DNA of 64,000 bases from NCBI GenBank assembly GCA_027533425.1, contig JAPZUD010000005.1, positions 1 to 64,000 on the forward strand, read 5' to 3'. How positions within the stretch are numbered: position 1 is the first letter of the stretch; every line of letters starts with the position of its first letter. The notes beneath the pieces are model-generated. The model saw only the letters and a list, made by a program, of their open reading frames with translations. It was not told the DNA's origin and ran no database searches. Source of the DNA: Beijerinckiaceae bacterium. GTDB lineage: Bacteria > Pseudomonadota > Alphaproteobacteria > Rhizobiales > Beijerinckiaceae. This document shows positions 1-64,000 of this stretch, piece after piece. The translations under genes and the position numbers were made by a program.

Positions 1-141
1 AGCACCGCCCCCACTCGGCCCTCGGCAACAGAACGCCCGCCGAGTTCGCCGCACAAATCTCTCTGGAAACCAGGGCCGCATAGGCCCTAAATCAACCCAA
101 GGACTCTCCCCATAACCGGAGGAAAGTCGGGTCTCAGGTCA
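1..141 (+). mobile_element. Right end of an IS3-family insertion sequence (truncated by window edge)
   Basis: The first 83 bases encode the last residues of an IS3-family OrfB transposase. The sequence then runs through a short non-coding tail to a plausible terminus ending ...TCAGGTCA near base 141. Read inward on the other strand this gives TGACCTGAGACCC, which fits the TG...CA ends usual for IS3 elements. The left end lies outside the window, so neither the matching inverted repeat nor a target duplication could be checked. The element borders a polysaccharide gene island. The family is well supported by the protein tail; the exact boundary is inferred. Confidence 0.6.
3..83 (+). CDS. IS3-family transposase OrfB, C-terminal fragment (5' partial)
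   Basis: Frame 3-83 reads HRPHSALGNRTPAEFA and ends after ten more residues at a TAG. The HRPHSALG..TPAEFA signature is the conserved C-terminal end of the DDE integrase-type OrfB transposase of the IS3 family, just after the catalytic glutamate region. Only 26 residues are inside the window, so whether the element is intact cannot be judged. The tail itself has no frameshift. Confidence 0.8.
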   Translation, partial: HRPHSALGNRTPAEFAAQISLETRAA

Positions 142-619
142 CCTGTAAAGATGACTGTTGGCGCAGCAATCAACGCTTGTGCACCTTGTCACGGAAAGGT
201 CTATCTGTCGATCGACCGGCAGGACCGCCCCCGTAATGCAATCATTTTGGCAGACCTATCGAAGCGGAGGCATCTTCCTATCTTGGGGAGGCGGGCAACC
301 CTTCGGTGCGAAACCAGCAAACTAGCTACCACTCAAATCGCGCTTCAGTCTTGAGGCTATTGCTCTCAATCGCTATTGCCGCTTGCCTTCTAAGGCCTCA
401 ACCTACTCAACTCGGCCATCGAACGTAGAAGCGTGGCGCGTTCACCCCATACCTACGGCAGCGTCAGGCGGGCCGAAGCCTACCTTCAACCTACGCAGTA
501 GCACAAAGACTGCGAAATTTTAAAGCTCAACCACAACGCGATCCGGTCGAGCATCAAGCCTTTCGTCGAGCCAGCCGAGGGCGGCACAACACACACTGTG
601 TGAAGCAAAATGCCTTCGG
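142..619. other. Gene-less spacer between IS end and gmd
   Basis: About 480 bases in which no protein family or RNA could be recognised. A 67-codon open frame at 151-354 has no ribosome-binding site and no recognisable domain, and looks fortuitous. The spacer is less GC-rich than the window average and resembles decayed sequence next to the insertion element. It also forms the 3' flank of the minus-strand gmd gene. Confidence 0.5.
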
Positions 620-1702
620 TTAAACGAAGTCAGAGAGCATAACATCCGAGTTATGGATCCGACCCAACCGTTTCATATCTTGTTCCACCATGTCTTCCAC
701 GAGTTTACTGAAGGTCGTGACTGGCTTCCAGCCAAGAACACGCTCCGCCTTCGACGCATCTCCAACAAGAAGATCAACTTCAGCTGGCCTGAAGAATAAC
801 GGATCCACTTTGACCAAGACGTCTCCGGTCGCCTTGTCACGGCCCAGTTCGTCTGGGCCACTTCCTTCCCAAGCGATCGTCTTGCCAACGTATCCGAAGG
901 CAGCATCGCAAAATTCTCGCACGGAGTTCATTTCGCCGGTTGCCAACACATAGTCATCGGCATGGTCCTGCTGGAGCATCAGAAACATACCGTAAACGTA
1001 GTCTCGCGCATCACCCCAATCTCGCTTGGCATCCAAATTGCCGAGGGACAGGATCTCCTTTGACCCCAAGGCAATGCGTGCGACTGCCTTGGAGATCTTG
1101 CGCGTTACGAAAAGCTCACCGCGTAAGGCGCCCTCATGATTGAACAGGATGCCATTGGACGCGTGCATCTTGTACGACTCACGGTAGTTCACTGTGATCC
1201 AGTATGCATAAAGCTTGGCCACACCATACGGGCTGCGCGGATAAAAGGGTGTCGTTTCCCTTTGGGGCACTTCTTGCACCTTGCCGTAAAGCTCAGATGT
1301 CGATGCCTGGTAGAAGCGACATGTTTCGGCCAGCCCAGCAAACCGGATAGCTTCCAGCAAACGCAGGGTACCGATCCCGTCTGCATTCGCCGTGTATTCC
1401 GGAAGCTCAAAACTGACGGCGACATGGCTTTGTGCCGCCAAATTGTAAAGCTCTGTGGGGCGGACATCAGCGACAATCCGACAGAGCGAAGGGAAATCCG
1501 TCAAGTCGCCATAATGCAAGTGAACTCGGTCAGCGAGGGACTGACTGCCGAGCTTCGTTGCCAATCGATGCGTATTAGGAGCCGATGATCGACGAACGAT
1601 CCCATGGACCTCATACCCCTTATCGAGAAGCAGCTCGGCAAGATGAGCGCCATCCTGGCCCGTAACGCCAGTGATCAATGCGACGTTTCTTTTCATAATC
1701 AC
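620..1702 (-). CDS. gmd: GDP-mannose 4,6-dehydratase
   Basis: Converts GDP-D-mannose to GDP-4-keto-6-deoxy-D-mannose, the branch point to GDP-fucose, -rhamnose, -talose or -perosamine. The 360-residue length is normal for the family. Visible features are the N-terminal NADP-binding glycine motif ([13 protein letters not shown]), the family signature IVRRSS, the active-site stretch STSELYG and the YGVAK Tyr/Lys pair. The start is a GTG whose bases overlap the stop of the preceding glycosyltransferase (GTGA). An ATG two codons in is an alternative. It is the second gene of a two-gene minus-strand unit and probably works with the reductase at 3093 and with ManC at 20309, which supplies GDP-mannose. 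Confidence 0.95.
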
Positions 1703-2940
1703 TTTCTTTCGGTTGCCGCCCGCAGACCGTACGTGCTGCTCATGAGGGTCGATAGGGTCCCAATGTTATAGCTCTTGAAAGCTATTTCTCTTTGTTCTTC
1801 ATATCGCTCTTGGCCAAACTGGACTTTCTGAGCAAGCTCAAGAGCGTTACCAATATCAAAGGTCTCAAACACTTCTCCGAAGTATTTTTGAGCTTCGAAG
1901 AAGGCCAGATTGTTGCTAACAATCATCCTCGCCCCTGCTTCCAGAGCGAGCACCAAAACACCTGACATACTTTGTCCGACTTCCATATACGGAAGGACAA
2001 CGGCATCACAAAGCCGCAATGCCTCAATGAAGTCCGGATCTGACAGGTTGCCCATGAAGCGGACGCGATTTTTCCATTCGGAGTTCGTTTTGCCACGCGC
2101 CTCCGTGCGTTTGACACCGTTAAGCACCTTGGACAGGAACGGATCAATATCGACGAATTCACGAATGGTTTGCGGGTGCTGAGATCCGAAGATCGCAAGT
2201 TGATACTCTTTCGGCAAATATTCCATGGCCGCGACAGCCGTCTCGACGCCCTTGTATGCGGCAATGTAACCAAAAACGCCAACAATCTTACTGCCCGGAT
2301 CGAACCCGTGCTTTTTCAAAAAGTCGCCCTTATCGACCATTTGGTGAACGCTTGCTCTTTCTTCGGGCTCAAGAAAAGACAGGGGATGATCGATACAATT
2401 CTCAAAGTCGTACATCTGCTTGATGATGCGCTTGTCGCGGTTTGTATGCACCAGAACCCAAGCGTTCTTTGACTCAGAAGCCTTTTTTACCTTTTTGATT
2501 ATCTTGTAGTATAGTTGCTCGTACTGACGACGATTCATCAGTCTGTCGAATTCGCGCTTTGAACCTGAAGAAATCCAAGCTCCCAACGCGCGTGGCAAAG
2601 TCACCGACAATGGATCCACGCGATGCATTGTGACGATAACATTTTTGGAAGCGTCAATTAACCATTCGACATGCTTGAAAATATCGGCCGGACTTGTGCC
2701 GTAGAGTCCCGCTTCAAACTGGATGTTGACGTAGTCAAAATACTGCAGTCTGTCTGCAATCTGCCTGAAATGCTTGTCCGCTTGTTTCTTGAAAAGCGCT
2801 CCTGTCTTTTGAATAAAGAACAGATCAAGAGGAATCACTTCTACGTCAAACTCAGCAGAGAGCGCTTTTTTTATAACATGCGTATAGGATGCGTTGCCGC
2901 AGCTTTCATTATAGCTACTTATAATGGCGAGCTTCTTCAT
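1699..2940 (-). CDS. Glycosyltransferase, GT4-like (GT-B fold)
   Basis: A predicted sugar transferase of surface-polysaccharide assembly, 413 residues from the ATG at 2940. An open frame continues upstream, but the protein similarity begins at [11 protein letters not shown]. The C-terminal half has the glycosyltransferase group 1 pattern: a strand followed by [13 protein letters not shown] (sugar-nucleotide domain), then [17 protein letters not shown] and ALEAG (acceptor/nucleotide glutamates). It is visibly paralogous along its whole length to the protein at 5904-7088: both begin with KLAI(I/V)SSYN..CG and share VNI..E.GL(Y/F)G and A(I/L)FG motifs. Its stop overlaps the gmd start, so the two are probably cotranscribed. 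Donor and acceptor sugars are unknown. Confidence 0.85.
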
Positions 2941-3092
2941 CACAAATACCACGCTTGACGATTCCTGCAGGTGCTGGTAGCACCCCAGCCTTAGCAGTGT
3001 CAACTTGACGATGCTGCGGTGAGGGCTTGATCTGCCTGCGCCCCTGCACGTTCCAGCGGCGCCACAAATCATCCCTATGGCGGGATCGTGGA
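2941..3092. promoter_or_regulatory. Divergent intergenic promoter region
   Basis: This 152-base gap separates the divergent starts of the GT4-gmd unit (minus) and the fucose-synthase-like gene (plus), so both must be served from here. A TTGACG hexamer at 3005-3010 is a candidate -35 box for the plus-strand gene, but the -10 match at the right spacing is poor. A short perfect inverted repeat (GGTGCT-GGT-AGCACC, 2970-2984) lies between the two genes and could be an operator or just a small hairpin. Confidence 0.35.
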
Positions 3093-4016
3093 ATGGCTCG
3101 GATTATTGTAACGGGTGCGACTGGTGTCGTTGGGCAGGCCCTCATGGAATGCCTTTCTGCACGCGGTGAAGATGCCCTTGCTCTTCGCGGTAGGAGTGGT
3201 GTCAACCTCGAGAACCTCGACGAAACGGTTCAGTTTTTTGAACGGCAGAAGCCCGAGTTAGTCTATCATCTCGCCGGAGCCGTTTTTGGGCTTGGCGGAA
3301 ATCGACGCTTTCCAGGCGATGCCTTCAGGCGGAACGTTCTTATTAATACGCATGTTATCGAGGCATGCCGTCGCGCGGGCGTAAAGAAGATCGTCGCCAT
3401 GGGCTCGGCAGCGATGTATGCGGATCGTGATCCTCCTTATTTTAGCGAGGACGTTCTTATGATGGGACTGCCGCACGACTCAGAGTTGGCATACGGATTT
3501 GCCAAGCGCGCGATGCTCATTCAACTCGAATCCTACAAGCAGCAGTTCGGTTTGCAGTTTGCTTTCGCAGTGGCGACAAATATGTATGGACCGCACGACA
3601 GGTTTGACCCAGTATATGGCCATGTAATCCCCTCTTTGGTCGTGAAATTTGCATCGGCAGGGTCAGATGAAAAGGTCGAGTTGTGGGGAGACGGCTCGCC
3701 GACACGCGACTTCCTGTTCGCGCTCGATGCTGCAGAAGCCCTCGTTCTTCTCATGGAGAAGGGAGACGGGGCGTACAATGTCGCAACCGGGAAGAGCGTT
3801 GCCATTTCCGAGCTTGTCGCCTGCTTGCATGATTTGTTCCCAGGTCGCGAATCGTTCTGGAACACTTCAAAGCCATCCGGGCAGCGCGAACGCCAATACT
3901 CTGTGTCACGGCTGGCCTCACTCGGTTTCGAGCCGAAGTTTGATCTTCGAGCTGGCCTGAAAAGAACCGTGGATTGGTATCTTGCCAACCAGGAAATTGT
4001 CCGACGGCATGTTTAA
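3093..4016 (+). CDS. GDP-L-fucose synthase-like NAD(P)-dependent reductase
   Basis: A short-chain (extended) reductase of 307 residues, most like GDP-4-keto-6-deoxymannose epimerase/reductase (Fcl). It carries the TGATGVVGQ nucleotide loop, AGAVFGLGGN, NMYGPHDRFDP, GHVIPSL and SKPSGQ, all characteristic of that family. Aligned with E. coli Fcl at a constant offset of two, Ser107, Tyr136, Lys140 and His179 are kept (here Ser105, Tyr134, Lys138, His177). The epimerase cysteine Cys109 is replaced by Ala107 (GSAAMY instead of GSSCIY). The enzyme may therefore only reduce the 4-keto group, giving rhamnose or talose rather than fucose. The start is the ATG at 3093; the frame extends upstream without similarity. 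It is divergent from GT4-gmd. Confidence 0.8.
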   Translation: MARIIVTGATGVVGQALMECLSARGEDALALRGRSGVNLENLDETVQFFERQKPELVYHLAGAVFGLGGNRRFPGDAFRRNVLINTHVIEACRRAGVKKIVAMGSAAMYADRDPPYFSEDVLMMGLPHDSELAYGFAKRAMLIQLESYKQQFGLQFAFAVATNMYGPHDRFDPVYGHVIPSLVVKFASAGSDEKVELWGDGSPTRDFLFALDAAEALVLLMEKGDGAYNVATGKSVAISELVACLHDLFPGRESFWNTSKPSGQRERQYSVSRLASLGFEPKFDLRAGLKRTVDWYLANQEIVRRHV

Positions 4017-4051
4017 CGGGCCTCGTAGCCGCGGGTTCGGAGTGCTGATCT

Positions 4052-5317
4052 GTGCCGATCGAGTTTGGATACGATTATTCCAGCTTTTCAATCAGCTTGT
4101 TTCAGGGCGGCCCGACGGGTATTTCACGCGTTGATCTCGAGGGCGCGCGGTATTTTTCGTCTGTAGCAGCTGACAGGACTGTTGGATTGCATCAGTTGTT
4201 TGGTATCAGGACCCGTTTTTCCGCTGCACGCTTGGCGCGTATGGTGAAGGATATCGACCATGCGTGGGGCGATTTTCCAGACGAGGATCGTCGGTCTGCC
4301 ATAAATGTCTGGCTGAATGGAGGTCTTCATCCGCCTCGGCAAGTTCGCCACGAACACGAGGCTCCCCTTTCGCGCAAGGCGCTCGATCTCACTTGTAAAT
4401 GGCCGTGGCACGACGTCAGGTTTACGCTTCCCAACGGCGCCTGTTATATCAATACATCTTATGCCAACACACGGAGCTGGCGTTCATTGGCTTGGCTTCG
4501 CCGGCGCCGAGGCCTTCGGTCCGTTTTTGTCGTTCACGATCTTTTGCCTCTCGAGAATCCCGATTGGTTCTGGGACGGACTGAAGACCAGGTTTTTGAAG
4601 CAGATTGAATGCATTCTGGCCGCAGCGGATGGTATCGTGACGCCGAGCGAAACGGTTGCGTGCAACCTGCGACAGTTTCTTGGACAGCATGGGCACAAAC
4701 CAATCCCTGTCCGTGCGATACATTTGCCGGCCGGAGATGCCTTTCAAAGAGCAAAAAACTCCGAAAAATACGATACTCCTTATTTCGTGATGTGCGGCAC
4801 TATTGAACCTAGAAAGAACCATAAGCTTATCATTGACGTTTGGCGGAAAATTATTGCTCAAAATTATCGTGCACCAAAGCTCATTATTTTTGGTAAGCGT
4901 GGATGGAGAAATAACGATGTTTTTTCAATTCTCGACAACGATCCATCTATAAAATCTCATTTCCTCGAAATCTCAGATATCTCAACTGACGACTTGGCTT
5001 ATTTTTTGAGCGGAGCAAGAGCACTCTTGATGCCGTCTTTCAATGAAGGCTTTGGTCTGCCTGTTGTCGAAGCAATGCGTACAAAAACTCGCGTTATCGC
5101 TTCAGACATACCTGTCTTCCGTGAGATAGCCAACGAATATGCTACATTTGTTGACTATAGTGATGTTGGACGATGGGCCTCAGAAGTAGTGAAGCATTGT
5201 GAAGTTGACTACGGTCATACTGGATTTTCTGCACCAATACTGCACCATGGTACGTATAGCTGGACATCCTTTTATGACAAAGTCGCTGAGTTTGCCCGCG
5301 GCGTGGGTCGCGCTTGA
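4052..5317 (+). CDS. Glycosyltransferase group 1 (GT4)
   Basis: A 421-residue cytoplasmic sugar transferase starting at a GTG 35 bases after the reductase gene. The C-terminal domain has the classical GT4 series: MCGTIEPRKNH (start of domain 2), ARALLMPSFNEGFGLPVVEAM with the E-x7-E motif, and ASDIPVFREI. An N-terminal stretch GISRVDLEGARY corresponds to GVERVDFGCISY in the protein at 7593-8909, so the two are diverged paralogues with the same layout. Base composition changes inside the gene: the second half (from about 4740) is much AT-richer than the first. This suggests a mosaic or recently acquired gene. The substrate is unknown. Confidence 0.85.
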   Translation: MPIEFGYDYSSFSISLFQGGPTGISRVDLEGARYFSSVAADRTVGLHQLFGIRTRFSAARLARMVKDIDHAWGDFPDEDRRSAINVWLNGGLHPPRQVRHEHEAPLSRKALDLTCKWPWHDVRFTLPNGACYINTSYANTRSWRSLAWLRRRRGLRSVFVVHDLLPLENPDWFWDGLKTRFLKQIECILAAADGIVTPSETVACNLRQFLGQHGHKPIPVRAIHLPAGDAFQRAKNSEKYDTPYFVMCGTIEPRKNHKLIIDVWRKIIAQNYRAPKLIIFGKRGWRNNDVFSILDNDPSIKSHFLEISDISTDDLAYFLSGARALLMPSFNEGFGLPVVEAMRTKTRVIASDIPVFREIANEYATFVDYSDVGRWASEVVKHCEVDYGHTGFSAPILHHGTYSWTSFYDKVAEFARGVGRA

Positions 5318-5903
5318 CCCATAGCCGTCGCGGCAGCCTTAACACCGTCGGCATCCAAAAATGGACGGTCGGCCTGCAGGACTGCGGAGCGGGCAAGGCT
5401 CGACAATGGCGATCTCGAAAACAAGACTTGCGAGGCGGCCGATCGCGCACCGAAGCAGTCATGACCTCATCGCAATCTCATCTGACAATCCCGCGAACGC
5501 TGGCATCATCATGGGCAATGCACTAACGTTTCTCGGAGAGGGGTGACCGGTACGAGGAACACAAAGCCGAGATTGTCAGGGCAAGCGACGCATATGCGAT
5601 ATCATCGATGGTCAGGACACACGCTAATGAAGCGGGGTGATTTCGATTTCCGTGGGGCGCGAGAATGGCCAGAAGCGCCGAGAGGCCCTGACCAACCTCA
5701 AGGCAAGCGACGCTTCCAAAGGCGGGCTGGCACCCTGCTCCCACCTTGGCTGCAGCCCATTCCGTTCGCATCTTCCAACCTCCATCTGGCAATCTCGGCG
5801 GCTTGTTTAGGAACAGGTCGGGAACCTTGATCGCTGGATTCTGCCCCATCCAATGACAACTGGGCCCTATGCCTACATCCTCGGCCAATAAAAGGAATAT
5901 CGC
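5318..5903. other. Gene-less spacer inside the polysaccharide island
   Basis: A 586-base stretch between two same-strand glycosyltransferase genes. Several 60-120 codon open frames exist on both strands, but none shows a recognisable motif, codon pattern or good ribosome-binding site. Tightly packed genes elsewhere in the window make a gap of this size unusual. It may be what remains of an inserted element or deleted gene. A possible ribosome-binding site (AAGGA) for the next gene sits at its right end. Confidence 0.4.
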
Positions 5904-7088
5904 GTGACGAAATTAGCTATCGTCAGCAGTTACAATACACTTTGCGGTATCGCTAAATATGTAGCGCGCCTTCAGGCAGCACTTAGCGGCGATTTTATCG
6001 TTGAAATTATAAAAATTGATGTAGATTTGCTTCGAAAAACGTCAAACTCTGACCGAATTTTGGGCGATAATCACATTGAAGAAATCATTATATCTCTAAA
6101 TAATTTTGATGTTGTCAATATTCACGTTGAGAATGGCTTATTTGGCTCAAAAAGCATTGACGTTTCACGACGACTTAAGCGTCTTTTCGGCATCGAAAAG
6201 CCTCTTTTCCTTACGATGCATTGGCTATCACCAAAGCCGTCTTTTGACTTTCAAAGCTTTTTGACTGATGCACTTTCTTTTAGATTTACAAGAATCTATC
6301 GGTACTTTGACCAGAGGTATCATTACAATCTGGTCGGAAGCTCGCTTTATGGGCAGGAACTGAAAGCCCATCAGCAGAGAAAATTCGTGGGGTTTATCGC
6401 ACATTCGAGACGTGATCGATCAAGGCTTCAAGATGAATTCGGCTTGAATCAGATTTATGACCATCCGGTCTCCTATCTTACGAAAGATGAGATAGAGGTT
6501 ATTCAAAATCGTGCCAGCCGCAATTCATTCCCTTGCCTATCCTTGATTCCAGAAAATTCAAAAATTTATGGCTTGTTTGGCTTCTTGGCACCGTATAAAG
6601 GGATCGAAGTGGCTATTCAAGCGATGAATTATCTCGGACATGATCATTACCTTGCAATATTTGGAGACCTCGCTCCGGGAAACAAGGAAACGAGTTATCG
6701 GGATATGTTGGAGAAAGAAGCCAGAAAACTTGGCGGAAGAGTTGTTTTTTGTGGAGGACAGCCAGAAGATCTGTTTCTTGACGCAATCTCTACATGTGAT
6801 GCTGTGTTGATGCCTTATCGGGAGGTAGGGCTATCGTCATCCGGGCCAGCCAGTCTCGCGCTCGAACTCGGAAAGCGTGTCATTGCATCAGATATCTTAG
6901 CATTCCGATCCCTGCCCGACTATTTTCCGGGACAGCTTCAATTTTTTTCGGAAGGTAATGCTCAAGATCTCGCTTCGAAGATTCAATCAGCGCAAGAATT
7001 TTCCAGTCAAACAAATATTCCCGGTTCTTCATTCAGAAAAAATGTTGATACATATAAAAAAATGATCGAACTCGCGATCAAAAAATAA
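5904..7088 (+). CDS. Glycosyltransferase, GT4-like, AT-rich
   Basis: A 394-residue predicted glycosyltransferase beginning at a GTG preceded by AAGGA. It is a full-length paralogue of the protein at 1699-2940 (shared KLAI.SSYN..CG start, VNI.VENGLFG, GLFGFLAPYKGIE, LMPYREVGLSSSG and ASDILAF elements). The nucleotide-sugar domain is at about residues 225-370. Its codon use is strikingly AT-rich with many AAA, TTT and ATT codons, unlike the GC-rich genes from 7.6 kb onward, which points to horizontal transfer. The sugar donor is not predictable from sequence. Confidence 0.85.
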   Translation: MTKLAIVSSYNTLCGIAKYVARLQAALSGDFIVEIIKIDVDLLRKTSNSDRILGDNHIEEIIISLNNFDVVNIHVENGLFGSKSIDVSRRLKRLFGIEKPLFLTMHWLSPKPSFDFQSFLTDALSFRFTRIYRYFDQRYHYNLVGSSLYGQELKAHQQRKFVGFIAHSRRDRSRLQDEFGLNQIYDHPVSYLTKDEIEVIQNRASRNSFPCLSLIPENSKIYGLFGFLAPYKGIEVAIQAMNYLGHDHYLAIFGDLAPGNKETSYRDMLEKEARKLGGRVVFCGGQPEDLFLDAISTCDAVLMPYREVGLSSSGPASLALELGKRVIASDILAFRSLPDYFPGQLQFFSEGNAQDLASKIQSAQEFSSQTNIPGSSFRKNVDTYKKMIELAIKK

Positions 7089-7106
7089 AAATTCGAATGT
7101 AGGTTC

Positions 7107-7592
7107 TTGCTGGCACAGAAAATGAATAAAAGACATTTAGCCAACAGTCTTTTCCGACTGGCACAGGGCGCCTTACATAATATACAATGCAGCGTGGACC
7201 GGGTGGATCTTGGCGATCTGTCTCATCTTTTAGAGGGCTGGGCTGGCCCGGCGCGATACATGGCGTGCTGCCGACCATGCTTGAACGGCCAAAGCGTGGC
7301 GCGCAGACAGCGCGCGGAACTGGATCCCGAGTGCAAACCTGTTGCGTTTCTTCAGGATGACAGACAAAAGGATTTCAAACGGAAATGGTCGAGGGCAAAC
7401 TCGTTGCCTAGCCATGGAATTGCCTATTGTCGGTGGAGCGTGATTTGCCTTGTCGATTGTTCTGGGTTCCTGGTGAGAAATAGTTCGGCCGATCGTGCTC
7501 AGGAAGTCGGGCTTTCGGATCGTTCTTGCGAGCCGCGGCCGGGTGTGGCTTCCAGCACATAATCTCATCCTTGCAGTTGGGTCGTTCCCAGA
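7107..7592 (+). pseudogene. Degenerate glycosyltransferase N-terminal fragment
   Basis: The stretch around 7190-7245 translates to SVDRVDLGDLSHLLEGW. This matches GVERVDFGCISYLLDHW near the start of the intact gene at 7593. Immediately after, the similarity (GVLPTM against GLLPTV) continues only in another frame, which implies a frameshift near 7250. Further on, an ARRQRAELD stretch resembling the same region returns in the first frame. No glycosyltransferase catalytic domain follows. It looks like a decayed duplicate of the N-terminal part of the neighbouring gene. The evidence is similarity by eye over about 40 codons. Confidence 0.5.
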
Positions 7593-8909
7593 ATGCCACA
7601 TGCCTACCGTCCGATTGTCTACAATGTGGCGCCGTTGCTGCTTGCCGCGCGGGCGCCGGCGCTCCGTGGCGTCGAACGGGTGGATTTCGGCTGTATCAGC
7701 TACCTGCTTGATCATTGGCCGGCGGATGTGGTCGGCCTGCTGCCGACCGTCTTTGGGATGCGCTTCTATTCGCGGGAGCGGATCCAAGCGGCCCGCCGGC
7801 GTCTGATTGGCCTCTGGCGGGAGGAAGGCGACAGAGCCAGCGATCCGGTCTATGAACTGGTCGCCGATGCGCTTCTCGGCAAGGTCTCAGCGCCGCCTAG
7901 ACCTTCGCGACGAGTTGACGTGAGCAAGGCCATTCCGATGCCTCGTGGCTGGGGCCGCGTTGTCGACCTGCTTTTCTCGGATGGCTTTGGGCTTGGCACG
8001 GCTGTGGATGAGGCCCCACAGCATGCTCTCTATCTCGATATCGGGCATATGGGAATCGTCCGTTCAGCCATGCTGGGCTGGCTCAGACGTCGACCGGATA
8101 TTGATCCGATCTTCATGGTCCATGATGCCATCCCGTTCGAAGCACCCGAGTTACTGCATCCGCGCGCGGTCAGACTGCAAAGAAAGGTGTTCAAGCTGGT
8201 TGCCCGGTTCGCGTCGGGCGTGATCGTTCCTTGCGAGGCAATGAACGCGCCTGTCGGCAAGCACCTCTATCGATATGGCGAACGAAACATCCCGGTCCGC
8301 GCCATTCCCCTGCCGATCGACGGGCACTTCTCGCGCGAGGTCCAGCCGGACCCCGTCCTCGCGAAGGTTCCGTTTCTTGTCGCCTGCGGCGTGCTCGAGC
8401 GCCGCAAGAACCAATTGTTTCTGCTGCATGTCTGGCGCGAGTTGATCGCCCGACTCGGACCGGAAGCGCCATATCTCGTCCTCGCGGGCAGGAAAGGTTT
8501 TGGTTCCGAGGAACTGCTGGACCAGTTGCAAAGGTCTGAAGTGCTGCGAGACCGGGTTGTGCTTGCCAAGGGACTGTCCAGTGCATCGTTGGCTCGCCTG
8601 ATGGCCAGTGCACGCGGGGTTCTCATGCCATCGTTCACAGAAGGATTTGGACTACCGCCTATCGAGGCCCTGTCTGTGGGAACGCCTGTCATCCTCTCGG
8701 ACATACCCGCACACCGCGATGCTGCAGGGCCCTATGGAATGTTCTTACATCCCCTCGACGCCCCGGCCTGGATCGAGGCGATCGAAAGCCTTCTTTCCGA
8801 CGAACAGCTTGCAACCCGGCGACAAGCGATAGACGGGTTCACGACGCGTCGCTGGCCGGACTACATGAGCGACTTCAACCAAGTGCTTCAGGAATTCTCA
8901 AACTCCTGA
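7593..8909 (+). CDS. Glycosyltransferase group 1 (GT4)
   Basis: A 438-residue glycosyltransferase. The N-terminal ~200 residues (acceptor domain) contain GVERVDFGCISYLL and DPIFMVHDAIPFE. The C-terminal GT4 domain starts near residue 265 with ACGVLERRKNQ and has ARGVLMPSFTEGFGLPPIEAL (E-x7-E nucleotide-sugar motif) and LSDIPAHRDA. It is GC-rich like the downstream chromosome and unlike the AT-rich gene before it. It is paralogous to 4052-5317 in both domains. It converges on the capsule gene at 8923 with only 13 bases between stops. It probably adds one sugar of the island's polysaccharide. Confidence 0.88.
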   Translation: MPHAYRPIVYNVAPLLLAARAPALRGVERVDFGCISYLLDHWPADVVGLLPTVFGMRFYSRERIQAARRRLIGLWREEGDRASDPVYELVADALLGKVSAPPRPSRRVDVSKAIPMPRGWGRVVDLLFSDGFGLGTAVDEAPQHALYLDIGHMGIVRSAMLGWLRRRPDIDPIFMVHDAIPFEAPELLHPRAVRLQRKVFKLVARFASGVIVPCEAMNAPVGKHLYRYGERNIPVRAIPLPIDGHFSREVQPDPVLAKVPFLVACGVLERRKNQLFLLHVWRELIARLGPEAPYLVLAGRKGFGSEELLDQLQRSEVLRDRVVLAKGLSSASLARLMASARGVLMPSFTEGFGLPPIEALSVGTPVILSDIPAHRDAAGPYGMFLHPLDAPAWIEAIESLLSDEQLATRRQAIDGFTTRRWPDYMSDFNQVLQEFSNS

Positions 8910-8922
8910 TCCCGCCCCTCGC

Positions 8923-10221
8923 TCAACCCACCGGGTCCCGGTCGACCGGCACACCGAGGCGGCGCGCGGCCTCGAGCCGGGGCGGCGGATCGACGAAGCT
9001 GCCGGGTTCGTTGACCTTGCGGTCGAGGATACGGCGGATGACGGTCTCCACCGCCTGCCGGCGCCCCTCGGGATGGTAGAACGAGCCCTTGACCTGGATC
9101 GTCGCTGCCAGCACGCGGATGAAGGCCTCGACCAGAGCGGCATCGACCGGTTCGGGTGACTGCCAGAAGCTGTCCAGCGTGCCCTGATGCGTCAGGCCTG
9201 GCATATCGTAGATTGCCATGCCGAGGATCTTGGTCGGGCACGTCTTGCGAAGCGAGAACAGACCGACGGTCGAGTTGATCATCACGCAGCCGCGCGCGCT
9301 GGCCAGCAGGCGCCCGAGATCACCGCCATCGATGAAGGAAACGCGGCCGGCAAGGCCATGCCGCTGTGCGGCGCGGGCAACGAGGCCCGCGAAATCCTCC
9401 GCGTTGTTGTCATGCGGGTGCTGCTTGACCACGAGATCGGCCCCGGCCGGCGCATGCCGGGCGAAGGAGGCGAAGACCATCTCGATCATCTCGCCCATAT
9501 GCGTGAAGGGCGAGTTGTCCCGGATCTGGTAGTCGCCCTGCAATTGCAGCGGCAGGACGAAATAGGGCTGCCCGGATGCCAGATGGGCCTCGATCGTCGC
9601 CTCGGCCGCCCGGGCCAGCGCCTTCTGGCGCATCAGGTGCGGAATGCCGACCAGCACTTCGAGGATGGAATTGTAGTGCTTGCCGGATTGCCAGCCCGGA
9701 TAGAGGGCCCGCCAGAAGAAGTTGAACCAGGAATAGGTCACTTCATGGAGGATCTCGGTCCAGAAACCGACTGGGTAGCGCACGACGAGATCGGGGTGCG
9801 GGCACTCGGCCGCGAGCGCGCGGTAATGCGCCGGATCGACCGGCATATGCGAATAGGCGCCCATGCCGCCCCGTTCGAGCGTGATCCAGTCCGGCCGGAG
9901 ATAACCGTTCTCGACGGCATAGGCCGGCAGGCCAGCCTCCTCCGCCACCTGGCGGGCCACGACGTGATACGCGAAGCGATCGGCGTAATAAACGATGTCG
10001 GTGATGCCCTCGCGGCGGACCAGGCGGCGGAGGAAATCGGGCCAGGCACGAAGACGGCCCCGATAATGGATGCCACCCAGGCGCCCCCAATAGATGAATT
10101 CGCCCAGCGCGAAATGCACCTTCACGACGCGATGACCGGCAGCCTCGAAGCCCCGGCCCAGTTCACGCCAGAACGGGGCGGTCGGGCCATGCAGCATCAG
10201 GATCACGCGGGACGACGACAT
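8923..10221 (-). CDS. KpsS/KpsC-family capsular polysaccharide protein
   Basis: A 432-residue protein of the Capsule_synth family (KpsS, LipB, WcbO types), cytoplasmic glycosyltransferases that build the Kdo linker joining capsule to its lipid anchor. The visible signature is ENGYLRPDWITLERGG, then the nucleotide-binding elements VVKQHPHDNN near residue 265 and MINSTVGLFSLR near 315, followed by CPTKILG. The start is the ATG at 10221, just before SSSRVILMLHG; the frame extends 20 codons upstream without similarity. It is the last gene of a minus-strand series and lies near a Wza-like exporter, consistent with a capsule-like product. Whether it transfers Kdo here is inferred from the family. 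Confidence 0.85.
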   Translation of the reverse strand: MSSSRVILMLHGPTAPFWRELGRGFEAAGHRVVKVHFALGEFIYWGRLGGIHYRGRLRAWPDFLRRLVRREGITDIVYYADRFAYHVVARQVAEEAGLPAYAVENGYLRPDWITLERGGMGAYSHMPVDPAHYRALAAECPHPDLVVRYPVGFWTEILHEVTYSWFNFFWRALYPGWQSGKHYNSILEVLVGIPHLMRQKALARAAEATIEAHLASGQPYFVLPLQLQGDYQIRDNSPFTHMGEMIEMVFASFARHAPAGADLVVKQHPHDNNAEDFAGLVARAAQRHGLAGRVSFIDGGDLGRLLASARGCVMINSTVGLFSLRKTCPTKILGMAIYDMPGLTHQGTLDSFWQSPEPVDAALVEAFIRVLAATIQVKGSFYHPEGRRQAVETVIRRILDRKVNEPGSFVDPPPRLEAARRLGVPVDRDPVG

Positions 10222-10364
10222 CGGATTCCGGTCAAGCTCCGGTTGAGTGCTGGCTTGCCCGCCAGCGCGGACCCGGACCACCGTCTAGCGCGATTTGCCG
10301 CAGGCCGGGAGCCGAAAATACCGGGCATGCACAGCGCTGGCGGATATGCGCTGGCCGGAAGCGG

Positions 10365-12023
10365 TCAAAGCCGGCCGCGCAGCCTTTCGACCAGCATGTG
10401 GATGCTGAGCCCCTGCTGGTCGGCATGCGGCGCGTGGTTCGAGGCCGGCAACGTCCCGACGGCACGCTCGGCGAAGACCATCCGCATGGGCATGACAAGC
10501 GCCTCGCCGAAAGCGATGGCCTCGCGGTTGCCGATGGCGGCGAGGAAGCTCAGCACATGGGCGGATGTATCCGGGAAGGCGCTGCGGATCACATCCTGGT
10601 CGCGTTCATTGGCCAGCCGCATCGCAAAGATGGTCGAACATTGCGAGAAGATGGTCGGATCGAGTTCGCTCGGGCGCTGCGAGATCAGGCCGAGATAACA
10701 GCCATATTTGCGGCCTTCCTTGGCGATCCGCGCGATGGCCCGGCGCACCGGACCAAAGGCGCTGCGCTCGTCCTGCGGGATGTAGCGATGTGCCTCCTCG
10801 CAGGCGAGGACGATCTCGTAGCCCGCGCCGGCATGCATCGCCGTCTCGAAGGCGAAGCGCGCCAGCACGGAGACGATGGCACTGACGACATCGGCTGGAA
10901 CGCCAGCCAGCTGCAGGATGGTGATCCGCCGCCCGGGATCGGCGATGCGGAAGATCTGGCGGAGCAGGTCTTCCAGCACGTCGCCTGATTCGCCACTGGC
11001 GAACATGAACTCGAATTGCGGATCGTTCTTCAGGCTGTCGAGGCGGGTCTTCAGGCTGCGCAGGTCCGAACGCTTGTAGCGCGGCTCCAGGCGACCGAGA
11101 TGTTCGTCGATCGAGGCGATGATATCGCCGAGGCGATAGGGCGAAGGCGCGTCAACCGAGGTTGCCTGGCTCTCACCGCGCAACTGGCGCTTGAGAATGC
11201 CACTCTGGAACGTGCTGATTTCGGCCCGGAAGGCATCCTTGGCCTCGGTGATTGCCTCGCGCAGGAACTCGATCTCGCCCTCCGGCGCCTCGCGGCCCCG
11301 GAACAGCACATGGGTGAATTCCTCGAAGCTGAAGAGATAATACGGGAAGGACAGTCTGCGCAGGTCCAGGACAACGGCATCCTTGCCGAAGGCGGCAGCG
11401 AATTCGTTATGCGGATCAAGGATGAGCGCCCGGAGGTTCGGGCGGGTGGCAATGGCTTCCGTCATCAGGATCGAGAAGGAGGTGGACTTGCCGACGCCGG
11501 TCGAACCGACAAGCGCGAAATGCTGGCGCAGCATTGCGTCAAGATCGACATGCGCCTTGAGGTCAGGCGCCTGGGCGAGCGCCCCGATCACCGCGCCATG
11601 GCCGGAACGCACGGCATAGATCGCCTCGAGATCATCCTGCCGGATGACATGCGCCTTTGCCCCGAGGCCCGGATATTCCCGGATGCCGCGCCGGAAGACA
11701 GGCCTGCCCTCGGCATTGTCCTGGATCTCGCCGACCAGCTCGATCTGGACATGGGTGCGGGGGGGCAGGCCCGCCGCCGTGCCAGTGCCCTCGGCCTGCA
11801 TCTCGTAGACGAAGCCGACAATGCGGCTGGAGCGCCCCAGCAGTGTGATCAGGCTGCCGACCGACCAGCGGCTCGCGCGTTCAGCCTGGATCTCCGCCGT
11901 ATCGGCGAGAATGGTGCCGCGCGCGCCGGAACAGGCAATGAGGACGCCAAGGCTCCGATCCTGCGGCTGATCCAGCAGCCTGCGCTCGATCATATCCAGT
12001 TCCCGCGCCACCCGATTCTGCAT
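10365..12023 (-). CDS. HerA-like (DUF87) hexameric ATPase
   Basis: A 552-residue P-loop ATPase of the HerA/FtsK group. It has an N-terminal beta-barrel-like region of about 130 residues, Walker A GSTGVGKST near residue 175, Walker B LILDPHNEF near 201, and late motifs IVLACEEAHRYIP and ISQRPSELDPTIFSQC with sensor/arginine-finger positions in the C-terminal quarter. Relatives translocate DNA or act as engines of defence and repair complexes with NurA nucleases or SIR2 effectors. No such partner gene is adjacent; the neighbours are polysaccharide genes. The start at 12023 was preferred to one at 12065 because the conserved part begins with ARELDMIERRLL. Its role here is unknown. Confidence 0.8.
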   Translation of the reverse strand: MQNRVARELDMIERRLLDQPQDRSLGVLIACSGARGTILADTAEIQAERASRWSVGSLITLLGRSSRIVGFVYEMQAEGTGTAAGLPPRTHVQIELVGEIQDNAEGRPVFRRGIREYPGLGAKAHVIRQDDLEAIYAVRSGHGAVIGALAQAPDLKAHVDLDAMLRQHFALVGSTGVGKSTSFSILMTEAIATRPNLRALILDPHNEFAAAFGKDAVVLDLRRLSFPYYLFSFEEFTHVLFRGREAPEGEIEFLREAITEAKDAFRAEISTFQSGILKRQLRGESQATSVDAPSPYRLGDIIASIDEHLGRLEPRYKRSDLRSLKTRLDSLKNDPQFEFMFASGESGDVLEDLLRQIFRIADPGRRITILQLAGVPADVVSAIVSVLARFAFETAMHAGAGYEIVLACEEAHRYIPQDERSAFGPVRRAIARIAKEGRKYGCYLGLISQRPSELDPTIFSQCSTIFAMRLANERDQDVIRSAFPDTSAHVLSFLAAIGNREAIAFGEALVMPMRMVFAERAVGTLPASNHAPHADQQGLSIHMLVERLRGRL

Positions 12024-12143
12024 CCCTGACCCCGAAATTCCCTGCCGGCGGCTGCCATCCGGCATCCGTCATCCAGCCTGTCCGGCGGACCATATCCTGA
12101 AATAGTTATGGAAAATCCTACGGACGCCGCCGGGCAGGAACAT

Positions 12144-12950
12144 CTACCGCGTCGCATGCTTCCTCAGGATCCGCCGCTGCTGCCAACGGAAGACAGGTGC
12201 GTAGAGCGAATGGAACAGGCCGAGCAGCCGGATTGGCCAGCCGGGCAACAGCATGAACCGGCCTGCCCGCGCGCCCTCGAGGATCGACCGGGCCACGGCC
12301 TCGGCGGAAAGCAGGCCACCACCGGCCGTGATCTCGCGGGTCGCGGCCGGCTTGGTCAGATTCTCGTGGGCATATTGCGGGGTATCCGTGTCAGGCGGAC
12401 AGGCCAGGCTCACGGCAATGCCAGCGCCTTCCAGTTCGAGCTGAAGCGATTCCGCAAGGCCGCGCAATGCGAATTTCCCGGGGCCATAGGCGGAATAGCC
12501 GGCAATGCCGACAAAGGCCGCGGCCGAGGAGACGAGCGTGATCCAGCTGCCGCGGCCGAGAAACGGCAAGGCCGCATGGACGAGATGGAGCGTGCCGAAA
12601 TAGTTCACGTCCATATGCAGGCGATGGGAGGCAAGCGGCGTCTCGGCAAACAGGCCCGGCTCGGCCATGCCGGCCGAGGTGACCAGCCAGTCGATCCGGC
12701 CATGACGGGCGCCGATGGCCACGATCACGGCGGCGGCGGCGTCGGGATCGGTCACGTCGAGGCTGTGAAGATCGATACCGGCGGCGCCTTCCGGGGCGAG
12801 ACGGGCCTTCGCCTCCTCGAGCACGGCCGCACGGCGGGCGATCAGGTGGAGATGCCAGCCCTCGCGGGCGAGAAGCCGGGCCAGGGCAAGGCCGATGCCG
12901 CTCGACCCGCCCGAAATGACCGCGACGGGAGGGCCGGTATCGCCGGCCAT
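12144..12950 (-). CDS. Short-chain dehydrogenase, 3-ketodihydrosphingosine-reductase-like
   Basis: A 268-residue classical SDR with the NADP loop SGGSSGIG (residues 13-20), catalytic serine in SSAAAF and the YGPGK Tyr/Lys pair near residue 155. The following FALRGLAESLQ and CPPDTDTPQYAHEN strongly recall 3-ketodihydrosphingosine reductase, the second step of sphingolipid base synthesis. The tail contains a hydrophobic RFMLLPGWPIRLLGLFHSLYAP segment suited to membrane association. No serine palmitoyltransferase gene is nearby, so a sphingolipid role is inference from motifs only. It starts 4 bases after the exporter gene's stop, so the two are cotranscribed. Confidence 0.8.
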   Translation of the reverse strand: MAGDTGPPVAVISGGSSGIGLALARLLAREGWHLHLIARRAAVLEEAKARLAPEGAAGIDLHSLDVTDPDAAAAVIVAIGARHGRIDWLVTSAGMAEPGLFAETPLASHRLHMDVNYFGTLHLVHAALPFLGRGSWITLVSSAAAFVGIAGYSAYGPGKFALRGLAESLQLELEGAGIAVSLACPPDTDTPQYAHENLTKPAATREITAGGGLLSAEAVARSILEGARAGRFMLLPGWPIRLLGLFHSLYAPVFRWQQRRILRKHATR

Positions 12951-12954
12951 GCCA

Positions 12955-14118
12955 TCAGAATCCGCTGGCGAGGGCCGAGGCGGTCAGGGCCGGCTGGGCC
13001 GCCGTGTTGAACAGGGCGAGAACCTTCTGGAGTTCGTTCAGCGGCGCGTTCGCGATGTAGACCATGTCGCGGTTGCGGACGTCGATCTTCTGCGCGAGGA
13101 AATACGAGCGTGGATCCCGCATGTTGACGCGATAGACGACGGGCACGCGGGTATCGCGGGCGGCGAGCGCGAAATTCGGATCGAGCTGGCGGGCAATATC
13201 GGCCGATTCGTAGCGAAGCAGGAACACGCCTTCCGGATCGGACCGGAAATCGAGCAGGCCGCCGGCCTTGGCGAGGGCCTGTTCGAGCGTGATGCCGGCC
13301 GCATCGAAGGGCACGACGGCATTGCGGCCGGTGGCGCCGAAGGCCGAGAAGGTCTGCGGATCGCGGATCACCGTGAGAACATCACTCGGATGGGCGTAGA
13401 TATTCTCGGACGGGTTCTGGATCAGCCGCTGCATCGGAACGGTGACGGCGCGGCCGCCGCGCTGCAGGCTGACGAAGGTTTCATGCGCCGGGGCGCGGAT
13501 GCCGCCGGCCGTGGCCAGCACATCGAGGATGCGCTCCCCGCGGACCGAAAGCGGCACGCGGGCACCATTGGTGACTTCGCCGAGGATGGTCACCGCATTG
13601 GACATGCCGCGCGGCACGGTGACGAGCACCTGCGGCTCGATGGCCTTGCCTGTCAGGCGCTCGACGATGCGGCGCTCGACTTCCGGCGTGGTGAGGCCGG
13701 CCACGGCAACGCGGCCGGCATAGGGAACCGTGATCGAGCCATCGCGGGCAACAACCTGCTCGGGAATGACGGCCGAGCGCGCGCCGGTGGAATTGCGGTC
13801 GATGGCGGGCGAGGAGAACAGACCGCCGGCCGCCGCTTCCCAGATGGTCACGAGGATCGTGTCACCGATGCCGATCCGCTGCGAGGGCGGTGGCCGGCGA
13901 TCACCGAAACTGTCGTTGAACGAGCGGGCACGCGTGCCGGAGAGGATGGTCACGACCTCCTCGTTCACGTCACGCAGGATATAGCGGATCTGCGTCTCGT
14001 TCGACGAGGCCATGGTGACTTCGGCCGAAGTCGGACCCGATGACGGCAGGGCGGAACATCCCGCGAGGCCGATGGCCGCGAGAACAAAGCCTGCCCAAGT
14101 CCTGAAGCTGGAAATCAT
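12955..14118 (-). CDS. Wza/BexD-like polysaccharide export lipoprotein
   Basis: An outer-membrane channel component of capsule or exopolysaccharide export, 387 residues from the ATG at 14118. A TTG six codons upstream is possible. The N-terminus is a lipoprotein signal ending LAGC, with the lipidated Cys at residue 21. A Poly_export domain follows (IGIGDTILVTIWEAA, then DGSITVPYAGRVAVAGLT), then SLBB-type segments (VTILGEVTNGARVPL; ALAKAGGLLDFRSDPEGVFLLR). No Wzc-type kinase or flippase gene is in the window. It leads a unit with the SDR at 12144 and lies downstream of a CtrA-like box. Confidence 0.9.
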   Translation of the reverse strand: MISSFRTWAGFVLAAIGLAGCSALPSSGPTSAEVTMASSNETQIRYILRDVNEEVVTILSGTRARSFNDSFGDRRPPPSQRIGIGDTILVTIWEAAAGGLFSSPAIDRNSTGARSAVIPEQVVARDGSITVPYAGRVAVAGLTTPEVERRIVERLTGKAIEPQVLVTVPRGMSNAVTILGEVTNGARVPLSVRGERILDVLATAGGIRAPAHETFVSLQRGGRAVTVPMQRLIQNPSENIYAHPSDVLTVIRDPQTFSAFGATGRNAVVPFDAAGITLEQALAKAGGLLDFRSDPEGVFLLRYESADIARQLDPNFALAARDTRVPVVYRVNMRDPRSYFLAQKIDVRNRDMVYIANAPLNELQKVLALFNTAAQPALTASALASGF

Positions 14119-14233
14119 CCGGTCTACCAAACCCAACCCGTCACGTCTTACGCACCCTGACTACACAGTCGCACGCCGAAAGCAAATGATCCGTGACACG
14201 ATTGTGGTTCCCTGACGCAATTTCGCAACAGGT

Positions 14234-14248
14234 TTAATGCCAGCTTAA
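14234..14248. promoter_or_regulatory. Candidate CtrA binding box (TTAA-N7-TTAA)
   Basis: The sequence TTAATGCCAGCTTAA matches the alphaproteobacterial CtrA consensus TTAA-N7-TTAA exactly, in a locally AT-rich gap. It lies about 115 bases before the start of the polysaccharide-export gene and just after the stop of the acyltransferase gene. CtrA controls cell-cycle and envelope genes in this class. Binding is inferred from the motif only; TTAA pairs also occur by chance in AT-rich gaps. Confidence 0.4.
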
Positions 14249-14262
14249 CCATATGAAATTCA

Positions 14263-15147
14263 TCATGTTTTCTGGTCAATCGGGGCAATGGAATCGTCGA
14301 GGAAGTACCAGCGGGGGATATTGGCCGCCACGATCGGCTCGACTTCGGCATTGAGGAAGGCGACATCGGCCAGCCGGTCCGGCCGGGCCCGTTCCGGCAG
14401 CGCGAAAGGCGCGCCGAAACGCAGCCGGAACCGGGCACCGGCAAGGCGTTCGCTGTGGCAGATCACGAACCGCGCGCCGGTATGGCGGGAAAGCCGGGCA
14501 GCAATCGAGAGATTGCCCGCCTCGTGCGGCTCCCGCCCGAAGAGGGGGCCCATCGTGCGGCCGTCGCGGGCCTCGTCGGGGAAAATCATGACCACCCGAT
14601 TCGCGCGCAGCCGGCGCATCGCCTCGCGCACGCCGGAGGCATCGGGCCGGAGCAGGTCGACGCCGAATCGCCTGCGGGTCTTCACCGCCACCTCGCGCTC
14701 CAGCAAATCGTCGGGCGGCTGGTAGAACGAGGTCAGCGGAATGCCGGCCTGCTGGAAGACCGGGCCGAAGGTTTCCCAGTTGCCGGTATGCAGGCCAATG
14801 GCGATGACAGGCTCACGCCCGGCCAGGACGCGGAATGCGTCGAGCCCCTCGATAGCCAGCCGGCCCTCGCGGTGGAACCGGTGGATGACCGAGAATTCGG
14901 CCATGATCCGGCCGACTCCGTCGAGGAACTCCTCGATCCAGGCATCGAGCTGTTCCGGCGTCGCACCCGGGCGGTGCCGGGCGAGATTGGCCCGGGCATT
15001 GGCCATGATCTCCGGCCGGTTCAGCCGGACATTCCGGCGGATGCCATGGCTGCCGATATTCGAGGCCCAATCCGTCGGAAGCAGGCCAAGGGCATGATAG
15101 ATGGCGCGCTTGGCCCAGTATTCCGCGTTCCGCTCGCCGGTGCTCAT
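14263..15147 (-). CDS. LpxL/HtrB-family lysophospholipid acyltransferase
   Basis: A 294-residue acyltransferase of the lipid A biosynthesis (HtrB/LpxL) family, which transfers acyl chains from acyl-ACP to lipid A or related lipids at the inner membrane. The H-x4-D/E catalytic motif appears as HTGNWE near residue 123. It is followed by MIFPDEARDGRTMGPLFGR, which fits the family's substrate-binding block. The start ATG at 15147 lies 7 bases after the P450 stop, so the two are almost certainly cotranscribed. There is no obvious N-terminal membrane anchor, which is somewhat unusual. The acceptor is unknown; the company of P450 and ketosphinganine-reductase-like genes suggests an unusual lipid. 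Confidence 0.85.
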   Translation of the reverse strand: MSTGERNAEYWAKRAIYHALGLLPTDWASNIGSHGIRRNVRLNRPEIMANARANLARHRPGATPEQLDAWIEEFLDGVGRIMAEFSVIHRFHREGRLAIEGLDAFRVLAGREPVIAIGLHTGNWETFGPVFQQAGIPLTSFYQPPDDLLEREVAVKTRRRFGVDLLRPDASGVREAMRRLRANRVVMIFPDEARDGRTMGPLFGREPHEAGNLSIAARLSRHTGARFVICHSERLAGARFRLRFGAPFALPERARPDRLADVAFLNAEVEPIVAANIPRWYFLDDSIAPIDQKT

Positions 15148-15154
15148 GCGAGGC

Positions 15155-16567
15155 TCAGCGCGGATGGACCGTGACGGGCATGCCGCCGGCCGGACGCAGC
15201 GTGAGCCGGCAGACCGGCTCGGCGACATAGCCCGGGCGCGGCGCCACCCGGAACATCCGGACGAGGATCGCCAGGCAGAGGATAGCCTCCGAGAGGCCGA
15301 AATTCAGCCCGGCGCAGATCCGCGGCCCGACCGAGAAGGGAATGAAGGCGAAGGGATTGTAGCGCGCGTTGTTCTCGAAGCGCTCGGGCATGAAATGCGC
15401 AGGGTTCTCCCAGATGTCGGGGCAGCGCTGGATCAGCCAGGGGGCGATCATGACGAGGCCGCCCTTGGCCACCGGCAATCCACCCACCTCGTCGGCCTCG
15501 CGCGCCTGGCGCGGCAGGAGCGGGACCGGCGGGTACAGCCGTAGCGTCTCCATGATGACCGAGCGGGCATAGTCGAGCTTGTCGAGATCCTCGATCGTCG
15601 GGGTGCGGCCGGGGCAATGCGTGTCCAGCTCGGCCAGCAGCTTCTGCTCGACCCAGGGTGATTTGGCCACGCAATAGAGCGCCCAGGTCAGCGTGGTGGC
15701 GGTGGTTTCGTGGCCCGCCATGAAGATGGTCGCGGCCTCGTTGCGCAGGGCCGTGACATCGAGCGCGAGTTCCGGATTGCGCTGCTGGCGCTTGATCAGC
15801 AGGTCGACCATCGAGCCGGAATCGCCGTCACCGGCGAGATGGGCGTTGATGACATCCTCGACGACCGAATGCACCATCTCGACCGAGCGGCGCTTGCCCG
15901 GGCCGTGCAGAACCGGCCAGCCCTCGTCCCAGCCGAGGAAATAGCCAAGATTGAAGTTGTCGATCGACTTCTGGTAGCTGGTGAAGCCCTCGATCACCCG
16001 CCGGGCCGCGGCGGCACCAAGATTCCGGCCGAACACGGTCTGGGCGATGATCTCGGCCGTCAGTTCGGCCATCGAGGCGGTGAGCTCGAACTCCGCGTCC
16101 GCGCGCAGGGTTTGCCAATGCTCGGCGAAAGCCAGCGTCACCTGCTCCATCGTGATGCCAAAAGCCGGGACGCGGTTCTTGTGGACGATGTCGGCCACAA
16201 GCGGGCGGCGGGTCTTCCAGGTCTCGCCTTCGGAGATGAAGAGGCCGTCACCGAGCAGGACCTCGAGGGCGCGCCGCATCTGCGGGCTCTTGCGCTCGAA
16301 ATTCTGGTGGCGCGTCACCATCACGTATTTGATGTGTTCGGGCGAATTGACCACGACGACTTCACGGCCGAGCACATCGAACCGGTCGAGACCGGCGCGG
16401 TAGCTGTCCACCATCCAGTTGCCGAGCAGGCTGTGCCGGGCACCCAGGACGATGGCGGTCAGGCTTGGCGCGTCCTTGCGCGGCTCGGGATGCGGGGCAA
16501 TGAAATAGCCGTCGCCGCATTCCTCGATTACCCTCGGGGGGGTGTAGAGCCGGAAGGCGATACCCAT
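15155..16567 (-). CDS. Cytochrome P450
   Basis: A 470-residue soluble-type P450 monooxygenase. All hallmarks are intact: I-helix oxygen-binding motif AGHETTATTLTW near residue 284, K-helix ETLR, the PERF meander (FMPERFENN), and the heme loop FSVGPRICAG with the ligand Cys near residue 416. The long B-C region and the PPVPLLPR segment resemble fatty-acid or terpenoid hydroxylating P450s (CYP4/102-like), but this cannot be settled by eye. No ferredoxin or reductase gene is adjacent. It is cotranscribed with the LpxL-like acyltransferase, suggesting hydroxylation of a lipid acyl chain. The start at 16567 precedes MGIAFRLYTPP. Confidence 0.92.
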   Translation of the reverse strand: MGIAFRLYTPPRVIEECGDGYFIAPHPEPRKDAPSLTAIVLGARHSLLGNWMVDSYRAGLDRFDVLGREVVVVNSPEHIKYVMVTRHQNFERKSPQMRRALEVLLGDGLFISEGETWKTRRPLVADIVHKNRVPAFGITMEQVTLAFAEHWQTLRADAEFELTASMAELTAEIIAQTVFGRNLGAAAARRVIEGFTSYQKSIDNFNLGYFLGWDEGWPVLHGPGKRRSVEMVHSVVEDVINAHLAGDGDSGSMVDLLIKRQQRNPELALDVTALRNEAATIFMAGHETTATTLTWALYCVAKSPWVEQKLLAELDTHCPGRTPTIEDLDKLDYARSVIMETLRLYPPVPLLPRQAREADEVGGLPVAKGGLVMIAPWLIQRCPDIWENPAHFMPERFENNARYNPFAFIPFSVGPRICAGLNFGLSEAILCLAILVRMFRVAPRPGYVAEPVCRLTLRPAGGMPVTVHPR

Positions 16568-16642
16568 CGACGTGCCCCGCTTGCCTTGCCTGTTCGGTAT
16601 TCCCGGCCGGTTCTTCCTGCTAACCGGCCCCGAGGTCAAGGA

Positions 16643-16681
16643 TTTCCTGAAAGCCCCCCCCTGGGCCGGCTGTTCAGGAAA
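16643..16681 (-). terminator. Long hairpin at the end of the DUF2793 gene
   Basis: TTTCCTGAA (16643-16651) and TTCAGGAAA (16673-16681) are perfectly complementary. The stem extends inward through AGCC/GGCT with a one-base bulge. The hairpin overlaps the stop codon of the DUF2793 gene and precedes the P450 gene. No clear T-run follows on the minus strand, so it may be a weak terminator or an mRNA-stability element. Confidence 0.5.
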
Positions 16682-17504
16682 CCGGCACCCTGTCTGTCAC
16701 GCGGCGCCAGAGCGCCCCGTCGGAGAAGCAGACCACCGCCCCGCCGGGCGCATCGGTGACATGGATCAACGCCCCGGCGCCGCTGGCGACCGGATCGGGC
16801 AGGTTTGCCCGCGCGACGGCGCCGAGCCGGAGCGCACCGGCGAGATGCAGCGCCACCGAAGGGGCGGTGATGCCACCGAGACCGACGCGGCCATCGGGCT
16901 GGATGGCAAGGGCCGTCAGCCATGCCTGGCCATCGCCGGACATCTTGAAGGCCAGCGCGTCATTGCCGACCGTCCCGATCTCGGCCCGGCCGGACCAGCC
17001 GGTCTGGAACAGCAGGCTGGCCGTCGCCGCTGCCATCGCCTTGTTGAGCTTGAGCTGATGGCCTTCGCCATCATGGGTCAGCAGCGTGGCCCTGCCGCGG
17101 ACCGCGAGTCGGTCAGCCCCTTCGGCCCGGGTTCCGATGCCGAGACTGTCGAGATCCTGAAGCGGGCCGATGGCCGGGATCCACCCGGCCGGAGTGAAGG
17201 CGAGCAGCCGCGCCTCGTCCTCGATCCAGGCCAGCCAGCCTTGTCCCGGCGCGACAAGCACCCAGCCGCCGTCCTGCCATGCCGCCACCTGCCCGCCCCG
17301 GCCCTGCCACAGGCCGGTGGCGCCTTCCGGCACCAGAAAGCGAGCGCCCTCGCCCGGCCCCTCCGGCGGCGCGCCGATCGAACGGGAGCGGACGGAGAGC
17401 TGCACCAGCATATCGAGGCGGCGCAGCGATTCATTCAGCGTGACATGCTTCTGGGCCTGTCCGGCGGCCAGATAGGGCAAGGAAAGAAGGGGCGTCTCGT
17501 CCAT
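16674..17504 (-). CDS. DUF2793 domain protein
   Basis: A 276-residue protein beginning ETPLLSLPYLAAGQAQKHVTLNESLRRLD (shown in part: PYLAAGQAQKHVTLNE). This is the typical opening of DUF2793 proteins, found near phage-tail and gene-transfer-agent genes in alphaproteobacteria. The first ~100 residues carry the domain (GATGLWQGRGGQVAAWQDGG). The rest is a glycine/alanine-rich, tail-fibre-like extension. A good ribosome-binding site (GAGGA) precedes the ATG. No other phage or GTA gene is in the window, so it is an orphan. The molecular function is unknown. Confidence 0.8.
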   Translation of the reverse strand: MDETPLLSLPYLAAGQAQKHVTLNESLRRLDMLVQLSVRSRSIGAPPEGPGEGARFLVPEGATGLWQGRGGQVAAWQDGGWVLVAPGQGWLAWIEDEARLLAFTPAGWIPAIGPLQDLDSLGIGTRAEGADRLAVRGRATLLTHDGEGHQLKLNKAMAAATASLLFQTGWSGRAEIGTVGNDALAFKMSGDGQAWLTALAIQPDGRVGLGGITAPSVALHLAGALRLGAVARANLPDPVASGAGALIHVTDAPGGAVVCFSDGALWRRVTDRVPVS

Positions 17505-17824
17505 GGCGGTCCTCGTGTTCTGACAGAGATGCGGAGGATAGGGCTGCCTCCCGGGCCGGGGCGCATCGCCGGAGTTGGCGGCCGCGCAGGCGCCTGAGCG
17601 GGTTCCGCTTTTCCCCCCGGCTTGCGGCGGGTGTCACGCCGTCGGGACACGACATTGCGCGGGAAGACCCCTGCCGACTTCCTGCCGGGTTGCTCCAAAC
17701 GCCGGGAATCGTGACAACACGGCCTTAAGCACGTCGCCAAACCGGGGCCTTTGTCGAAAAATCTCGCCATTTCCCGGTAACCACTCGGGGCCTAGGGTCC
17801 TCCCGCGTTTGGCGGGGGTTAGGC
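17505..17824. other. Divergent non-coding region with hairpin before the GGDEF-EAL start
   Basis: A 320-base gap between the divergent DUF2793 and cyclic-di-GMP genes, in which no gene was recognised. Near its right end, 17800-17818 can fold into a 7-bp hairpin (CTCCCGC / GCGGGGG, loop GTTTG). Its right arm contains the only Shine-Dalgarno-like G-run before the TTG start at 17825. This could limit translation. Promoters must lie here, but none matched well. Confidence 0.4.
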
Positions 17825-20185
17825 TTGCTTTCAGCAATATTCAGACTGCAGGACCGGTTCATCGGCCTAGCGGGACAGGATCCCGAATTTGTCGGCCGGG
17901 CGCATGCCGAGCAGATCCGCGCCGTCGTGCGGCTGACGCCGGCCATGATGCTGGGCAACGTGTTCAGCATCGCCGTCCTGCTTGTCTCGTATTCCACGCA
18001 TGCCGCGCTGCCCCTGCTGGTGCTCTGGAGCGCCGTGCTTTCGTTTCTCGTCTTCCGGTCTCTGCGGGCCTGGCGGGCCTTCCGCAGGGCCCCGCCCCGC
18101 AACTGGGCCTCGGCCCGCGCCATCCGCCGGGCGACAGCCAATGCGGCGGTTTTCGGGATCGTCTGGGGCATGATGCCACTGATTTCCGGCCCGGATTCCG
18201 GCGATGGGCAGCGTCTCGTCGTCACGGCGGTCCTGACCGGCATGCTCGGCGCCGGCAGTTTCGCCCTTTCCGCGATGCCACGGGCGACACTGGTCTTCCT
18301 GTTGCCGGCCACGCTCGGCTCGACGCTGGCCCTGCTGGCCCGGATGACCGCCGTTGACCTGCTTCTGGGTGTCCTGCAATTCGCGCTGGTCGGCGTTGCG
18401 CTGATGGCCTCGCATCATCACGCGCGGATGCTGGTCTCCCATCTCCGGGCCGAGCGGGACGCCATCGAGCAGAAGGGCGTGATCGGGCTGCTGCTCAAGA
18501 GCTTCGAGGACCATGCCAGCGACTGGCTCTGGCATATCGATGATGCCGGGCGGTTCCGGCATGTCTCCCAGCGCTTCGCCGATGCGGCCGGGCTGCCGGC
18601 GGCCGATATGGCAGGCGAGTTTGCGCCGGCCCTTCTCCACCGGGCCGGTGCGAGGCCGGGCAGCATTGCGCGTCTGATGCTCGCTTTCCGGCGGAAAAAG
18701 GCGTTCCGGGATGTCGAGATCGGCCTGACGATCGGGGGCAAGCCGCGCTGGTGGCGCCTGTCGGGCGAACCGGCCTTTGACAATGCCGGAAGGCTGGTCG
18801 GGTTTCGCGGTGTCGGCTCCGATGTGACCGAGGCGCGGGACTCCGCCGACCGGCTTTCCTACCTCGCCCATTACGACAATATCACCGGTGCGGTGAACAG
18901 GGGCCGGTTCGGCGAGCTTCTCTGTGAACGCGCGGCGCGGGCCTCGCTCCGCCAGACGCCGTTCGCGCTTGTCTATGTCGATCTCGACTTCTTCAAGGTG
19001 GTGAACGACCGGCACGGCCACCGGACGGGCGACCTGCTGCTGGCAGCCGTGGTCGAGCGCCTGCGCGCGCTGGTGCCGCCCGAGGCCATCGTTGCGCGGC
19101 TGGGCGGCGACGAATTCGCCCTTGCCCTCGATGCGCCGGGCGGCGAGCACGAACTGGCGGCCCTTGCCGGCCGGATCATCGCCCATCTCTCGGAGCCGTT
19201 CGAGATCGGCGAGGCGCGCCTGACCATCGGCGCGAGCCTCGGCATCGTTGTGGCGGAGACCCCGAGCGATGCCGAGACGCTGCTGCACAGGGCCGATCTC
19301 GCCCTGTACATCGCCAAGGAATCGGGACGGCGGACCTTCCGGATCTTCCGGCCGGACATGGAGGACCGCCAGCGCGACCGCGCCCTTCTGGAGGCGGATC
19401 TTGCACAGGCCATCACACGGGGCGAACTCGAACTGCATTACCAACCCTTCGTCCGGACCCCGCGGGCGACGGTGGCCGGGTTCGAGGCGCTGCTGCGCTG
19501 GCAGCACCCGGAACGCGGCATGATTCCTCCGGCAATCTTCATTCCGCTGGCCGAGAAGAGCAGCCTGATCAACCGGATCGGCGACTGGGTCCTGCGCGAG
19601 GCCTGCCGCGCGGCCGCCGCGATGCCGGGCGGCCTTGTGATAGCGGTCAACCTGTCCTCTCGGCAATTCGAGCCCGGCCATCTCGCGGCCGATATCCGAG
19701 GCATCCTGGCCGAGACGGGCCTTGCCCCGCAGCGCCTGGAACTCGAGGTGACGGAAAGCGTGCTGATCGACAACCCGGATGCGGTCATCGAGTGCCTTCG
19801 CGAACTGAAGGCGATCGGCGTCCGGATCGCGATGGATGATTTCGGCACCGGCTATTCGAGCCTCTCCTACCTCTGGCGGTTCCCCTTCGACAAGATCAAG
19901 ATCGACGGCGCCTTCATTGCCGCCATGACGCAGGACCAGACCGCGCGGGACATCGTGCAGGCCATCGCGATGCTGACCCGTCAGCTTGGCGTGGAACTGA
20001 CCGCCGAACGCGTGGAAGCGGCCGAGGAGATCCGATTCCTGAAGGAGATACGCTGCGACTACCTGCAGGGGTATTTCTTTGCCCGCCCGATGCGGCTGGC
20101 CGATGCCGCCGTCTACCTGCTCGCAGGGGCACGGCGCCGCGGACGGACCGCCCTTCCCGGCCGGCCGAAGCCGCTGGCCGCCTGA
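17825..20185 (+). CDS. Membrane PAS-GGDEF-EAL cyclic-di-GMP signalling protein
   Basis: A 786-residue bifunctional-type c-di-GMP protein. Residues ~35-205 form about six hydrophobic membrane segments. A PAS-like region follows (~225-340: DWLWHIDDAGRFRHVSQRFADA). The GGDEF domain has an intact RLGGDEFAL near residue 427. The EAL domain starts near 545 with GFEALLRW and keeps DDFGTGYSSLSYL and the EVTES.L glutamate, so both cyclase and phosphodiesterase sites look competent. The start is a TTG with a G-rich site before it. An ATG at codon 41 would cut into the first membrane segment. Its position beside ManC and the RTX protein suggests control of polysaccharide and adhesin output, but this is inference. 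Confidence 0.9.
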   Translation: MLSAIFRLQDRFIGLAGQDPEFVGRAHAEQIRAVVRLTPAMMLGNVFSIAVLLVSYSTHAALPLLVLWSAVLSFLVFRSLRAWRAFRRAPPRNWASARAIRRATANAAVFGIVWGMMPLISGPDSGDGQRLVVTAVLTGMLGAGSFALSAMPRATLVFLLPATLGSTLALLARMTAVDLLLGVLQFALVGVALMASHHHARMLVSHLRAERDAIEQKGVIGLLLKSFEDHASDWLWHIDDAGRFRHVSQRFADAAGLPAADMAGEFAPALLHRAGARPGSIARLMLAFRRKKAFRDVEIGLTIGGKPRWWRLSGEPAFDNAGRLVGFRGVGSDVTEARDSADRLSYLAHYDNITGAVNRGRFGELLCERAARASLRQTPFALVYVDLDFFKVVNDRHGHRTGDLLLAAVVERLRALVPPEAIVARLGGDEFALALDAPGGEHELAALAGRIIAHLSEPFEIGEARLTIGASLGIVVAETPSDAETLLHRADLALYIAKESGRRTFRIFRPDMEDRQRDRALLEADLAQAITRGELELHYQPFVRTPRATVAGFEALLRWQHPERGMIPPAIFIPLAEKSSLINRIGDWVLREACRAAAAMPGGLVIAVNLSSRQFEPGHLAADIRGILAETGLAPQRLELEVTESVLIDNPDAVIECLRELKAIGVRIAMDDFGTGYSSLSYLWRFPFDKIKIDGAFIAAMTQDQTARDIVQAIAMLTRQLGVELTAERVEAAEEIRFLKEIRCDYLQGYFFARPMRLADAAVYLLAGARRRGRTALPGRPKPLAA

Positions 20186-20308
20186 CGCCGCCGCCCTGCA
20201 GGGGGCGAGGCCTTCCCGGCGTCTTTTCCCAAGCAACCGGCTGCGGGAGGCCGTGGAAGGCTTGTCAGGTGCCGAGGCTTGTGCCTTTAAACGCCGAGGA
20301 AATCCTTC

Positions 20309-21742
20309 GTGCAGGTCGTCATGTCCGCTTCTCTCCCTCTCGTCCGCCCGATCATCATGTGCGGCGGCTCCGGCACTAGGCTGTGGCCCCTTTCCCGGGA
20401 GGCGGTGCCGAAGCAGTTCGCACCGCTTTTCGACGGGCGCTCGACCTTCCAGGAAACGATCCTGCGGCTGAAGGATCCTGCGATCTTCGGCAGGCCGATC
20501 ATCATCGCCAACCAGGGCCACCGCTTCCTGATCGAGCGGCAGATGGCCGAAATCGGCGCCGTGGCGGATCTCGTGCTCGAGCCCGTCGCCCGGGATTCCG
20601 GGCCGGCCATCGTCGCGGGCAGCCTGTTCTGCGAACAGGCGAGCCCCGGCCAGCTGGCTCTGGTGCTGGCGGCGGACCATCTCGTGCTCCGGCCGGAAGC
20701 GTTCCGCGCCGCCGTGGCCGAAGGGCGCGAGGCAGCCCTTTCCGGCTCGATCGTGACCTTCGGCGTGGTTCCCGCCGGGCCGGCCACCGGCTATGGCTAT
20801 ATCGAGCCGGGCGAACCGGTTTCCGGCGCCGTGAAGGGCGTGAAGCGCTTTGTGGAAAAGCCGGACCTGCCGACCGCGATCCGCTATCTCGAACAGGGCT
20901 TCCTCTGGAATTCCGGCAATTTCCTCTTCGCTCCGGCCACGGTGATTGCCGAATACGAGGCCGGCGATGCCGCCAGCGTCGCGACAATCCGGAAGGCCCT
21001 GGCGGAAGCCCGGCAGGATCTCGGCATGCCCGTGCTCGACCCCGAGGCGTTCGGCGCCGCGCGGAAGATCTCGTTCGACTATGCCGTGATGGAGAAGACC
21101 CGCCGCGCCGCCGTGATCGGCGGGGATTTCGGCTGGTCGGATATCGGCAGCTGGGATGCGCTCTGGGATATATCGGACCGTGACAGCGCCAATAATGCGA
21201 CATCCGGCGAGGCCGTGCTGGTCGATACACGGAACAGCTATGTCTCCTCGGAGAACCAGTTGGTGGCCACGCTCGGCATCGACAATCTCGTCGTGGTCGC
21301 CACGCGCGACGCCGTGCTCGTCGCCGACAAGTCCCGCGCAGGCGAGGTGAAGCAGGTTGTCGATACCCTGCGCCAGCACGGCAAGCCGCAGGCCAACAAC
21401 CATGCCCGGATGTATCGCCCCTGGGGCTGGTACCAGACGCTGGAATTGCAGGGCCGGTTCCAGGTCAAGCGGATCGTCGTCTATCCCGGCGGCAAGCTCT
21501 CGCTGCAGAAGCATTTCCACCGGGCCGAGCATTGGGTTGTCGTGCGCGGCACCGCCCGCGTGACGGTCGACAACGACCTGCGCGAACTCACCGAGAACCA
21601 GTCGGTCTATATTCCGCTGGGGGCCGTTCACCGGCTCGAGAACCCGGGCAAGATCGATGTCGAGATCATCGAGGTCCAGACCGGCTCCTATCTCGGCGAA
21701 GATGACATCATCCGCCTCGAGGATGTCTACCAGCGCAGCTGA
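20309..21742 (+). CDS. manC: Mannose-1-phosphate guanylyltransferase / mannose-6-phosphate isomerase
   Basis: A bifunctional AlgA/ManC-type enzyme of 477 residues giving GDP-mannose. The N-terminal nucleotidyltransferase has IIMCGGSGTRLWPLSRE, the FVEKP signature and WNSGNFLF. The C-terminal cupin (type II phosphomannose isomerase) has RPWGWY, PGGKLSLQKHFHRAEHWVVV and YIPLGAVHRLENPG. A GTG start with GAGGA eight bases upstream is preferred; the ATG four codons later is an alternative. It lies 124 bases after the GGDEF-EAL gene. It supplies the substrate of GMD at 620-1702, so the polysaccharide pathway is split across 20 kb. Confidence 0.95.
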   Translation: MQVVMSASLPLVRPIIMCGGSGTRLWPLSREAVPKQFAPLFDGRSTFQETILRLKDPAIFGRPIIIANQGHRFLIERQMAEIGAVADLVLEPVARDSGPAIVAGSLFCEQASPGQLALVLAADHLVLRPEAFRAAVAEGREAALSGSIVTFGVVPAGPATGYGYIEPGEPVSGAVKGVKRFVEKPDLPTAIRYLEQGFLWNSGNFLFAPATVIAEYEAGDAASVATIRKALAEARQDLGMPVLDPEAFGAARKISFDYAVMEKTRRAAVIGGDFGWSDIGSWDALWDISDRDSANNATSGEAVLVDTRNSYVSSENQLVATLGIDNLVVVATRDAVLVADKSRAGEVKQVVDTLRQHGKPQANNHARMYRPWGWYQTLELQGRFQVKRIVVYPGGKLSLQKHFHRAEHWVVVRGTARVTVDNDLRELTENQSVYIPLGAVHRLENPGKIDVEIIEVQTGSYLGEDDIIRLEDVYQRS

Positions 21743-21940
21743 ACGCCGGACCCAGCCATCTCCCGCGCCATGCCCCGGAGGCGCGCATGGTCAAGCTTGA
21801 CCACCTGCTGCATGATTCGCAGCTGTTCGCGCACGGTCATGCGCGACGGCAATGAATGCCGGCCAATTGCGCGCAAGGGTTGAAGTTTTCGCGCCGCGCG
21901 ATTCGCCGCTTGCCAAGAACGGGGAAATGTTTATTCTCTC

Positions 21941-21971
21941 TTGACGTATTTTTTCTCAATTCCTTTAGATT
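21941..21971 (+). promoter_or_regulatory. Candidate promoter of the RTX gene
   Basis: In the AT-rich leader of the RTX gene, TTGACG at 21941 is followed after 17-19 bases by TTTAGA/TAGATT, about 40 bases before the ATG at 22011. This is the best sigma-70-like match in the 268-base gap. Assignment is by consensus only. Confidence 0.4.
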
Positions 21972-22010
21972 ATTTTCCACTAATACATCAGTTTCAAAGA
22001 AGAGATTGCC

Positions 22011-25000
22011 ATGTTCAAGCCCTTTGCTGCGGCCAGCGCTGTTCCTGTTGCCGCGCGCCAGATCAAGGTTGCTTCCCCGGCCGGGCATGAGGCGATTGTC
22101 CTGCAGGTTTCGCCGGGCGACACGCTCGACCTTTCCGCCGTGGCGGATCGCAAGATCACCGTTGTCCGGCTGGATCACCGTCTGGTCCTGCTCTTCGAGG
22201 ACAAGGGCCATATCGTGATCGAGGGCGCGCTGACGCCCGAGGGGCTGCCGGTCGACAGCATCCTGACCAGCCCGGCCGAGGGCAAGGTCATCCCCCTTGG
22301 CGAATTGCTGGCCAGCATGGGCCCGCTCCACACGGCCGACATCCTGACACAGGCGGGGATCACACCGCCGGTCATCAGCTCCGCGCTGGCGGCTCTGCCA
22401 CCCGCAATCGATCATGATCCGGGGAACCGTAGCGGCCTTGACCTTTTGGCGAACGAGGAATTCGGCTCCTCCCTGCCACTCCCGGAGAAGAAGATCGGCG
22501 CGCTTGACGGAAAGGTGCCTGTCGATGCTCCCGTCATCATCGATCTCGACACGCGGGACGACACGACCAACACCTATTATGGCTTTTACGAAATCGAGGC
22601 GGCCGGCTCGGATGCCTTCGCCTCGCCCGGGAGCGGGGTGGAAATCGTCCAGATCTCCTCGGCCGACGGTGTCGCGCATGTCTCGGTCACCGATCCGGAT
22701 GGCGGTCCGCGGCCTGTCCGGCTGGTCATCGAGCTGAAGGATACGCGGATGGGCGATCCCGGCCTGATGCAGGTCGATCCCGCTGTTCTGGCGCGGTTCG
22801 GTGCCTCGGTCTCGGGTGACGGGACGGGGCGCATCGTACTTGAAACCGGGCAGCCGCTCACCTTCGAGGAGATGACGACCCTGCTCGCCTCGATCCGCTA
22901 TTTCAACACGGAGGCCACCTTCCTGATGGACAATGCGGACCGCGAGATCACGGTCACCGCCATCGACGAGAAGGGCCAGATCTCGACAGCAACCGGCTTC
23001 GTGCCCGTGATCGCCTATGTCGAGGACAGCACGAATGTCGATGTCTTCGTCGGAACGCGCTTCAGCGACATCATTTTCGGGCTTGACGGGAACAACGTCA
23101 TCGATGGCGGCGCCGGGCATGACTGGATCGAGACCGGCGATGGCAATAACCGTGTCGATGGCGGCCGCGGGCGGGATACGATCAGCACCGGCAGCGGCTA
23201 TGACCGGATCGACGGCGGCGCCGGCCGCGACACCATCCATTCCGGCGCGGGCGCGGACCATGTCATGGGTGGTGACGGGGATGACGAGATCGAGGGCGGC
23301 GACGGCGACGACCTGATCGAGGGTGGCGATGGCGACGACACCATCTCTGCCGGAAGCGGCAGGGACGTTGTGTTCGGCGGCGATGGCGATGATTCCATCG
23401 ATGGCTGGGGCGGCAACGATGTCCTTATCGGCGGCGATGGCGACGACTTCCTGTATGGCGATGACGGCAACGATTTTCTCCGGGGCGATGCCGGTGATGA
23501 CTGGCTCATGGGCGCAGCAGACAGCGACGTGATCGAGGGTGGCGACGGCGATGACTTCCTCGTCGGCGGCACGGGGGATGACCGGATCGAGGGCGGCGCC
23601 GGCGATGACCACATCTGGTCGAAAATCGAGGACGAGTTCGACAGCCACATTGATGGCGGTGCCGGAACCGACACGCTCGCCATCACGTCGGAGGACCCGC
23701 AGACGCGGTTCTCCGTCACGCTCGATGGCGACCAGATCCGCGAGATCACGCTGGACAGCGCCAACATCGTTGCCGACATCGTACTGACGGATGCGCAGGG
23801 GAACCGGAATGTCCAGGGGGTGGAGCGCTTCCATCTGGAGAAGTTCGGCTCGCCGGACAGCATTCTGGATTTTTCGAGCACGCAGACCGCGATCTCGCTA
23901 GATCTCGATGTCCGTTTCGAGCGGATGGTTGTGATCGGCGAGGCGACCGGCTCTCTCTCGATCGCCGGCTTCCGAGATGTCATCAGCGGATCGGGCGACG
24001 ATACGCTGATCGGGGACCAGCAGGATAACGAGATCGTGGGCAATTCCGGCAATGACCGGATCGATGGCGATGGCGGTGACGACCGGCTCAGTGGCGGCCG
24101 GGGAAATGACGACATCCTCGGGGGCGACGGGAACGACTCGATCACCGGCGGCCGGGGGGATGACAGGATCGATGGCGGTGACGGGAACGATTTCATCCGC
24201 TCCAACATCTCCGATGGCTTCGATTCGCATGTCGATGGGGGGGCTGGCTTCGATTCGATGCTGATCGAATCCAATTCACCCGGCACCCGCTTCGCCATCA
24301 CGCTTGATGGCACTGCCATCCGCTCGTTGTCACAGTTCAGCCCGAACGTTTCGCGGGACGTGATCGTGACGGATGCCCAGGGCAAGAGCAATGTAACAGG
24401 GATCGAGAGTTTCGAACTCATCCAGTGGTTCCCGATGGATGGCACGCTCGACTTTTCCGCCACCCGGACCAGCATCTATGTTGATCTTGACTGGCAGGGG
24501 CGTGGCAACGGAACCACCGGATTCGCCACAGGATTCGCCGAAGTCTACGGTTTCCAGCATGTTATCGGCGGGGCCGGAAACGATACGCTCAGCGGCGATG
24601 TAAACCGCAATGAATTCGATGGCGGGGCCGGCGATGATCGCATCTATACCGGAGACGGTGACGATGTGATCCTCGGTGGCGCCGGCAATGACAGGATCCG
24701 CGGCGCGGTCGGAAATGACGATGTCGATAGCGGCGATGGCAATGACCTGATCCTGCATGTCATCGGCGACGGCCTCGACAGCAGGATCTCGGGCGGAGCC
24801 GGAAACGATGTGATGCGCATCGAAACCGATCTGAATTCAACCTATGCGACAATCCAACTCGACGCGAACGGCGTCTTGACCGGGCTGACGCTTGATGCAA
24901 ACGGCGTCAGCGAGCACGTGATTGCTGCAGACGCGCAGGGCAACCTCAATGTCGAGGGCGTGGAAACTTTCGCCCTGCATCACCTGGGTACGGCGGATGG

Positions 25001-25754
25001 CACGCTCGATTTCTCCGGCGTGACGACAGGGGTGAATGTCGATCTCGATGGCCCAGCCTTCGGCAATGGCAAGGGCACGGCGACCGGCTTCAGCGAAGTG
25101 GTCGGGTTCCAGCATGTGATCGGCGGTGACGGCGACGATTCCCTCTGGGGCGATGACCGAGACAATATCCTCGAGGGCGGAGCCGGCAACGATTACATCG
25201 TCGGCTTTGGTGGCAGTAACATCCTTTTCGGTGGCGATGGCAATGACCGCCTGTTCGGGCAGGAAGGCAATGACAGGATCTTCGGCGGGGCCGGCAATGA
25301 CCTCCTGGCGGGGTTCAGAGGCGATGACCTGCTCGATGGCGGCGATGGCGATGACCGGCTGGTTGTGCAGTTCGGCCATAACACGCTGACCGGGGGCTCG
25401 GGCGCCGATCAGTTCCGTTTCACCATCTCCATAATCCAGAGAGATCCCGTGGCGAACGGCAACCATGGCGTGACGGATTTCAATGGGGCCGAGGGGGATC
25501 GGATCTGCTTCTACTCAACCGAGTTTGCCGAATCGCTGGGAACCGGCGGCTCGGCCACCGGATCGCTTGACCCCACACGTTTCATTTCCGGGACGGATTT
25601 CACCAGTTCGGACCAGCGCTTCCTGTTCAACACCCAGGACAATACCCTCTATTTCGACGCCGATGGCGCAGGAGCGGCGTCAGAAAAGCTGGCGGTCTGC
25701 CAGCTGCTCCAGGGCACGCTGGATGCGAGCCTGATCCAGCTGGTCGCGCCCTGA
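22011..25754 (+). CDS. Large RTX (hemolysin-type calcium-binding repeat) secreted protein
   Basis: A 1247-residue protein with no N-terminal signal peptide, as expected for type I secretion. Residues 1-~340 are non-repetitive with beta-rich, adhesin-like segments. From ~340 on there are blocks of calcium-binding nonapeptides (GGxGxDxUx), for example GGDGDDEIEGGDGDD. From residue 544 a ~190-residue module is repeated three times: DS(H/R)..GGAG, then TRF.(V/I)TLDG, DAQG..NV.G(V/I)E.F and LDFS....(I/V)..DLD, ending in a fresh RTX block. The last ~120 residues (FLFNTQDNTLYFDADGAGA) resemble the C-terminal RTX/secretion region of serralysin-like proteins. No catalytic motif was seen. The secretion ABC transporter genes are not in the window. 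It is probably a surface or matrix protein. Confidence 0.88.
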   Translation: MFKPFAAASAVPVAARQIKVASPAGHEAIVLQVSPGDTLDLSAVADRKITVVRLDHRLVLLFEDKGHIVIEGALTPEGLPVDSILTSPAEGKVIPLGELLASMGPLHTADILTQAGITPPVISSALAALPPAIDHDPGNRSGLDLLANEEFGSSLPLPEKKIGALDGKVPVDAPVIIDLDTRDDTTNTYYGFYEIEAAGSDAFASPGSGVEIVQISSADGVAHVSVTDPDGGPRPVRLVIELKDTRMGDPGLMQVDPAVLARFGASVSGDGTGRIVLETGQPLTFEEMTTLLASIRYFNTEATFLMDNADREITVTAIDEKGQISTATGFVPVIAYVEDSTNVDVFVGTRFSDIIFGLDGNNVIDGGAGHDWIETGDGNNRVDGGRGRDTISTGSGYDRIDGGAGRDTIHSGAGADHVMGGDGDDEIEGGDGDDLIEGGDGDDTISAGSGRDVVFGGDGDDSIDGWGGNDVLIGGDGDDFLYGDDGNDFLRGDAGDDWLMGAADSDVIEGGDGDDFLVGGTGDDRIEGGAGDDHIWSKIEDEFDSHIDGGAGTDTLAITSEDPQTRFSVTLDGDQIREITLDSANIVADIVLTDAQGNRNVQGVERFHLEKFGSPDSILDFSSTQTAISLDLDVRFERMVVIGEATGSLSIAGFRDVISGSGDDTLIGDQQDNEIVGNSGNDRIDGDGGDDRLSGGRGNDDILGGDGNDSITGGRGDDRIDGGDGNDFIRSNISDGFDSHVDGGAGFDSMLIESNSPGTRFAITLDGTAIRSLSQFSPNVSRDVIVTDAQGKSNVTGIESFELIQWFPMDGTLDFSATRTSIYVDLDWQGRGNGTTGFATGFAEVYGFQHVIGGAGNDTLSGDVNRNEFDGGAGDDRIYTGDGDDVILGGAGNDRIRGAVGNDDVDSGDGNDLILHVIGDGLDSRISGGAGNDVMRIETDLNSTYATIQLDANGVLTGLTLDANGVSEHVIAADAQGNLNVEGVETFALHHLGTADGTLDFSGVTTGVNVDLDGPAFGNGKGTATGFSEVVGFQHVIGGDGDDSLWGDDRDNILEGGAGNDYIVGFGGSNILFGGDGNDRLFGQEGNDRIFGGAGNDLLAGFRGDDLLDGGDGDDRLVVQFGHNTLTGGSGADQFRFTISIIQRDPVANGNHGVTDFNGAEGDRICFYSTEFAESLGTGGSATGSLDPTRFISGTDFTSSDQRFLFNTQDNTLYFDADGAGAASEKLAVCQLLQGTLDASLIQLVAP
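23640..25340 (+). repeat. Three tandem ~190-codon modules in the RTX gene
   Basis: Module starts at DSH/DSR codons 23640, 24222 and 24777 give periods of 194 and 185 codons. Each module has ~110 residues of non-RTX beta sequence (TRF..TLDG; DAQG..NV.GVE; DLD) followed by a block of calcium-binding nonapeptides. The copies are clearly diverged at DNA level, so this is an old duplication. Confidence 0.75.
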
Positions 25755-25800
25755 TTGTGCCGCCTGACTGACCGGCCTTGCTCCTCCCGGGGCCGGTCCT

Positions 25801-25830
25801 GCCCCGTCGCCGCAAGCGGCGGGGCTTTTC
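25801..25830 (+). terminator. Rho-independent terminator after the RTX gene
   Basis: A GC-rich hairpin (CGCCG-CAAG-CGGCG, extended by GCCC/GGGC with a small bulge) is followed by TTTT, 47 bases after the RTX stop. A second inverted repeat, ACCGGCC...GGCCGGT, lies just before it. It separates the plus-strand gene from the convergent Liv operon. Confidence 0.65.
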
Positions 25831-25902
25831 TCCCCCCGGTCTTCGGGCATCTTGCAGGGGGGGGACCGGAGGCCGGACCGGTTAGCCCCCTGCCCGGGCT
25901 TG

Positions 25903-26625
25903 TCAGGCCGGAGAGGCCGGCGCGTGGTGGCTACCCAGATAGAGTTCGGCCGCGCGGTCATCGGCCAGCAGCTCGGCCGCTGGGCCGGCAAGGGCCACCT
26001 GCCCGCCATCGAGGATCGCACCGCGATGGGCGATGGCCAAAGCCTGCCGGGCCCTCTGCTCGATGAGCAGAACGGCGGTGCCCGTTCCGGCCAGACGGGC
26101 AATATGCCGGAAGCTCGATTCCACGAGGGCCGGCGAGAGTGCGGCAGTGGGCTCGTCCAGCACGACCATGCGCGGACGGGTCATCAGGGCGCGGGCAAAG
26201 GCGAGTTGCTGCCGTTCCCCGCCCGAGAGCGAACCGGCGCGGGCGCGCGCCCGTTCGGCGATAGCCGGGAACAGGGCGAAGAGTTCGTCGATGCGCTGGC
26301 GGGCCTGCGCCACGCCTTCGACCACCTCGAGATTCTCGCGGATGGTCAGCGAGGGGAAAACATTCGCCACCTGCGGCACATAGCCGATCCCGGCGCGGGC
26401 GCGGGCCTCGGCGGGCAGGCTGGTCATGTCGCGCCCATCCAGCCGGACACTGCCGGTGAGGCGCGGCAGGAGGCCGAGCACGGCCTTGGCGAGGGTGGAT
26501 TTGCCGGCGCCATTGGTGCCGGCCACGACGAGAATCTCGGCGGGATCAAGCGTCAGGTCGATGCCGTTGAGGATATCGACCTCGGCATAGCCGCCGCGCA
26601 GGTCGCGGATCTCGAGCAGGCTCAT
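25903..26625 (-). CDS. livF: Branched-chain amino acid-type ABC transporter ATPase (LivF)
   Basis: A 240-residue cytoplasmic ATPase of the HAAT/Liv import family. It has Walker A GTNGAGKS, the LivF-typical GIGYVPQVANVFPSLTIREN, signature LSGGERQQLAFARAL and Walker B MVVLDEPTAAL. It is the last gene of a seven-gene minus-strand operon; its start overlaps the livG stop by four bases. The substrate need not be a branched-chain amino acid: such systems also carry amides, urea or aromatic acids, and the amidohydrolase in the operon hints at an amide-type compound. Confidence 0.93.
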   Translation of the reverse strand: MSLLEIRDLRGGYAEVDILNGIDLTLDPAEILVVAGTNGAGKSTLAKAVLGLLPRLTGSVRLDGRDMTSLPAEARARAGIGYVPQVANVFPSLTIRENLEVVEGVAQARQRIDELFALFPAIAERARARAGSLSGGERQQLAFARALMTRPRMVVLDEPTAALSPALVESSFRHIARLAGTGTAVLLIEQRARQALAIAHRGAILDGGQVALAGPAAELLADDRAAELYLGSHHAPASPA

Positions 26626-27395
26626 GCGGCGTCTCCCCCGATCGCCCCGCCGAGATAGGCCTCGCGGACCTGCCGGTCCGCCAGCACGGATGCCGGCGAT
26701 CCCGAGGCAATGACCCGGCCGCGATCCATGACATGCATGGTCGAGACCAGACGCGACAGCGCGCCGAGATCATGCTCGATGATCAGGAACCCGGTGCCGC
26801 GGGCCTGCAATTCGCGGATCCGCGCCGAAAGCTGCTCGATCAGGACCGGATTCACGCCGGCAAAGGGCTCATCGAGCAGGATGAGGCGCGCGCCGGTCAT
26901 AAGGGCGCGGCCCAGTTCGAGCAGTTTCTTCTGGCCACCGGACAGGCTGGAGGCCGCCAGATCGGCAACAGGATCGAGTCGCAGGAAGGCCAGCACCTCG
27001 GCCACGCGCGCGGCCAGGGCTTTCTCCTCGTCCCGCACGCGGCCGGGGCGGAGGAACAGGCCGGCCAGGCTCTCGCCGGTCTGGCCCGGCGCGGCGGCGG
27101 CGAGGTTCTCGCGCACCGAGAGATGGGTGTATTCGCGCGGGACCTGGAACGTGCGCACCATGCCGGCCTGTGCGCGGGCATGGGCGGGAAGCCGGTCGAG
27201 CACGGAATCGCCAAGCCGCACGCTGCCGGAATCCGCCTCGATAAAGCCGGTGACGAGCGAGAAGAGCGTCGATTTGCCGGCGCCGTTCGGGCCGATAATG
27301 CCGGTCATCCCGTCCTCCGGAATGGCGAGACTGACGCCATCCACCACTTTCAGGCCGCCATAGGCCTTGGTCAAACCATCGAGGACCAGGGTCAT
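26622..27395 (-). CDS. livG: Branched-chain amino acid-type ABC transporter ATPase (LivG)
   Basis: The second ATPase of the Liv-type importer, 257 residues. It has Walker A GPNGAGKS, signature LSGGQKKLLELGRAL and Walker B LILLDEPFAGVNP, followed by the LivG-like FLIIEHDLGALSRLV. The AGMVRTFQVPREYTHLSVREN segment is characteristic of LivG. It overlaps livM and livF by four bases each, so translation is coupled. Confidence 0.93.
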   Translation of the reverse strand: MTLVLDGLTKAYGGLKVVDGVSLAIPEDGMTGIIGPNGAGKSTLFSLVTGFIEADSGSVRLGDSVLDRLPAHARAQAGMVRTFQVPREYTHLSVRENLAAAAPGQTGESLAGLFLRPGRVRDEEKALAARVAEVLAFLRLDPVADLAASSLSGGQKKLLELGRALMTGARLILLDEPFAGVNPVLIEQLSARIRELQARGTGFLIIEHDLGALSRLVSTMHVMDRGRVIASGSPASVLADRQVREAYLGGAIGGDAA

Positions 27396-28279
27396 TGGCG
27401 CCGCGCCTCGCCCATCAGGCCCTGCGGGCGGTAGATCGTGAACAGGATCAGCGCCAGCCCCACGAGGCCGAGGCGCACGCTGGCCATTTCAACCTCCGAG
27501 ATGAAGGGCATGACATCGCGCAGGAAGCGCGAGCCCTCGAGAAAGAGCATCAGGATCAAGGTGCCGGCCAGGGCGCCGGAGACGCGGCCAACCCCGCCCA
27601 TGATGATCGCCATCCAGATCTGGAAGGTGACGAGCGGCACGAACTGGTCGGGCGAGATATAGCCGATGTAATGGGCGTAGAAGGCGCCGGACAGGCCGGC
27701 CAGGGCGGCGCCGAGCATGAGGACCTGCACCTTGAACCGGGCGGGGTCCTTGCCAAGCGCCTTCACCGCCTCCTCGTTGTCGCGGATCGCCTCGATCATC
27801 CGGCCGAAGGGCGAGGCAACGATCCGGCGCATGGCGAGAATGGCGACGAGATTGACGAGGACCAGCAGGGCAAGCACGGCGGCTCCATTGGCGAGGCCGA
27901 CGCCGAGCCCGCCGAAGAGCTTCGGGATGCCGGGAATGCCCTGCACGCCGTTGGTCAGCCATTTCTCGGAGGTGACGACAAGGCGGACAATTTCCGAAAA
28001 GCCCAGGCTGACAATCGCGAAGTAATCCTCGCGGAGGCGCAGCGAGATCATGCCGAGCGGCCAGGCCGCGAGAGCGGCCAGCACGGCCGCCGCCACGAAG
28101 CCGACCGGCAGCGGCCAGCCAGCTCCAGCGAACAGGGCCGTCGCATAGGCGCCGATGGCGAAAAAGCCGACATGGCCGAAATTGATGATGCCGGTCATGC
28201 CGTATTGCAGCGTCAGCCCGAGGGCCAGCAGCACATAGATGCCGGAGATGATGCCGATCGCGACGAGATAGGCTTCCAT
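27392..28279 (-). CDS. livM: Branched-chain amino acid-type ABC permease (LivM)
   Basis: A 295-residue inner-membrane permease with about nine hydrophobic segments. It shows the LivM features GMTGIINFGHVGFFAIGAYATAL near the N-terminus (in part: INFGHVGFFAIGAY), REDYFAIVSLGFSEI and the coupling region IEAIRDNEEAVKALGKD, which contacts the ATPase. It overlaps livH by one base and livG by four. It pairs with LivH to form the translocation path. Confidence 0.92.
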   Translation of the reverse strand: MEAYLVAIGIISGIYVLLALGLTLQYGMTGIINFGHVGFFAIGAYATALFAGAGWPLPVGFVAAAVLAALAAWPLGMISLRLREDYFAIVSLGFSEIVRLVVTSEKWLTNGVQGIPGIPKLFGGLGVGLANGAAVLALLVLVNLVAILAMRRIVASPFGRMIEAIRDNEEAVKALGKDPARFKVQVLMLGAALAGLSGAFYAHYIGYISPDQFVPLVTFQIWMAIIMGGVGRVSGALAGTLILMLFLEGSRFLRDVMPFISEVEMASVRLGLVGLALILFTIYRPQGLMGEARRQ

Positions 28280-29145
28280 CAGCGCGCCCCCGCCACGGTG
28301 CCGAACAGGCCTTTCGGGCGCACCAGCAGGACGGCCAGCAGCACCACGAAGGACAGGGCGATCTTGTAGGTGAAGCCGACAAAGGGCGTCGCGATTTCCT
28401 GGACGATACCCAGCGCGATCCCGGCGACGATGGCGCCGCCGGCATGGCCGATCCCGCCGAGGATCGCCGCGGCGAAGGCGGGGAGCAGCAATTCCCAGCC
28501 CATTTCGGGGCTGACCACGGTCTTGATGCCGATAATCGTGCCGGCAAGGCCGGAGACGGCCCCGGCCAGCAGCCAGAGCGCCATCATCACCTTGTGCGGC
28601 GAGATGCCGGAAACGCGCGCGAGGGCGGGATCATCCGCCACGGCGCGCATGCGGCGGCCGATCGGGGTGAGATGCAGCAGCGCGAAGACCGCCGCCAGCG
28701 CCAGCAGGACCACGAGCGAGAGCTTGAGGTCATTCGGATGGATGCGGATATCGAGGATGCGCCAGGGCCGGACGAGCGGCATCTGGAAGACCTGCTGCTG
28801 ATGGCCGAAGGCCACGCCCATGAAGGCCCGGATCACGAAGGCCACGCCGATCGAGGCCAGAAGGGCGGCCACGGAGGAGCGGCCGGAGAGCCGCCGGAAG
28901 ACGAGGAGATAGCCGGCGAGCCCGGCCAGGGCGCCGAGGGCGGCGCCGGCCAGGCCACCGAGGATGAGGGAGCCGGTCAGGCCGGACGAGGCCAGGGCCG
29001 CATAGGCGCCGAGCGTCATGACGTCGCCGGTCGCGGCGTTGGCGAAACGCGCAATGCCGAAAACCAGCGTTATCGCCAGCGCGGCAAGGCCGATGACGAG
29101 CCCAGAAACCAGCCCGTTGAGGATAAGTTCGGCGAAGGCGATCAT
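28279..29145 (-). CDS. livH: Branched-chain amino acid-type ABC permease (LivH)
   Basis: A 288-residue inner-membrane permease of the LivH family. It has LILNGLVSGLVIGLAALAITL (part: GLVIGLAALAITLVFG), the ANAATGDVMTLGAY element and the coupling segment MRAVADDPALARVSGI. The ATG at 29145 precedes IAFAELILNG; an upstream extension of the frame has no similarity and would run into the hairpin after livK. It lies 69 bases after livK. Confidence 0.92.
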   Translation of the reverse strand: MIAFAELILNGLVSGLVIGLAALAITLVFGIARFANAATGDVMTLGAYAALASSGLTGSLILGGLAGAALGALAGLAGYLLVFRRLSGRSSVAALLASIGVAFVIRAFMGVAFGHQQQVFQMPLVRPWRILDIRIHPNDLKLSLVVLLALAAVFALLHLTPIGRRMRAVADDPALARVSGISPHKVMMALWLLAGAVSGLAGTIIGIKTVVSPEMGWELLLPAFAAAILGGIGHAGGAIVAGIALGIVQEIATPFVGFTYKIALSFVVLLAVLLVRPKGLFGTVAGAR

Positions 29146-29173
29146 GGCACCCTGACGGTCGGGGGAAAGGGAA

Positions 29174-29203
29174 CCCCGGAGGCGGGAGAGAACACCTCCG
29201 GGG
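29174..29203 (-). promoter_or_regulatory. Intercistronic hairpin between livK and livH
   Basis: CCCCGGAGG (29174-29182) pairs perfectly with CCTCCGGGG (29195-29203), a 9-bp stem. It sits 11 bases after the livK stop and before livH. Hairpins here usually protect the binding-protein part of the mRNA or attenuate the permease genes. Confidence 0.6.
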
Positions 29204-29214
29204 CCATTCAAGGG

Positions 29215-30435
29215 TCAGATCTTCACAATATACTTGCGGTCGATATTCCCCTTGGACACGACACTGACGGAGAAGTCGGGCGTCACATCGCCGAACTGGT
29301 CGAAATCGAGCACCGACGAGGCGCCCTCGTAATTGATCTTGCCCTTCTTGAGGGCTTCCTTGCCCTCGGCGAAGGTCGAGACCTTGGTGCCGGCAGGGTT
29401 GGCGACCTCGCGGATCTTCGCATTGATCGCAGCGATCGTGGCGCCCGGGCCGGCCGCTTCCATGGCAAGAGCCAGCGTGACAACCATGTCCCAGGTCATC
29501 GCGGCATAGACATTGTCGAGGCCGGGCTTGCCCATGGCCTTCTGGTAGGCGGCATCATAGGCCTTGAAGGCTTCCGACCCCTCGTTCGAGATGCTGTCCA
29601 CCGCGAAGATGCCCTCGGCCACCTCGTTGCCGACCGCCTTGACCAGCTGCGGGTTGGCCGCCCAGGCCGGGATGACCCATTTGGTCGTCTCGCCGGTCTG
29701 GAACCATTCGCGCAGGATGATGGTGGTATCGGCGAGATAGGAGCCGGTGACGATGACATCCGGCTTGGCCGCGAGCACCTTCTGCAATTCGGCGCGATAG
29801 CTCGGCTGGTTGGGCTCGTAGACCACCGCCTCGAGGACCTTGCCGCCCTTGGCTTCCCAGGCCTTCTTGAAGCCTTCGGTATTCCCGATGCCGGAGGCAT
29901 TGTTGAAGGCCATGGTGGCCGGGCGCTTGAAACCCTCCTTCTGGCAGAGTTCGGCAAAGGCGCGGCCGAAACGGTCATTCGTGGCCTGGAACCGGTAGGA
30001 CAGGCCCTTGGCATTGGCCGGCGGCACGGAGAGCGCGGGCGCGCCGGAGGTGTTCATCAGGAAGATGTTGGCGTCGTTGATCAGCGGGATCACCGCCAGC
30101 GACACGCCGGAGGACCAGGTGCCGAGCACGGCCTGGACCTTGTTGACCTCGATCAGCTTCTTGGCGGCGAGAACGGCCGCCTGCGGGGTGGTCTGGGTAT
30201 CCTCGGCGAAAACCTCGAAGCGGCGGCCACCGGCGCCGCCGGCCGCGTTCACCATCTCCACCGCCGCGACGATCATCTTCTGCATGCCGGTGCCATAGGG
30301 CGAGCCGGCCCCGGTGATCGGGTTGAGCGCACCGATGCGGAAGCTTTCCGCCTGGGCGAAGGCGCGCTGGCCCAGCGAGCCGGTCAGGGTGGCGGCGGCG
30401 AGCGCCTGGAGGATGGTGCGGCGAGACAGGTTCAT
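29215..30435 (-). CDS. livK: Liv-type periplasmic substrate-binding protein
   Basis: A 406-residue binding protein (Peripla_BP_6/HAAT family) that delivers the ligand to LivHM. The N-terminus SRRTILQALAAATLTGS...AFAQ looks like a twin-arginine signal with cleavage after AFA. The mature part starts ESFRIGALNPITGAGSPYG, typical of the family, and contains INDANIFLMNTSGAP and VIVTGSYLADTT. It lies downstream of the amidohydrolase (54-base gap) and precedes livH with a strong hairpin between. The ligand is unknown; amides or aromatic acids are possible besides amino acids. Confidence 0.92.
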   Translation of the reverse strand: MNLSRRTILQALAAATLTGSLGQRAFAQAESFRIGALNPITGAGSPYGTGMQKMIVAAVEMVNAAGGAGGRRFEVFAEDTQTTPQAAVLAAKKLIEVNKVQAVLGTWSSGVSLAVIPLINDANIFLMNTSGAPALSVPPANAKGLSYRFQATNDRFGRAFAELCQKEGFKRPATMAFNNASGIGNTEGFKKAWEAKGGKVLEAVVYEPNQPSYRAELQKVLAAKPDVIVTGSYLADTTIILREWFQTGETTKWVIPAWAANPQLVKAVGNEVAEGIFAVDSISNEGSEAFKAYDAAYQKAMGKPGLDNVYAAMTWDMVVTLALAMEAAGPGATIAAINAKIREVANPAGTKVSTFAEGKEALKKGKINYEGASSVLDFDQFGDVTPDFSVSVVSKGNIDRKYIVKI

Positions 30436-30489
30436 GACGTAAACTCCCGGTTGGTGATTGTCGGTCAGGCGTCTATTTTTGGTCTTGCG

Positions 30490-31728
30490 TCAGTTCAGGG
30501 CTTTGCGCTTCACGAAGGCGCCGCCGCGCAGGATGACCGGCATGTGCCGGCCCTGACGCGTCAGCAGCGAGAGATCGGCAAGGGGGTTGCCCTCGACGAC
30601 GACGAGATCGGCATGGGCGCCGGGGGCGATCGTGCCGATCAGACCCTCCATGCGGCAGAGGCGGGCAGCGATATGCGTCGCCGAGGCGATGACATCCTGC
30701 GGCCTGAGCACGCGGCCGCGGATGACGAATTCCTCGGACTGGTGGCGATGCATGGCGCCCAGCAGGTCGCTGCCATAGGCCATGGTCAGCCCGGCTTGCT
30801 GCATGATCTCGAGGGAGTTCAGGCCCGCCAGGCGAACGGTATCGATCTTGGCGACAGAATCCGCCGGGAAGCCGAGCGAGGCCCCCTCGCGCGCCAGCAT
30901 CTCGTAGGTGACGAGCGTGGGCACGGCTACCGCACCGGCCTTCGCGGCGAGGCGGGCCGTTTCCGGACCGATCAGGTTGCAATGTTCGAGGGAATGCACG
31001 CCGCATTCGACGGCTCGGCGGATCGCCTCGTCGGTATAGAGATGGGCCGAGACATAGGTGCCCGCCGCCGCTGCCTCGGCGACGATGGCGGTGATCTCCT
31101 CGCGGCTGAACCCGAAGAAATGGATCGGATCGGTCGGCGAGGCGACGCCGCCATTCGCCATGATCTTGATGAAATCGGCGCCGGCCTTGATCTCCTCGCG
31201 GGAGGCCTGGCGCACGGCATCGACCCCGTCGCAGATCCGGCCCAGCGCACCGAGCGGGAATGGACCCGTGGCCTGCGGGGGGCGGGAATCGAAGCGGCCG
31301 CGGAAATCGGCATGGCCGCCGGTCTGGCTCAGGGCCTTGCCGGAAATGACCAGCCGCGGCATCGGCAGGAGCCCCTCCTCCGCCGCGAGTTTCACGCCGA
31401 AATCCGCGCCGCCGACATCGCGGACGGTGGTGAAGCCACGCATCAGCATGCCCTGCATGATGCCGATGGCCCGGCTCATCACCAGCGAATCCGGCAAGGC
31501 GGCGTTGCGGCCAAGATCGGCCACGCCGGCGACAACATGGACATGGCAATCGATCAGGCCGGGCATCAGCGTCCGGCCGCCTAGATCGAGCCGCTTCGCC
31601 TTCGCGGAAGCGACCTTCGGGCCGACTTCGCGGATGGTACCGCCCTCGACGAGCACATGGACCGGATCGCCGGGGCGGTCAGCCGTGCCATCGACGATGC
31701 GGGCATTGGCGAGAAGAAGCATGGCCAT
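30490..31728 (-). CDS. Metal-dependent amidohydrolase (imidazolonepropionase-like)
   Basis: A 412-residue member of the amidohydrolase superfamily with a split composite domain (residues ~1-60 and ~350-412) around a TIM barrel. Metal ligands are visible: the H-x-H pair in PGLIDCHVHV near residue 62, a histidine in VSAHLYTDEAIRRA, one in GVHSLEHCNL, and an aspartate in MAYGSDLLGAMH. The closest relatives by pattern are imidazolonepropionase-like/Xaa-Pro dipeptidase-like hydrolases. No signal peptide is seen, so it acts in the cytoplasm. It starts 2 bases after the TetR gene and precedes LivK, suggesting it hydrolyses the compound the Liv system imports. Confidence 0.88.
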   Translation of the reverse strand: MAMLLLANARIVDGTADRPGDPVHVLVEGGTIREVGPKVASAKAKRLDLGGRTLMPGLIDCHVHVVAGVADLGRNAALPDSLVMSRAIGIMQGMLMRGFTTVRDVGGADFGVKLAAEEGLLPMPRLVISGKALSQTGGHADFRGRFDSRPPQATGPFPLGALGRICDGVDAVRQASREEIKAGADFIKIMANGGVASPTDPIHFFGFSREEITAIVAEAAAAGTYVSAHLYTDEAIRRAVECGVHSLEHCNLIGPETARLAAKAGAVAVPTLVTYEMLAREGASLGFPADSVAKIDTVRLAGLNSLEIMQQAGLTMAYGSDLLGAMHRHQSEEFVIRGRVLRPQDVIASATHIAARLCRMEGLIGTIAPGAHADLVVVEGNPLADLSLLTRQGRHMPVILRGGAFVKRKALN

Positions 31729-31730
31729 TT

Positions 31731-32396
31731 TCAGTGTCCCCTGAACGGAATCGTGACGATGCGCGGGCCGCCCCGGTCCGGCCGGGCGGCGGCGAGCTGG
31801 GCGCGGATGCTGGCTTTCCAGAAATCGAGCAGCCGGCGGTAATAGGGCGGATCATCGCGCAGGATGGTCTGGGCGATCATGCCGCGGATCAGGCACATGG
31901 TGGCGTTGAGCAGGTCGCGCCCGGCTTCCGGCTTCATGCCGTAGCGGGCGGTCAGTTCGCCCCAGATCTCGTCGAGCGCGGCATGCCAGCGGCTGACCAC
32001 CGGCACGAGCCGGCTGCGGAACATCGCATTGTGGCGCGCCTCCGGCAGGTATTCGAGCGTGACATAGAAGAGCCGGTCCGACATGACGCCGTAGAGAAAC
32101 TCGATCAGCGCATCGGAAGAACTTTCGCCCTCGGCAACCCGGGTGGCGTAGCTCTTCAGCTCGCCGATCACCTTGTCGAGCATGTCCTCGATCGCGGCAG
32201 CGATGAGTTCCTCGCGGCTCTCGAAGTGATGGGTCAGCGCTCCGCGCGAAACGCCGGCCGCTTCCGCGATGTCATTGGTGGAGGTGCCGGCAAGGCCGCG
32301 CTCATGCATCAGCGTGACGGCGGCATCGAGCAGGCGCTGGCGCGTCTCGGCCGATCGCTCGGCCTGGGATCGTCTCGGCTTCGGCTGCTGTGCCAT
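31731..32396 (-). CDS. TetR-family transcriptional regulator
   Basis: A 221-residue regulator starting at the ATG at 32396 after a strong GGGAGGGA ribosome-binding site. The N-terminal helix-turn-helix is clear (RQRLLDAAVTLMHERG, TSTNDIAEAAGVSRGALTHHFESREEL, shown in parts). The C-terminal ~150 residues form the ligand domain (YGVMSDRLFYVTLEYLPEARHN). It is the first gene of the TetR-amidohydrolase-LivKHMGF operon. An inverted repeat sits over its own promoter, so autorepression relieved by the imported compound is likely. Confidence 0.9.
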   Translation of the reverse strand: MAQQPKPRRSQAERSAETRQRLLDAAVTLMHERGLAGTSTNDIAEAAGVSRGALTHHFESREELIAAAIEDMLDKVIGELKSYATRVAEGESSSDALIEFLYGVMSDRLFYVTLEYLPEARHNAMFRSRLVPVVSRWHAALDEIWGELTARYGMKPEAGRDLLNATMCLIRGMIAQTILRDDPPYYRRLLDFWKASIRAQLAAARPDRGGPRIVTIPFRGH

Positions 32397-32420
32397 TCCC
32401 GTCCCTCCCCCGGATGAAGG

Positions 32421-32459
32421 GAGGCTAACCGATCGAAACAAACCGTCAAGCCTGTTTGT
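32421..32459 (-). promoter_or_regulatory. TetR operator overlapping the operon promoter
   Basis: An inverted repeat ACAAAC-N10-GTTTGT occupies 32438-32459. On the minus strand it encloses TTGACG (32449 to 32444), which with a TAGCCT 16 bases on (32427 to 32422) makes a good sigma-70 promoter about 25 bases before the TetR start. A repressor bound here would block the -35 box, the usual autoregulatory layout for TetR genes. Confidence 0.6.
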
Positions 32460-32502
32460 AAATGTATGGCTGTGGAGAAGTTCCGGCCGCTTTCGCGCAG
32501 GG

Positions 32503-34932
32503 TCAGACCTTGTAGCGCTTCGCCGATTGCTGGAGCGTGGCCGAGATAGCGGTGAGATCGCCGGCACGCTGGTCGAGTTCCTGCGCCGACCGGACATTCT
32601 CGCCGACCGTCTGGCGGATCTGCCCGACAACATGGCCCGTCGTGGAGATCGCCTGGTCGACATCGCTCATATAGGCCGCGAGATGGACGACATCGCCCGA
32701 CATGCGCCCGACCGACTGCGCCACCACATTGACGCGGCCGGACACATCCTCCACCGCGCCATGGACCGAGCCGGCGACGCGCGCCTGGCTTTCGGAGGCA
32801 TCGGCGATGGTCGTGATGATGCCGCCGATATCGGCAAGCACCGTGCGGAGCGCCTCGAAGCTCTGGCTGGCTTCCGCGGTGCCGCTGCGCAGGGCGGCCA
32901 CGCGGGCCTTGACCTCCATGGTCGCCCGCTGGGTCTGGAGCGCCAGCGCCTTGACCTCGGTGGCGACGACGGCGAAACCGCGACCGGCTTCGCCCGCCCG
33001 GGCTGCCTCGATCGTGGCATTGAGGGCCAGCAGGTTGGTCTTGCTGGCAATATCATCGATCAGATCGGCGATCGCGTTGATCTGGTCGCTGGCCAGGACG
33101 AGGCTCGACATCTGCTGCTCGGAGCGGCCGACCAGTTCGCTCGCGGAATGGGAGACTTCCCGGCCCCGGCGGGCGGATTCCCCGACATCCAGCACCGAGC
33201 CGGACAGCGCGCCGATCTGGCGTGCAAGTTCATTGATGGTCTCGCTCATGCCCATCGCCGCCTCGGCGACGCGGCCGGCATCGTCGCGCAGGTCTTCGGC
33301 CTGGCCGGCGCTCTGGCGCGAGCGGCCTTGCAGGTCCTGCGTCGAGCGTCCGACTTCGGCGGTTTCGCGGTCGAGCGTCTCGGAATCGCCCCGGAAGCGC
33401 TCCGACAGGCCCTTGAGCGAGCCCGAGGCCTGGGCGATGCGGCCGGCATCCCGCGCGATCTGTGCCTGGAGACGGTGGAATTCATCGAGGAAGGGATTGA
33501 TGATCTTGGCGATCTCGCCTGCCTCATCGCCAGAGCCGGCATCAAGCCGGCGGGTCAGGTCGCGGTCGACCTGCGTGATGCGGTAGAGTTCTTCCTGCAG
33601 CGCACCGGTGCCGATCTGGGCGCCATGCTCGGCCACGTTGAGGCCACGCAATTCGTCCTCCGCCGAGAGGCGGATGCCGATGGTCTTCTTCATGAGCCAG
33701 AAGGCGGCGAGGCCCATGCCGAAGGCCCAGACAAAGGCCGCAGCGACGCCCTGGAGCTGGACGAGGAAGGAGCCCATCACCGTGAGGTCGCCCAGCTTGC
33801 CCGAGAGGGCGAAGAACGGCACCAGCAGCGTGCCGACCGCGCCGGCAACGCCATGGACACCGAGAACGCCGGCGACATCGTCCAGCTTGAGCTGGTTGAG
33901 CACGAAATCCTCGACATAGACCACCATCGCGCCGCAGCAGAGCCCGATGGCGATAGCGCCCTTCAGGCCGACAGCATCGCAGCCGGCGGTGATGCCGACA
34001 AGGCCGGCGAGCAGGCCGTTGATCAGGCGGTTGGTCTGGTAGCAGCGGTCGCGGATGCGCCCGATCAGCACGGCGATGATGCCGCCGGCGGCCGCAGCCA
34101 GCAGCGTATTGGCGGCGATCTTGCCGATGGCGCCGCTGGCGGCCACGGTGGAGCCGGCATTGAAGCCGATCCAGCCGACCAGCAGCAACATGGCCCCGAA
34201 GGCCGTCAATACATGCGAATGGCCATGGATCGGCAGCGGCTTGCCATTCGGGTCGAACCGGCCGATGCGCGGTCCGAGCATGATGATGCCGGCCAGCGCG
34301 ATCCAGGCGCCGATCGAATGGACCACGGTGGAGCCGGCAAAATCGATGAAGCCCTGTGCAGCCAGCCAGGGCTTGTTGTCGGTGACGAGGCCCGCGCCCC
34401 AGGCCCAGTGGCCGAAGACGGGATAGATCACAAGACCGACCATGGCGGCCAGCATGATATAGGCACCATAGCTCATGCGTTCGGCGACCGCCCCGGAGAC
34501 GATGGTGGCGGCGGTGCCGGCAAAGGCGACCTGGAAGACGAAATAGGTCTGGCCCCAATCATCCAGCCCCTCATAGGACCAGACCGGCCCGGGCATGCCG
34601 AACAGGCCACCGATGGAGGGGCCGAACATCAGCATGAAGCCGAACACGGCGAAGCAGAAAGCCGAGACGAAGAAATCGATCACGTTCTTCTGGGCGACAT
34701 TGATGGTGTTCTTCGAGCGGACCATGCCGGCTTCGAGCATCAGGAAGCCGCATTGCATCAGCAGGACCAGCGCGGCCGCCGTGATGACCCAGACATGGTT
34801 GAGGCTTGTCTTGAGCGCGGCCAGCTCGGCGGCGAGGTTGGCATCGGCGGCGAATGACGGGACCGGCGCGAGAACAAGACCGCAAAGCAAAGCGGCGACA
34901 GCGCTTCGGGCAGCAGGGCGAGTCGGAGTCAT
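32503..34932 (-). CDS. Ammonium transporter-chemoreceptor fusion (Amt-MCP)
   Basis: An 809-residue fusion. After a signal-like segment (ending PSFAA), residues ~35-430 form a complete Amt/Rh ammonium channel: [30 protein letters not shown] (first pore His near 204, with the conserved Asp just before), [10 protein letters not shown] (gate Phe), and [13 protein letters not shown] (second pore His near 360). Residues ~430-520 are a linker with a HAMP-like region ([19 protein letters not shown]). The rest is a coiled-coil methyl-accepting signalling domain with the hairpin tip [24 protein letters not shown] near 636. All pore residues I could check are kept, so it may transport and signal. It has no C-terminal CheR-docking pentapeptide, and no glnK lies beside it. 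It probably senses ammonium to steer motility. Confidence 0.93.
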
Positions 34933-35075
34933 CACATTTCCCGTCGATTGAGCACGATCAGACGGAATTTTTGATTAGAATTGTATAATATATGGTTAAA
35001 ATATTGAATATATTGGCTTTTCGAGCCCCTCGCCCGAAATGGATTGCCGGCTCGTAAAGCCCGCTGCCGGACGGC
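34933..35075 (-). promoter_or_regulatory. AT-rich upstream region of the Amt-MCP gene
   Basis: In an otherwise GC-rich region, bases about 34968-35020 are almost pure A/T and contain TATATTATACAATT on the minus strand. This is a plausible -10 region 40-50 bases before the start. No clear -35 box, sigma-54 site or NtrC-type dyad was found. The GGGA before the GTG/ATG pair at 34935/34932 favours the ATG. Confidence 0.35.
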
Positions 35076-36173
35076 TCACGGAACGGCCGAAATCAACAGG
35101 AACACCGCAAAGATGACAAGATGGATCACACCGTGCAGGGCGGTGGTCTTGCCGGTGCCCAATGTCAGGGTGCTGACGAAAAGTGTCAGCACCAGCAACG
35201 ACATGGCCGAGTTCGATACACCAAGATCAAGCTTCATGCCCATGAGCACCGAGAGCACGGCGACCACGGGGATGGTCAGCCCGATGCTGGCGATGGCGGA
35301 ACCCACCGCCAGGTTGATCGAGTTCTGAAGGCGGTTCTGGAGGGCGGATTTCACCGCAGCGATGCTTTCCGGCGCGAGCACGATGGCCGCGATGATCACC
35401 CCGACAAAGGCCTTGGGCAGCCCCGCCGCCGTAACAGCGCTGGCCATGGGGACCGACAGGACCTTCGCCAGCAGGATGACCGCGCTGAGCGAGAGCAGCA
35501 GGAGCACGAGGCTCGCCAGGGCCAGCGCCTGGCTCGGACGGTCAGCAATCTTGACCGCCTCCCCCACCGTCGGCGTCTCGAGGAAGTAATTCCGGTGGCG
35601 GATGGTCTGCGTGAAGACGAACGCAACCCAGAGCAGCAGCGACGCGGCGCCGATAACGAGGACCTGGACATTGGAAAAGGCCGGGCCGGATGCCGAAAGC
35701 GTGAAATTCGGCAGGATCAGCGTGATGGCCGCGAGGGTCCCGAGCACGGCAAGCGCCGAGGAAGCGCCGAGCAGCTGGAATTGCTGCTCATGGTGCCGGC
35801 GCCCCCCGGCGAGCAAGCTGAGGCCGATCACCCCGTTGAGAACAATCAGCACGGCTGCATAGACCGTGTCCCGCGCAACTCCCTCGGATCCGGCCGATCC
35901 TGACAGCATGATCGAGACGATCAGCCCGACCTCGATCACCGTGACGGCGACGGCGAGCAGGATGGAGCCGAAGGGCTCGCCGAGCTTCAGCGCGAGGATT
36001 TCCGCATGATGGACGGCGGCGAAGACGGCGGCGCCAAGGAGGACCGAAACGAGAAGCAGCACCCAGATCGCGTCGGCGGGGATGATGCCGCCGAATTTCA
36101 GGCCGAGGACCAGCAAAGCGAGCCCGGGGGCAACCCAGGTCCAGGGGGGATTGGAGGCGGAATGCGCGGCCAT
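35076..36173 (-). CDS. ChaA/y4hA-type cation-proton antiporter
   Basis: A 365-residue inner-membrane antiporter of the CaCA superfamily (ChaA/CAX branch), exchanging Ca2+, Na+ or K+ for protons. It has about eleven hydrophobic segments and the two inverted alpha-repeat motifs: GEPFGSILLAVAVTVIEVGLI near residue 65 (part: VAVTVIEVGL) and VLAPESIAAVKSALQNRLQNSINLAVGSAIASIGL near 265 (part: NSINLAVGSAIASIG). Each carries its essential glutamate. It is a single gene with gaps of about 120-140 bases on both sides. Cation preference cannot be read from the sequence. Confidence 0.88.
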   Translation of the reverse strand: MAAHSASNPPWTWVAPGLALLVLGLKFGGIIPADAIWVLLLVSVLLGAAVFAAVHHAEILALKLGEPFGSILLAVAVTVIEVGLIVSIMLSGSAGSEGVARDTVYAAVLIVLNGVIGLSLLAGGRRHHEQQFQLLGASSALAVLGTLAAITLILPNFTLSASGPAFSNVQVLVIGAASLLLWVAFVFTQTIRHRNYFLETPTVGEAVKIADRPSQALALASLVLLLLSLSAVILLAKVLSVPMASAVTAAGLPKAFVGVIIAAIVLAPESIAAVKSALQNRLQNSINLAVGSAIASIGLTIPVVAVLSVLMGMKLDLGVSNSAMSLLVLTLFVSTLTLGTGKTTALHGVIHLVIFAVFLLISAVP

Positions 36174-36292
36174 GCTGTTCCTCGTGACGACAGGTCAGAG
36201 ATAGCATCCCGATCGGGAATTGCGACCCGGCGGAACGCCTGCGTGAGACGCCGCCCACAGGGCGTTGCCGCTGCGTCACAGGGCGCGGGCGG

Positions 36293-37048
36293 TCAGCCCG
36301 GTTGCAGGCGGGGATCGGTGAAGATCCGGCCCCAGCCCGCGAGGCTGTCGGGGCGGAGGCCCATCGCCATCAGGCAGCCCCAGAGCGTGACCGAGACCGA
36401 ATCCAGCACAATCGGGCCCCCGGCGGGCTCGAGTTGCGGCGCGAGAGCGGCGCCATCCATGTTGGTACAGAGCACGGTGATCGCGTCCGGCTTCGCGGCG
36501 AGGCATTCGCCAATCATGGCGGCGATCGTGGCCTGTGGCACGGTGCCGAAGGCGAAATTGTCGCGGATACCGAGGTGCCGCTCCACCGGGCAGGCAAAGC
36601 CCGCCGCCGCATAGGTGGCGATGATGCGGGCCTGCACATCCTCCGTATAGGGAGAGACCAAAGCCTGGGTCGTTGCGCCGAGGCGGCCGAGAATGTCGAG
36701 CAGCGAGAGGATGCAGGTGGTCGCGCGGATGCCGGTGGCCGCCTCGATCCGTTCGACCAGCCGGCGGTCCCGGTCGAAGCCGAGCCAGGAGGCGGAGGTG
36801 CCGTTCCAGGCGATCACATCCACCTTCGCATGGGCGAGCAATTCGGCCGCGCGGAGGATCTCGCTGTCATCGAACTGGGCGAGTGCGGCGGCATCGAGCG
36901 CGATTTCCGTCACCCGGAAACGGCTGGAATGCGCGGTGACACCCGGCAGCCCGGCCAGCAGGGCAGCCGTGACCGGCTCCAGCACCGTGTTCGACGAGGG
37001 CACGAGCATGCCGATGCGGCGGCGAGCGGATTCAACGGTCGAGGACAT
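36293..37048 (-). CDS. Maleate isomerase / arylmalonate decarboxylase / Asp-Glu racemase-family enzyme
   Basis: A 251-residue enzyme of the AMDase/maleate cis-trans isomerase family. The opening RRIGMLVPSSNTVLEP is characteristic. The second catalytic region, VLCTNMDG near residue 193, keeps its cysteine. The first region reads AWNGTSASWLG near residue 80, with Asn where two-cysteine racemases and isomerases have Cys. Single-cysteine members include decarboxylases, so racemase activity is doubtful. The ATG at 37048 lies inside the hydantoinase B gene (17-base overlap), so it is coupled to the hydantoinase operon and probably processes the hydantoin or its product. Confidence 0.8.
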   Translation of the reverse strand: MSSTVESARRRIGMLVPSSNTVLEPVTAALLAGLPGVTAHSSRFRVTEIALDAAALAQFDDSEILRAAELLAHAKVDVIAWNGTSASWLGFDRDRRLVERIEAATGIRATTCILSLLDILGRLGATTQALVSPYTEDVQARIIATYAAAGFACPVERHLGIRDNFAFGTVPQATIAAMIGECLAAKPDAITVLCTNMDGAALAPQLEPAGGPIVLDSVSVTLWGCLMAMGLRPDSLAGWGRIFTDPRLQPG

Positions 37049-38681
37049 AGCCTTCCTCCCGGTCATGGGCGATGGCGGCGGGATCACGCTCGGCAACCGG
37101 GCCGAAACCGCCGCCGCCGGACGTGACGAGCTGAACAATATCGCCCTTGCGCAGCGGCATGTTGGCGACCTTGGAGGGCAGGTCCTGCAGCGCACCGTCG
37201 CGCGTCAGCGTGAGGCGGCCAGCCGCGCCGGCGCCGCCACCCTGCAGGCCGAAAGGCGTGAAGCGGAACCGGTCCATCTGGGCGGTGAAGGTGGCGGCTT
37301 CGGAATCGATCCGCCAGATCCGCGTCAGGCCGAGGCCACCGCGCTGCCGGCCCGCCCCGCCCGAGCCGGGCGCGAGGGCATAGCCGAGATAAGTGACGGG
37401 CACGTCGCTCTCGATCATCTCGATCGGGATGGCGGCATTGTTATGCATGCCGAAGGAGAGCGCATTGGCGCCGTCGCCGCGCGGATGGGCGCCACAGCCA
37501 CCGACCTCGATCTCGACGAGCACCTTGCGGGTCCCATCTTTGGCGCGGGTCTGGAAGGAGCAGACATAGCTCACCGCGTAATAGGCGGCGGGCATCCGGT
37601 CAGGGATGGCCTGCGAGAGCGCGCCGAAAACGACATTGAGCAGCACATGGCAGGGCGCGATCCGATGCGCGACCGGCGCGGGATGCCGGGCCGAGATGAT
37701 CAGGCCTTCCGGCGCGATGATCTCGATCGGGCGGTAGCAGCCGGCATTCGGCACGATGGGCCTGTCTGCCGCGGCCATGATCGCGAAATAGACCGCCGAG
37801 CTGGAGGAGCCGAGCGTGGCATTGATCGGCCCCGCCGCCTCGGGCGCGGAGCCGGAGAGATCGACGACAAGCCGGTCGCCCGCCACGGTGATCGCGGCAT
37901 GGATGCGGACGGGCCGGTCGGGCGTGATGCCGTCATCGTCGAGGAAATCCTCGAAGGTGTAGGTGCCGTCGGGAATGCGGCGGATGCAGTCCCGCATGGC
38001 CGCTTCCGACAGATCCAGCAGGCGCGCGGCCGCTTTCTGCAGCGTATCGCCGCCATAGCGCCGGGCGAGGCGGGTGATCGCCTCGACGCCGACGCCGAGC
38101 GAGGCCACCTGCGATTGCAGATCGCCCATCACGGTCGCGGGCTGGCGGACATTCTGGCCGATCAGCGCCCAGAGCGCCTCGTTGCGCCGCCCTGCCTCGA
38201 ACAGCTTCACCGGCGGGATGCGCAACCCCTCCTGGTAGATCTCGGTGGCCGTGGCGGCATAGGAGCCGGGCGACATGCCGCCCATATCGAGATGGTGGCA
38301 GAGCGTGCCGACAATCGCGATGCAGCGCCCCGCCTCGAAAACCGGGCGGAAGGAGAGGATGTCCGGCAGGTGCTGGCCGCCGCAATAGGGATCGTTGGTG
38401 ATGATGACATCGCCATCCTGCCATTCGCCCGCCGGGATGAAGCGCTCGAGAATGGCGCGGAGGCCATAGCCCATGGAATTCAGATGCTGCGGGATACGGG
38501 CGGATTGCGCGATGTTGTTGCCGGCGGCATCGAAAATGGCGGTCGAATAATCCAGCATCTCGCGGACGATGGTGGAGCGGCTCGTCCGCCACATCGTGAC
38601 ATCCATGTCCGCTGCCGCAGCCGTAAGCGCGTTGCGGATGACTTCCAGTTCGATCGGGTCGATCGTGCCCGATGCGGCCAT
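37032..38681 (-). CDS. hyuB: Hydantoinase B / oxoprolinase-family subunit
   Basis: A 549-residue HyuB-type subunit. With HyuA it forms ATP-dependent enzymes such as N-methylhydantoinase, 5-oxoprolinase or acetone/acetophenone carboxylase. Family features are DPIELEVIRNALTAAA at the N-terminus, MLDYSTAIFDAAGN, DVIITNDPYCGGQHLPDI (part: ITNDPYCGGQHLPD) and the glycine-rich GSGGAGRQRGGLG near residue 440. It starts at the ATG that overlaps the hyuA stop (TGATG). Which ring or ketone is the substrate cannot be told, but the TRAP carrier and racemase-like neighbour favour a carboxylated or cyclic-amide compound. Confidence 0.9.
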   Translation of the reverse strand: MAASGTIDPIELEVIRNALTAAAADMDVTMWRTSRSTIVREMLDYSTAIFDAAGNNIAQSARIPQHLNSMGYGLRAILERFIPAGEWQDGDVIITNDPYCGGQHLPDILSFRPVFEAGRCIAIVGTLCHHLDMGGMSPGSYAATATEIYQEGLRIPPVKLFEAGRRNEALWALIGQNVRQPATVMGDLQSQVASLGVGVEAITRLARRYGGDTLQKAAARLLDLSEAAMRDCIRRIPDGTYTFEDFLDDDGITPDRPVRIHAAITVAGDRLVVDLSGSAPEAAGPINATLGSSSSAVYFAIMAAADRPIVPNAGCYRPIEIIAPEGLIISARHPAPVAHRIAPCHVLLNVVFGALSQAIPDRMPAAYYAVSYVCSFQTRAKDGTRKVLVEIEVGGCGAHPRGDGANALSFGMHNNAAIPIEMIESDVPVTYLGYALAPGSGGAGRQRGGLGLTRIWRIDSEAATFTAQMDRFRFTPFGLQGGGAGAAGRLTLTRDGALQDLPSKVANMPLRKGDIVQLVTSGGGGFGPVAERDPAAIAHDREEGYVLDR

Positions 38682-40756
38682 CACCCGCCCTCCCCCTGGT
38701 AATCCGCGACGAGATGCCCGCCCGCCGCGCGGCGCAGCCGCCAGGCCGGCGCGAGATAGATCGTGGTATAGGCCTCCTCGATCATGGCCGGGCCGGCAAT
38801 CTCAAGGCCGGGGCCGATCGACTCGCGGCGCCAGACGGCAGCCTCGCCCCAGCGATCGGCAAGATAGACCGGGCGGCTGCCGAGCGGCGAACCGGCTGCC
38901 TCGGCCGGGCTTTCGACAGCAGCCGGGCGTGGCAGCAGGCCCTTCGCGGCACGGCGGAGCGTGACCATCTCCACCGCATCACCCGGGTTGCAATAGGAGA
39001 AGCGCTGCTCGTGCTGGGCGTGGAAGCGCCCGGCAATGGCGGCGATACCCGCCGGGTCGAAGCCGGAATCGAGGCAGGGCACAGTGAGTTCGAAGGCCTG
39101 GCCGCGATAGCGCAGGTCGATGGCCAGCTGGGTGCGGCGCCGCTCCGGCGGAATGCCGTCCGCCGCGAGTTGGGCCCCGGCCTGGGCCGTCATCTCCGCG
39201 GCCAGTCGAGCCAGGGTCTCGCCCGCGGCCGGCTCGAAGCGGCGGATCAGCGAGCGCGCGAAGGCATGCTCGATATCCGCTTCGAGAATCCCGCGCGCCG
39301 AGAGGGTCGAGGCATCGACCGGGAAGACGATCCGGCGGATGGCCAGTTCCTCGGCCACCGCGCAGGCATGGACGGAGCCCGCCCCGCCGAAACTGAGCAG
39401 GGTGAAATCGCGCGGGTCCAGCCCCTTCTCGAACAGGCTGACGCGGATCGCCGCCGCGAGGCTGGTATTGGTCAGCCGGAGGATGCCGGCAGCCGCAGCA
39501 TCCTCGGCGAGGCCAAGCGGCGTGCCGACCCGGCTGCGGATTGCCGCACGGGCGCCCTCAAGGTCGAGCGCCATTTTCCCGCCGAGGAAGAAGGCCGGGT
39601 CGAGCCGGCCAAGGACGAGATTGGCATCGGTCACGGTGGGTTCGGTGCCGCCGCGACCATAGCAGACCGGGCCGGGCCGGGCGCCGGCGCTTTCCGGGCC
39701 GACACGCAGGCCGCCATCGGGACCGAGCCGGGCAATGGAGCCGCCGCCGGCGCCGATGGTGCGGATATCGATCATCGGCACCCGGACCGGCAGGCGCTCG
39801 ATCTCGCTCTGGGTGACGATTTCCAGCCGGTCTTCCCGCACCACCGAGACATCATAGCTGGTGCCGCCCATATCCACGGCGACGACATTCGCCTCGCCGA
39901 GGGTGCGGGACAGGCCGAGCGCGGCCATGGCCCCGCCGGAGGGACCAGAGAGCAGCAGGCGCACCGGTTCGGCCGCCGCCGTGGCCGGGGCGCAGACCCC
40001 GCCATTCGACTGGACGATCAGCAGGCGGGGCTCGAAAGCCTCGGCCGCGAGACGCCGTTCAAGCCGTTCGAGATAGGAGCGGACGACCGGCTGGAGCAGC
40101 GCGTTGAGCACGGTGGTGCTGGTGCGCTCGTATTCGCGGATTTCCGGGCTCACTGTCGAGGAGCAGGAAATGGCGAGGCCGGGCAGGCTTTGCGCGATCC
40201 GTGCCGCCAGCCGGGCCTCATGCGCCGGATTGGCATAGGCATGGAGCAGGCTGATCGCCACCGCCTCGACCTCGAGCCCGGCGAGCCGGGTGATGATGGC
40301 CTCGAGATCCGCCTCGCCGGGCTCGATCTCGGCGTGGCCATCGGCTTTCATCCGCTCGCGGAGGCCGAGCCGGCGGCTGCGCGGCACGAGGGCGGGAACC
40401 GGGCGCGGCCAGGTGGCGTAGATGTCGCGCCGGTTATGGCGCCCGATCTCCAGCACATCCTCGAAGCCGGCGGTGGTGACCAGCGCCCCGCGCGCCAGCT
40501 TGTTTTCCAGCACGGCATTGGTGGCGATGGTGGTGCCATGGAGAATGTAGCCGACCTCGTCGAGCCGGAAGCCATCGCGCGCGGCGGCGCCATGGATGCC
40601 CTCCATCAGCCCGAGGGAGGGATCCTCGGGCGTCGTCGGCACCTTGAAGGCGCGGATCTGGCCCGATCGGGAATCGAGGATCTGGAAATCGGTAAAGGTG
40701 CCGCCGATATCGACACCGATCCGGACGGGCTTACCGTCATGGCTGCCTGCTGACAT
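38681..40756 (-). CDS. hyuA: Hydantoinase A / oxoprolinase-family subunit
   Basis: A 691-residue ATP-binding subunit of the ASKHA fold. It has phosphate loop IGVDIGGTFTDF near residue 13, a second nucleotide motif VAVDMGGTSYDVSVV near 290, IDIRTIGAGGGSIARLG and LSFGGAGSVHACAVAEEL. The start is the ATG at 40756, two bases after the dctM stop. The open frame continues far upstream only as a mirror of dctM. It acts in the cytoplasm with HyuB on the compound imported by the TRAP system; the reaction is inferred from the family. Confidence 0.92.
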   Translation of the reverse strand: MSAGSHDGKPVRIGVDIGGTFTDFQILDSRSGQIRAFKVPTTPEDPSLGLMEGIHGAAARDGFRLDEVGYILHGTTIATNAVLENKLARGALVTTAGFEDVLEIGRHNRRDIYATWPRPVPALVPRSRRLGLRERMKADGHAEIEPGEADLEAIITRLAGLEVEAVAISLLHAYANPAHEARLAARIAQSLPGLAISCSSTVSPEIREYERTSTTVLNALLQPVVRSYLERLERRLAAEAFEPRLLIVQSNGGVCAPATAAAEPVRLLLSGPSGGAMAALGLSRTLGEANVVAVDMGGTSYDVSVVREDRLEIVTQSEIERLPVRVPMIDIRTIGAGGGSIARLGPDGGLRVGPESAGARPGPVCYGRGGTEPTVTDANLVLGRLDPAFFLGGKMALDLEGARAAIRSRVGTPLGLAEDAAAAGILRLTNTSLAAAIRVSLFEKGLDPRDFTLLSFGGAGSVHACAVAEELAIRRIVFPVDASTLSARGILEADIEHAFARSLIRRFEPAAGETLARLAAEMTAQAGAQLAADGIPPERRRTQLAIDLRYRGQAFELTVPCLDSGFDPAGIAAIAGRFHAQHEQRFSYCNPGDAVEMVTLRRAAKGLLPRPAAVESPAEAAGSPLGSRPVYLADRWGEAAVWRRESIGPGLEIAGPAMIEEAYTTIYLAPAWRLRRAAGGHLVADYQGEGG

Positions 40757-40758
40757 CG

Positions 40759-42060
40759 CTATCCGCGCATATAATTCGGCAGCCATGTCACGATGGCCGG
40801 GAACAGGATGATCAGCACGGCGAAAAGCATCATGATCACCGCATAGGGCACGGCGCCGCGGATGACATCCGCCACCGGCCCGCCATCGGTCCGGATACCC
40901 TGCACGACGAAGAGATTCATGCCCACGGGGGGCGTGATCAGGCCGAGTTCGCACATCAGCACGATGAAGACGCCGAACCAGATCGGATCGACCCCGACCG
41001 AACTGACGACCGGGAAGACCAGCGGGATCGTGGCCACCATCATCGAGAGCGTGTCCATGAACATGCCGAGGACGAGATAGAACAGGATCAGCGCGAGCAG
41101 CAGTTGCACCCGTTCCAGCCCGAAACCGGTGACCCATTTCGTCAGCGCCTCGCCGATGCCGGTGAGGCTCAAGGCGAGATTGAGGATGAAGGCGCCGAGC
41201 ACGATCAGCAGGATCATGCCGGTGGTGCGGGCGCTGGAGAGGAAGCAGGTTTCCAGCAGCGACACCGTCAGCCGGCCCTGCACCCCGATCAGGATGAAGG
41301 CGGTGACGAGGCCGAGTGCCGCGCTTTCGGTGGCCGTGGCAATGCCGGAATAGAGCGTGCCCATGACAAGGCCGAAAACCAGCAACGGCTCGATGAGATA
41401 GCGCAGCAGGCGGATGCGCTCGGCCAGCGGCACATGGACCGGGACCATCTTCTCCTTCGCGAAGCGGTGGCGGAGTGCGATCCAGAGCATGAAGCAGCCG
41501 GCCAAAGCGAGGCCGGGAATGATGCCGGCGATGAAGAGCTTGCCCACGGAGGTATTCGTCATCGAGCCGTAGATGATGAAGTTGATCGAGGGCGGGATCA
41601 TGATGCCGAGCGTGCCGCCGGCCGCGAGCGAGCCGAGGGAGTCCGACATCGGGTAGCCGTTCTTGCGCAACGAGGGCAAGGCAACAGTGCCGATCGTGGC
41701 GGCGGTGGCGACCGAGGAGCCAGAGGTGGCCGCAAAGAGCGCACAACAGCCGATATTCGTGTGCAGCAGGCCGCCGGGCAGCCGGCCGAGCCAGGCCGCA
41801 AAGACCGTGTACATGCGGTCCGCAATGCCCGAGCGCAGCAGCAATTCGCCCAGCATGACGAATAGCGGAATCGCGGTCAGGTTGTACTCGCTCATGACGC
41901 CCCAGGCCACCGAGGCCGAGGAGGAGAAGAAGGCGAAACCATAGGCCATCATGCCGCCGGTCAGGCCCAGCAGCAGCATGACCGCCGCGATCGGCACGCC
42001 GACCAGCATCAGCCCGACCATGACGAGGAAGCCGAGAATCCCGACCGCGACCGTGCTCAT
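40759..42060 (-). CDS. dctM: TRAP transporter large permease (DctM)
   Basis: A 433-residue inner-membrane protein with about twelve hydrophobic segments, the ion-driven translocation subunit of a tripartite periplasmic transporter. Motifs include LMLVGVPIAAVMLLLGLTG, YNLTAIPLFVMLGELLLRSG (part: AIPLFVMLGELLLRSG) and TSGSSVATAATIGTVALPSL, all typical of DctM. The start ATG overlaps the dctQ stop (ATGA), and the stop lies two bases before hyuA. Confidence 0.93.
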   Translation of the reverse strand: MSTVAVGILGFLVMVGLMLVGVPIAAVMLLLGLTGGMMAYGFAFFSSSASVAWGVMSEYNLTAIPLFVMLGELLLRSGIADRMYTVFAAWLGRLPGGLLHTNIGCCALFAATSGSSVATAATIGTVALPSLRKNGYPMSDSLGSLAAGGTLGIMIPPSINFIIYGSMTNTSVGKLFIAGIIPGLALAGCFMLWIALRHRFAKEKMVPVHVPLAERIRLLRYLIEPLLVFGLVMGTLYSGIATATESAALGLVTAFILIGVQGRLTVSLLETCFLSSARTTGMILLIVLGAFILNLALSLTGIGEALTKWVTGFGLERVQLLLALILFYLVLGMFMDTLSMMVATIPLVFPVVSSVGVDPIWFGVFIVLMCELGLITPPVGMNLFVVQGIRTDGGPVADVIRGAVPYAVIMMLFAVLIILFPAIVTWLPNYMRG

Positions 42061-42650
42061 CGGGCTGCTCCACCGCCGGGCGGTTCGGCGAGGCCGCCGC
42101 GCGCCTTGAGATCGGCCAGTTCCTCTTCCAGCTCGTCCTGCGCGCCGCGCGGGCCATAATGCCGGTCCACCTCGCGGAAACGGCCCGACAGGGCAAGGCC
42201 GATGACCTTGAGTGCCTCGACCAGCGCGAAAATCACAAAGACCGCGAGGGCGGCCAGCCACGCGCCCTGCGGATATTTCAGCGGCGTGGCCCAGGGGGTC
42301 TGCGCGACGGAGGAGAATTCCACCGTCTCGCGGAAGGCAAACCAGGCCATGACGAAGATCGCGATCGCGGTGACAGCCAGCGCCGGATAGGCGATCAGGT
42401 TGAGGGCGACGCGGAGGGCGCGGGGGAGCCGGTCATGCACCACATCGATCCGGATATGGGCGCGGGAGCGCAGGGCCAGGGCGATGGCAAGCGCCGCGCC
42501 GATGGCCAGCGCATAGCCGCCGAACTCATCAACCCCCTGCAGCGAACGCACGAAGACGCGCCGCATGATGGTCTCGACCGCAACCAGCAAGGCCAGGATA
42601 ACAAAGGCCAGGCCGAAGACCCACGCGGCCAGACGCTCGAAGACAGGCAT
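42057..42650 (-). CDS. dctQ: TRAP transporter small permease (DctQ)
   Basis: A 197-residue membrane protein with four hydrophobic segments. It contains the DctQ motif around SLQGVDEFGGYALAIGAALAIALALRSRAHIRIDVV (parts: VDEFGGYALAIG, RSRAHIRIDVV). The ATG at 42650 begins PVFERLAAWVF. The C-terminal tail is charged (DELEEELADLKA). It overlaps dctM by four bases and follows dctP after a hairpin. Confidence 0.9.
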   Translation of the reverse strand: MPVFERLAAWVFGLAFVILALLVAVETIMRRVFVRSLQGVDEFGGYALAIGAALAIALALRSRAHIRIDVVHDRLPRALRVALNLIAYPALAVTAIAIFVMAWFAFRETVEFSSVAQTPWATPLKYPQGAWLAALAVFVIFALVEALKVIGLALSGRFREVDRHYGPRGAQDELEEELADLKARGGLAEPPGGGAAR

Positions 42651-42670
42651 GTTCGCCCCCGCAATCGCAA

Positions 42671-42700
42671 GCCCGCGCGACCTCAAGGGATCGCGCGGGC
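42671..42700 (-). promoter_or_regulatory. Intercistronic hairpin between dctP and dctQ
   Basis: GCCCGCGCGA (42671-42680) is a perfect complement of TCGCGCGGGC (42691-42700), a 10-bp GC-rich stem with a 10-base loop, 12 bases after the dctP stop. There is no T-run. It probably protects the binding-protein message or reduces read-through into the permease genes. Confidence 0.6.
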
Positions 42701-42712
42701 CGGCAGGATGGT

Positions 42713-43768
42713 TCAGTTCATGCCGACGATCGGGCCGACCTTGGCCTTCCAGCTGGCCGAGCAGGTCGGGTTGACCTTGTCACAGGCTTCCGCCCAGGCC
42801 GGGAAGGAGATTTCCTTCACGGCGGATTTGACGAACTCGATATCCTCGGGCTTCACCTCGACGGTCTTGAGCTTGTACTTCTTGCCGGTGGTGCAGGGAT
42901 CGGCGCCAGCATTGCAGCGCATGCCGTCATCCCAGAGCTCCTTCGAATAGGCCCAGATATCGTCGGTCAGCTTCTCGATCGCGCCCTGGAGCTTCTTCTG
43001 CTGGTCCGGCGTGAGCTTGGCCCAGGCGCCGTTGGTGATGGCGTAGCCCTGCACCGCCACCTGGAGAGCCAGCGGATAGACATGGGTCGCGCTTTCCGGC
43101 CAGCCGGCGGAATTCGCCGAGGACGGACCGGTCACGGCGCAGTCGATCGTGCCGAGCGCGAGGCCCTGGCTGACTTCGCCGAAGGCAAGCGTGACCGGGG
43201 TAGCACCGACCTTTTCCATCACCTTGGCCATGACGCCATCGAGGATGCGGACCTTCTTGCCCTTGAGGTCGGCGAGACCCGAAATGGCGGGCTTGCAGAA
43301 AATCAGCTGCGGGCCGAAGGGCCAGACGCCGAGCAGCTTCATGTTGAACTGCTTGTCGAGCCGTTCCGCCACCGTGCCCTGGAAGGCGGTGACAACTTTC
43401 TTCGCCGTATCGTAATTCGTGTTCAGGCCGACCAGGTCGAGGCCCAGGATGGTGGGTTCGTCGCGCGAGACCTGGCCGAGGCGCAGGCCGATAATGTCGA
43501 ACAGGCCCGAACGCCCGATCCGGAGCTGCTCGAATTCCTTGATGCCGGTCTGGTCAAGAACCTTGTAGTCGGCCTCGATGCCGGTGGTTTCCTTCAGCTT
43601 CTCGAAGAAGGGCTGTTCGCGGTTCTTCTGGATGTTCCCGGTGGCGAGGGGCATGCCCATCACCTTCAGCTTCGGCGCCTCCTGCGCTGCCGCATGGCCC
43701 GATGCCAGCCCGAGAAGGATGGCGGCCGCGAGGCCGGCCTTGATTGTGCTGCCTGCTTTGTTCTTCAT
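42713..43768 (-). CDS. dctP: TRAP transporter solute-binding protein (DctP family)
   Basis: A 351-residue periplasmic binding protein with a Sec signal peptide cleaved after HAAA (residues 1-~28). The mature part has the DctP-type segments DLKGKKVRILDGVMAKVMEKVGATPVTLAFGEVSQGLALGTIDCAVTG in order (parts: LKGKKVRI, LAFGEVSQGLALGTIDC). Cys-rich elements near the C-terminus (RCNAGADPC, DKVNPTC) may form disulfides. It is the first gene of the TRAP-hydantoinase operon, 37 bases downstream of the sigma-54-like site. The conserved carboxylate-binding Arg was not pinned down. Confidence 0.9.
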   Translation of the reverse strand: MKNKAGSTIKAGLAAAILLGLASGHAAAQEAPKLKVMGMPLATGNIQKNREQPFFEKLKETTGIEADYKVLDQTGIKEFEQLRIGRSGLFDIIGLRLGQVSRDEPTILGLDLVGLNTNYDTAKKVVTAFQGTVAERLDKQFNMKLLGVWPFGPQLIFCKPAISGLADLKGKKVRILDGVMAKVMEKVGATPVTLAFGEVSQGLALGTIDCAVTGPSSANSAGWPESATHVYPLALQVAVQGYAITNGAWAKLTPDQQKKLQGAIEKLTDDIWAYSKELWDDGMRCNAGADPCTTGKKYKLKTVEVKPEDIEFVKSAVKEISFPAWAEACDKVNPTCSASWKAKVGPIVGMN

Positions 43769-43804
43769 GCGCTGAACTCCCTGCCCTGCATACAGCACGC
43801 TATC

Positions 43805-43820
43805 ACAAGAACCGTGCCAA
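43805..43820 (-). promoter_or_regulatory. Candidate sigma-54 promoter of the TRAP-hydantoinase operon
   Basis: The minus strand reads TTGGCACG-GTTC-TTGT, matching the sigma-54 consensus YTGGCACG-N4-TTGC except the final base. It ends 37 bases before the dctP start, so a transcript would have a short leader. A weaker sigma-70 reading (TTGGCA, 17 bases, TGCTGT) uses the same bases. Nitrogen control would suit a hydantoin or amide pathway, but no NtrC site was identified. Confidence 0.5.
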
Positions 43821-43957
43821 GGAAGCGCGAAGTCCGGACGGCCGCCCCGCCTGTGGAAAGGGCTCCGGCGCGTCGATTTCCGGGCACCGGCGCAGAAACC
43901 CCGAATGGGCCCTGCCCGGAAAGCCGGCAGCCTGCCGCAAAATCGGGCCGGGCCCGG

Positions 43958-46141
43958 TCAGGCCGTGAGGTCGAGCCGGACAAGCGGCGTTTCCCGCCAG
44001 TCTGCCGTGACACCGTCATCCTGATAGACCATGCAGAACGGCCGTACCGGGGTTCCGAAAGCGCGGGCTTCCGGCCGCCCGTCTGCGCCGGCCAGCGGCA
44101 GGACCGCACCGCTCCGCACGAAGAGCGGTAGCCGCCCGATCGGGCCGGACACCTCATGCGTGGCGCTGCCGGCATAGGAGGTGCCGTCATGGAACCCGAT
44201 CCAGCCGCCGGGATGGGCGGGGAGATAAACGCGCCGTGTGGTGGCGCCCACGTCGAGCACCGGCGCGACCAGCACGTCCGGGCCGAGCATGAACACATCA
44301 TCGGCGTCGATCGCGGCGGGGTCGTCGGGCCAGTGCCAGAGCAGCGGCCGGATGGCCGGCTCGTCCGTCGTCGCGGCCTGCCACATCAGCGTGTAGATCA
44401 GCGGCATGAGCCGCTCGCGCAGGGCCATCGCGGCGCGGATCTGCGGCAGGACCTCCGGGTAGAGCCAGGGCACGGTGGTGATGCCGTCATCATTCCAGGA
44501 ATTCATGACGAAGCGCGGCCAGAGGCAGCAGAATTCGGCAAAGCGCACCAGCAGTTCCGGCCCCGGCCGCGGGCCATGGAAGCCGCCGACATCATGGCCG
44601 GTATTGTACATGCCGCTCAGCACCATGGTCAGGCCCTGGCTGAGATTGAAGCGCAGGGTCTTCCAGGCGGTGGCATTGTCGCCGGACCAGGTCTGGCCAT
44701 AGCGCCAGATCCCGGCCGAGCCGGCGCGCGTGATATTGTAGGGCCGCTCGCCCGGGGCGCGGGCCCGGTGGGCCTCGTCCGCCAGCTTGGTCATCAGCAG
44801 GGCCTGGGCCGGCCGGGCGAGGCCCTGCGCGAAGGGCCGGCCATCGCCGGCGCAGAGCGCATCCTCGTCCCAGATCTCGTATTCGTTGTTGTCGTTCCAG
44901 ATCGTGGTGACGCCATGGGCGAGCAGGGTCCGCTCCATGCCGTCGCGCCACCAGGCCCGGCCTTCCGGGCTGGTGAAATCGAGATGGAAGCCGAGGCCGT
45001 CCCAGAATTGCGCCGTGGCCGGGGCCTCGCCGGCGCCATCGCGCACGAGGCCGGCCTTTGCCAACTCGCCGAGCCGTGGGTGATCCTCGAGCAGGCAGGG
45101 CTTCAGATTGGTGATGGCCCGCATGCCGGCGGCCTCGATACGGGCGATGGTGGCGGCGGGATCGGGAAATTTCTCGTTGTTCCAGCGGAAGGCATAGCGC
45201 TTGCCGTCATGCATGGAATAGCCCGAGCCGAAATGGAAACTGCGGCAGGGAATGCCATGCTCGTGGCATTTCGCAAGAAAGGCGGTGATCCGCGCATCGG
45301 CATCCGGCGCATCGGCAATGGCCATGCTGGTCATGCCGAAACCGAGCGACCAGAGCGGCGGGAAGGCCTGCCCGCCCGTCAGCCAGGAGAAGCGCCGGGT
45401 GACATCGGCGACGCGCGGCCCGGCAAAGACGTAATAATCGAGATCGCCGTCATCGGCCGCATAGGAGCGGAACAGTCCGTGGTAATTGTCGAGCGTCGCG
45501 CCGAGATCCACCGAGGCCGTGGCGAGATTGTCATAGAACAGGCCATGGGCCCCCGCTTCGCCATCGACGATGTAGAACGGGATCATCTTGTAGAGCGGAT
45601 CGCTCGTCTCGGCATCATAGCCGCAGGGATCGACGGCATCGATCCGGAAGCGGCGGCCGGTCTTGTCGAGGCGGCCGGTCTTGTCGCCGAGGCCATAATG
45701 CCGGTCGCTGCCCTTGCGGGCGAGGAAATGCGCGAAGGCGCCGGTGCGGCGCGAGACAAGATAGGCCTGCGTGCCGCGATCCTCGAGGAAGGCTGCCGTC
45801 TCGCCGGCGCGCCGCCAGGTAAATCCGAAGGGCGAAAGCCGGACCGTGACGGAGAGCCCGGCCCCGGTGATCTCGATCGCGGATTTTCCGGCCGTGGCAT
45901 AGGCCTCCGGCAGGGCGAATCCGGAGAGATCGTCGCGCGGGCGGCCCTCGAAGGGCGGCTCGCGGCGATCCGGCGCGATAGCCCAGCCGCGATCCAGCCG
46001 GTAGCCACCGGGCCGGCGAAACACGACGCGGGCAAGGCCGTGGTCGAGCAAGGCGAGGCGCGCCTCGAAGCCGTGATCGAGGCCGAAGCGGAACCACGCG
46101 CCCTCCCGGCCGAGATAGGTTGCATCAACGAGGGCTTTCAT
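43958..46141 (-). CDS. GH31-family alpha-glycosidase
   Basis: A 727-residue glycoside hydrolase of family 31 (alpha-glucosidase/alpha-xylosidase type). It has an N-terminal beta-sandwich and a TIM barrel entering at LTGGQAFPPLWSLGFGM. The nucleophile Asp is in TIWNDNNEYEIWDED near residue 413 and the acid/base Asp in GQTWSGDNATAW near 486. Most bacterial GH31 enzymes read D-M-N-E at the nucleophile; here it is DNNE. There is no signal peptide, so it acts on oligosaccharides already imported. It is the last gene of the sugar ABC operon, 30 bases after the ATPase gene. Confidence 0.92.
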   Translation of the reverse strand: MKALVDATYLGREGAWFRFGLDHGFEARLALLDHGLARVVFRRPGGYRLDRGWAIAPDRREPPFEGRPRDDLSGFALPEAYATAGKSAIEITGAGLSVTVRLSPFGFTWRRAGETAAFLEDRGTQAYLVSRRTGAFAHFLARKGSDRHYGLGDKTGRLDKTGRRFRIDAVDPCGYDAETSDPLYKMIPFYIVDGEAGAHGLFYDNLATASVDLGATLDNYHGLFRSYAADDGDLDYYVFAGPRVADVTRRFSWLTGGQAFPPLWSLGFGMTSMAIADAPDADARITAFLAKCHEHGIPCRSFHFGSGYSMHDGKRYAFRWNNEKFPDPAATIARIEAAGMRAITNLKPCLLEDHPRLGELAKAGLVRDGAGEAPATAQFWDGLGFHLDFTSPEGRAWWRDGMERTLLAHGVTTIWNDNNEYEIWDEDALCAGDGRPFAQGLARPAQALLMTKLADEAHRARAPGERPYNITRAGSAGIWRYGQTWSGDNATAWKTLRFNLSQGLTMVLSGMYNTGHDVGGFHGPRPGPELLVRFAEFCCLWPRFVMNSWNDDGITTVPWLYPEVLPQIRAAMALRERLMPLIYTLMWQAATTDEPAIRPLLWHWPDDPAAIDADDVFMLGPDVLVAPVLDVGATTRRVYLPAHPGGWIGFHDGTSYAGSATHEVSGPIGRLPLFVRSGAVLPLAGADGRPEARAFGTPVRPFCMVYQDDGVTADWRETPLVRLDLTA

Positions 46142-46171
46142 GGGCCTTGGCTCCGGAAGCAGGATCAGGGA

Positions 46172-47239
46172 TCAGGGGCGGATGGCGAGGCCGGCCGCAT
46201 CGAAGAGATGCAGGCGGGCGGGGTCGAACCGGACGGGCACGTCCTCGCCCCGGCGGGCCGGATCCTCCAGCGGAGAGCGCAGGGTCAGGGCTGTGCCATC
46301 GGCCAGAGTGCCGTAGAGGTAGGATTCACTGCCAAGCTGTTCGACCAGTTCCACGGCGATCCGGGCATCCGCTTCGGCCGCGCTGCAGGGCGCGACATGT
46401 TCCGGCCGGATGCCGAGCGTGACCTCGCCCGTCGCCACGGTTCCGGGCGGGAGCGGCAGGCTCACCTTGCCATCCGGCGTGACCAGCTTGCCCCCTGCCC
46501 CGACCTGACCACGGATGAAGTTCATGCGCGGTGAGCCGATGAAGCCGGCCACGAAGAGATTGGCCGGGCGGTTATACAGCTCGAGCGGCGTGCCGACCTG
46601 TTCGATCCGGCCCTTGTTAAGCACCACGATCCGGTTGGCGAGGGTCATCGCCTCGACCTGGTCATGCGTGACATAGATCATCGTGCCGCCGATCTCGGCA
46701 TGGAGGCTCGCCAGTTCCTTGCGGGTGGCGACACGCAATTCGGCATCGAGATTGGAGAGCGGCTCGTCGAAGAGGAAGATCTTCGGATCGCGCACGACCG
46801 CGCGCCCGATCGCCACGCGCTGGCGCTGCCCGCCCGAGAGGGCGCCGGGCTTGCGATCGAGGTACTCGGTCAGGCGCAGCATCGTCGCGGCGCGGCGGAC
46901 GCGGGCCTCGATCTCCTCGCGCGGCAGGCGCATGTTCTCGAGCGCGAAGGCGATGTTCCGGTAGACGCTCATATGCGGATAGAGCGCATAGGACTGGAAC
47001 ACCATGGCGAGGCCGCGCTCGGCGGCGCGCTCGGTGGTGACATCCTGCCCGTCGATGCGGATCGTGCCGGATGTCACCTCCTCCAGCCCGGCAATGACGC
47101 GGAGCAGGGTGGACTTGCCGCAGCCCGAGGGGCCGACAAAGACCACGAATTCGCCGTCGGCCACGTCGAGATCGATCCCCCGGAGCACTTCGACCGGGCC
47201 GAAGGACTTGCCGATTCCCGTCAGGACAAGACCTGCCAT
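46172..47239 (-). CDS. Sugar ABC transporter ATPase (MalK/UgpC type)
   Basis: A 355-residue ATPase of carbohydrate (CUT1) importers. It has Walker A GPSGCGKS, Q-loop MVFQSYALYPHMSV, signature [14 protein letters not shown], Walker [15 protein letters not shown] and switch histidine in YVTHDQVEAM. The C-terminal ~120 residues form the TOBE/OB regulatory domain (LGIRPEHV). It lies one base after the permease gene. CUT1 ATPases are sometimes shared between importers, and a second copy exists at 63256. Confidence 0.94.
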   Translation of the reverse strand: MAGLVLTGIGKSFGPVEVLRGIDLDVADGEFVVFVGPSGCGKSTLLRVIAGLEEVTSGTIRIDGQDVTTERAAERGLAMVFQSYALYPHMSVYRNIAFALENMRLPREEIEARVRRAATMLRLTEYLDRKPGALSGGQRQRVAIGRAVVRDPKIFLFDEPLSNLDAELRVATRKELASLHAEIGGTMIYVTHDQVEAMTLANRIVVLNKGRIEQVGTPLELYNRPANLFVAGFIGSPRMNFIRGQVGAGGKLVTPDGKVSLPLPPGTVATGEVTLGIRPEHVAPCSAAEADARIAVELVEQLGSESYLYGTLADGTALTLRSPLEDPARRGEDVPVRFDPARLHLFDAAGLAIRP

Positions 47240-47240
47240 C

Positions 47241-48311
47241 TCATTTCATCCCTGTATTGGCGATGCCGGTGGTGATGAAGCGCTGCAGGAACACGAAGAC
47301 GAGGGCCACCGGCGCCAAAGTCATCACCGTCATGGCCAGCAGGTAGTGCCATTGCGTCTGCAATTCGCCCTGGAACGCGTTGAGGCCGATCTGGAGCGTG
47401 TAGACCTCGCTCTTGGTCAGCACCGCCAGCGGCCAGAGGAATTCGTTCCAGCGCCACATGATCGAGAAGATCGCCAGCACGGCGAGGGCCGGCAGGGTCA
47501 GCGGCATCACGATGCGCGAATAGATCTGCCATTCCGACGCCTTGTCCATGCGCGCGGCCTCGATCAGATCCCGCGGGAGGGTGAGCATGTATTGCCGGAG
47601 CAGGAAGACGCCGGTCGGCGTCGCGGCGCCGGGCAGGATCACCGCCCAGAGCGAGTTGTTGAGGCCAAGCTCGGTGACAACAAGGAAGACCGGCACGAGC
47701 ACGATGGTGATCGGGATCATCAGGGTGCCGATCACCATCAGCAGGGCGGCGTTCTTGCCGCGGAACTCGTAGATGGCCAGCGCATAGGCCGCCATGGAAT
47801 TGATCAGCAGGGTGATGATCGTCGCGACGAGGGTCACGAAGAGCGAGTTGGCGAAATAGCGGCCGAAGGCAAACTGCTTCAGCGGCTCGGTATAGTTCGA
47901 CCAGGCAAAGGCGACCTCGCGCACGGGCTCGCGCGCCTCGATCGGCACGCGGATTGCCGGCGCGGCCGGGTTCGCGGGGTCGATCATCGTCGCCTGGATG
48001 CCGATGCGGCGGATCTGCGCCAGTTCCTTCACCGAACCGTCCGGAAGCCGGACACGATGCAGCTCCAGCGGCTGCGTATGGCCGGGGACAGAAATCGTCT
48101 TCTGGGTCAGCGGCAGGAAGGAGGGCGGGAATTCCAGCAGGGCAGCCGGCGTCTTCAGCGAGGAGAGGACCAGCCAGAGAACCGGGCCGAACATCAGCAC
48201 GACGCCGAGGGCGAGATAGGCATAGGAGAGGATGTCGGTCCAGCCGAGACGGCCGGGACGGCGGGTCTGGCGGAGGAGCGAGGCGGCGCGGCTCATGGCA
48301 ATGCGGTTCAT
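47241..48311 (-). CDS. Sugar ABC transporter permease (MalG type)
   Basis: A 356-residue inner-membrane permease. The ATPase-coupling EAA loop reads LIEAARMDKASEWQIYSRIVMPLTLP. It is longer than usual MalG proteins because ~100 hydrophilic residues (about 60-150: PGHTQPLELHRVRLPDGS...) are inserted after the first membrane segment, probably a periplasmic loop meeting the binding protein. The ATG at 48311 overlaps the stop of the upstream permease by four bases. Confidence 0.92.
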   Translation of the reverse strand: MNRIAMSRAASLLRQTRRPGRLGWTDILSYAYLALGVVLMFGPVLWLVLSSLKTPAALLEFPPSFLPLTQKTISVPGHTQPLELHRVRLPDGSVKELAQIRRIGIQATMIDPANPAAPAIRVPIEAREPVREVAFAWSNYTEPLKQFAFGRYFANSLFVTLVATIITLLINSMAAYALAIYEFRGKNAALLMVIGTLMIPITIVLVPVFLVVTELGLNNSLWAVILPGAATPTGVFLLRQYMLTLPRDLIEAARMDKASEWQIYSRIVMPLTLPALAVLAIFSIMWRWNEFLWPLAVLTKSEVYTLQIGLNAFQGELQTQWHYLLAMTVMTLAPVALVFVFLQRFITTGIANTGMK

Positions 48312-49321
48312 GCGGCCTTCCTCCTCGCGATCCAGAGCTGCAGCATGGTCAGCGCGAAGAGCAGCGTGCCGAGCATCATCGAGGCGGCGGCGGCGAGGCC
48401 GAAATTCTGGACCTGATTGGCGAAGGCGGTTTCGTAGATGTATTGCACCACCATCAGGGTCGCCGTGCCCGGCCCGCCGCCCGTCAGCACGAAGACCTCG
48501 TCGAAGGTCTGCACGGCCTTGATCAGTACGAGGACCAGCACCACGACGAGGTTTGGCCAGAGCAAGGGCAAGGTGATCCGCGTCAGGACGCGCATCGGCT
48601 TCGTGCCGTCCATTTCCGCCGCCTCGTAGAGATCGGCCGGAATGGCCTGGAGGCCGGCGAGCAGGATGAGCGTGTAGAAGCCCATATGCGCCCAGACGGA
48701 GACGAAGACGGCCCAGAACATCGCCCAGCCGGGCTCGACGAAGAAGAGGATCTTCTCGCCACCGGCAAGCGTGATCGCGCCATTCAGCAGGCCGTCGCGC
48801 TGGAGGATCCATTTCCAGATCAGGGCCACGACGACAGGCGAGAGCAGCACGGGGAAAAAATAGACCGCCCGGAAGAAGCCGCGACCGCGGATCTTCCGGT
48901 TCAGCACGAGGGCTGTCACCAATGCCGTGCCGACCATCGCCACCATCTGCACAATCGTGAATTTCAGCGTGTTCGAAACGCCCTTCCAGAAATGGTCCTC
49001 GCGGCAGGAGGCCGGGTCGAGATAGGAACCGCATTGCATCAGCGAACGGTAATGGTCGCCGCCGATGAAGGGCCGCTCGGACAGGAAGAGATTGGTGCCG
49101 CCGGTCAGCGACATCGCCATGTTGATCCCGATCGGCAGGAAGACGAAAAGCCCGAAGAACAGGATATTCGGTGCGAGGAACACATAGGCCATGCCGCGCC
49201 CGCCCACGGCGCGCTGGATCCACGCCATCGGCCGGTCAGCGAGGCCCGCCACCGCCTGGATCAGGCGCGAGGCGAGGCTGTCACGCGGGAACGCGCGAGG
49301 CGGGGAGCCGGTTTCGGACAT
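48308..49321 (-). CDS. Sugar ABC transporter permease (MalF type)
   Basis: A 337-residue inner-membrane permease of CUT1 importers, with about six membrane segments after a hydrophilic N-terminal ~45 residues. The EAA coupling motif is DLYEAAEMDGTKPMRVLTRITLPLL (part: YEAAEMDGTKPM). VFVLTGGGPGTATLMVVQYIYE is the MalF-type periplasmic loop. It follows the binding-protein gene after a hairpin. Confidence 0.93.
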   Translation of the reverse strand: MSETGSPPRAFPRDSLASRLIQAVAGLADRPMAWIQRAVGGRGMAYVFLAPNILFFGLFVFLPIGINMAMSLTGGTNLFLSERPFIGGDHYRSLMQCGSYLDPASCREDHFWKGVSNTLKFTIVQMVAMVGTALVTALVLNRKIRGRGFFRAVYFFPVLLSPVVVALIWKWILQRDGLLNGAITLAGGEKILFFVEPGWAMFWAVFVSVWAHMGFYTLILLAGLQAIPADLYEAAEMDGTKPMRVLTRITLPLLWPNLVVVLVLVLIKAVQTFDEVFVLTGGGPGTATLMVVQYIYETAFANQVQNFGLAAAASMMLGTLLFALTMLQLWIARRKAA

Positions 49322-49379
49322 GAGAGGACCTTGGTGGACCTTCGCGGTCAGTTTTGCGGTCAGGCGTCAGGAAGCGGAA

Positions 49380-49405
49380 GGCGCGCGGCGGGATGGCCGC
49401 GCGCC
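49380..49405 (-). promoter_or_regulatory. Intercistronic hairpin between sugar binding-protein and permease genes
   Basis: GGCGCGCGGC (49380-49389) pairs perfectly with GCCGCGCGCC (49396-49405), a 10-bp stem with a six-base loop, 7 bases after the binding-protein stop on the minus strand. There is no T-run. It probably sets a higher level for the binding protein than for the permeases. Confidence 0.6.
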
Positions 49406-49412
49406 CGTCCGG

Positions 49413-50690
49413 TCACTTCTTGTTGCGCTCGGCCACCTGCTGGGCAACATCCGTGTCGATGCGCTTGATGGCGTCGTCGATCGTGATCTCGCCGGCCACC
49501 GCCTGGCCGATCCGGCTGATCGCCGCATTGAAGACGATGCGGCTATAGGCATTGCCCTGAATGCGATAGGCAGCGGGATCGAGCGCGCCGACGGCATCGC
49601 CGAAAACCTTGAGCGCGGCAGCGGCCTGGGCGGAAGCGCCCTGATAGGCGACGCCCTTCTTCGCGATGCCGATATGGCCGGGCACGAAGAGCGTGCGGGC
49701 ATAGAATTCCGAGAGGATCGGCTCGCTGGCGAGGAAGTCCATCACCTTGGCCACTTCCGCCGGATGCTTCGTCGCCTTGATGCCGATCACGCCGGCGCCA
49801 CCGGGCATGCCGGAGCAATTGGCCGGGCCGCAGGGGGTGGGCGCGGCGATCCAGTCGAACGCATTGCCGACCGTCTTGTCGAACTGCGCGATCTGCCAGG
49901 AGCCGGAGAGGTAGAACGGCACCTGCGCGTTCTTGAATTCCTCGTTGGCGCCGCGATAGGCGGTGCCGGAAACCGAGCCCCAGAGCTCTTTCGACATCAC
50001 GCCGGCCTTGTGCCAGTCGACGATGAGCTGGGCGGCACGGCGGAAGCCCTCATCCGCCGGGGTCGGCAGGCCATCTGCGCCGATCATCTTCGCGCCCTGC
50101 GAAACGGCAAGGCCGAAGAAGCGGTGGCCGGATCGGTCGAAGGCTACCGGATAGGGCGCCTTGACCTTGTCCGCAACAGCCTTGGCGGCCTTGGCCCACT
50201 CATCCCAGGTCGCCTTCGGGCCGGGAATGGCCACACCGGCCTGCTCGAACAGCGTCTTGTTGACCAGCGGGCCGGTCACCGTGAGCTGGGTCATGTAGCC
50301 GGGAATGGCGGTCGTATTTCCCGGCTCGCGCATCCATTCGAGGAACGGCCCGAAATTCTGTTCCCAGTAGGGCGCATTGGCGAGATGGGGCCGGAGGTCG
50401 AGCGCGAATTTGGCAAGGCCGCCGAAATCGACGATCCGGGCCATATCCGGCCCCTGCCCGGCCGCCAGCTGCACAGGCAGGTTCTCGTTGATCGCCTTGA
50501 AGGGCACCGTGTCCAGCACGACCTTGATACCGGGATTGCCGGCCTCGAACCGGTTCAGGAGGTCGCGCATCACCTCCCCTTCATTACCATCGGAATACCA
50601 GGTCATGCGCAGGGTCGTCTGCGCCTGGACCGGGCTCGATGCCAGCGCGGCCGCAACCAGCGCGCCCGCGAGCCAATGCCTGCGATTCAT
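49413..50690 (-). CDS. Sugar ABC transporter solute-binding protein
   Basis: A 425-residue periplasmic protein of the SBP_bac_1 (CUT1 sugar-binding) family. The signal peptide is RRHWLAGALVAAALASSPVQA, cleaved near residue 23. The mature part starts QTTLRMTWYSDGNEGEVM. Family features are LNRFEAGNPGIKV and a sugar-site-like PGGAGVIGIKATKHP. The ATG at 50690 has a good GGAGGAAAC ribosome-binding site. It is the first gene of the operon, divergent from LacI, and probably binds an alpha-linked oligosaccharide, given the GH31 gene. Confidence 0.93.
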   Translation of the reverse strand: MNRRHWLAGALVAAALASSPVQAQTTLRMTWYSDGNEGEVMRDLLNRFEAGNPGIKVVLDTVPFKAINENLPVQLAAGQGPDMARIVDFGGLAKFALDLRPHLANAPYWEQNFGPFLEWMREPGNTTAIPGYMTQLTVTGPLVNKTLFEQAGVAIPGPKATWDEWAKAAKAVADKVKAPYPVAFDRSGHRFFGLAVSQGAKMIGADGLPTPADEGFRRAAQLIVDWHKAGVMSKELWGSVSGTAYRGANEEFKNAQVPFYLSGSWQIAQFDKTVGNAFDWIAAPTPCGPANCSGMPGGAGVIGIKATKHPAEVAKVMDFLASEPILSEFYARTLFVPGHIGIAKKGVAYQGASAQAAAALKVFGDAVGALDPAAYRIQGNAYSRIVFNAAISRIGQAVAGEITIDDAIKRIDTDVAQQVAERNKK

Positions 50691-50789
50691 GTCGTTTCCT
50701 CCAGGAAGGGCAGCCGGTTCGTCCAGCGCCATGCTCTCGTTTGCCGGCAGCCAGATGCGAGGCCTCGCGCTGTTCACCGGGAAATCAAG

Positions 50790-50809
50790 CTTGGCAAACG
50801 TTTGCCAAG
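50790..50809. promoter_or_regulatory. LacI-type operator: perfect 20-bp palindrome
   Basis: CTTGGCAAACGTTTGCCAAG is a perfect palindrome with the central CG usual for LacI/GalR operators. It lies between the divergent sugar binding-protein gene (start 50690) and the LacI gene (start 50872). A TTGACG on the minus strand (50816 to 50811) abuts it, so bound repressor would block operon transcription and perhaps its own gene. Confidence 0.8.
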
Positions 50810-50871
50810 ACGTCAATCTTGCCAAGCCGGATTTTTTGGTGATCGTTCCGGGAAAGAATACGGATCAGGTG

Positions 50872-51879
50872 ATGCCGGGTGTGAGACGACCGGGAGCCCC
50901 TCCCTCGCTGAGTGATGTCGCCCGCACGGCCGGTGTTTCGGCCGCCACGGTGTCGCGCATCGTCAACGGCGATTTCGGGCGCGCCTCGAGCGTGACGATC
51001 CGCAAGGTGCAGGATGCGATTGCCGGGCTCGGCTACCGGCCGAACCATGCCGGGCGGAGCCTGCGCCGGCGGGAGAGCCAGATCGTGGCCATGCTCTCGC
51101 CCAATCTCGACAACCCGGCCATGGCCGCGATTGCCGCCTCGACCGAGCAGGCCCTGCGCGATGCGGGCCATGTCATGGTGCTCTGCGACACGCATGACCG
51201 GCCGGAACTGCAGGACGAATATCTCGAGGCGATGCGGGCCCAGCTGGCCCGCGGCTATATCCTCGTTTCAGCCGTGCCGAGCCCGGGCCTGCGCGCGGCG
51301 ATGGCGCGGGGGGAAGCCATTGTCTGCGTGAACCGCCGCAACCCGCTCGGCCCCTCCCCCTTCGTCGGCATCGACAACCGGAAGGCCGGGGCGGATGTGG
51401 CGGACCGGTTCCATGACCTCGGCATCACCGCGCTGGCGGCGATCCGGCCGGAGATCATGTCCTCCTCGATCGCGGAGCGGATCGACGGGTTTCTGGATCG
51501 CTGCGGCGACCATGGCCTGGAGCGTGCAGCGATTCCCGTCGCCGCGGGTGCAGGCCCGGACCATCTCGCGATGGGCTATGCCGCGATCCAGGCGCTGGTG
51601 GCACAGCATGGCTGGCCGGCCGGGCTGCTCTGCCCCAGTGACCTGATGGCCTATGCCGCCTACCGCCATGCCAGCGAGACCGGGCGCGCCATTCCGGGCG
51701 AGACGCGGATCATCGGCATCGACAACAATGCCTTCAACCAGTGGATCGCGCCCTGGCTGAGTTCGGTCGAGATCCCCTACCGGGAATTCGGCCCTGTGGT
51801 CGTCGAACAGCTCCGGGCCTGCTGGGAGGGTGCGGCGGTCGCGGACCGGATCCTGCCGCACCGGTTCATCCGGCGTTAG
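50872..51879 (+). CDS. LacI-family transcriptional repressor
   Basis: A 335-residue regulator. The N-terminal DNA-binding domain reads PSLSDVARTAGVSAATVSRIVNG, with hinge helix region YRPNHAGRSLRRRES. The rest is a periplasmic-binding-like effector domain ending VVVEQLRACWEG. Start ATG 50872; a GTG 11 codons upstream is possible. It is divergent from the alpha-glycoside ABC operon with a perfect palindromic operator between, so it most likely represses that operon until an imported sugar binds. Confidence 0.93.
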   Translation: MPGVRRPGAPPSLSDVARTAGVSAATVSRIVNGDFGRASSVTIRKVQDAIAGLGYRPNHAGRSLRRRESQIVAMLSPNLDNPAMAAIAASTEQALRDAGHVMVLCDTHDRPELQDEYLEAMRAQLARGYILVSAVPSPGLRAAMARGEAIVCVNRRNPLGPSPFVGIDNRKAGADVADRFHDLGITALAAIRPEIMSSSIAERIDGFLDRCGDHGLERAAIPVAAGAGPDHLAMGYAAIQALVAQHGWPAGLLCPSDLMAYAAYRHASETGRAIPGETRIIGIDNNAFNQWIAPWLSSVEIPYREFGPVVVEQLRACWEGAAVADRILPHRFIRR

Positions 51880-51936
51880 CCGTCTCCCGCAGGGGCCAGC
51901 GGGAACCCTGCGATATGGCGGGATTCCCGTTTGCGC

Positions 51937-53448
51937 TCAGGCTGCCGGTTGCCCGGCCCTGTTGCGCGCGGCCTGCCTTCGCCTCAGCCAGATCGGCACG
52001 AGGACAATGGCGATGGCCATGATCCAGAGGATGATCGAGAGCGTGCTCGAGAAGAAGATCCCGAATTCCCCGCCCGAAAGCGCAAGGGCATTGCGGAAAT
52101 TCACTTCCATGACCTTGCCGAGCACGAAGCCGAGCACGATCGGCGCCATGTCGAAGCCGAGCTTGCGCAGCAGGTAGCCAACAATGCCGATGCCGAACAT
52201 GATCAGGACGCTCATCACGCTCGAATAGGCGGTGTAGACCCCGAGGATCGACAGGGCGGTGATGCCGGGGATCAGGATCCAGTTCGGCATGAGCAACATC
52301 CGGGCGAAGAGCTTGACCATCGGCAGGTTCATGATCAGCAGCAGGATATTGCCGATATACATCGAGGCGATGAGGCCACCGACCAGCTTGGGCTGTTCGA
52401 CGAAGAGCTGCGGCCCGGGCTGGATATTGTAGAGCATCAACGCGCCGAGCATCACCGCCGTGGTGCCGGAACCGGGCACGCCGAGGGTGAGCATCGGCAC
52501 GAAGGCGCCGGTCGCGGCGGCGTTGTTGGCGGCTTCCGGCGCGGCGAGGCCCCGGATATCGCCCTTGCCGAAGGTCCCGTCCTTGTCGCTGATCCGCTTC
52601 TCGGTGGTGTAGGAGACCGCGCTCGCCACCGAGGCGCCGGTGCCGGGCAGGACGCCGATGACGAAGCCGATCACCGTAGCCCGCACCGAGGGCCACCAGA
52701 TATAGCGGATCTCGGCCCAGCTCGGATAGCTGCCGGTGACCGCCAGCGGTTTGAGCGTGCCCTTCACCTGGCTTTCGAGCATCAGCAGCACTTCGGAGAT
52801 CGAGAACAGGCCAATGACGAGGATGATGAACTCGATCCCGTCATGCAGTTCGGGCTGGTCGAAGGTGAAGCGATAGGCGCCCGAGGTGGCGTCAAGACCG
52901 ATCGTGGTGAGCATCAGGCCCAGCACGCAGCCGAGCAGGGTCTTGACCGGCTCGTGGCCGACCATCGAGCCGAGGGTCGCGAAGGCGAAGACCATCAGCA
53001 CGAAATATTCCGCCGGCCCGAACTTGATGGCGAGCCAGGAGAGCGGGACGGCGAGGAAGGTCATCGCCACCACGGCGATCATGCCGCCATAGAAGGAGGA
53101 AATGCCGGAAATGGCGAGCGCCTTTGCCGCCTCGCCGCGCCGGGCCATGGGGTAGCCGTCCACCGCGGTCATCACCGCGCCGGCATCACCGGGCACGTTG
53201 AGCAGGATGGAGGAGATGCGCCCGCCATATTCGGCACCGTAATAGACGGCGGCAAGCAGGATCAGCGCGGATTCCGGCGGCAGGCCGGATGTGTAGGCGA
53301 TGGGCAGCAGCAGGGCGATGCCGTTGATCGGGCCGATCGCCGGAAGGCAGCCGATGATGGTGCCGAGGAAACAGCCGATCAGACCGATGAGCAGGTTCTG
53401 CGGCAGCAGGGCCACGCCCATGCCCTGCCAGAGGAAATCGAATGACAT
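51937..53448 (-). CDS. tctA: Tripartite tricarboxylate transporter large permease (TctA)
   Basis: A 503-residue membrane protein with about eleven segments. Signatures of TctA include GCLPAIGPINGIALLLP, YYGAEYGGRISSILLNVPGDAGAV (part: YGGRISSILLNVPGD) and APEAANNAAATGAFVPMLTLGVPGSGTTAV (part: PEAANNAAATGAFVP). It imports citrate or another carboxylate with TctB and TctC. It is the last gene of the tctCBA operon, 34 bases after tctB. Confidence 0.94.
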   Translation of the reverse strand: MSFDFLWQGMGVALLPQNLLIGLIGCFLGTIIGCLPAIGPINGIALLLPIAYTSGLPPESALILLAAVYYGAEYGGRISSILLNVPGDAGAVMTAVDGYPMARRGEAAKALAISGISSFYGGMIAVVAMTFLAVPLSWLAIKFGPAEYFVLMVFAFATLGSMVGHEPVKTLLGCVLGLMLTTIGLDATSGAYRFTFDQPELHDGIEFIILVIGLFSISEVLLMLESQVKGTLKPLAVTGSYPSWAEIRYIWWPSVRATVIGFVIGVLPGTGASVASAVSYTTEKRISDKDGTFGKGDIRGLAAPEAANNAAATGAFVPMLTLGVPGSGTTAVMLGALMLYNIQPGPQLFVEQPKLVGGLIASMYIGNILLLIMNLPMVKLFARMLLMPNWILIPGITALSILGVYTAYSSVMSVLIMFGIGIVGYLLRKLGFDMAPIVLGFVLGKVMEVNFRNALALSGGEFGIFFSSTLSIILWIMAIAIVLVPIWLRRRQAARNRAGQPAA

Positions 53449-53482
53449 GGAATCTCTCCGCGAGAAGGGGGGCCGGTTGGCC

Positions 53483-53941
53483 TCAGAAGCCGAGCGGGCC
53501 TTTCGGCAGTGTTCCGCCGAGCAGCGGGCCGAACATCAGCCACCAGAGCAGGGCCTGCCCGGCGCCATTGACGAGCGCCAGCGTCCAGTTGGCTCCGAAG
53601 AGGCGGGCAATCACGGTCATCAGCACGAGCATGGCCGGGACGAACCCGATCCAGTCCATCGCCAGCACGCAGGCCGCGCTGACGACGAGGAAGGTGAGCG
53701 CCGCGATCCGGCCTTCCTGCCCCGGCCATTCCTCGGTCGAACCCGGAACGAGCCAGTACCAGGCGCCGAGCCCGAACAGGGCCACGGCGAGGCCGGCGGG
53801 AAAGCCGCGCGGGCCGATCGGATCGGACGAGAAGGAATACTCGATCATCAGGCCGAAAGTGCCGTAGAACACGGCAAAAGCCATCAGCACGCCGGCCGCG
53901 ATGCGGCCGATCCGGCGTTGGCGTTGGGCAAGATCGGACAT
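53483..53941 (-). CDS. tctB: Tripartite tricarboxylate transporter small permease (TctB)
   Basis: A 152-residue membrane protein with four hydrophobic segments. It opens with a charged QRQRRIGRIAAGVLM, then YSFSSDPIGPRGFPAGLAVALFGLGA, which is typical of TctB. It sits between tctC and tctA. The small subunit supports TctA; its mechanism is poorly known. Confidence 0.88.
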   Translation of the reverse strand: MSDLAQRQRRIGRIAAGVLMAFAVFYGTFGLMIEYSFSSDPIGPRGFPAGLAVALFGLGAWYWLVPGSTEEWPGQEGRIAALTFLVVSAACVLAMDWIGFVPAMLVLMTVIARLFGANWTLALVNGAGQALLWWLMFGPLLGGTLPKGPLGF

Positions 53942-53975
53942 GGTGGCCCCCCGGGGGCTTCACCCCCCTTGTTGC

Positions 53976-54011
53976 GGACAGGCCATGGCGGAGAAATGCC
54001 GTGGCCTGTCC
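53976..54011 (-). promoter_or_regulatory. Intercistronic hairpin between tctC and tctB
   Basis: A 14-bp stem with one G-T pair (53976-53989 with 53998-54011; ends GGACAGGCCA / TGGCCTGTCC) and an eight-base loop lies 35 bases after the tctC stop. It is the longest of four such hairpins that follow binding-protein genes in this window. Confidence 0.65.
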
Positions 54012-54046
54012 CGATCTGTCTCAGGTCGACGGATGATGCCGGCGTC

Positions 54047-55009
54047 TCAGAGCCCGGCTTCCTTGGCCAGCGCGCGGAACTTCGCCACGTCGGCCTTCAC
54101 CCGCTTGTCGAAATCGGCGCCGAGCGAATCAAAGGCGAAGAGACCGCGCGCCTCGCGCTCCTTCACGAACTCATCCGTCTTGGTGAGCTTGGTCAGGGTA
54201 TCGACCCACCACTTGTAGTCGGCATCGCTGACTTTCGGGCCGACATAGAGGCCACGCCAGATCGGCCAGTCGATCGTGTAGCCCTGCTCGTAGGTGGTCG
54301 GAATGTCCTTGAAGGCGCCGGGCAGGCGGCGCTCCGACATGATCGCGAGGATGCGGAGCTTGCCCTGCTGGTGGAGGTTGATCATCTCCGAGGCATCGCC
54401 CGAGGCGATCTTGATATGGCCGCCCTGGAGGGCCGTGGTCACGGCACCACCGCCTTCGAGCGCGGCATAGCGCATCTTCTTCGGATCGACTTTCGCCTCG
54501 CGAGCGATCATCGCCATCTTCATCCAGTCCTGGCTGCCGACGGCCCCGCCGCCGCCGACCGGGAAGGCACCCGGATCCTTGCCGAAGGCGGCAATCAGGT
54601 CCTTGAGCGACTTGATCGGGCTGTCCGGCGCCACGGCGACCACGCCGAAATCGGTGCCAAGCGCGCCGACCCAGCGGACGGCATTCTCGTCATGCTTGCC
54701 GAACTTGCCCTGGGCGATCAGCAAGGCCGAACCCGAGGAGGCCGCGATGACGAGGCCGCCATCGGCCGGGCGGGTGCCGATCACGTGGTTATAGGCCACG
54801 GCGCCGACGCCGCCTTCCATGTAGGTCACCGCCATCGGATCCTTGATCAGCTTGGCGGCATGCAGCGCGTTGCCGGCGAGGCGGCAGGTCAGGTCGAAAC
54901 CGCCGCCGGGCTTGGCGCCGGCAAGGCATTCGGTCTTGGCGGGCTGGGCCAGCGCCGGGCCGGCAAGGCCGGTCAGGACGAGCGTGGCGAACAGGAGCGT
55001 CTTGCGCAT
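54047..55009 (-). CDS. tctC: Tripartite tricarboxylate transporter binding protein (TctC/Bug family)
   Basis: A 320-residue periplasmic protein with a signal peptide cleaved after PALAQ (residues 1-~22). The mature protein has the Bug/TctC pattern: AGAKPGGGFDLTCRLAGNAL, a ligand-loop GGGGAVGSQDW and GVVAVAPDSPIKSLKDLIAAF (part: APDSPIKSLKDL). Two cysteines (ECLAGAK and DLTCRL) may bridge. It is the first gene of tctCBA, divergent from the two-component genes. The ligand is probably a di- or tricarboxylate. Confidence 0.92.
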   Translation of the reverse strand: MRKTLLFATLVLTGLAGPALAQPAKTECLAGAKPGGGFDLTCRLAGNALHAAKLIKDPMAVTYMEGGVGAVAYNHVIGTRPADGGLVIAASSGSALLIAQGKFGKHDENAVRWVGALGTDFGVVAVAPDSPIKSLKDLIAAFGKDPGAFPVGGGGAVGSQDWMKMAMIAREAKVDPKKMRYAALEGGGAVTTALQGGHIKIASGDASEMINLHQQGKLRILAIMSERRLPGAFKDIPTTYEQGYTIDWPIWRGLYVGPKVSDADYKWWVDTLTKLTKTDEFVKEREARGLFAFDSLGADFDKRVKADVAKFRALAKEAGL

Positions 55010-55192
55010 GGTGCTTCCTCACATCGTTGGCGAGCGAGGGACGCGATGACGGGATTCGGCTCCGCCGCTCCCGTTTCCTCCCCCGTTCGTTGTTTGGCTC
55101 ACCCACTTGGCGGGGCGATGCTTGCTGGATACCCTTCCGACCTGTCGCGAACCTGACGCGCCAAAAAGGAAAAATCAGGAGGGACGGGCGGA

Positions 55193-55858
55193 ATGAGGAT
55201 CCTGGTGGTGGAGGATGTGGCCGATGTCGGCGAGGCGATCGTCGCCTCGCTCGAGCGGATCGGCCATACCGTGGACTGGGAACGCAATGGTGGCGAGGCC
55301 GATGCCCTGCTCCGCGCCCAGGTCTATGACCTTGTCGTGCTCGATGTCATGCTGCCGGACATGGACGGATTCGCCATCCTCAAGGCCCTGCGCCAGCGCA
55401 GGAAAGCCACGCCTGTGCTGGTCCTGACAGCAAGGAGCCAGGTGGAGGACCGGGTCTCGGCGCTCGATCTCGGCGCGGATGACTATCTCGTCAAGCCGTT
55501 CGATTTCCGTGAGCTGGAGGCGCGCGTGCGCGCATTGCTGCGCCGGAAGACCGGGTCTGCCACCAACATGATCGAGGTCGGCGGCATTGCACTTGATCAG
55601 GCTGCCCGAGCGGCAACCCTCCATGGCAAGCCGCTGGACCTGACCCGGCGCGAATTGACCCTGCTCGAAATCCTGGCCGCGCGGCCGGGCCGGGTTTTCG
55701 GGAAGGACGAGCTGATGGACCAGCTTTTCGGCTTCGAGGACGAGCCGAGCGAGAATGCCGTCGAGCAGTATATCGGCCGGCTGCGCCGCAAGATCGCCGG
55801 CGCCTCGGCCGAGATCCGCACCCTGCGCGGTCTCGGCTACCAGATGGTGGTGCTGTGA
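55193..55858 (+). CDS. OmpR-family response regulator (TctD-like)
   Basis: A 221-residue regulator. The receiver domain (1-~115) has the phosphate-accepting Asp51 in VVLDVMLPDMDG, the acidic pair in VVEDVADVG and the switch Lys in DYLVKPFD. The C-terminal winged helix (~125-221) contains LTRRELTLLEILAA and RRKIAGASAEIRTLRGLGYQM (part: TLRGLGYQM). A strong AGGAGGG site precedes the ATG. It overlaps the kinase gene (GTGA) and is divergent from tctCBA, the arrangement of TctD/TctE systems, so it probably activates the transporter. Confidence 0.94.
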   Translation: MRILVVEDVADVGEAIVASLERIGHTVDWERNGGEADALLRAQVYDLVVLDVMLPDMDGFAILKALRQRRKATPVLVLTARSQVEDRVSALDLGADDYLVKPFDFRELEARVRALLRRKTGSATNMIEVGGIALDQAARAATLHGKPLDLTRRELTLLEILAARPGRVFGKDELMDQLFGFEDEPSENAVEQYIGRLRRKIAGASAEIRTLRGLGYQMVVL

Positions 55859-57270
55859 CGCCGCGCGGGCCTTCGCTCTACGGCCGGCTCGCCGGGGTGA
55901 TCACGGTGGTGCTTGCCATCGGGGCACTGGTCCTTGGCTGGGCAGCGTGGCTCTATGCGCGCGTTGCAGCCGACGAGGCCTATGACCGGCTCCTCGTCGG
56001 GGCGGCCCTTCAGATTGCAGAAAGCGTGGCGACCGAGCCGGGGCGCGTCACGGTCGATCCGCCGATCTCGGCTTTCGAGACGCTGGCCCTCGCCACGGAT
56101 GACCGCATCTTCTACCGGGTGACCGACCCGGCCGGCGACAGCCTGACCGGGCAGGACGACCTCGCCTCGGCGCGGAAGCAGGACCGCCCGGGGCGCGAGC
56201 CCGTTCTGGCGGACGGAACCTATCGTGGATTTCCGGTGCGGATTGTCACGCTCGGCCGCTACGTGACCGGGCCGGGCGTGGATGGCTGGGTGGAGGTGAC
56301 TTTGGCCCAGACCCGCCTCGCAAGGCTCGACCTCGCCCGCGACCTGACGTTGAAATCCCTGCTGCTGGTGCTCGGAATGAGCGTGCTGGCCCTGGTGGCG
56401 CTGCTCCTGGCGGTGCGGGTGGCCTTGCGCCCGCTCCAGGCCGTTCAGGCGGCGATCGCGGCGCGCGACCCGAAGGACCTCCAGCCGGTCGAGATCGAGG
56501 CGCCGCGGGAGGTCGCCATGCTGGTCGATTCGATCAACCACTTCCTCGGCCGGCTGGCCGAGCGGGTGGGCGGAATGGAGCGCTTCATCGCCGATGCGGC
56601 GCATCAGATCCGGACACCGCTGACGGCTTTGGCTGCGCAGGTGGACCTGCTTTCCACCGAGAGCCGGGCTGACCGGCGCCGCCAGCAGACAGCGCGTGTA
56701 CGCGAGCGGATCGAGCAGCTCGGCCGGCTGACCAGCCAGTTGCTGAGCCATGCCATGGTGATCCATCGCCGCGAGGTGGTGCAGCTCGGCCCGGTCGATC
56801 TTGTTCCGGTGGCGCAGGCCGCGCTCAAGGAGGCCGTGCCGCTCTCGCTCGACCGGGATATCCGCGTCGTGTTCGAGCCGGCCGAGCCGAGCCTCGTCAT
56901 CCGGGGGGACCGGGTCTCGATCGGCGAGGTGATTGCCAATGCCGTCCATAACGCGATCCGCCATGGCGCGCCCGGCCTCCTGGCGCTGCGCCTCTCGCGG
57001 GATGGCGAGGAGGCGGTCGTGGAGATTGTCGATGACGGACCGGGCATCCCCCCCGCGGATTGGGAGGAAGTCGTGAAGCCCTTCGTGCGGGGCGACAGCG
57101 AGGCTGCCGGCTCTGGCCTCGGCCTGACCATCGTGGCCGATGTGGTGCTGGCCCATGGCGGCCGGCTCACCTTCCGTCAGGACGCATCCGGGCATTTCGT
57201 GGTTTCGCTGCGGTTTCCGCTCCTCTCCCCGGCGGAGGACGCAAAGGCCCTGACGGAGGATGCGGCATGA
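55855..57270 (+). CDS. Sensor histidine kinase (TctE-like)
   Basis: A 471-residue inner-membrane kinase. It has a first membrane segment (~12-35), a ~125-residue periplasmic domain of the 2CSK_N type (SLTGQDDLASARKQDRP), a second membrane segment (~165-190) and a HAMP-like linker. The HisKA box DAAHQIRTPLTALAAQ has phospho-acceptor His250. The ATPase domain has N-box ANAVHNAIRHG, DDGPGIPP and GSGLGLTIV. Translation is coupled to the regulator (GTGA) and to the following binding-protein gene (ATGA). It probably senses carboxylates in the periplasm, perhaps through that binding protein. Confidence 0.94.
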   Translation: MTPRGPSLYGRLAGVITVVLAIGALVLGWAAWLYARVAADEAYDRLLVGAALQIAESVATEPGRVTVDPPISAFETLALATDDRIFYRVTDPAGDSLTGQDDLASARKQDRPGREPVLADGTYRGFPVRIVTLGRYVTGPGVDGWVEVTLAQTRLARLDLARDLTLKSLLLVLGMSVLALVALLLAVRVALRPLQAVQAAIAARDPKDLQPVEIEAPREVAMLVDSINHFLGRLAERVGGMERFIADAAHQIRTPLTALAAQVDLLSTESRADRRRQQTARVRERIEQLGRLTSQLLSHAMVIHRREVVQLGPVDLVPVAQAALKEAVPLSLDRDIRVVFEPAEPSLVIRGDRVSIGEVIANAVHNAIRHGAPGLLALRLSRDGEEAVVEIVDDGPGIPPADWEEVVKPFVRGDSEAAGSGLGLTIVADVVLAHGGRLTFRQDASGHFVVSLRFPLLSPAEDAKALTEDAA

Positions 57271-58349
57271 GGGCGGTTCTGACCCTGCTGGCCGCCTGCC
57301 TGCTGGCAGCCCCCATCCGGGCGCAGGATGCGGTGACGACATTCCCGGCGCCGGGCACGGAGCGGCAGGTCCTGACGCTCGACACCGCAACCGACCTTTC
57401 GGCCTTCGAGCCGCTGATCCGCGATTTCCAGCGGATCGCACCGGATGTCACCATCCGTTACCGGGAATTCGTGACCAACGCGCTGTTCCAGCAGGCGCGC
57501 GGCGAATGCTATGCTGAACGAGCCGGTGCGGATCTCGTCATCACCTCGTCGGTCGATCATCTCGTCGTCCTGTCCAATGCCGGCTGCGCCCTCGCGCATC
57601 GCTCGCCGGAAACGCTGGCCGCGCCGGGCTGGACGCGCTGGCGCGACGAGGTGTTCGGCTTCACCTTCGAGCCGGCGGTGATCGTCTATAACCGTGCCCT
57701 GCTGAAGCCGGAGGAAGTGCCCCGCACCCGGCTCGACCTGATCGAACTGATGCGCGAACAGCCGGCCCGGTTTGCCGGCCGGATCGGCGGCTACGACATT
57801 GCCCGGTCGGGGATCGGCTATCTCTTCGCCGCCTTCGATGCCCGCAACGCGTTGATCTATGGAAGGTTGATCGAAGGCTTCGGGCGGACGCGCCTCCTGA
57901 CGCGCTGCTGCTCCTCGGACCTGATCGAGGAACTGGGCAAGGGCGAGCTCTTCATCGGCTACAACATCCTCGGTTCCTATGCCTATTCGGCCCAGAAGGC
58001 CGGCGCGCCGATCGGCATCGTCATCCCGCATGATTACGTGCTGGCCTTGAGCCGGGGCGTGATGATCCCCGCCCGGACGCGGCAGCCGGACCTCGCGAAA
58101 CGCTTCCTCGACTACCTGCTGAGCCAGCGCGGCCAAAGGGTGGTGCAGCAGGAGGCCTTCTTTTTCGGGCTCAACGGCTCGGTGCCGGAGGGGGTCGAGG
58201 CGCCGCCGGGCGGGCTCACCTCCGGCATGCTGCGCCCGATCGTGATCGGGCCGGGCCTGCTGCCGACGCAGGACCGCGCCAAGCGCGAGCGTTTCCTGCG
58301 CGAATGGCAGAATGCCCTGCAGGGCGCCGAGCCGCGCGGGCTGCAATGA
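57267..58349 (+). CDS. Periplasmic substrate-binding protein coupled to the two-component system
   Basis: A 360-residue protein with signal peptide RAVLTLLAACLLAAPIRAQ. The mature part resembles iron/thiamine-type ABC binding proteins (AfuA/FbpA-like): FEPLIRDFQRIAPDVTIRYREF (part: PLIRDFQRIAPDVTI), PAVIVYNRALL and LAKRFLDYLLSQRGQRVV. Its ATG overlaps the kinase stop (ATGA), and no ABC permease is near. It therefore more likely presents a ligand to the kinase than to a transporter. Six cysteines, including an RCCSSD pair, are notable. It converges on the SMP-30 gene with 4 bases between stops. Confidence 0.88.
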   Translation: MRAVLTLLAACLLAAPIRAQDAVTTFPAPGTERQVLTLDTATDLSAFEPLIRDFQRIAPDVTIRYREFVTNALFQQARGECYAERAGADLVITSSVDHLVVLSNAGCALAHRSPETLAAPGWTRWRDEVFGFTFEPAVIVYNRALLKPEEVPRTRLDLIELMREQPARFAGRIGGYDIARSGIGYLFAAFDARNALIYGRLIEGFGRTRLLTRCCSSDLIEELGKGELFIGYNILGSYAYSAQKAGAPIGIVIPHDYVLALSRGVMIPARTRQPDLAKRFLDYLLSQRGQRVVQQEAFFFGLNGSVPEGVEAPPGGLTSGMLRPIVIGPGLLPTQDRAKRERFLREWQNALQGAEPRGLQ

Positions 58350-58353
58350 GCCT

Positions 58354-59271
58354 TCAGCCGGCCGCCGGCGTGACGGCCCCGCGCGCCTTGACGAAGAGGC
58401 TGTAGAGCGAGGTCTGGGCGCAGATATAGAGGCGGTTGAAGCGCGGGCCGCCAAAGCAGAGATTGGCGACGATCTCGCCGATCCGGATCTCGCCGATCAT
58501 CGTTCCGTCCGGATGGTAGCAAAGCACCGAGGTGCCGGCTGAGGTCCAGACATGGCCGGCGGCATCGCAGCGGAAACCGTCAAAAAACCCTTCCGGGCAG
58601 GTTGCGAAATGGCGCGGCGCGCCGAGTTGCCCCGGTGCAAGGACCGGATAGGCATGGATCGTCGCCGGCAGGCCCGGCTCGTGCGAGGCGCCGGTATCGG
58701 CGACATAGAGGAGGCGCTCGTCAGGCGAGAAGGCAAGGCCGTTCGGCTTGATGCGGTCACGCACGACAGCCTCGATATGGCCGGAGACGGGATCAAGCCG
58801 GTAGACCTGTGATGCGCCGATCTCGCTCTCGGCTGCGATGCCCTCGTAATCGCTGTCAATGCCGTAGGTCGGATCGCTGAACCAGATCGTGCCATCGGCG
58901 GCGACCACGACGTCATTCGGCGAATTGAACCTTTTGCCTTCGAAACGATCCGCCAGGACGCGGACCGAGCCATCGAATTCCGTCCGGGTGACACGGCGCG
59001 TCAGATGCTCGCAGGTGACGAGCCGGCCCTGCCGGTCGGTGGTGTTGCCGTTGCTGTTCCCGGAAGGCTCGCGGAAGACGGAGACCGAGCCATCCGTCTC
59101 GTCGAAACGCATCATGCGGTTGTTGGGGATGTCGGACCAGACGAGATAGCGGCCGGCCGGGAAATAGGCCGGGCCCTCCATCCAGCGCCCGCCCGTCCAG
59201 AGCCGCTCCAGCCGCGCATGGCCGATAACCAGCGCACGGAACCGTTCGTCGTGGATGATGACTTCGCTCAC
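58354..59271 (-). CDS. SMP-30/gluconolactonase-family lactonase
   Basis: A 305-residue six-bladed beta-propeller that hydrolyses sugar lactones. Metal-site elements are visible: Glu in WMEGPAYFP, Asn in FNSPNDVVV, Asn in IKPNGLAFSPDE and an Asp region in FDGFRCDAAGHVW. It has no signal peptide, so it is probably cytoplasmic. The GTG start overlaps the stop of the b561 gene (GTGA). As the last gene of a sugar ABC importer operon, it probably opens a lactone made from the imported sugar, although no sugar dehydrogenase gene is in the visible part of the operon. Confidence 0.9.
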   Translation of the reverse strand: MSEVIIHDERFRALVIGHARLERLWTGGRWMEGPAYFPAGRYLVWSDIPNNRMMRFDETDGSVSVFREPSGNSNGNTTDRQGRLVTCEHLTRRVTRTEFDGSVRVLADRFEGKRFNSPNDVVVAADGTIWFSDPTYGIDSDYEGIAAESEIGASQVYRLDPVSGHIEAVVRDRIKPNGLAFSPDERLLYVADTGASHEPGLPATIHAYPVLAPGQLGAPRHFATCPEGFFDGFRCDAAGHVWTSAGTSVLCYHPDGTMIGEIRIGEIVANLCFGGPRFNRLYICAQTSLYSLFVKARGAVTPAAG

Positions 59272-59993
59272 CGGCTTCCTCTCGTTTCCTCGCGCCCTTC
59301 CCCGCCCGGCCGGCGGATGCCCCAGCCGATCGGCGTGCGGGCATTGCCGGGATGGCAGGGCGACGGGCCCCAGATGGCCTGATAGGTATCGAACGCCCTC
59401 CCCTGCCGCTGCATCCGGATGAAGAGGACGAGCCAGAACGCCCACCAGAGGCCGAGCAAAGCCGGCATCCAGCGCGGGGCATTGGCGAGCCATAATCCGG
59501 TGAGAATGGCGAGAATGGCAAGGGCCAGCGCAACATAGCCGAGCGACTTGTGCAGCCTTTCGAACAGGATGCGTCGGGGCGTCATGTCGTAATGGTCGCC
59601 GCGCAGGGAGGGCTCGCCCGGCCCGCCCCGGGAGCCACGCAGCCAGCCGCCGAGGAATTGTGCCGCCCCGAAGGCCAGAACCAGCCAGCCGGTCATGGCA
59701 TGGGGATGGCCCCCCGGGCCCTTCAGCCCCGGCCCGGCCAGCAGCATGGCCAGCCCGCCCAGCATGGCGAGGCCGCCGGTATATTGCAGGACGAGATGAC
59801 CGATCCACCAGAAGCGGTTGTCACGATGGGCAGGCCAGTCCTGCCACGGGGTGATCTTGTAGAAGCGGGCGAGGATCACGCCGAGGGGGAGCAGGATGGC
59901 CCAGGCCAGCACCATCAGCCGCGCATGCCAGGCGATGGCGGCATCGACAAGATGCGGCCGGGCCGGATCGAGCGGGACGAGCCAGAATTCCAT
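59268..59993 (-). CDS. Cytochrome b561-like membrane protein
   Basis: A 241-residue protein with about five to six membrane segments. Histidines suited to two heme b groups appear in AWHARLMVLAW, GHLVLQYTGG, HPHAMTGWLVL and LHKSLGYVALAL. This is the four-helix pattern of eukaryote-type cytochrome b561, which moves electrons (often from ascorbate) across a membrane. The soluble C-terminal ~50 residues (AFDTYQAIWGPSPCHPGN) hold a lone cysteine. It is cotranscribed between the permease (3 bases) and the lactonase (overlap), an odd place for a redox protein. Confidence 0.8.
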   Translation of the reverse strand: MEFWLVPLDPARPHLVDAAIAWHARLMVLAWAILLPLGVILARFYKITPWQDWPAHRDNRFWWIGHLVLQYTGGLAMLGGLAMLLAGPGLKGPGGHPHAMTGWLVLAFGAAQFLGGWLRGSRGGPGEPSLRGDHYDMTPRRILFERLHKSLGYVALALAILAILTGLWLANAPRWMPALLGLWWAFWLVLFIRMQRQGRAFDTYQAIWGPSPCHPGNARTPIGWGIRRPGGEGREETRGSR

Positions 59994-59996
59994 CGC

Positions 59997-60833
59997 TCAG
60001 CCCTTCACCGCGCCGGCCGTCATGCCGGTGATGATCTGGCGCGAAGCGAGGAAGGTGAAGACCAGGGGCGGAATGGCGATCAGGGTGCCGATCGCCATGA
60101 TCTGACCCCATTCGATATTGTGCTCGTTGATGAAGAGCGAGACCTTTACCGGCATGGTGCGGGTGAAGCGGTTGGTCAGGACCAGCGCGAGGATGAATTC
60201 GTTCCAGGCGATGCGGAAGGTGAAGATCGCCGCCGCCGCAAGGCCGGGCTTGATCATCGGCAGGACGACGAGGAAGAAGACCTGGAAATCGTTCGCCCCG
60301 TCGATCCGCGCGGCTTCCTCGAGGGCGGGCGGTACCTGCGCGATGAAGCTCTGGAGGATCCAGATCACAAAGGGCAGGTTGATCGCGGTGTAGACAAGGA
60401 TCACGCCCGAGAGCGAATTGGAAAACCCGAATTCGTAGGTCCAGATCATGAAGACGGGCACGGTCAGAACCGCCGGCGGGACCATCCGCATCAGCAACGT
60501 GCCGCCCGAGACGACATCGCGCCCGAAAAAACGGAACCGGACGATCGCATAGGCGGCCATGCAGCCGAAGATCAGCGTCAGGCCGGTCGAGACCGTGGCG
60601 ACGATCAGCGAATTGGTGAGGTAGCGCGCATTCTGGGCATCGCCGAGCACGGCCCGGTAATTCTCCAGCGTGGGCATGAAGATCAGGCTGAAGCTGCCGG
60701 AGAAGATCTCCGGCTTGGCCTTCAGCGAGGTGGCGATCATCACGAGGATCGGCCCGAGCGAGAGAATCGCGAGGGCGACGATGACCGCATAGGAGACGGG
60801 CGTGGCGCGGCGGGTGGTGGCGGTGCCGGACAT
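59997..60833 (-). CDS. Sugar ABC transporter permease (MalG type)
   Basis: A 278-residue inner-membrane permease of a CUT1 importer with six membrane segments. The EAA coupling loop reads ALEEAARIDGANDFQVFFLVVLPMIKP (part: LEEAARIDGANDFQV). The C-terminal GTLIAIPPLVFTFLASRQIITGMTAGAVKG (part: SRQIITGMTAGAVKG) is characteristic. It starts at ATG 60833, five bases after the other permease's stop. Confidence 0.93.
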   Translation of the reverse strand: MSGTATTRRATPVSYAVIVALAILSLGPILVMIATSLKAKPEIFSGSFSLIFMPTLENYRAVLGDAQNARYLTNSLIVATVSTGLTLIFGCMAAYAIVRFRFFGRDVVSGGTLLMRMVPPAVLTVPVFMIWTYEFGFSNSLSGVILVYTAINLPFVIWILQSFIAQVPPALEEAARIDGANDFQVFFLVVLPMIKPGLAAAAIFTFRIAWNEFILALVLTNRFTRTMPVKVSLFINEHNIEWGQIMAIGTLIAIPPLVFTFLASRQIITGMTAGAVKG

Positions 60834-60838
60834 GGGGG

Positions 60839-61735
60839 TTACTCCTTCCCGGCCCGGCTTGCGCGCAGGCTGCGGGCCAGCACGAGCAGGACGGTCAGCA
60901 CCAGGACGATCAGCAGCAGCAGGTTCGACAGGGCGGAAGCCCGGCCGAGCTGCTGGCTCACAAAGGCGGTCTTGTAGATGTGGAGGGACAGGATCTCTGT
61001 CGAGAGACCAGGGCCGCCCTCGGTCAGGATATAGATCACTTCCAGCACCTTGAAGGCATCGATCAGCCGCAGCAAAGCCGCCACCGCGATGACCGGCGCG
61101 ATGAGCGGCAGCTTGATGTAGAGCGTTGTCTGCCAGCGCGTGGCGCCATCGATCCGTGCGGCCTCGATGGCCGAGGCCGGCAGCCCCTGCAAGGCGGCCA
61201 GCGCGAGGATGAAGATGAAGGGCGTCCATTGCCAGACATCGGCGATGATCACCGAGACCAGCGCCATGTCGGGCGAGGAGAGCCACGGTACTCCGGGCAG
61301 GCCGAGCGCCTTCAGGAGCTGGCTCAATGGGCCGAACTGCTCGTTGTAGAGGAAGCGCCAGATCAAGCCGACGACAATCGGGGCGATCATCATCGGCAGG
61401 ATGAAAACCGTGCGGAACAGGCTGGTGCCGCGCAGGTCGCGGTCGAGGACAAGCGCCAGCGCGACGCCGAGCACCACTTCCAGAACCACCACCGCGAGGG
61501 CGAAGGTCATGGTGACGCCGACAGAGACCCAGAAGGCATCATCGGCGAGCAGCCAGCGGTAATTCTCGAGCCCGACGAACCGGGCCGATTCCGGCGGGGT
61601 GCCGATCGACCATTCGTGGAACGAAAGCCAGACCGAGCGCAGCATCGGATAGACGAGCCCGACCAGCGCCACGGCAGCAGCCGGAGCGAGGAAGAGATAG
61701 GGCGAGGCGCGGTTGAGGCCGTGACGGCTCGGCAT
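60839..61735 (-). CDS. Sugar ABC transporter permease (MalF/UgpA type)
   Basis: A 298-residue inner-membrane permease. It has a first segment PYLFLAPAAAVALVGLVYP, the EAA loop SAIEAARIDGATRWQTTLYIKLPLI (part: IEAARIDGATRWQTT) and the loop YILTEGGPGLSTEILSLHIY (part: ILTEGGPGLSTEIL). It follows the binding-protein gene after a 115-base gap that holds only a small hairpin. Confidence 0.93.
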   Translation of the reverse strand: MPSRHGLNRASPYLFLAPAAAVALVGLVYPMLRSVWLSFHEWSIGTPPESARFVGLENYRWLLADDAFWVSVGVTMTFALAVVVLEVVLGVALALVLDRDLRGTSLFRTVFILPMMIAPIVVGLIWRFLYNEQFGPLSQLLKALGLPGVPWLSSPDMALVSVIIADVWQWTPFIFILALAALQGLPASAIEAARIDGATRWQTTLYIKLPLIAPVIAVAALLRLIDAFKVLEVIYILTEGGPGLSTEILSLHIYKTAFVSQQLGRASALSNLLLLIVLVLTVLLVLARSLRASRAGKE

Positions 61736-61850
61736 GGTTCGATCCCGGAAAAGAAGCGAGGGAGGCCCGGCAGGGCCCGGTTTCAGCCGGCACAGCCGAC
61801 ACCTCCCTCAGGCAGGGGCGCCCGACGCCGGCACCCCGGAGGAAGCCGGG

Positions 61851-63203
61851 CTATTTCGGCGCATTCGGGCCGTAATAGCCACCCTTTTCCATGATGGCGC
61901 GGACCTTGGGCACGATCTCGTCCAGCGCCTGTTTCGCGTCCTTCTTGCCGGTGACGATCTCGCCGAGCGCCACACCGAAGACGGGCGCGTTGAGCTCGTT
62001 CCATTCGTTGATGATCGGCCGCCAGTCGGGATCGGCATATTTCAGCGCGGTGGCGAAGGTCACGTAATGCTTGAACTTCTGCTGGAGGTCGAGATCGTTG
62101 TAGGTCGAGAAGCGCGAGGGCGAGCCGCCCGCCGCGGCGATCAGCCGGTCCGCCTTTTTCGAGGTCAGCCATTGCATCAACAGGAAGGCCGCCTCGCCAT
62201 TGGCGGCATTCCTCGGAATGGCAATGCCGAATCCGCCGGTCTGCGAACCGCGCCGGATATCCTCCGGATGATAGGCCCAGGCCACCTTGCCGGCGACCTT
62301 GGATTTTGCCGGATCATTCATTTCCCCCGCCACGGCGATGGAATCGAGGAACATCGCCGCATTGCCCTGCATGAAGGCATTCTTCATCTCGTCGAAGCCG
62401 AAAGCGGCACCGCCGGCCGGGCCGGTCTCGATGATCTTCTTCAGCAGGCCTGCCGCGCGGATCCCGGCGGCATTGTTGAAAGTCGGCTGCCATTGGTCAT
62501 CGAAGATGCGGCCGCCCATCGGCGCCATGTGCAGGAGCCAGGCATGGACGGCCTGATGCCCGGTCTGCCCGCGCGAGGCCAGCGCCCCCATGCCCTTCAT
62601 CGTTTCAGGAATGCGCGCCAGCAGCGGTTCGAGCTGGGCATAGGTCTCCGGCACTTTCCAGCCATTCTGCGCGAAGAGATCGGCCCGGTAGGCCAGAGCT
62701 GAGGTTTCCGCGCCGAAGGGCACGCCGATCAGCTTCGCCGTGGGGCCGGCGAGATACCCCTTCCGGCCGCCGACCAGCCCGATATTCTCGACATAGCCGG
62801 GGATGAGATCACCAAAATCGTAATCCGGCACCGCAAGCGCGGCGTCCTTGAACATCGGCCCGACTTCGCGGATCAGGCCCTTGTTGGCGTATTCGGATTT
62901 CCAGAACACGACATAGGCCAGCAGATCGTAGTCGCCCTTGCCGGGCTTCGACATCTCGAGCAGCTGCTTGTCGCGCATGCGCAGATACTGGAGCGTATCC
63001 ACCTCGACCTTGATCCCGGTCTCGGCGGTGAATTGCGGCAGGATCTTCGTGACCGCATCAAAATGCGGATGCGCCGGAAAATTCACCACGAGGCTGGTGC
63101 CCTTGAACCGCGCATAGGGATTGGCGCTGCCGGCGGAGGGCCAGAGTGCCGTGGTGAAGGCGGCCGCAGCGCCGGTCTTCAGAAGTCCGCGTCGTGTCTG
63201 CAT
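61851..63203 (-). CDS. Sugar ABC transporter solute-binding protein
   Basis: A 450-residue SBP_bac_1-family periplasmic protein. The N-terminus TRRGLLKTGAAAAFTTALWPSAGSA looks like a twin-arginine signal (part: TRRGLLKTGAAAA). The mature sequence has ILPQFTAETGIKVEVDTLQY, DYDLLAYVVFWKSEYANKGLI (part: DYDLLAYVVFWKSE) and PETYAQLEPLLARIPE, as in sugar-binding proteins. Start ATG 63203. It lies between the ATPase gene and the permease genes. The sugar is unknown; the lactonase in the operon suggests an aldose that is oxidised. Confidence 0.92.
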   Translation of the reverse strand: MQTRRGLLKTGAAAAFTTALWPSAGSANPYARFKGTSLVVNFPAHPHFDAVTKILPQFTAETGIKVEVDTLQYLRMRDKQLLEMSKPGKGDYDLLAYVVFWKSEYANKGLIREVGPMFKDAALAVPDYDFGDLIPGYVENIGLVGGRKGYLAGPTAKLIGVPFGAETSALAYRADLFAQNGWKVPETYAQLEPLLARIPETMKGMGALASRGQTGHQAVHAWLLHMAPMGGRIFDDQWQPTFNNAAGIRAAGLLKKIIETGPAGGAAFGFDEMKNAFMQGNAAMFLDSIAVAGEMNDPAKSKVAGKVAWAYHPEDIRRGSQTGGFGIAIPRNAANGEAAFLLMQWLTSKKADRLIAAAGGSPSRFSTYNDLDLQQKFKHYVTFATALKYADPDWRPIINEWNELNAPVFGVALGEIVTGKKDAKQALDEIVPKVRAIMEKGGYYGPNAPK

Positions 63204-63255
63204 GGGGTTTCCTTCCTTGGATTGTCCGGGGCGTTCTTGGCGGGGCCCCTTGAGG

Positions 63256-64000
63256 TTACCGGATGGCCGCTTCCGTCTCCGGGTCGAACAGGTGAAGGCT
63301 GTCGGGGTCGAACCAGAAGGGCTGCTCGCCCTCGCCGGCCAGGCGCTGCTCGGAATTGACCTCGACGATGACGCGTTCGCCGCCGCACCGCGTGACCAGC
63401 ACAGAATGCGCACCAATGTATTCGGCCAGCTCGATATGAAGATCGAGGGCGGGCGCGCCTTCCGGGCCCCGGCCCTGCCGCAAGGCGGAGGGGCGGATGC
63501 CGGCGACAAGGTCGCGCCCGGCATAGGGCGCCAGCGCCGCCATGCGGGCCGAGGGAACCGGCAGGGTGTAATCCCGGCCCAGGAGCACCGGGAGGCCATG
63601 CTGCGAACCCAGCCGGACCGGCAGGAAATTCATCGGTGGCGCGCCGATGAAGCCGGCGACGAAGAGATTGGCCGGGGCGCGGTAGAGATCCTCCGGCCGG
63701 CCCTGCTGCTGCACCTTGCCGGCATGCATGACGATGATCCGGTCTGCCAGCGTCATCGCCTCGATCTGGTCATGCGTGACATAGATCATGTTTTTCTCGA
63801 CGCGCTTGCGCATCAGCGCCAGTTCAGCCCGCATCTGGTTGCGCAGCTTGGCATCGAGATTGGAGAGAGGCTCGTCGAAGAGAAAAACGCCGGCATCGCG
63901 CACAAGGGCGCGGCCCATCGCCACGCGCTGGCGTTGGCCGCCGGAGAGCGCGGCGGGTTTCCGGTCGAGCAGATGACCGATGGAGAGCATGTCCGCGACG
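63256..64000 (-). CDS. Sugar ABC transporter ATPase (MalK/UgpC type), 5' part outside window
   Basis: The C-terminal ~248 residues of a CUT1-type ATPase. Visible are the signature [16 protein letters not shown], Walker [15 protein letters not shown], switch-region [10 protein letters not shown] and the C-terminal TOBE/OB domain ([12 protein letters not shown]). Walker A lies beyond the right edge, and the reading frame is open to base 64000 ([11 protein letters not shown]). It is the most upstream visible gene of the second sugar operon, 52 bases before the binding-protein gene. Confidence 0.92.

Follow-up and report, generated by a model that had tools for sequence, protein, structure and literature searches.

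Ammonium transporters of the Amt family are trimers, and methyl-accepting chemotaxis proteins (MCPs) are dimers. A receptor Amt coupled to a cyclase reportedly has a solved structure, and the paper on Sd-Amt1 of Shewanella denitrificans is said to describe an Amt-HAMP-diguanylate cyclase with a HAMP linker that reportedly pairs. The PDB titles of 8qj3 and 8qj4 name the protein Receptor Sd-Amt1, in the OFF and ON state respectively. A structure also exists for a receptor Amt coupled to a kinase, Ks-Amt5 of Kuenenia stuttgartiensis. According to PMC5764959, the output of Ks-Amt5 is a histidine kinase that is attached without HAMP, ammonium is bound with an apparent Kd of 41 ± 24 µM and with strong selectivity over methylammonium, loop 5 is long, and ammonium is not translocated efficiently even though the transporter motifs are kept. 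The same paper describes two ammonium ions held by Q24, E31, N47, D50, T51, T109 and T112. In AmtB-GlnK channels the P-II gene adjoins amtB. Receptor Amts are thus already known, and it is the MCP output described here that is new. Indeed, no Amt-MCP protein is described among the papers listed in the open-licence literature searched (titles and starts of abstracts), nor in the excerpted passages of PMC12918730, PMC8534201, PMC3180692 and PMC6896113; the term Amt-MCP occurs twice in PMC3699834, which concerns fluorescent ammonium sensors.

An earlier note on the window (the whole 64,000-nucleotide stretch of DNA that was analysed) had claimed that a single reading frame joins an Amt channel to a full MCP hairpin. 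This is borne out, with both Pfam domains above their cut-offs (Table 1). Ammonium_transp (PF00909) matches over profile positions 1-396 of 399 (E = 2.3e-102; 343.1 bits against a cut-off of 23.2) and MCPsignal (PF00015) matches residues 588-749 (E = 3.3e-29; 102.4 bits against a cut-off of 34.6). We consider it likely, with a probability of about 0.7 for the explanation as a whole, that the fusion protein is a transmembrane ammonium chemoreceptor derived from an Amt and signalling to CheA; Amt-based sensing that feeds CheA, as the earlier note had proposed, is thereby upheld as the best reading. The gene lies on contig C6 of a 3.75 Mb genome, and a second in-frame start, an ATG at 34932 that the earlier note had used, directly follows its GTG. 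In the AlphaFold2 model (59 sequences, mean pLDDT 83, pTM 0.61) residues 1-26 have a pLDDT below 50. Nothing in the open reading frames and Pfam matches at the locus ties either flanking gene, the exchanger or the TetR-family regulator, to the fusion. The longest ORF of the TetR-family gene extends to 32663. Gene neighbours were located at 15 loci by position, with products left unassigned, and hence we make no claim of conserved context. Two long plus-strand frames (28444-31584 and 32269-34857) oppose the transporter, amidohydrolase and fusion genes, and are in all likelihood shadow frames arising from coding sequence of high G+C content.

Table 1. Features of the fusion locus, in positions of the window
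Feature	Position	Strand	Details
Amt-HAMP-like-MCP fusion gene	32503-34935	minus	810 codons + stop; GTG start
Signal-peptide-like N terminus, residues 1-29 (...PVPSFA/AD)	34849-34935	minus	predicted cleavage (at the slash), inferred from the letters
Amt domain, residues 48-439	33619-34794	minus	Pfam PF00909; model matches Ks-Amt5 and Sd-Amt1 best
Six residues mapping on the Ks-Amt5 two-ammonium site (Q61, E68, N84, D87, T144, S147)	34495-34755	minus	alignment
HAMP-like linker, residues 444-490 (approx.)	33466-33606	minus	model; Pfam HAMP in part of the homologues
MCP cytoplasmic hairpin, residues 500-808	32512-33438	minus	Pfam and model
Hairpin tip region, residues 626-670	32926-33060	minus	core identical to the other 16 MCPs of the genome
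Sodium/calcium exchanger family gene, flanking	35076-36173	minus	Pfam; upstream of the fusion
TetR-family regulator gene, flanking	31731-32396	minus	start MAQQPKP picked by eye; downstream of the fusion

The Amt domain of the model comprises 11 long helices, and its nearest solved structures by both sequence and fold are Ks-Amt5 (6eu6) and Sd-Amt1 (8qj3, 8qj4, 8qpf), followed by Af-Amt1 and AmtB; the top three fold matches are Ks-Amt5 and Sd-Amt1 in two states. Ks-Amt5 was rightly named as the precedent, while the earlier reading missed that of Sd-Amt1, together with the wide distribution, the HAMP-like linker and the separate P-II-Amt pair described below. Ks-Amt5 and the fusion protein both have a whole Amt domain with intact pore motifs, and these domains share 42% identity with a TM score of 0.95 by target length. 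They differ in output, a histidine kinase in the one and an MCP hairpin in the other. Sd-Amt1 reportedly bears a diguanylate cyclase rather than a hairpin. The AmtB-GlnK channel has fold, sequence family and pore motifs in common with the fusion protein, but the AmtB entries listed are 26-28% identical to its Amt domain, and in this genome the pair of a P-II gene and an Amt sits away from the fusion, where the P-II gene immediately precedes the second Amt (C10:576830-578657). Of the three P-II matches in the genome, two fall on C10 and one on C11. None falls on the fusion contig C6, in agreement with the earlier remark that no glnK lies beside the fusion. Assignment to the marine-type Amt subfamily (TIGR03644) was rejected (280.6 bits against a cut-off of 514).

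The residues that hold ammonium in Ks-Amt5 map by alignment to Q61, E68, N84, D87, F88, T144 and S147 of the fusion protein. Five of the seven are identical, T112 is conservatively replaced by S147, and T51 corresponds to F88; Sd-Amt1 has the same six site positions and, like the fusion protein, a phenylalanine at the seventh. We therefore scored Amt domains at six positions, leaving aside the variable T51/F88 place and accepting S or T at the last. Among 70 Amt-MCP rows, 64 score 6/6, four score 5/6 and two, which are without the N-terminal part, score 2/6, so that 64 of the 68 N-complete rows carry the full site. Other fused Amts score 6/6 (seven of nine) or 5/6 (two of nine), and both sensor structures agree at 6/6; these counts exclude another three fused rows, each open at a contig end, which score 6, 6 and 2 of 6. 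Plain Amts (n = 46, a set biased to canonical and family Amts, being the best PF00909 scorers of the class sample and the Amts of the family) score 6/6 in two cases, 5 in one, 3 in 14, 1 in 13 and none in 16; E. coli AmtB shares none of the six positions. The sole family plain Amt tested for subfamily (L019) is of the marine type. The plain exceptions, L107 and L099 with 6/6 and L104 with 5/6, show that plain Amts can carry the site too, and since they are the plain rows nearest to the fused clade, the site may, judging from the sequences, be older than the fusion. Ammonium would be the ligand of the fusion protein.

The canonical pore residues are also intact (F138, W179, D198, H206, F258, S262 and H361), including the D198, H206, F258 and H361 to which the earlier note had pointed (GTG numbering; the histidines are 205 and 360 when counted from the ATG). 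Phe gate, Trp/Ser filter, Asp and twin His are however insufficient for calling the protein a transporter, as Ks-Amt5 has filter, gate and His pair too. Thus, of the earlier suggestion that the protein could both conduct and report ammonium, reporting to CheA stands as the best reading, whereas conduction does not follow from intact motifs and is weakened because Ks-Amt5 keeps them and is yet reported without efficient translocation. Conduction by the fusion protein is probably weak or absent, although the change of T51 to F88 and the loss of two pore-blocking residues (below) leave room for it. A transceptor, in which the Amt conducts as AmtB does while reporting flux or occupancy to CheA, appears unlikely to us. 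All checked pore residues fit it, as does the fact that, of three bulky residues blocking the Ks-Amt5 pore, only F64 is kept, the other two being replaced by smaller residues (L67 and M71; Af-Amt1 also has M at the latter place). Against this, besides the Ks-Amt5 precedent, the buried ion site is largely present, the separate P-II-Amt pair can serve uptake, and a related subclade has lost the twin His altogether.

In that subclade, formed by three Amt-MCP proteins (L047, L049 and L076; support 100/100), H206 is replaced by C or S, H361 by N and S262 by L, while D198, W179, F138, F258, E68, N84, D87, T144 and S147 are retained. All six site positions are kept in L049, and L047 and L076 have K for Q61. 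Loss of the pore histidines with retention of the site is the pattern that would be expected of a receptor without need to conduct, and the lysine at Q61 may mark an altered ligand. The loci are 6001-8286 (L047), 663-3077 (L049) and 6001-8286 (L076), all three in metagenome-assembled genomes (MAGs) that are labelled Alphaproteobacteria (two) and Rickettsiales (one). The combination of Q61 to K and twin-His loss in L047 and L076 makes ligand drift within the family plausible, and with it a receptor for some other ligand or state (a small amine, a cation, pH or an ion) on the Amt scaffold. For the fusion protein itself we hold this to be quite improbable, because it keeps W179, S262, Q61, E68, N84 and D87, and because Ks-Amt5 is reported in PMC5764959 to prefer ammonium so strongly. 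The length of loop 5 was also considered as a mark of sensors and was rejected, since the His206-Phe258 spacing of 52 is common to 17 of the 46 plain Amts.

Behind the Amt domain, the predicted structure places a helix (444-456), a loop (457-470) and a second helix that runs from 471 towards the hairpin, with a pLDDT of 74-89 over the block. In this model the membrane domain and the hairpin are joined by helix, connector and helix, as is typical of HAMP. Pfam HAMP (PF00672) has no match in the fusion protein itself, and matches 26 of the 59 aligned Amt-MCP proteins at E 0.01; it lies directly behind the Amt in the members whose position was inspected, and L042, L047 and L160 pass the Pfam cut-off among the members whose scores were inspected. 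A HAMP-like linker is seen in the model, and some of the homologues have one too. The fusion protein shares with HAMP-containing transmembrane MCPs this linker and a hairpin with standard tip, and differs from them in its input, which is an Amt domain in place of a periplasmic or PAS sensor. The hairpin of the model spans 546-646 and 648-806; confidence is low at 527-549 and at 745-771. A search of the fusion protein for the methylation consensus gave one loose match, at 603-611, and no strict one. The protein ends in QSAKRYKV, without a C-terminal CheR pentapeptide, as had been remarked earlier; a pentapeptide-like motif is likewise absent from the last 15 residues of all 69 fused ORFs.

Counting the fusion, the genome holds 17 MCP matches. 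It also has four flagellin matches, of which two lie at contig ends. Genes for CheR, CheB, a CheY-like receiver, CheW and CheA lie in one run. The C-arm of the fusion hairpin is 161 residues long, compared with 137-139 in 14 of the 16 other MCPs, and mixing in one array with other receptors is for this reason uncertain. It could accordingly be asked whether the hairpin drives a non-motility output, or forms a receptor cluster of its own apart from the main array. The longer arm would suit such an arrangement, as would gap totals of 7, 14 or 21 in nine of the 16 hairpin BLAST alignments (the other seven total 0, 0, 3, 5, 13, 25 and 34). However, the hairpin shares its tip core with the other MCPs, and the genome has only three CheW-domain matches, all in one cheA and one cheW of a single locus, which means that one kinase is available. 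We regard a separate output or cluster as highly improbable.

For an ammonium chemoreceptor that signals to CheA, the following mechanism can be envisaged. External ammonium would enter the vestibule of the Amt and be held in the buried ion site of its core; binding would shift the cytoplasmic end of the Amt helices, and the HAMP-like linker would relay this shift to the MCP hairpin. The hairpin tip would then alter CheA activity through CheW, so that swimming would be biased by ammonium. The sign of the taxis response, like the way in which an Amt trimer drives normally dimeric hairpins, would have to be inferred. If true, the CheA-coupled protein would be a bacterial ammonium chemoreceptor with a transporter as its sensor, and Amt signalling could be read in living cells by the well-worked assays of chemotaxis. 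It would also raise the question of how a membrane domain with threefold symmetry can function within arrays assembled from receptor dimers.

To assess whether the fusion is real, we turned to the genus of the source genome, where full-length, stop-free homologues occur in nine of 17 genomes; among the 15 of high quality (at least 90% complete, at most 5% contaminated) the fusion is found in eight. The homologues form two subgroups, at 91-97% and 68-69% identity, and Rhabdaerophilum sp. SD176, of a genus that NCBI places in the Hyphomicrobiales (Alphaproteobacteria), carries the same fused frame at 97% identity. Compared with the four nearest homologues, the Amt has a dN/dS of 0.073-0.122, and the values are lower in the linker (0.00-0.044) and the hairpin (0.017-0.057). 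Against the farther subgroup, with about half of the synonymous sites changed, the hairpin (0.34-0.51) is looser than the Amt (0.185-0.20). No fusion was found at E 1e-60 in the remaining eight of the 17 genomes (one of them 78% complete), and so the fusion is dispensable. These eight genomes are the one point in favour of an artefact of assembly or sequencing, or of a decaying fusion. Independent genomes share the frame, near relatives show low dN/dS in all three parts (Amt, linker and hairpin), and both domains are present in all 59 aligned proteins; the full-length homologues and the low dN/dS refute the artefact for practical purposes, and we give it a negligible chance. The two doubts raised in the earlier note, a sequencing error joining two genes and loss of the fusion in all close relatives, are thus laid to rest by the stop-free frame and its retention in the genus. 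CheW matches and an Amt besides the fusion occur in all 17 genomes, and neither accounts for the eight without the fusion; in the nine carriers this second Amt is a shorter frame. The hairpin (alignment A1, columns 505-814) has diverged far more between the genus subgroups, with a pN of about 0.33 compared to 0.13 for the Amt and 0.09 for the linker.

Beyond the genus, alignment A1 was used to scan a collection of 84,980 species genomes. This yielded 557 pattern matches and 443 relatives, and the best 80 of the relatives were used. The hairpin profile built from A1 matches 69 of these 80 ORFs, which answers in the positive whether the Amt plus MCP architecture recurs; it had replaced a strict tip pattern that missed many MCP fusions. 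The other 11 comprise four with a GGDEF motif, three that are kinase-like by motif, three open at a contig end and one plain Amt (L099), and Pfam confirms GGDEF in L096 and a kinase in L100 and L103. Alignment of 58 of the 69 with the fusion protein, 11 near-copies, truncated or surplus sequences being left out, showed that Ammonium_transp and MCPsignal both match in 59 of 59. By record titles, Amt-MCP proteins occur in at least eight named phyla (Pseudomonadota, Bacillota, Spirochaetota, Thermodesulfobacteriota, Planctomycetota, Verrucomicrobiota, Myxococcota and Campylobacterota) plus SAR324, many of the records being MAGs in which single placements may be binning errors. Carriers also include named strains and two complete chromosomes, those of Desulfosarcina alkanivorans and Desulfoluna limicola.

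Within the family, a sample of 248 genomes drawn from a larger group gave a match at E 1e-60 in 16, of which eight are the genus with the fusion and eight have plain-looking Amts; two of the latter (G036 and G105) have additional Amt frames of 922 and 1089 codons. By eye, these frames (L014 and L015) run into GGDEF and EAL-like sequence, and their Amt is 44-45% identical to the fusion protein. In the class sample 34 of 387 genomes match at E 1e-150, with 36 matches in all and at most two candidates scored per genome. Four, from four genomes including the source, are near the full Amt-MCP length, and the three besides the source are indeed Amt-MCP; another 30 have frames of 666-854 codons that lack the hairpin, and the last two are a plain Amt and a partial copy. 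All four examined of those 30 (L156-L159) are Amt-HisKA-HATPase. Amt-MCP thus occurs in about one per 100 class genomes at E 1e-150 and is outnumbered in the class by other Amt fusions, which, to judge from the four examined, are kinases.

A tree was built from 91 of 131 Amt domains, the others being near-copies, truncated rows or surplus plain rows. Its 73 fused rows (62 MCP, seven cyclase and four kinase) all fall in one clade (support 100/99) that includes Ks-Amt5 and Sd-Amt1, and all 18 plain rows fall outside; most of the fused proteins had been retrieved by similarity to this protein, so that fusions elsewhere in the Amt tree would be missed. Labels change five times for MCP and three times each for cyclase and kinase, from which it follows that a single receptor lineage has swapped its outputs. 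Ks-Amt5 groups with Bacillaceae Amt-MCPs (99/85), a placement that is unsure, as is that of Sd-Amt1, both being on long branches. The tree program flagged the joining of two long plain branches, as well as unusual composition in L014, L015 and L049.

Taken together, there is perhaps an even chance that Amt-HAMP-MCP proteins form a widespread, undescribed class of chemoreceptors, in which a membrane-buried ion site would sense ammonium instead of a periplasmic domain, a trimeric base would bring a trimer-to-dimer mismatch into arrays, and one subclade would have given up the pore and kept the receptor. Its natural members without pore histidines would test the need of conduction for sensing, which is the standing transceptor question. 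Azospirillum halopraeferens has two contigs (L045 and L046) whose Amt-MCP matches have equal identity, coverage and E-value, and the pair is either a recent duplication or an assembly copy.
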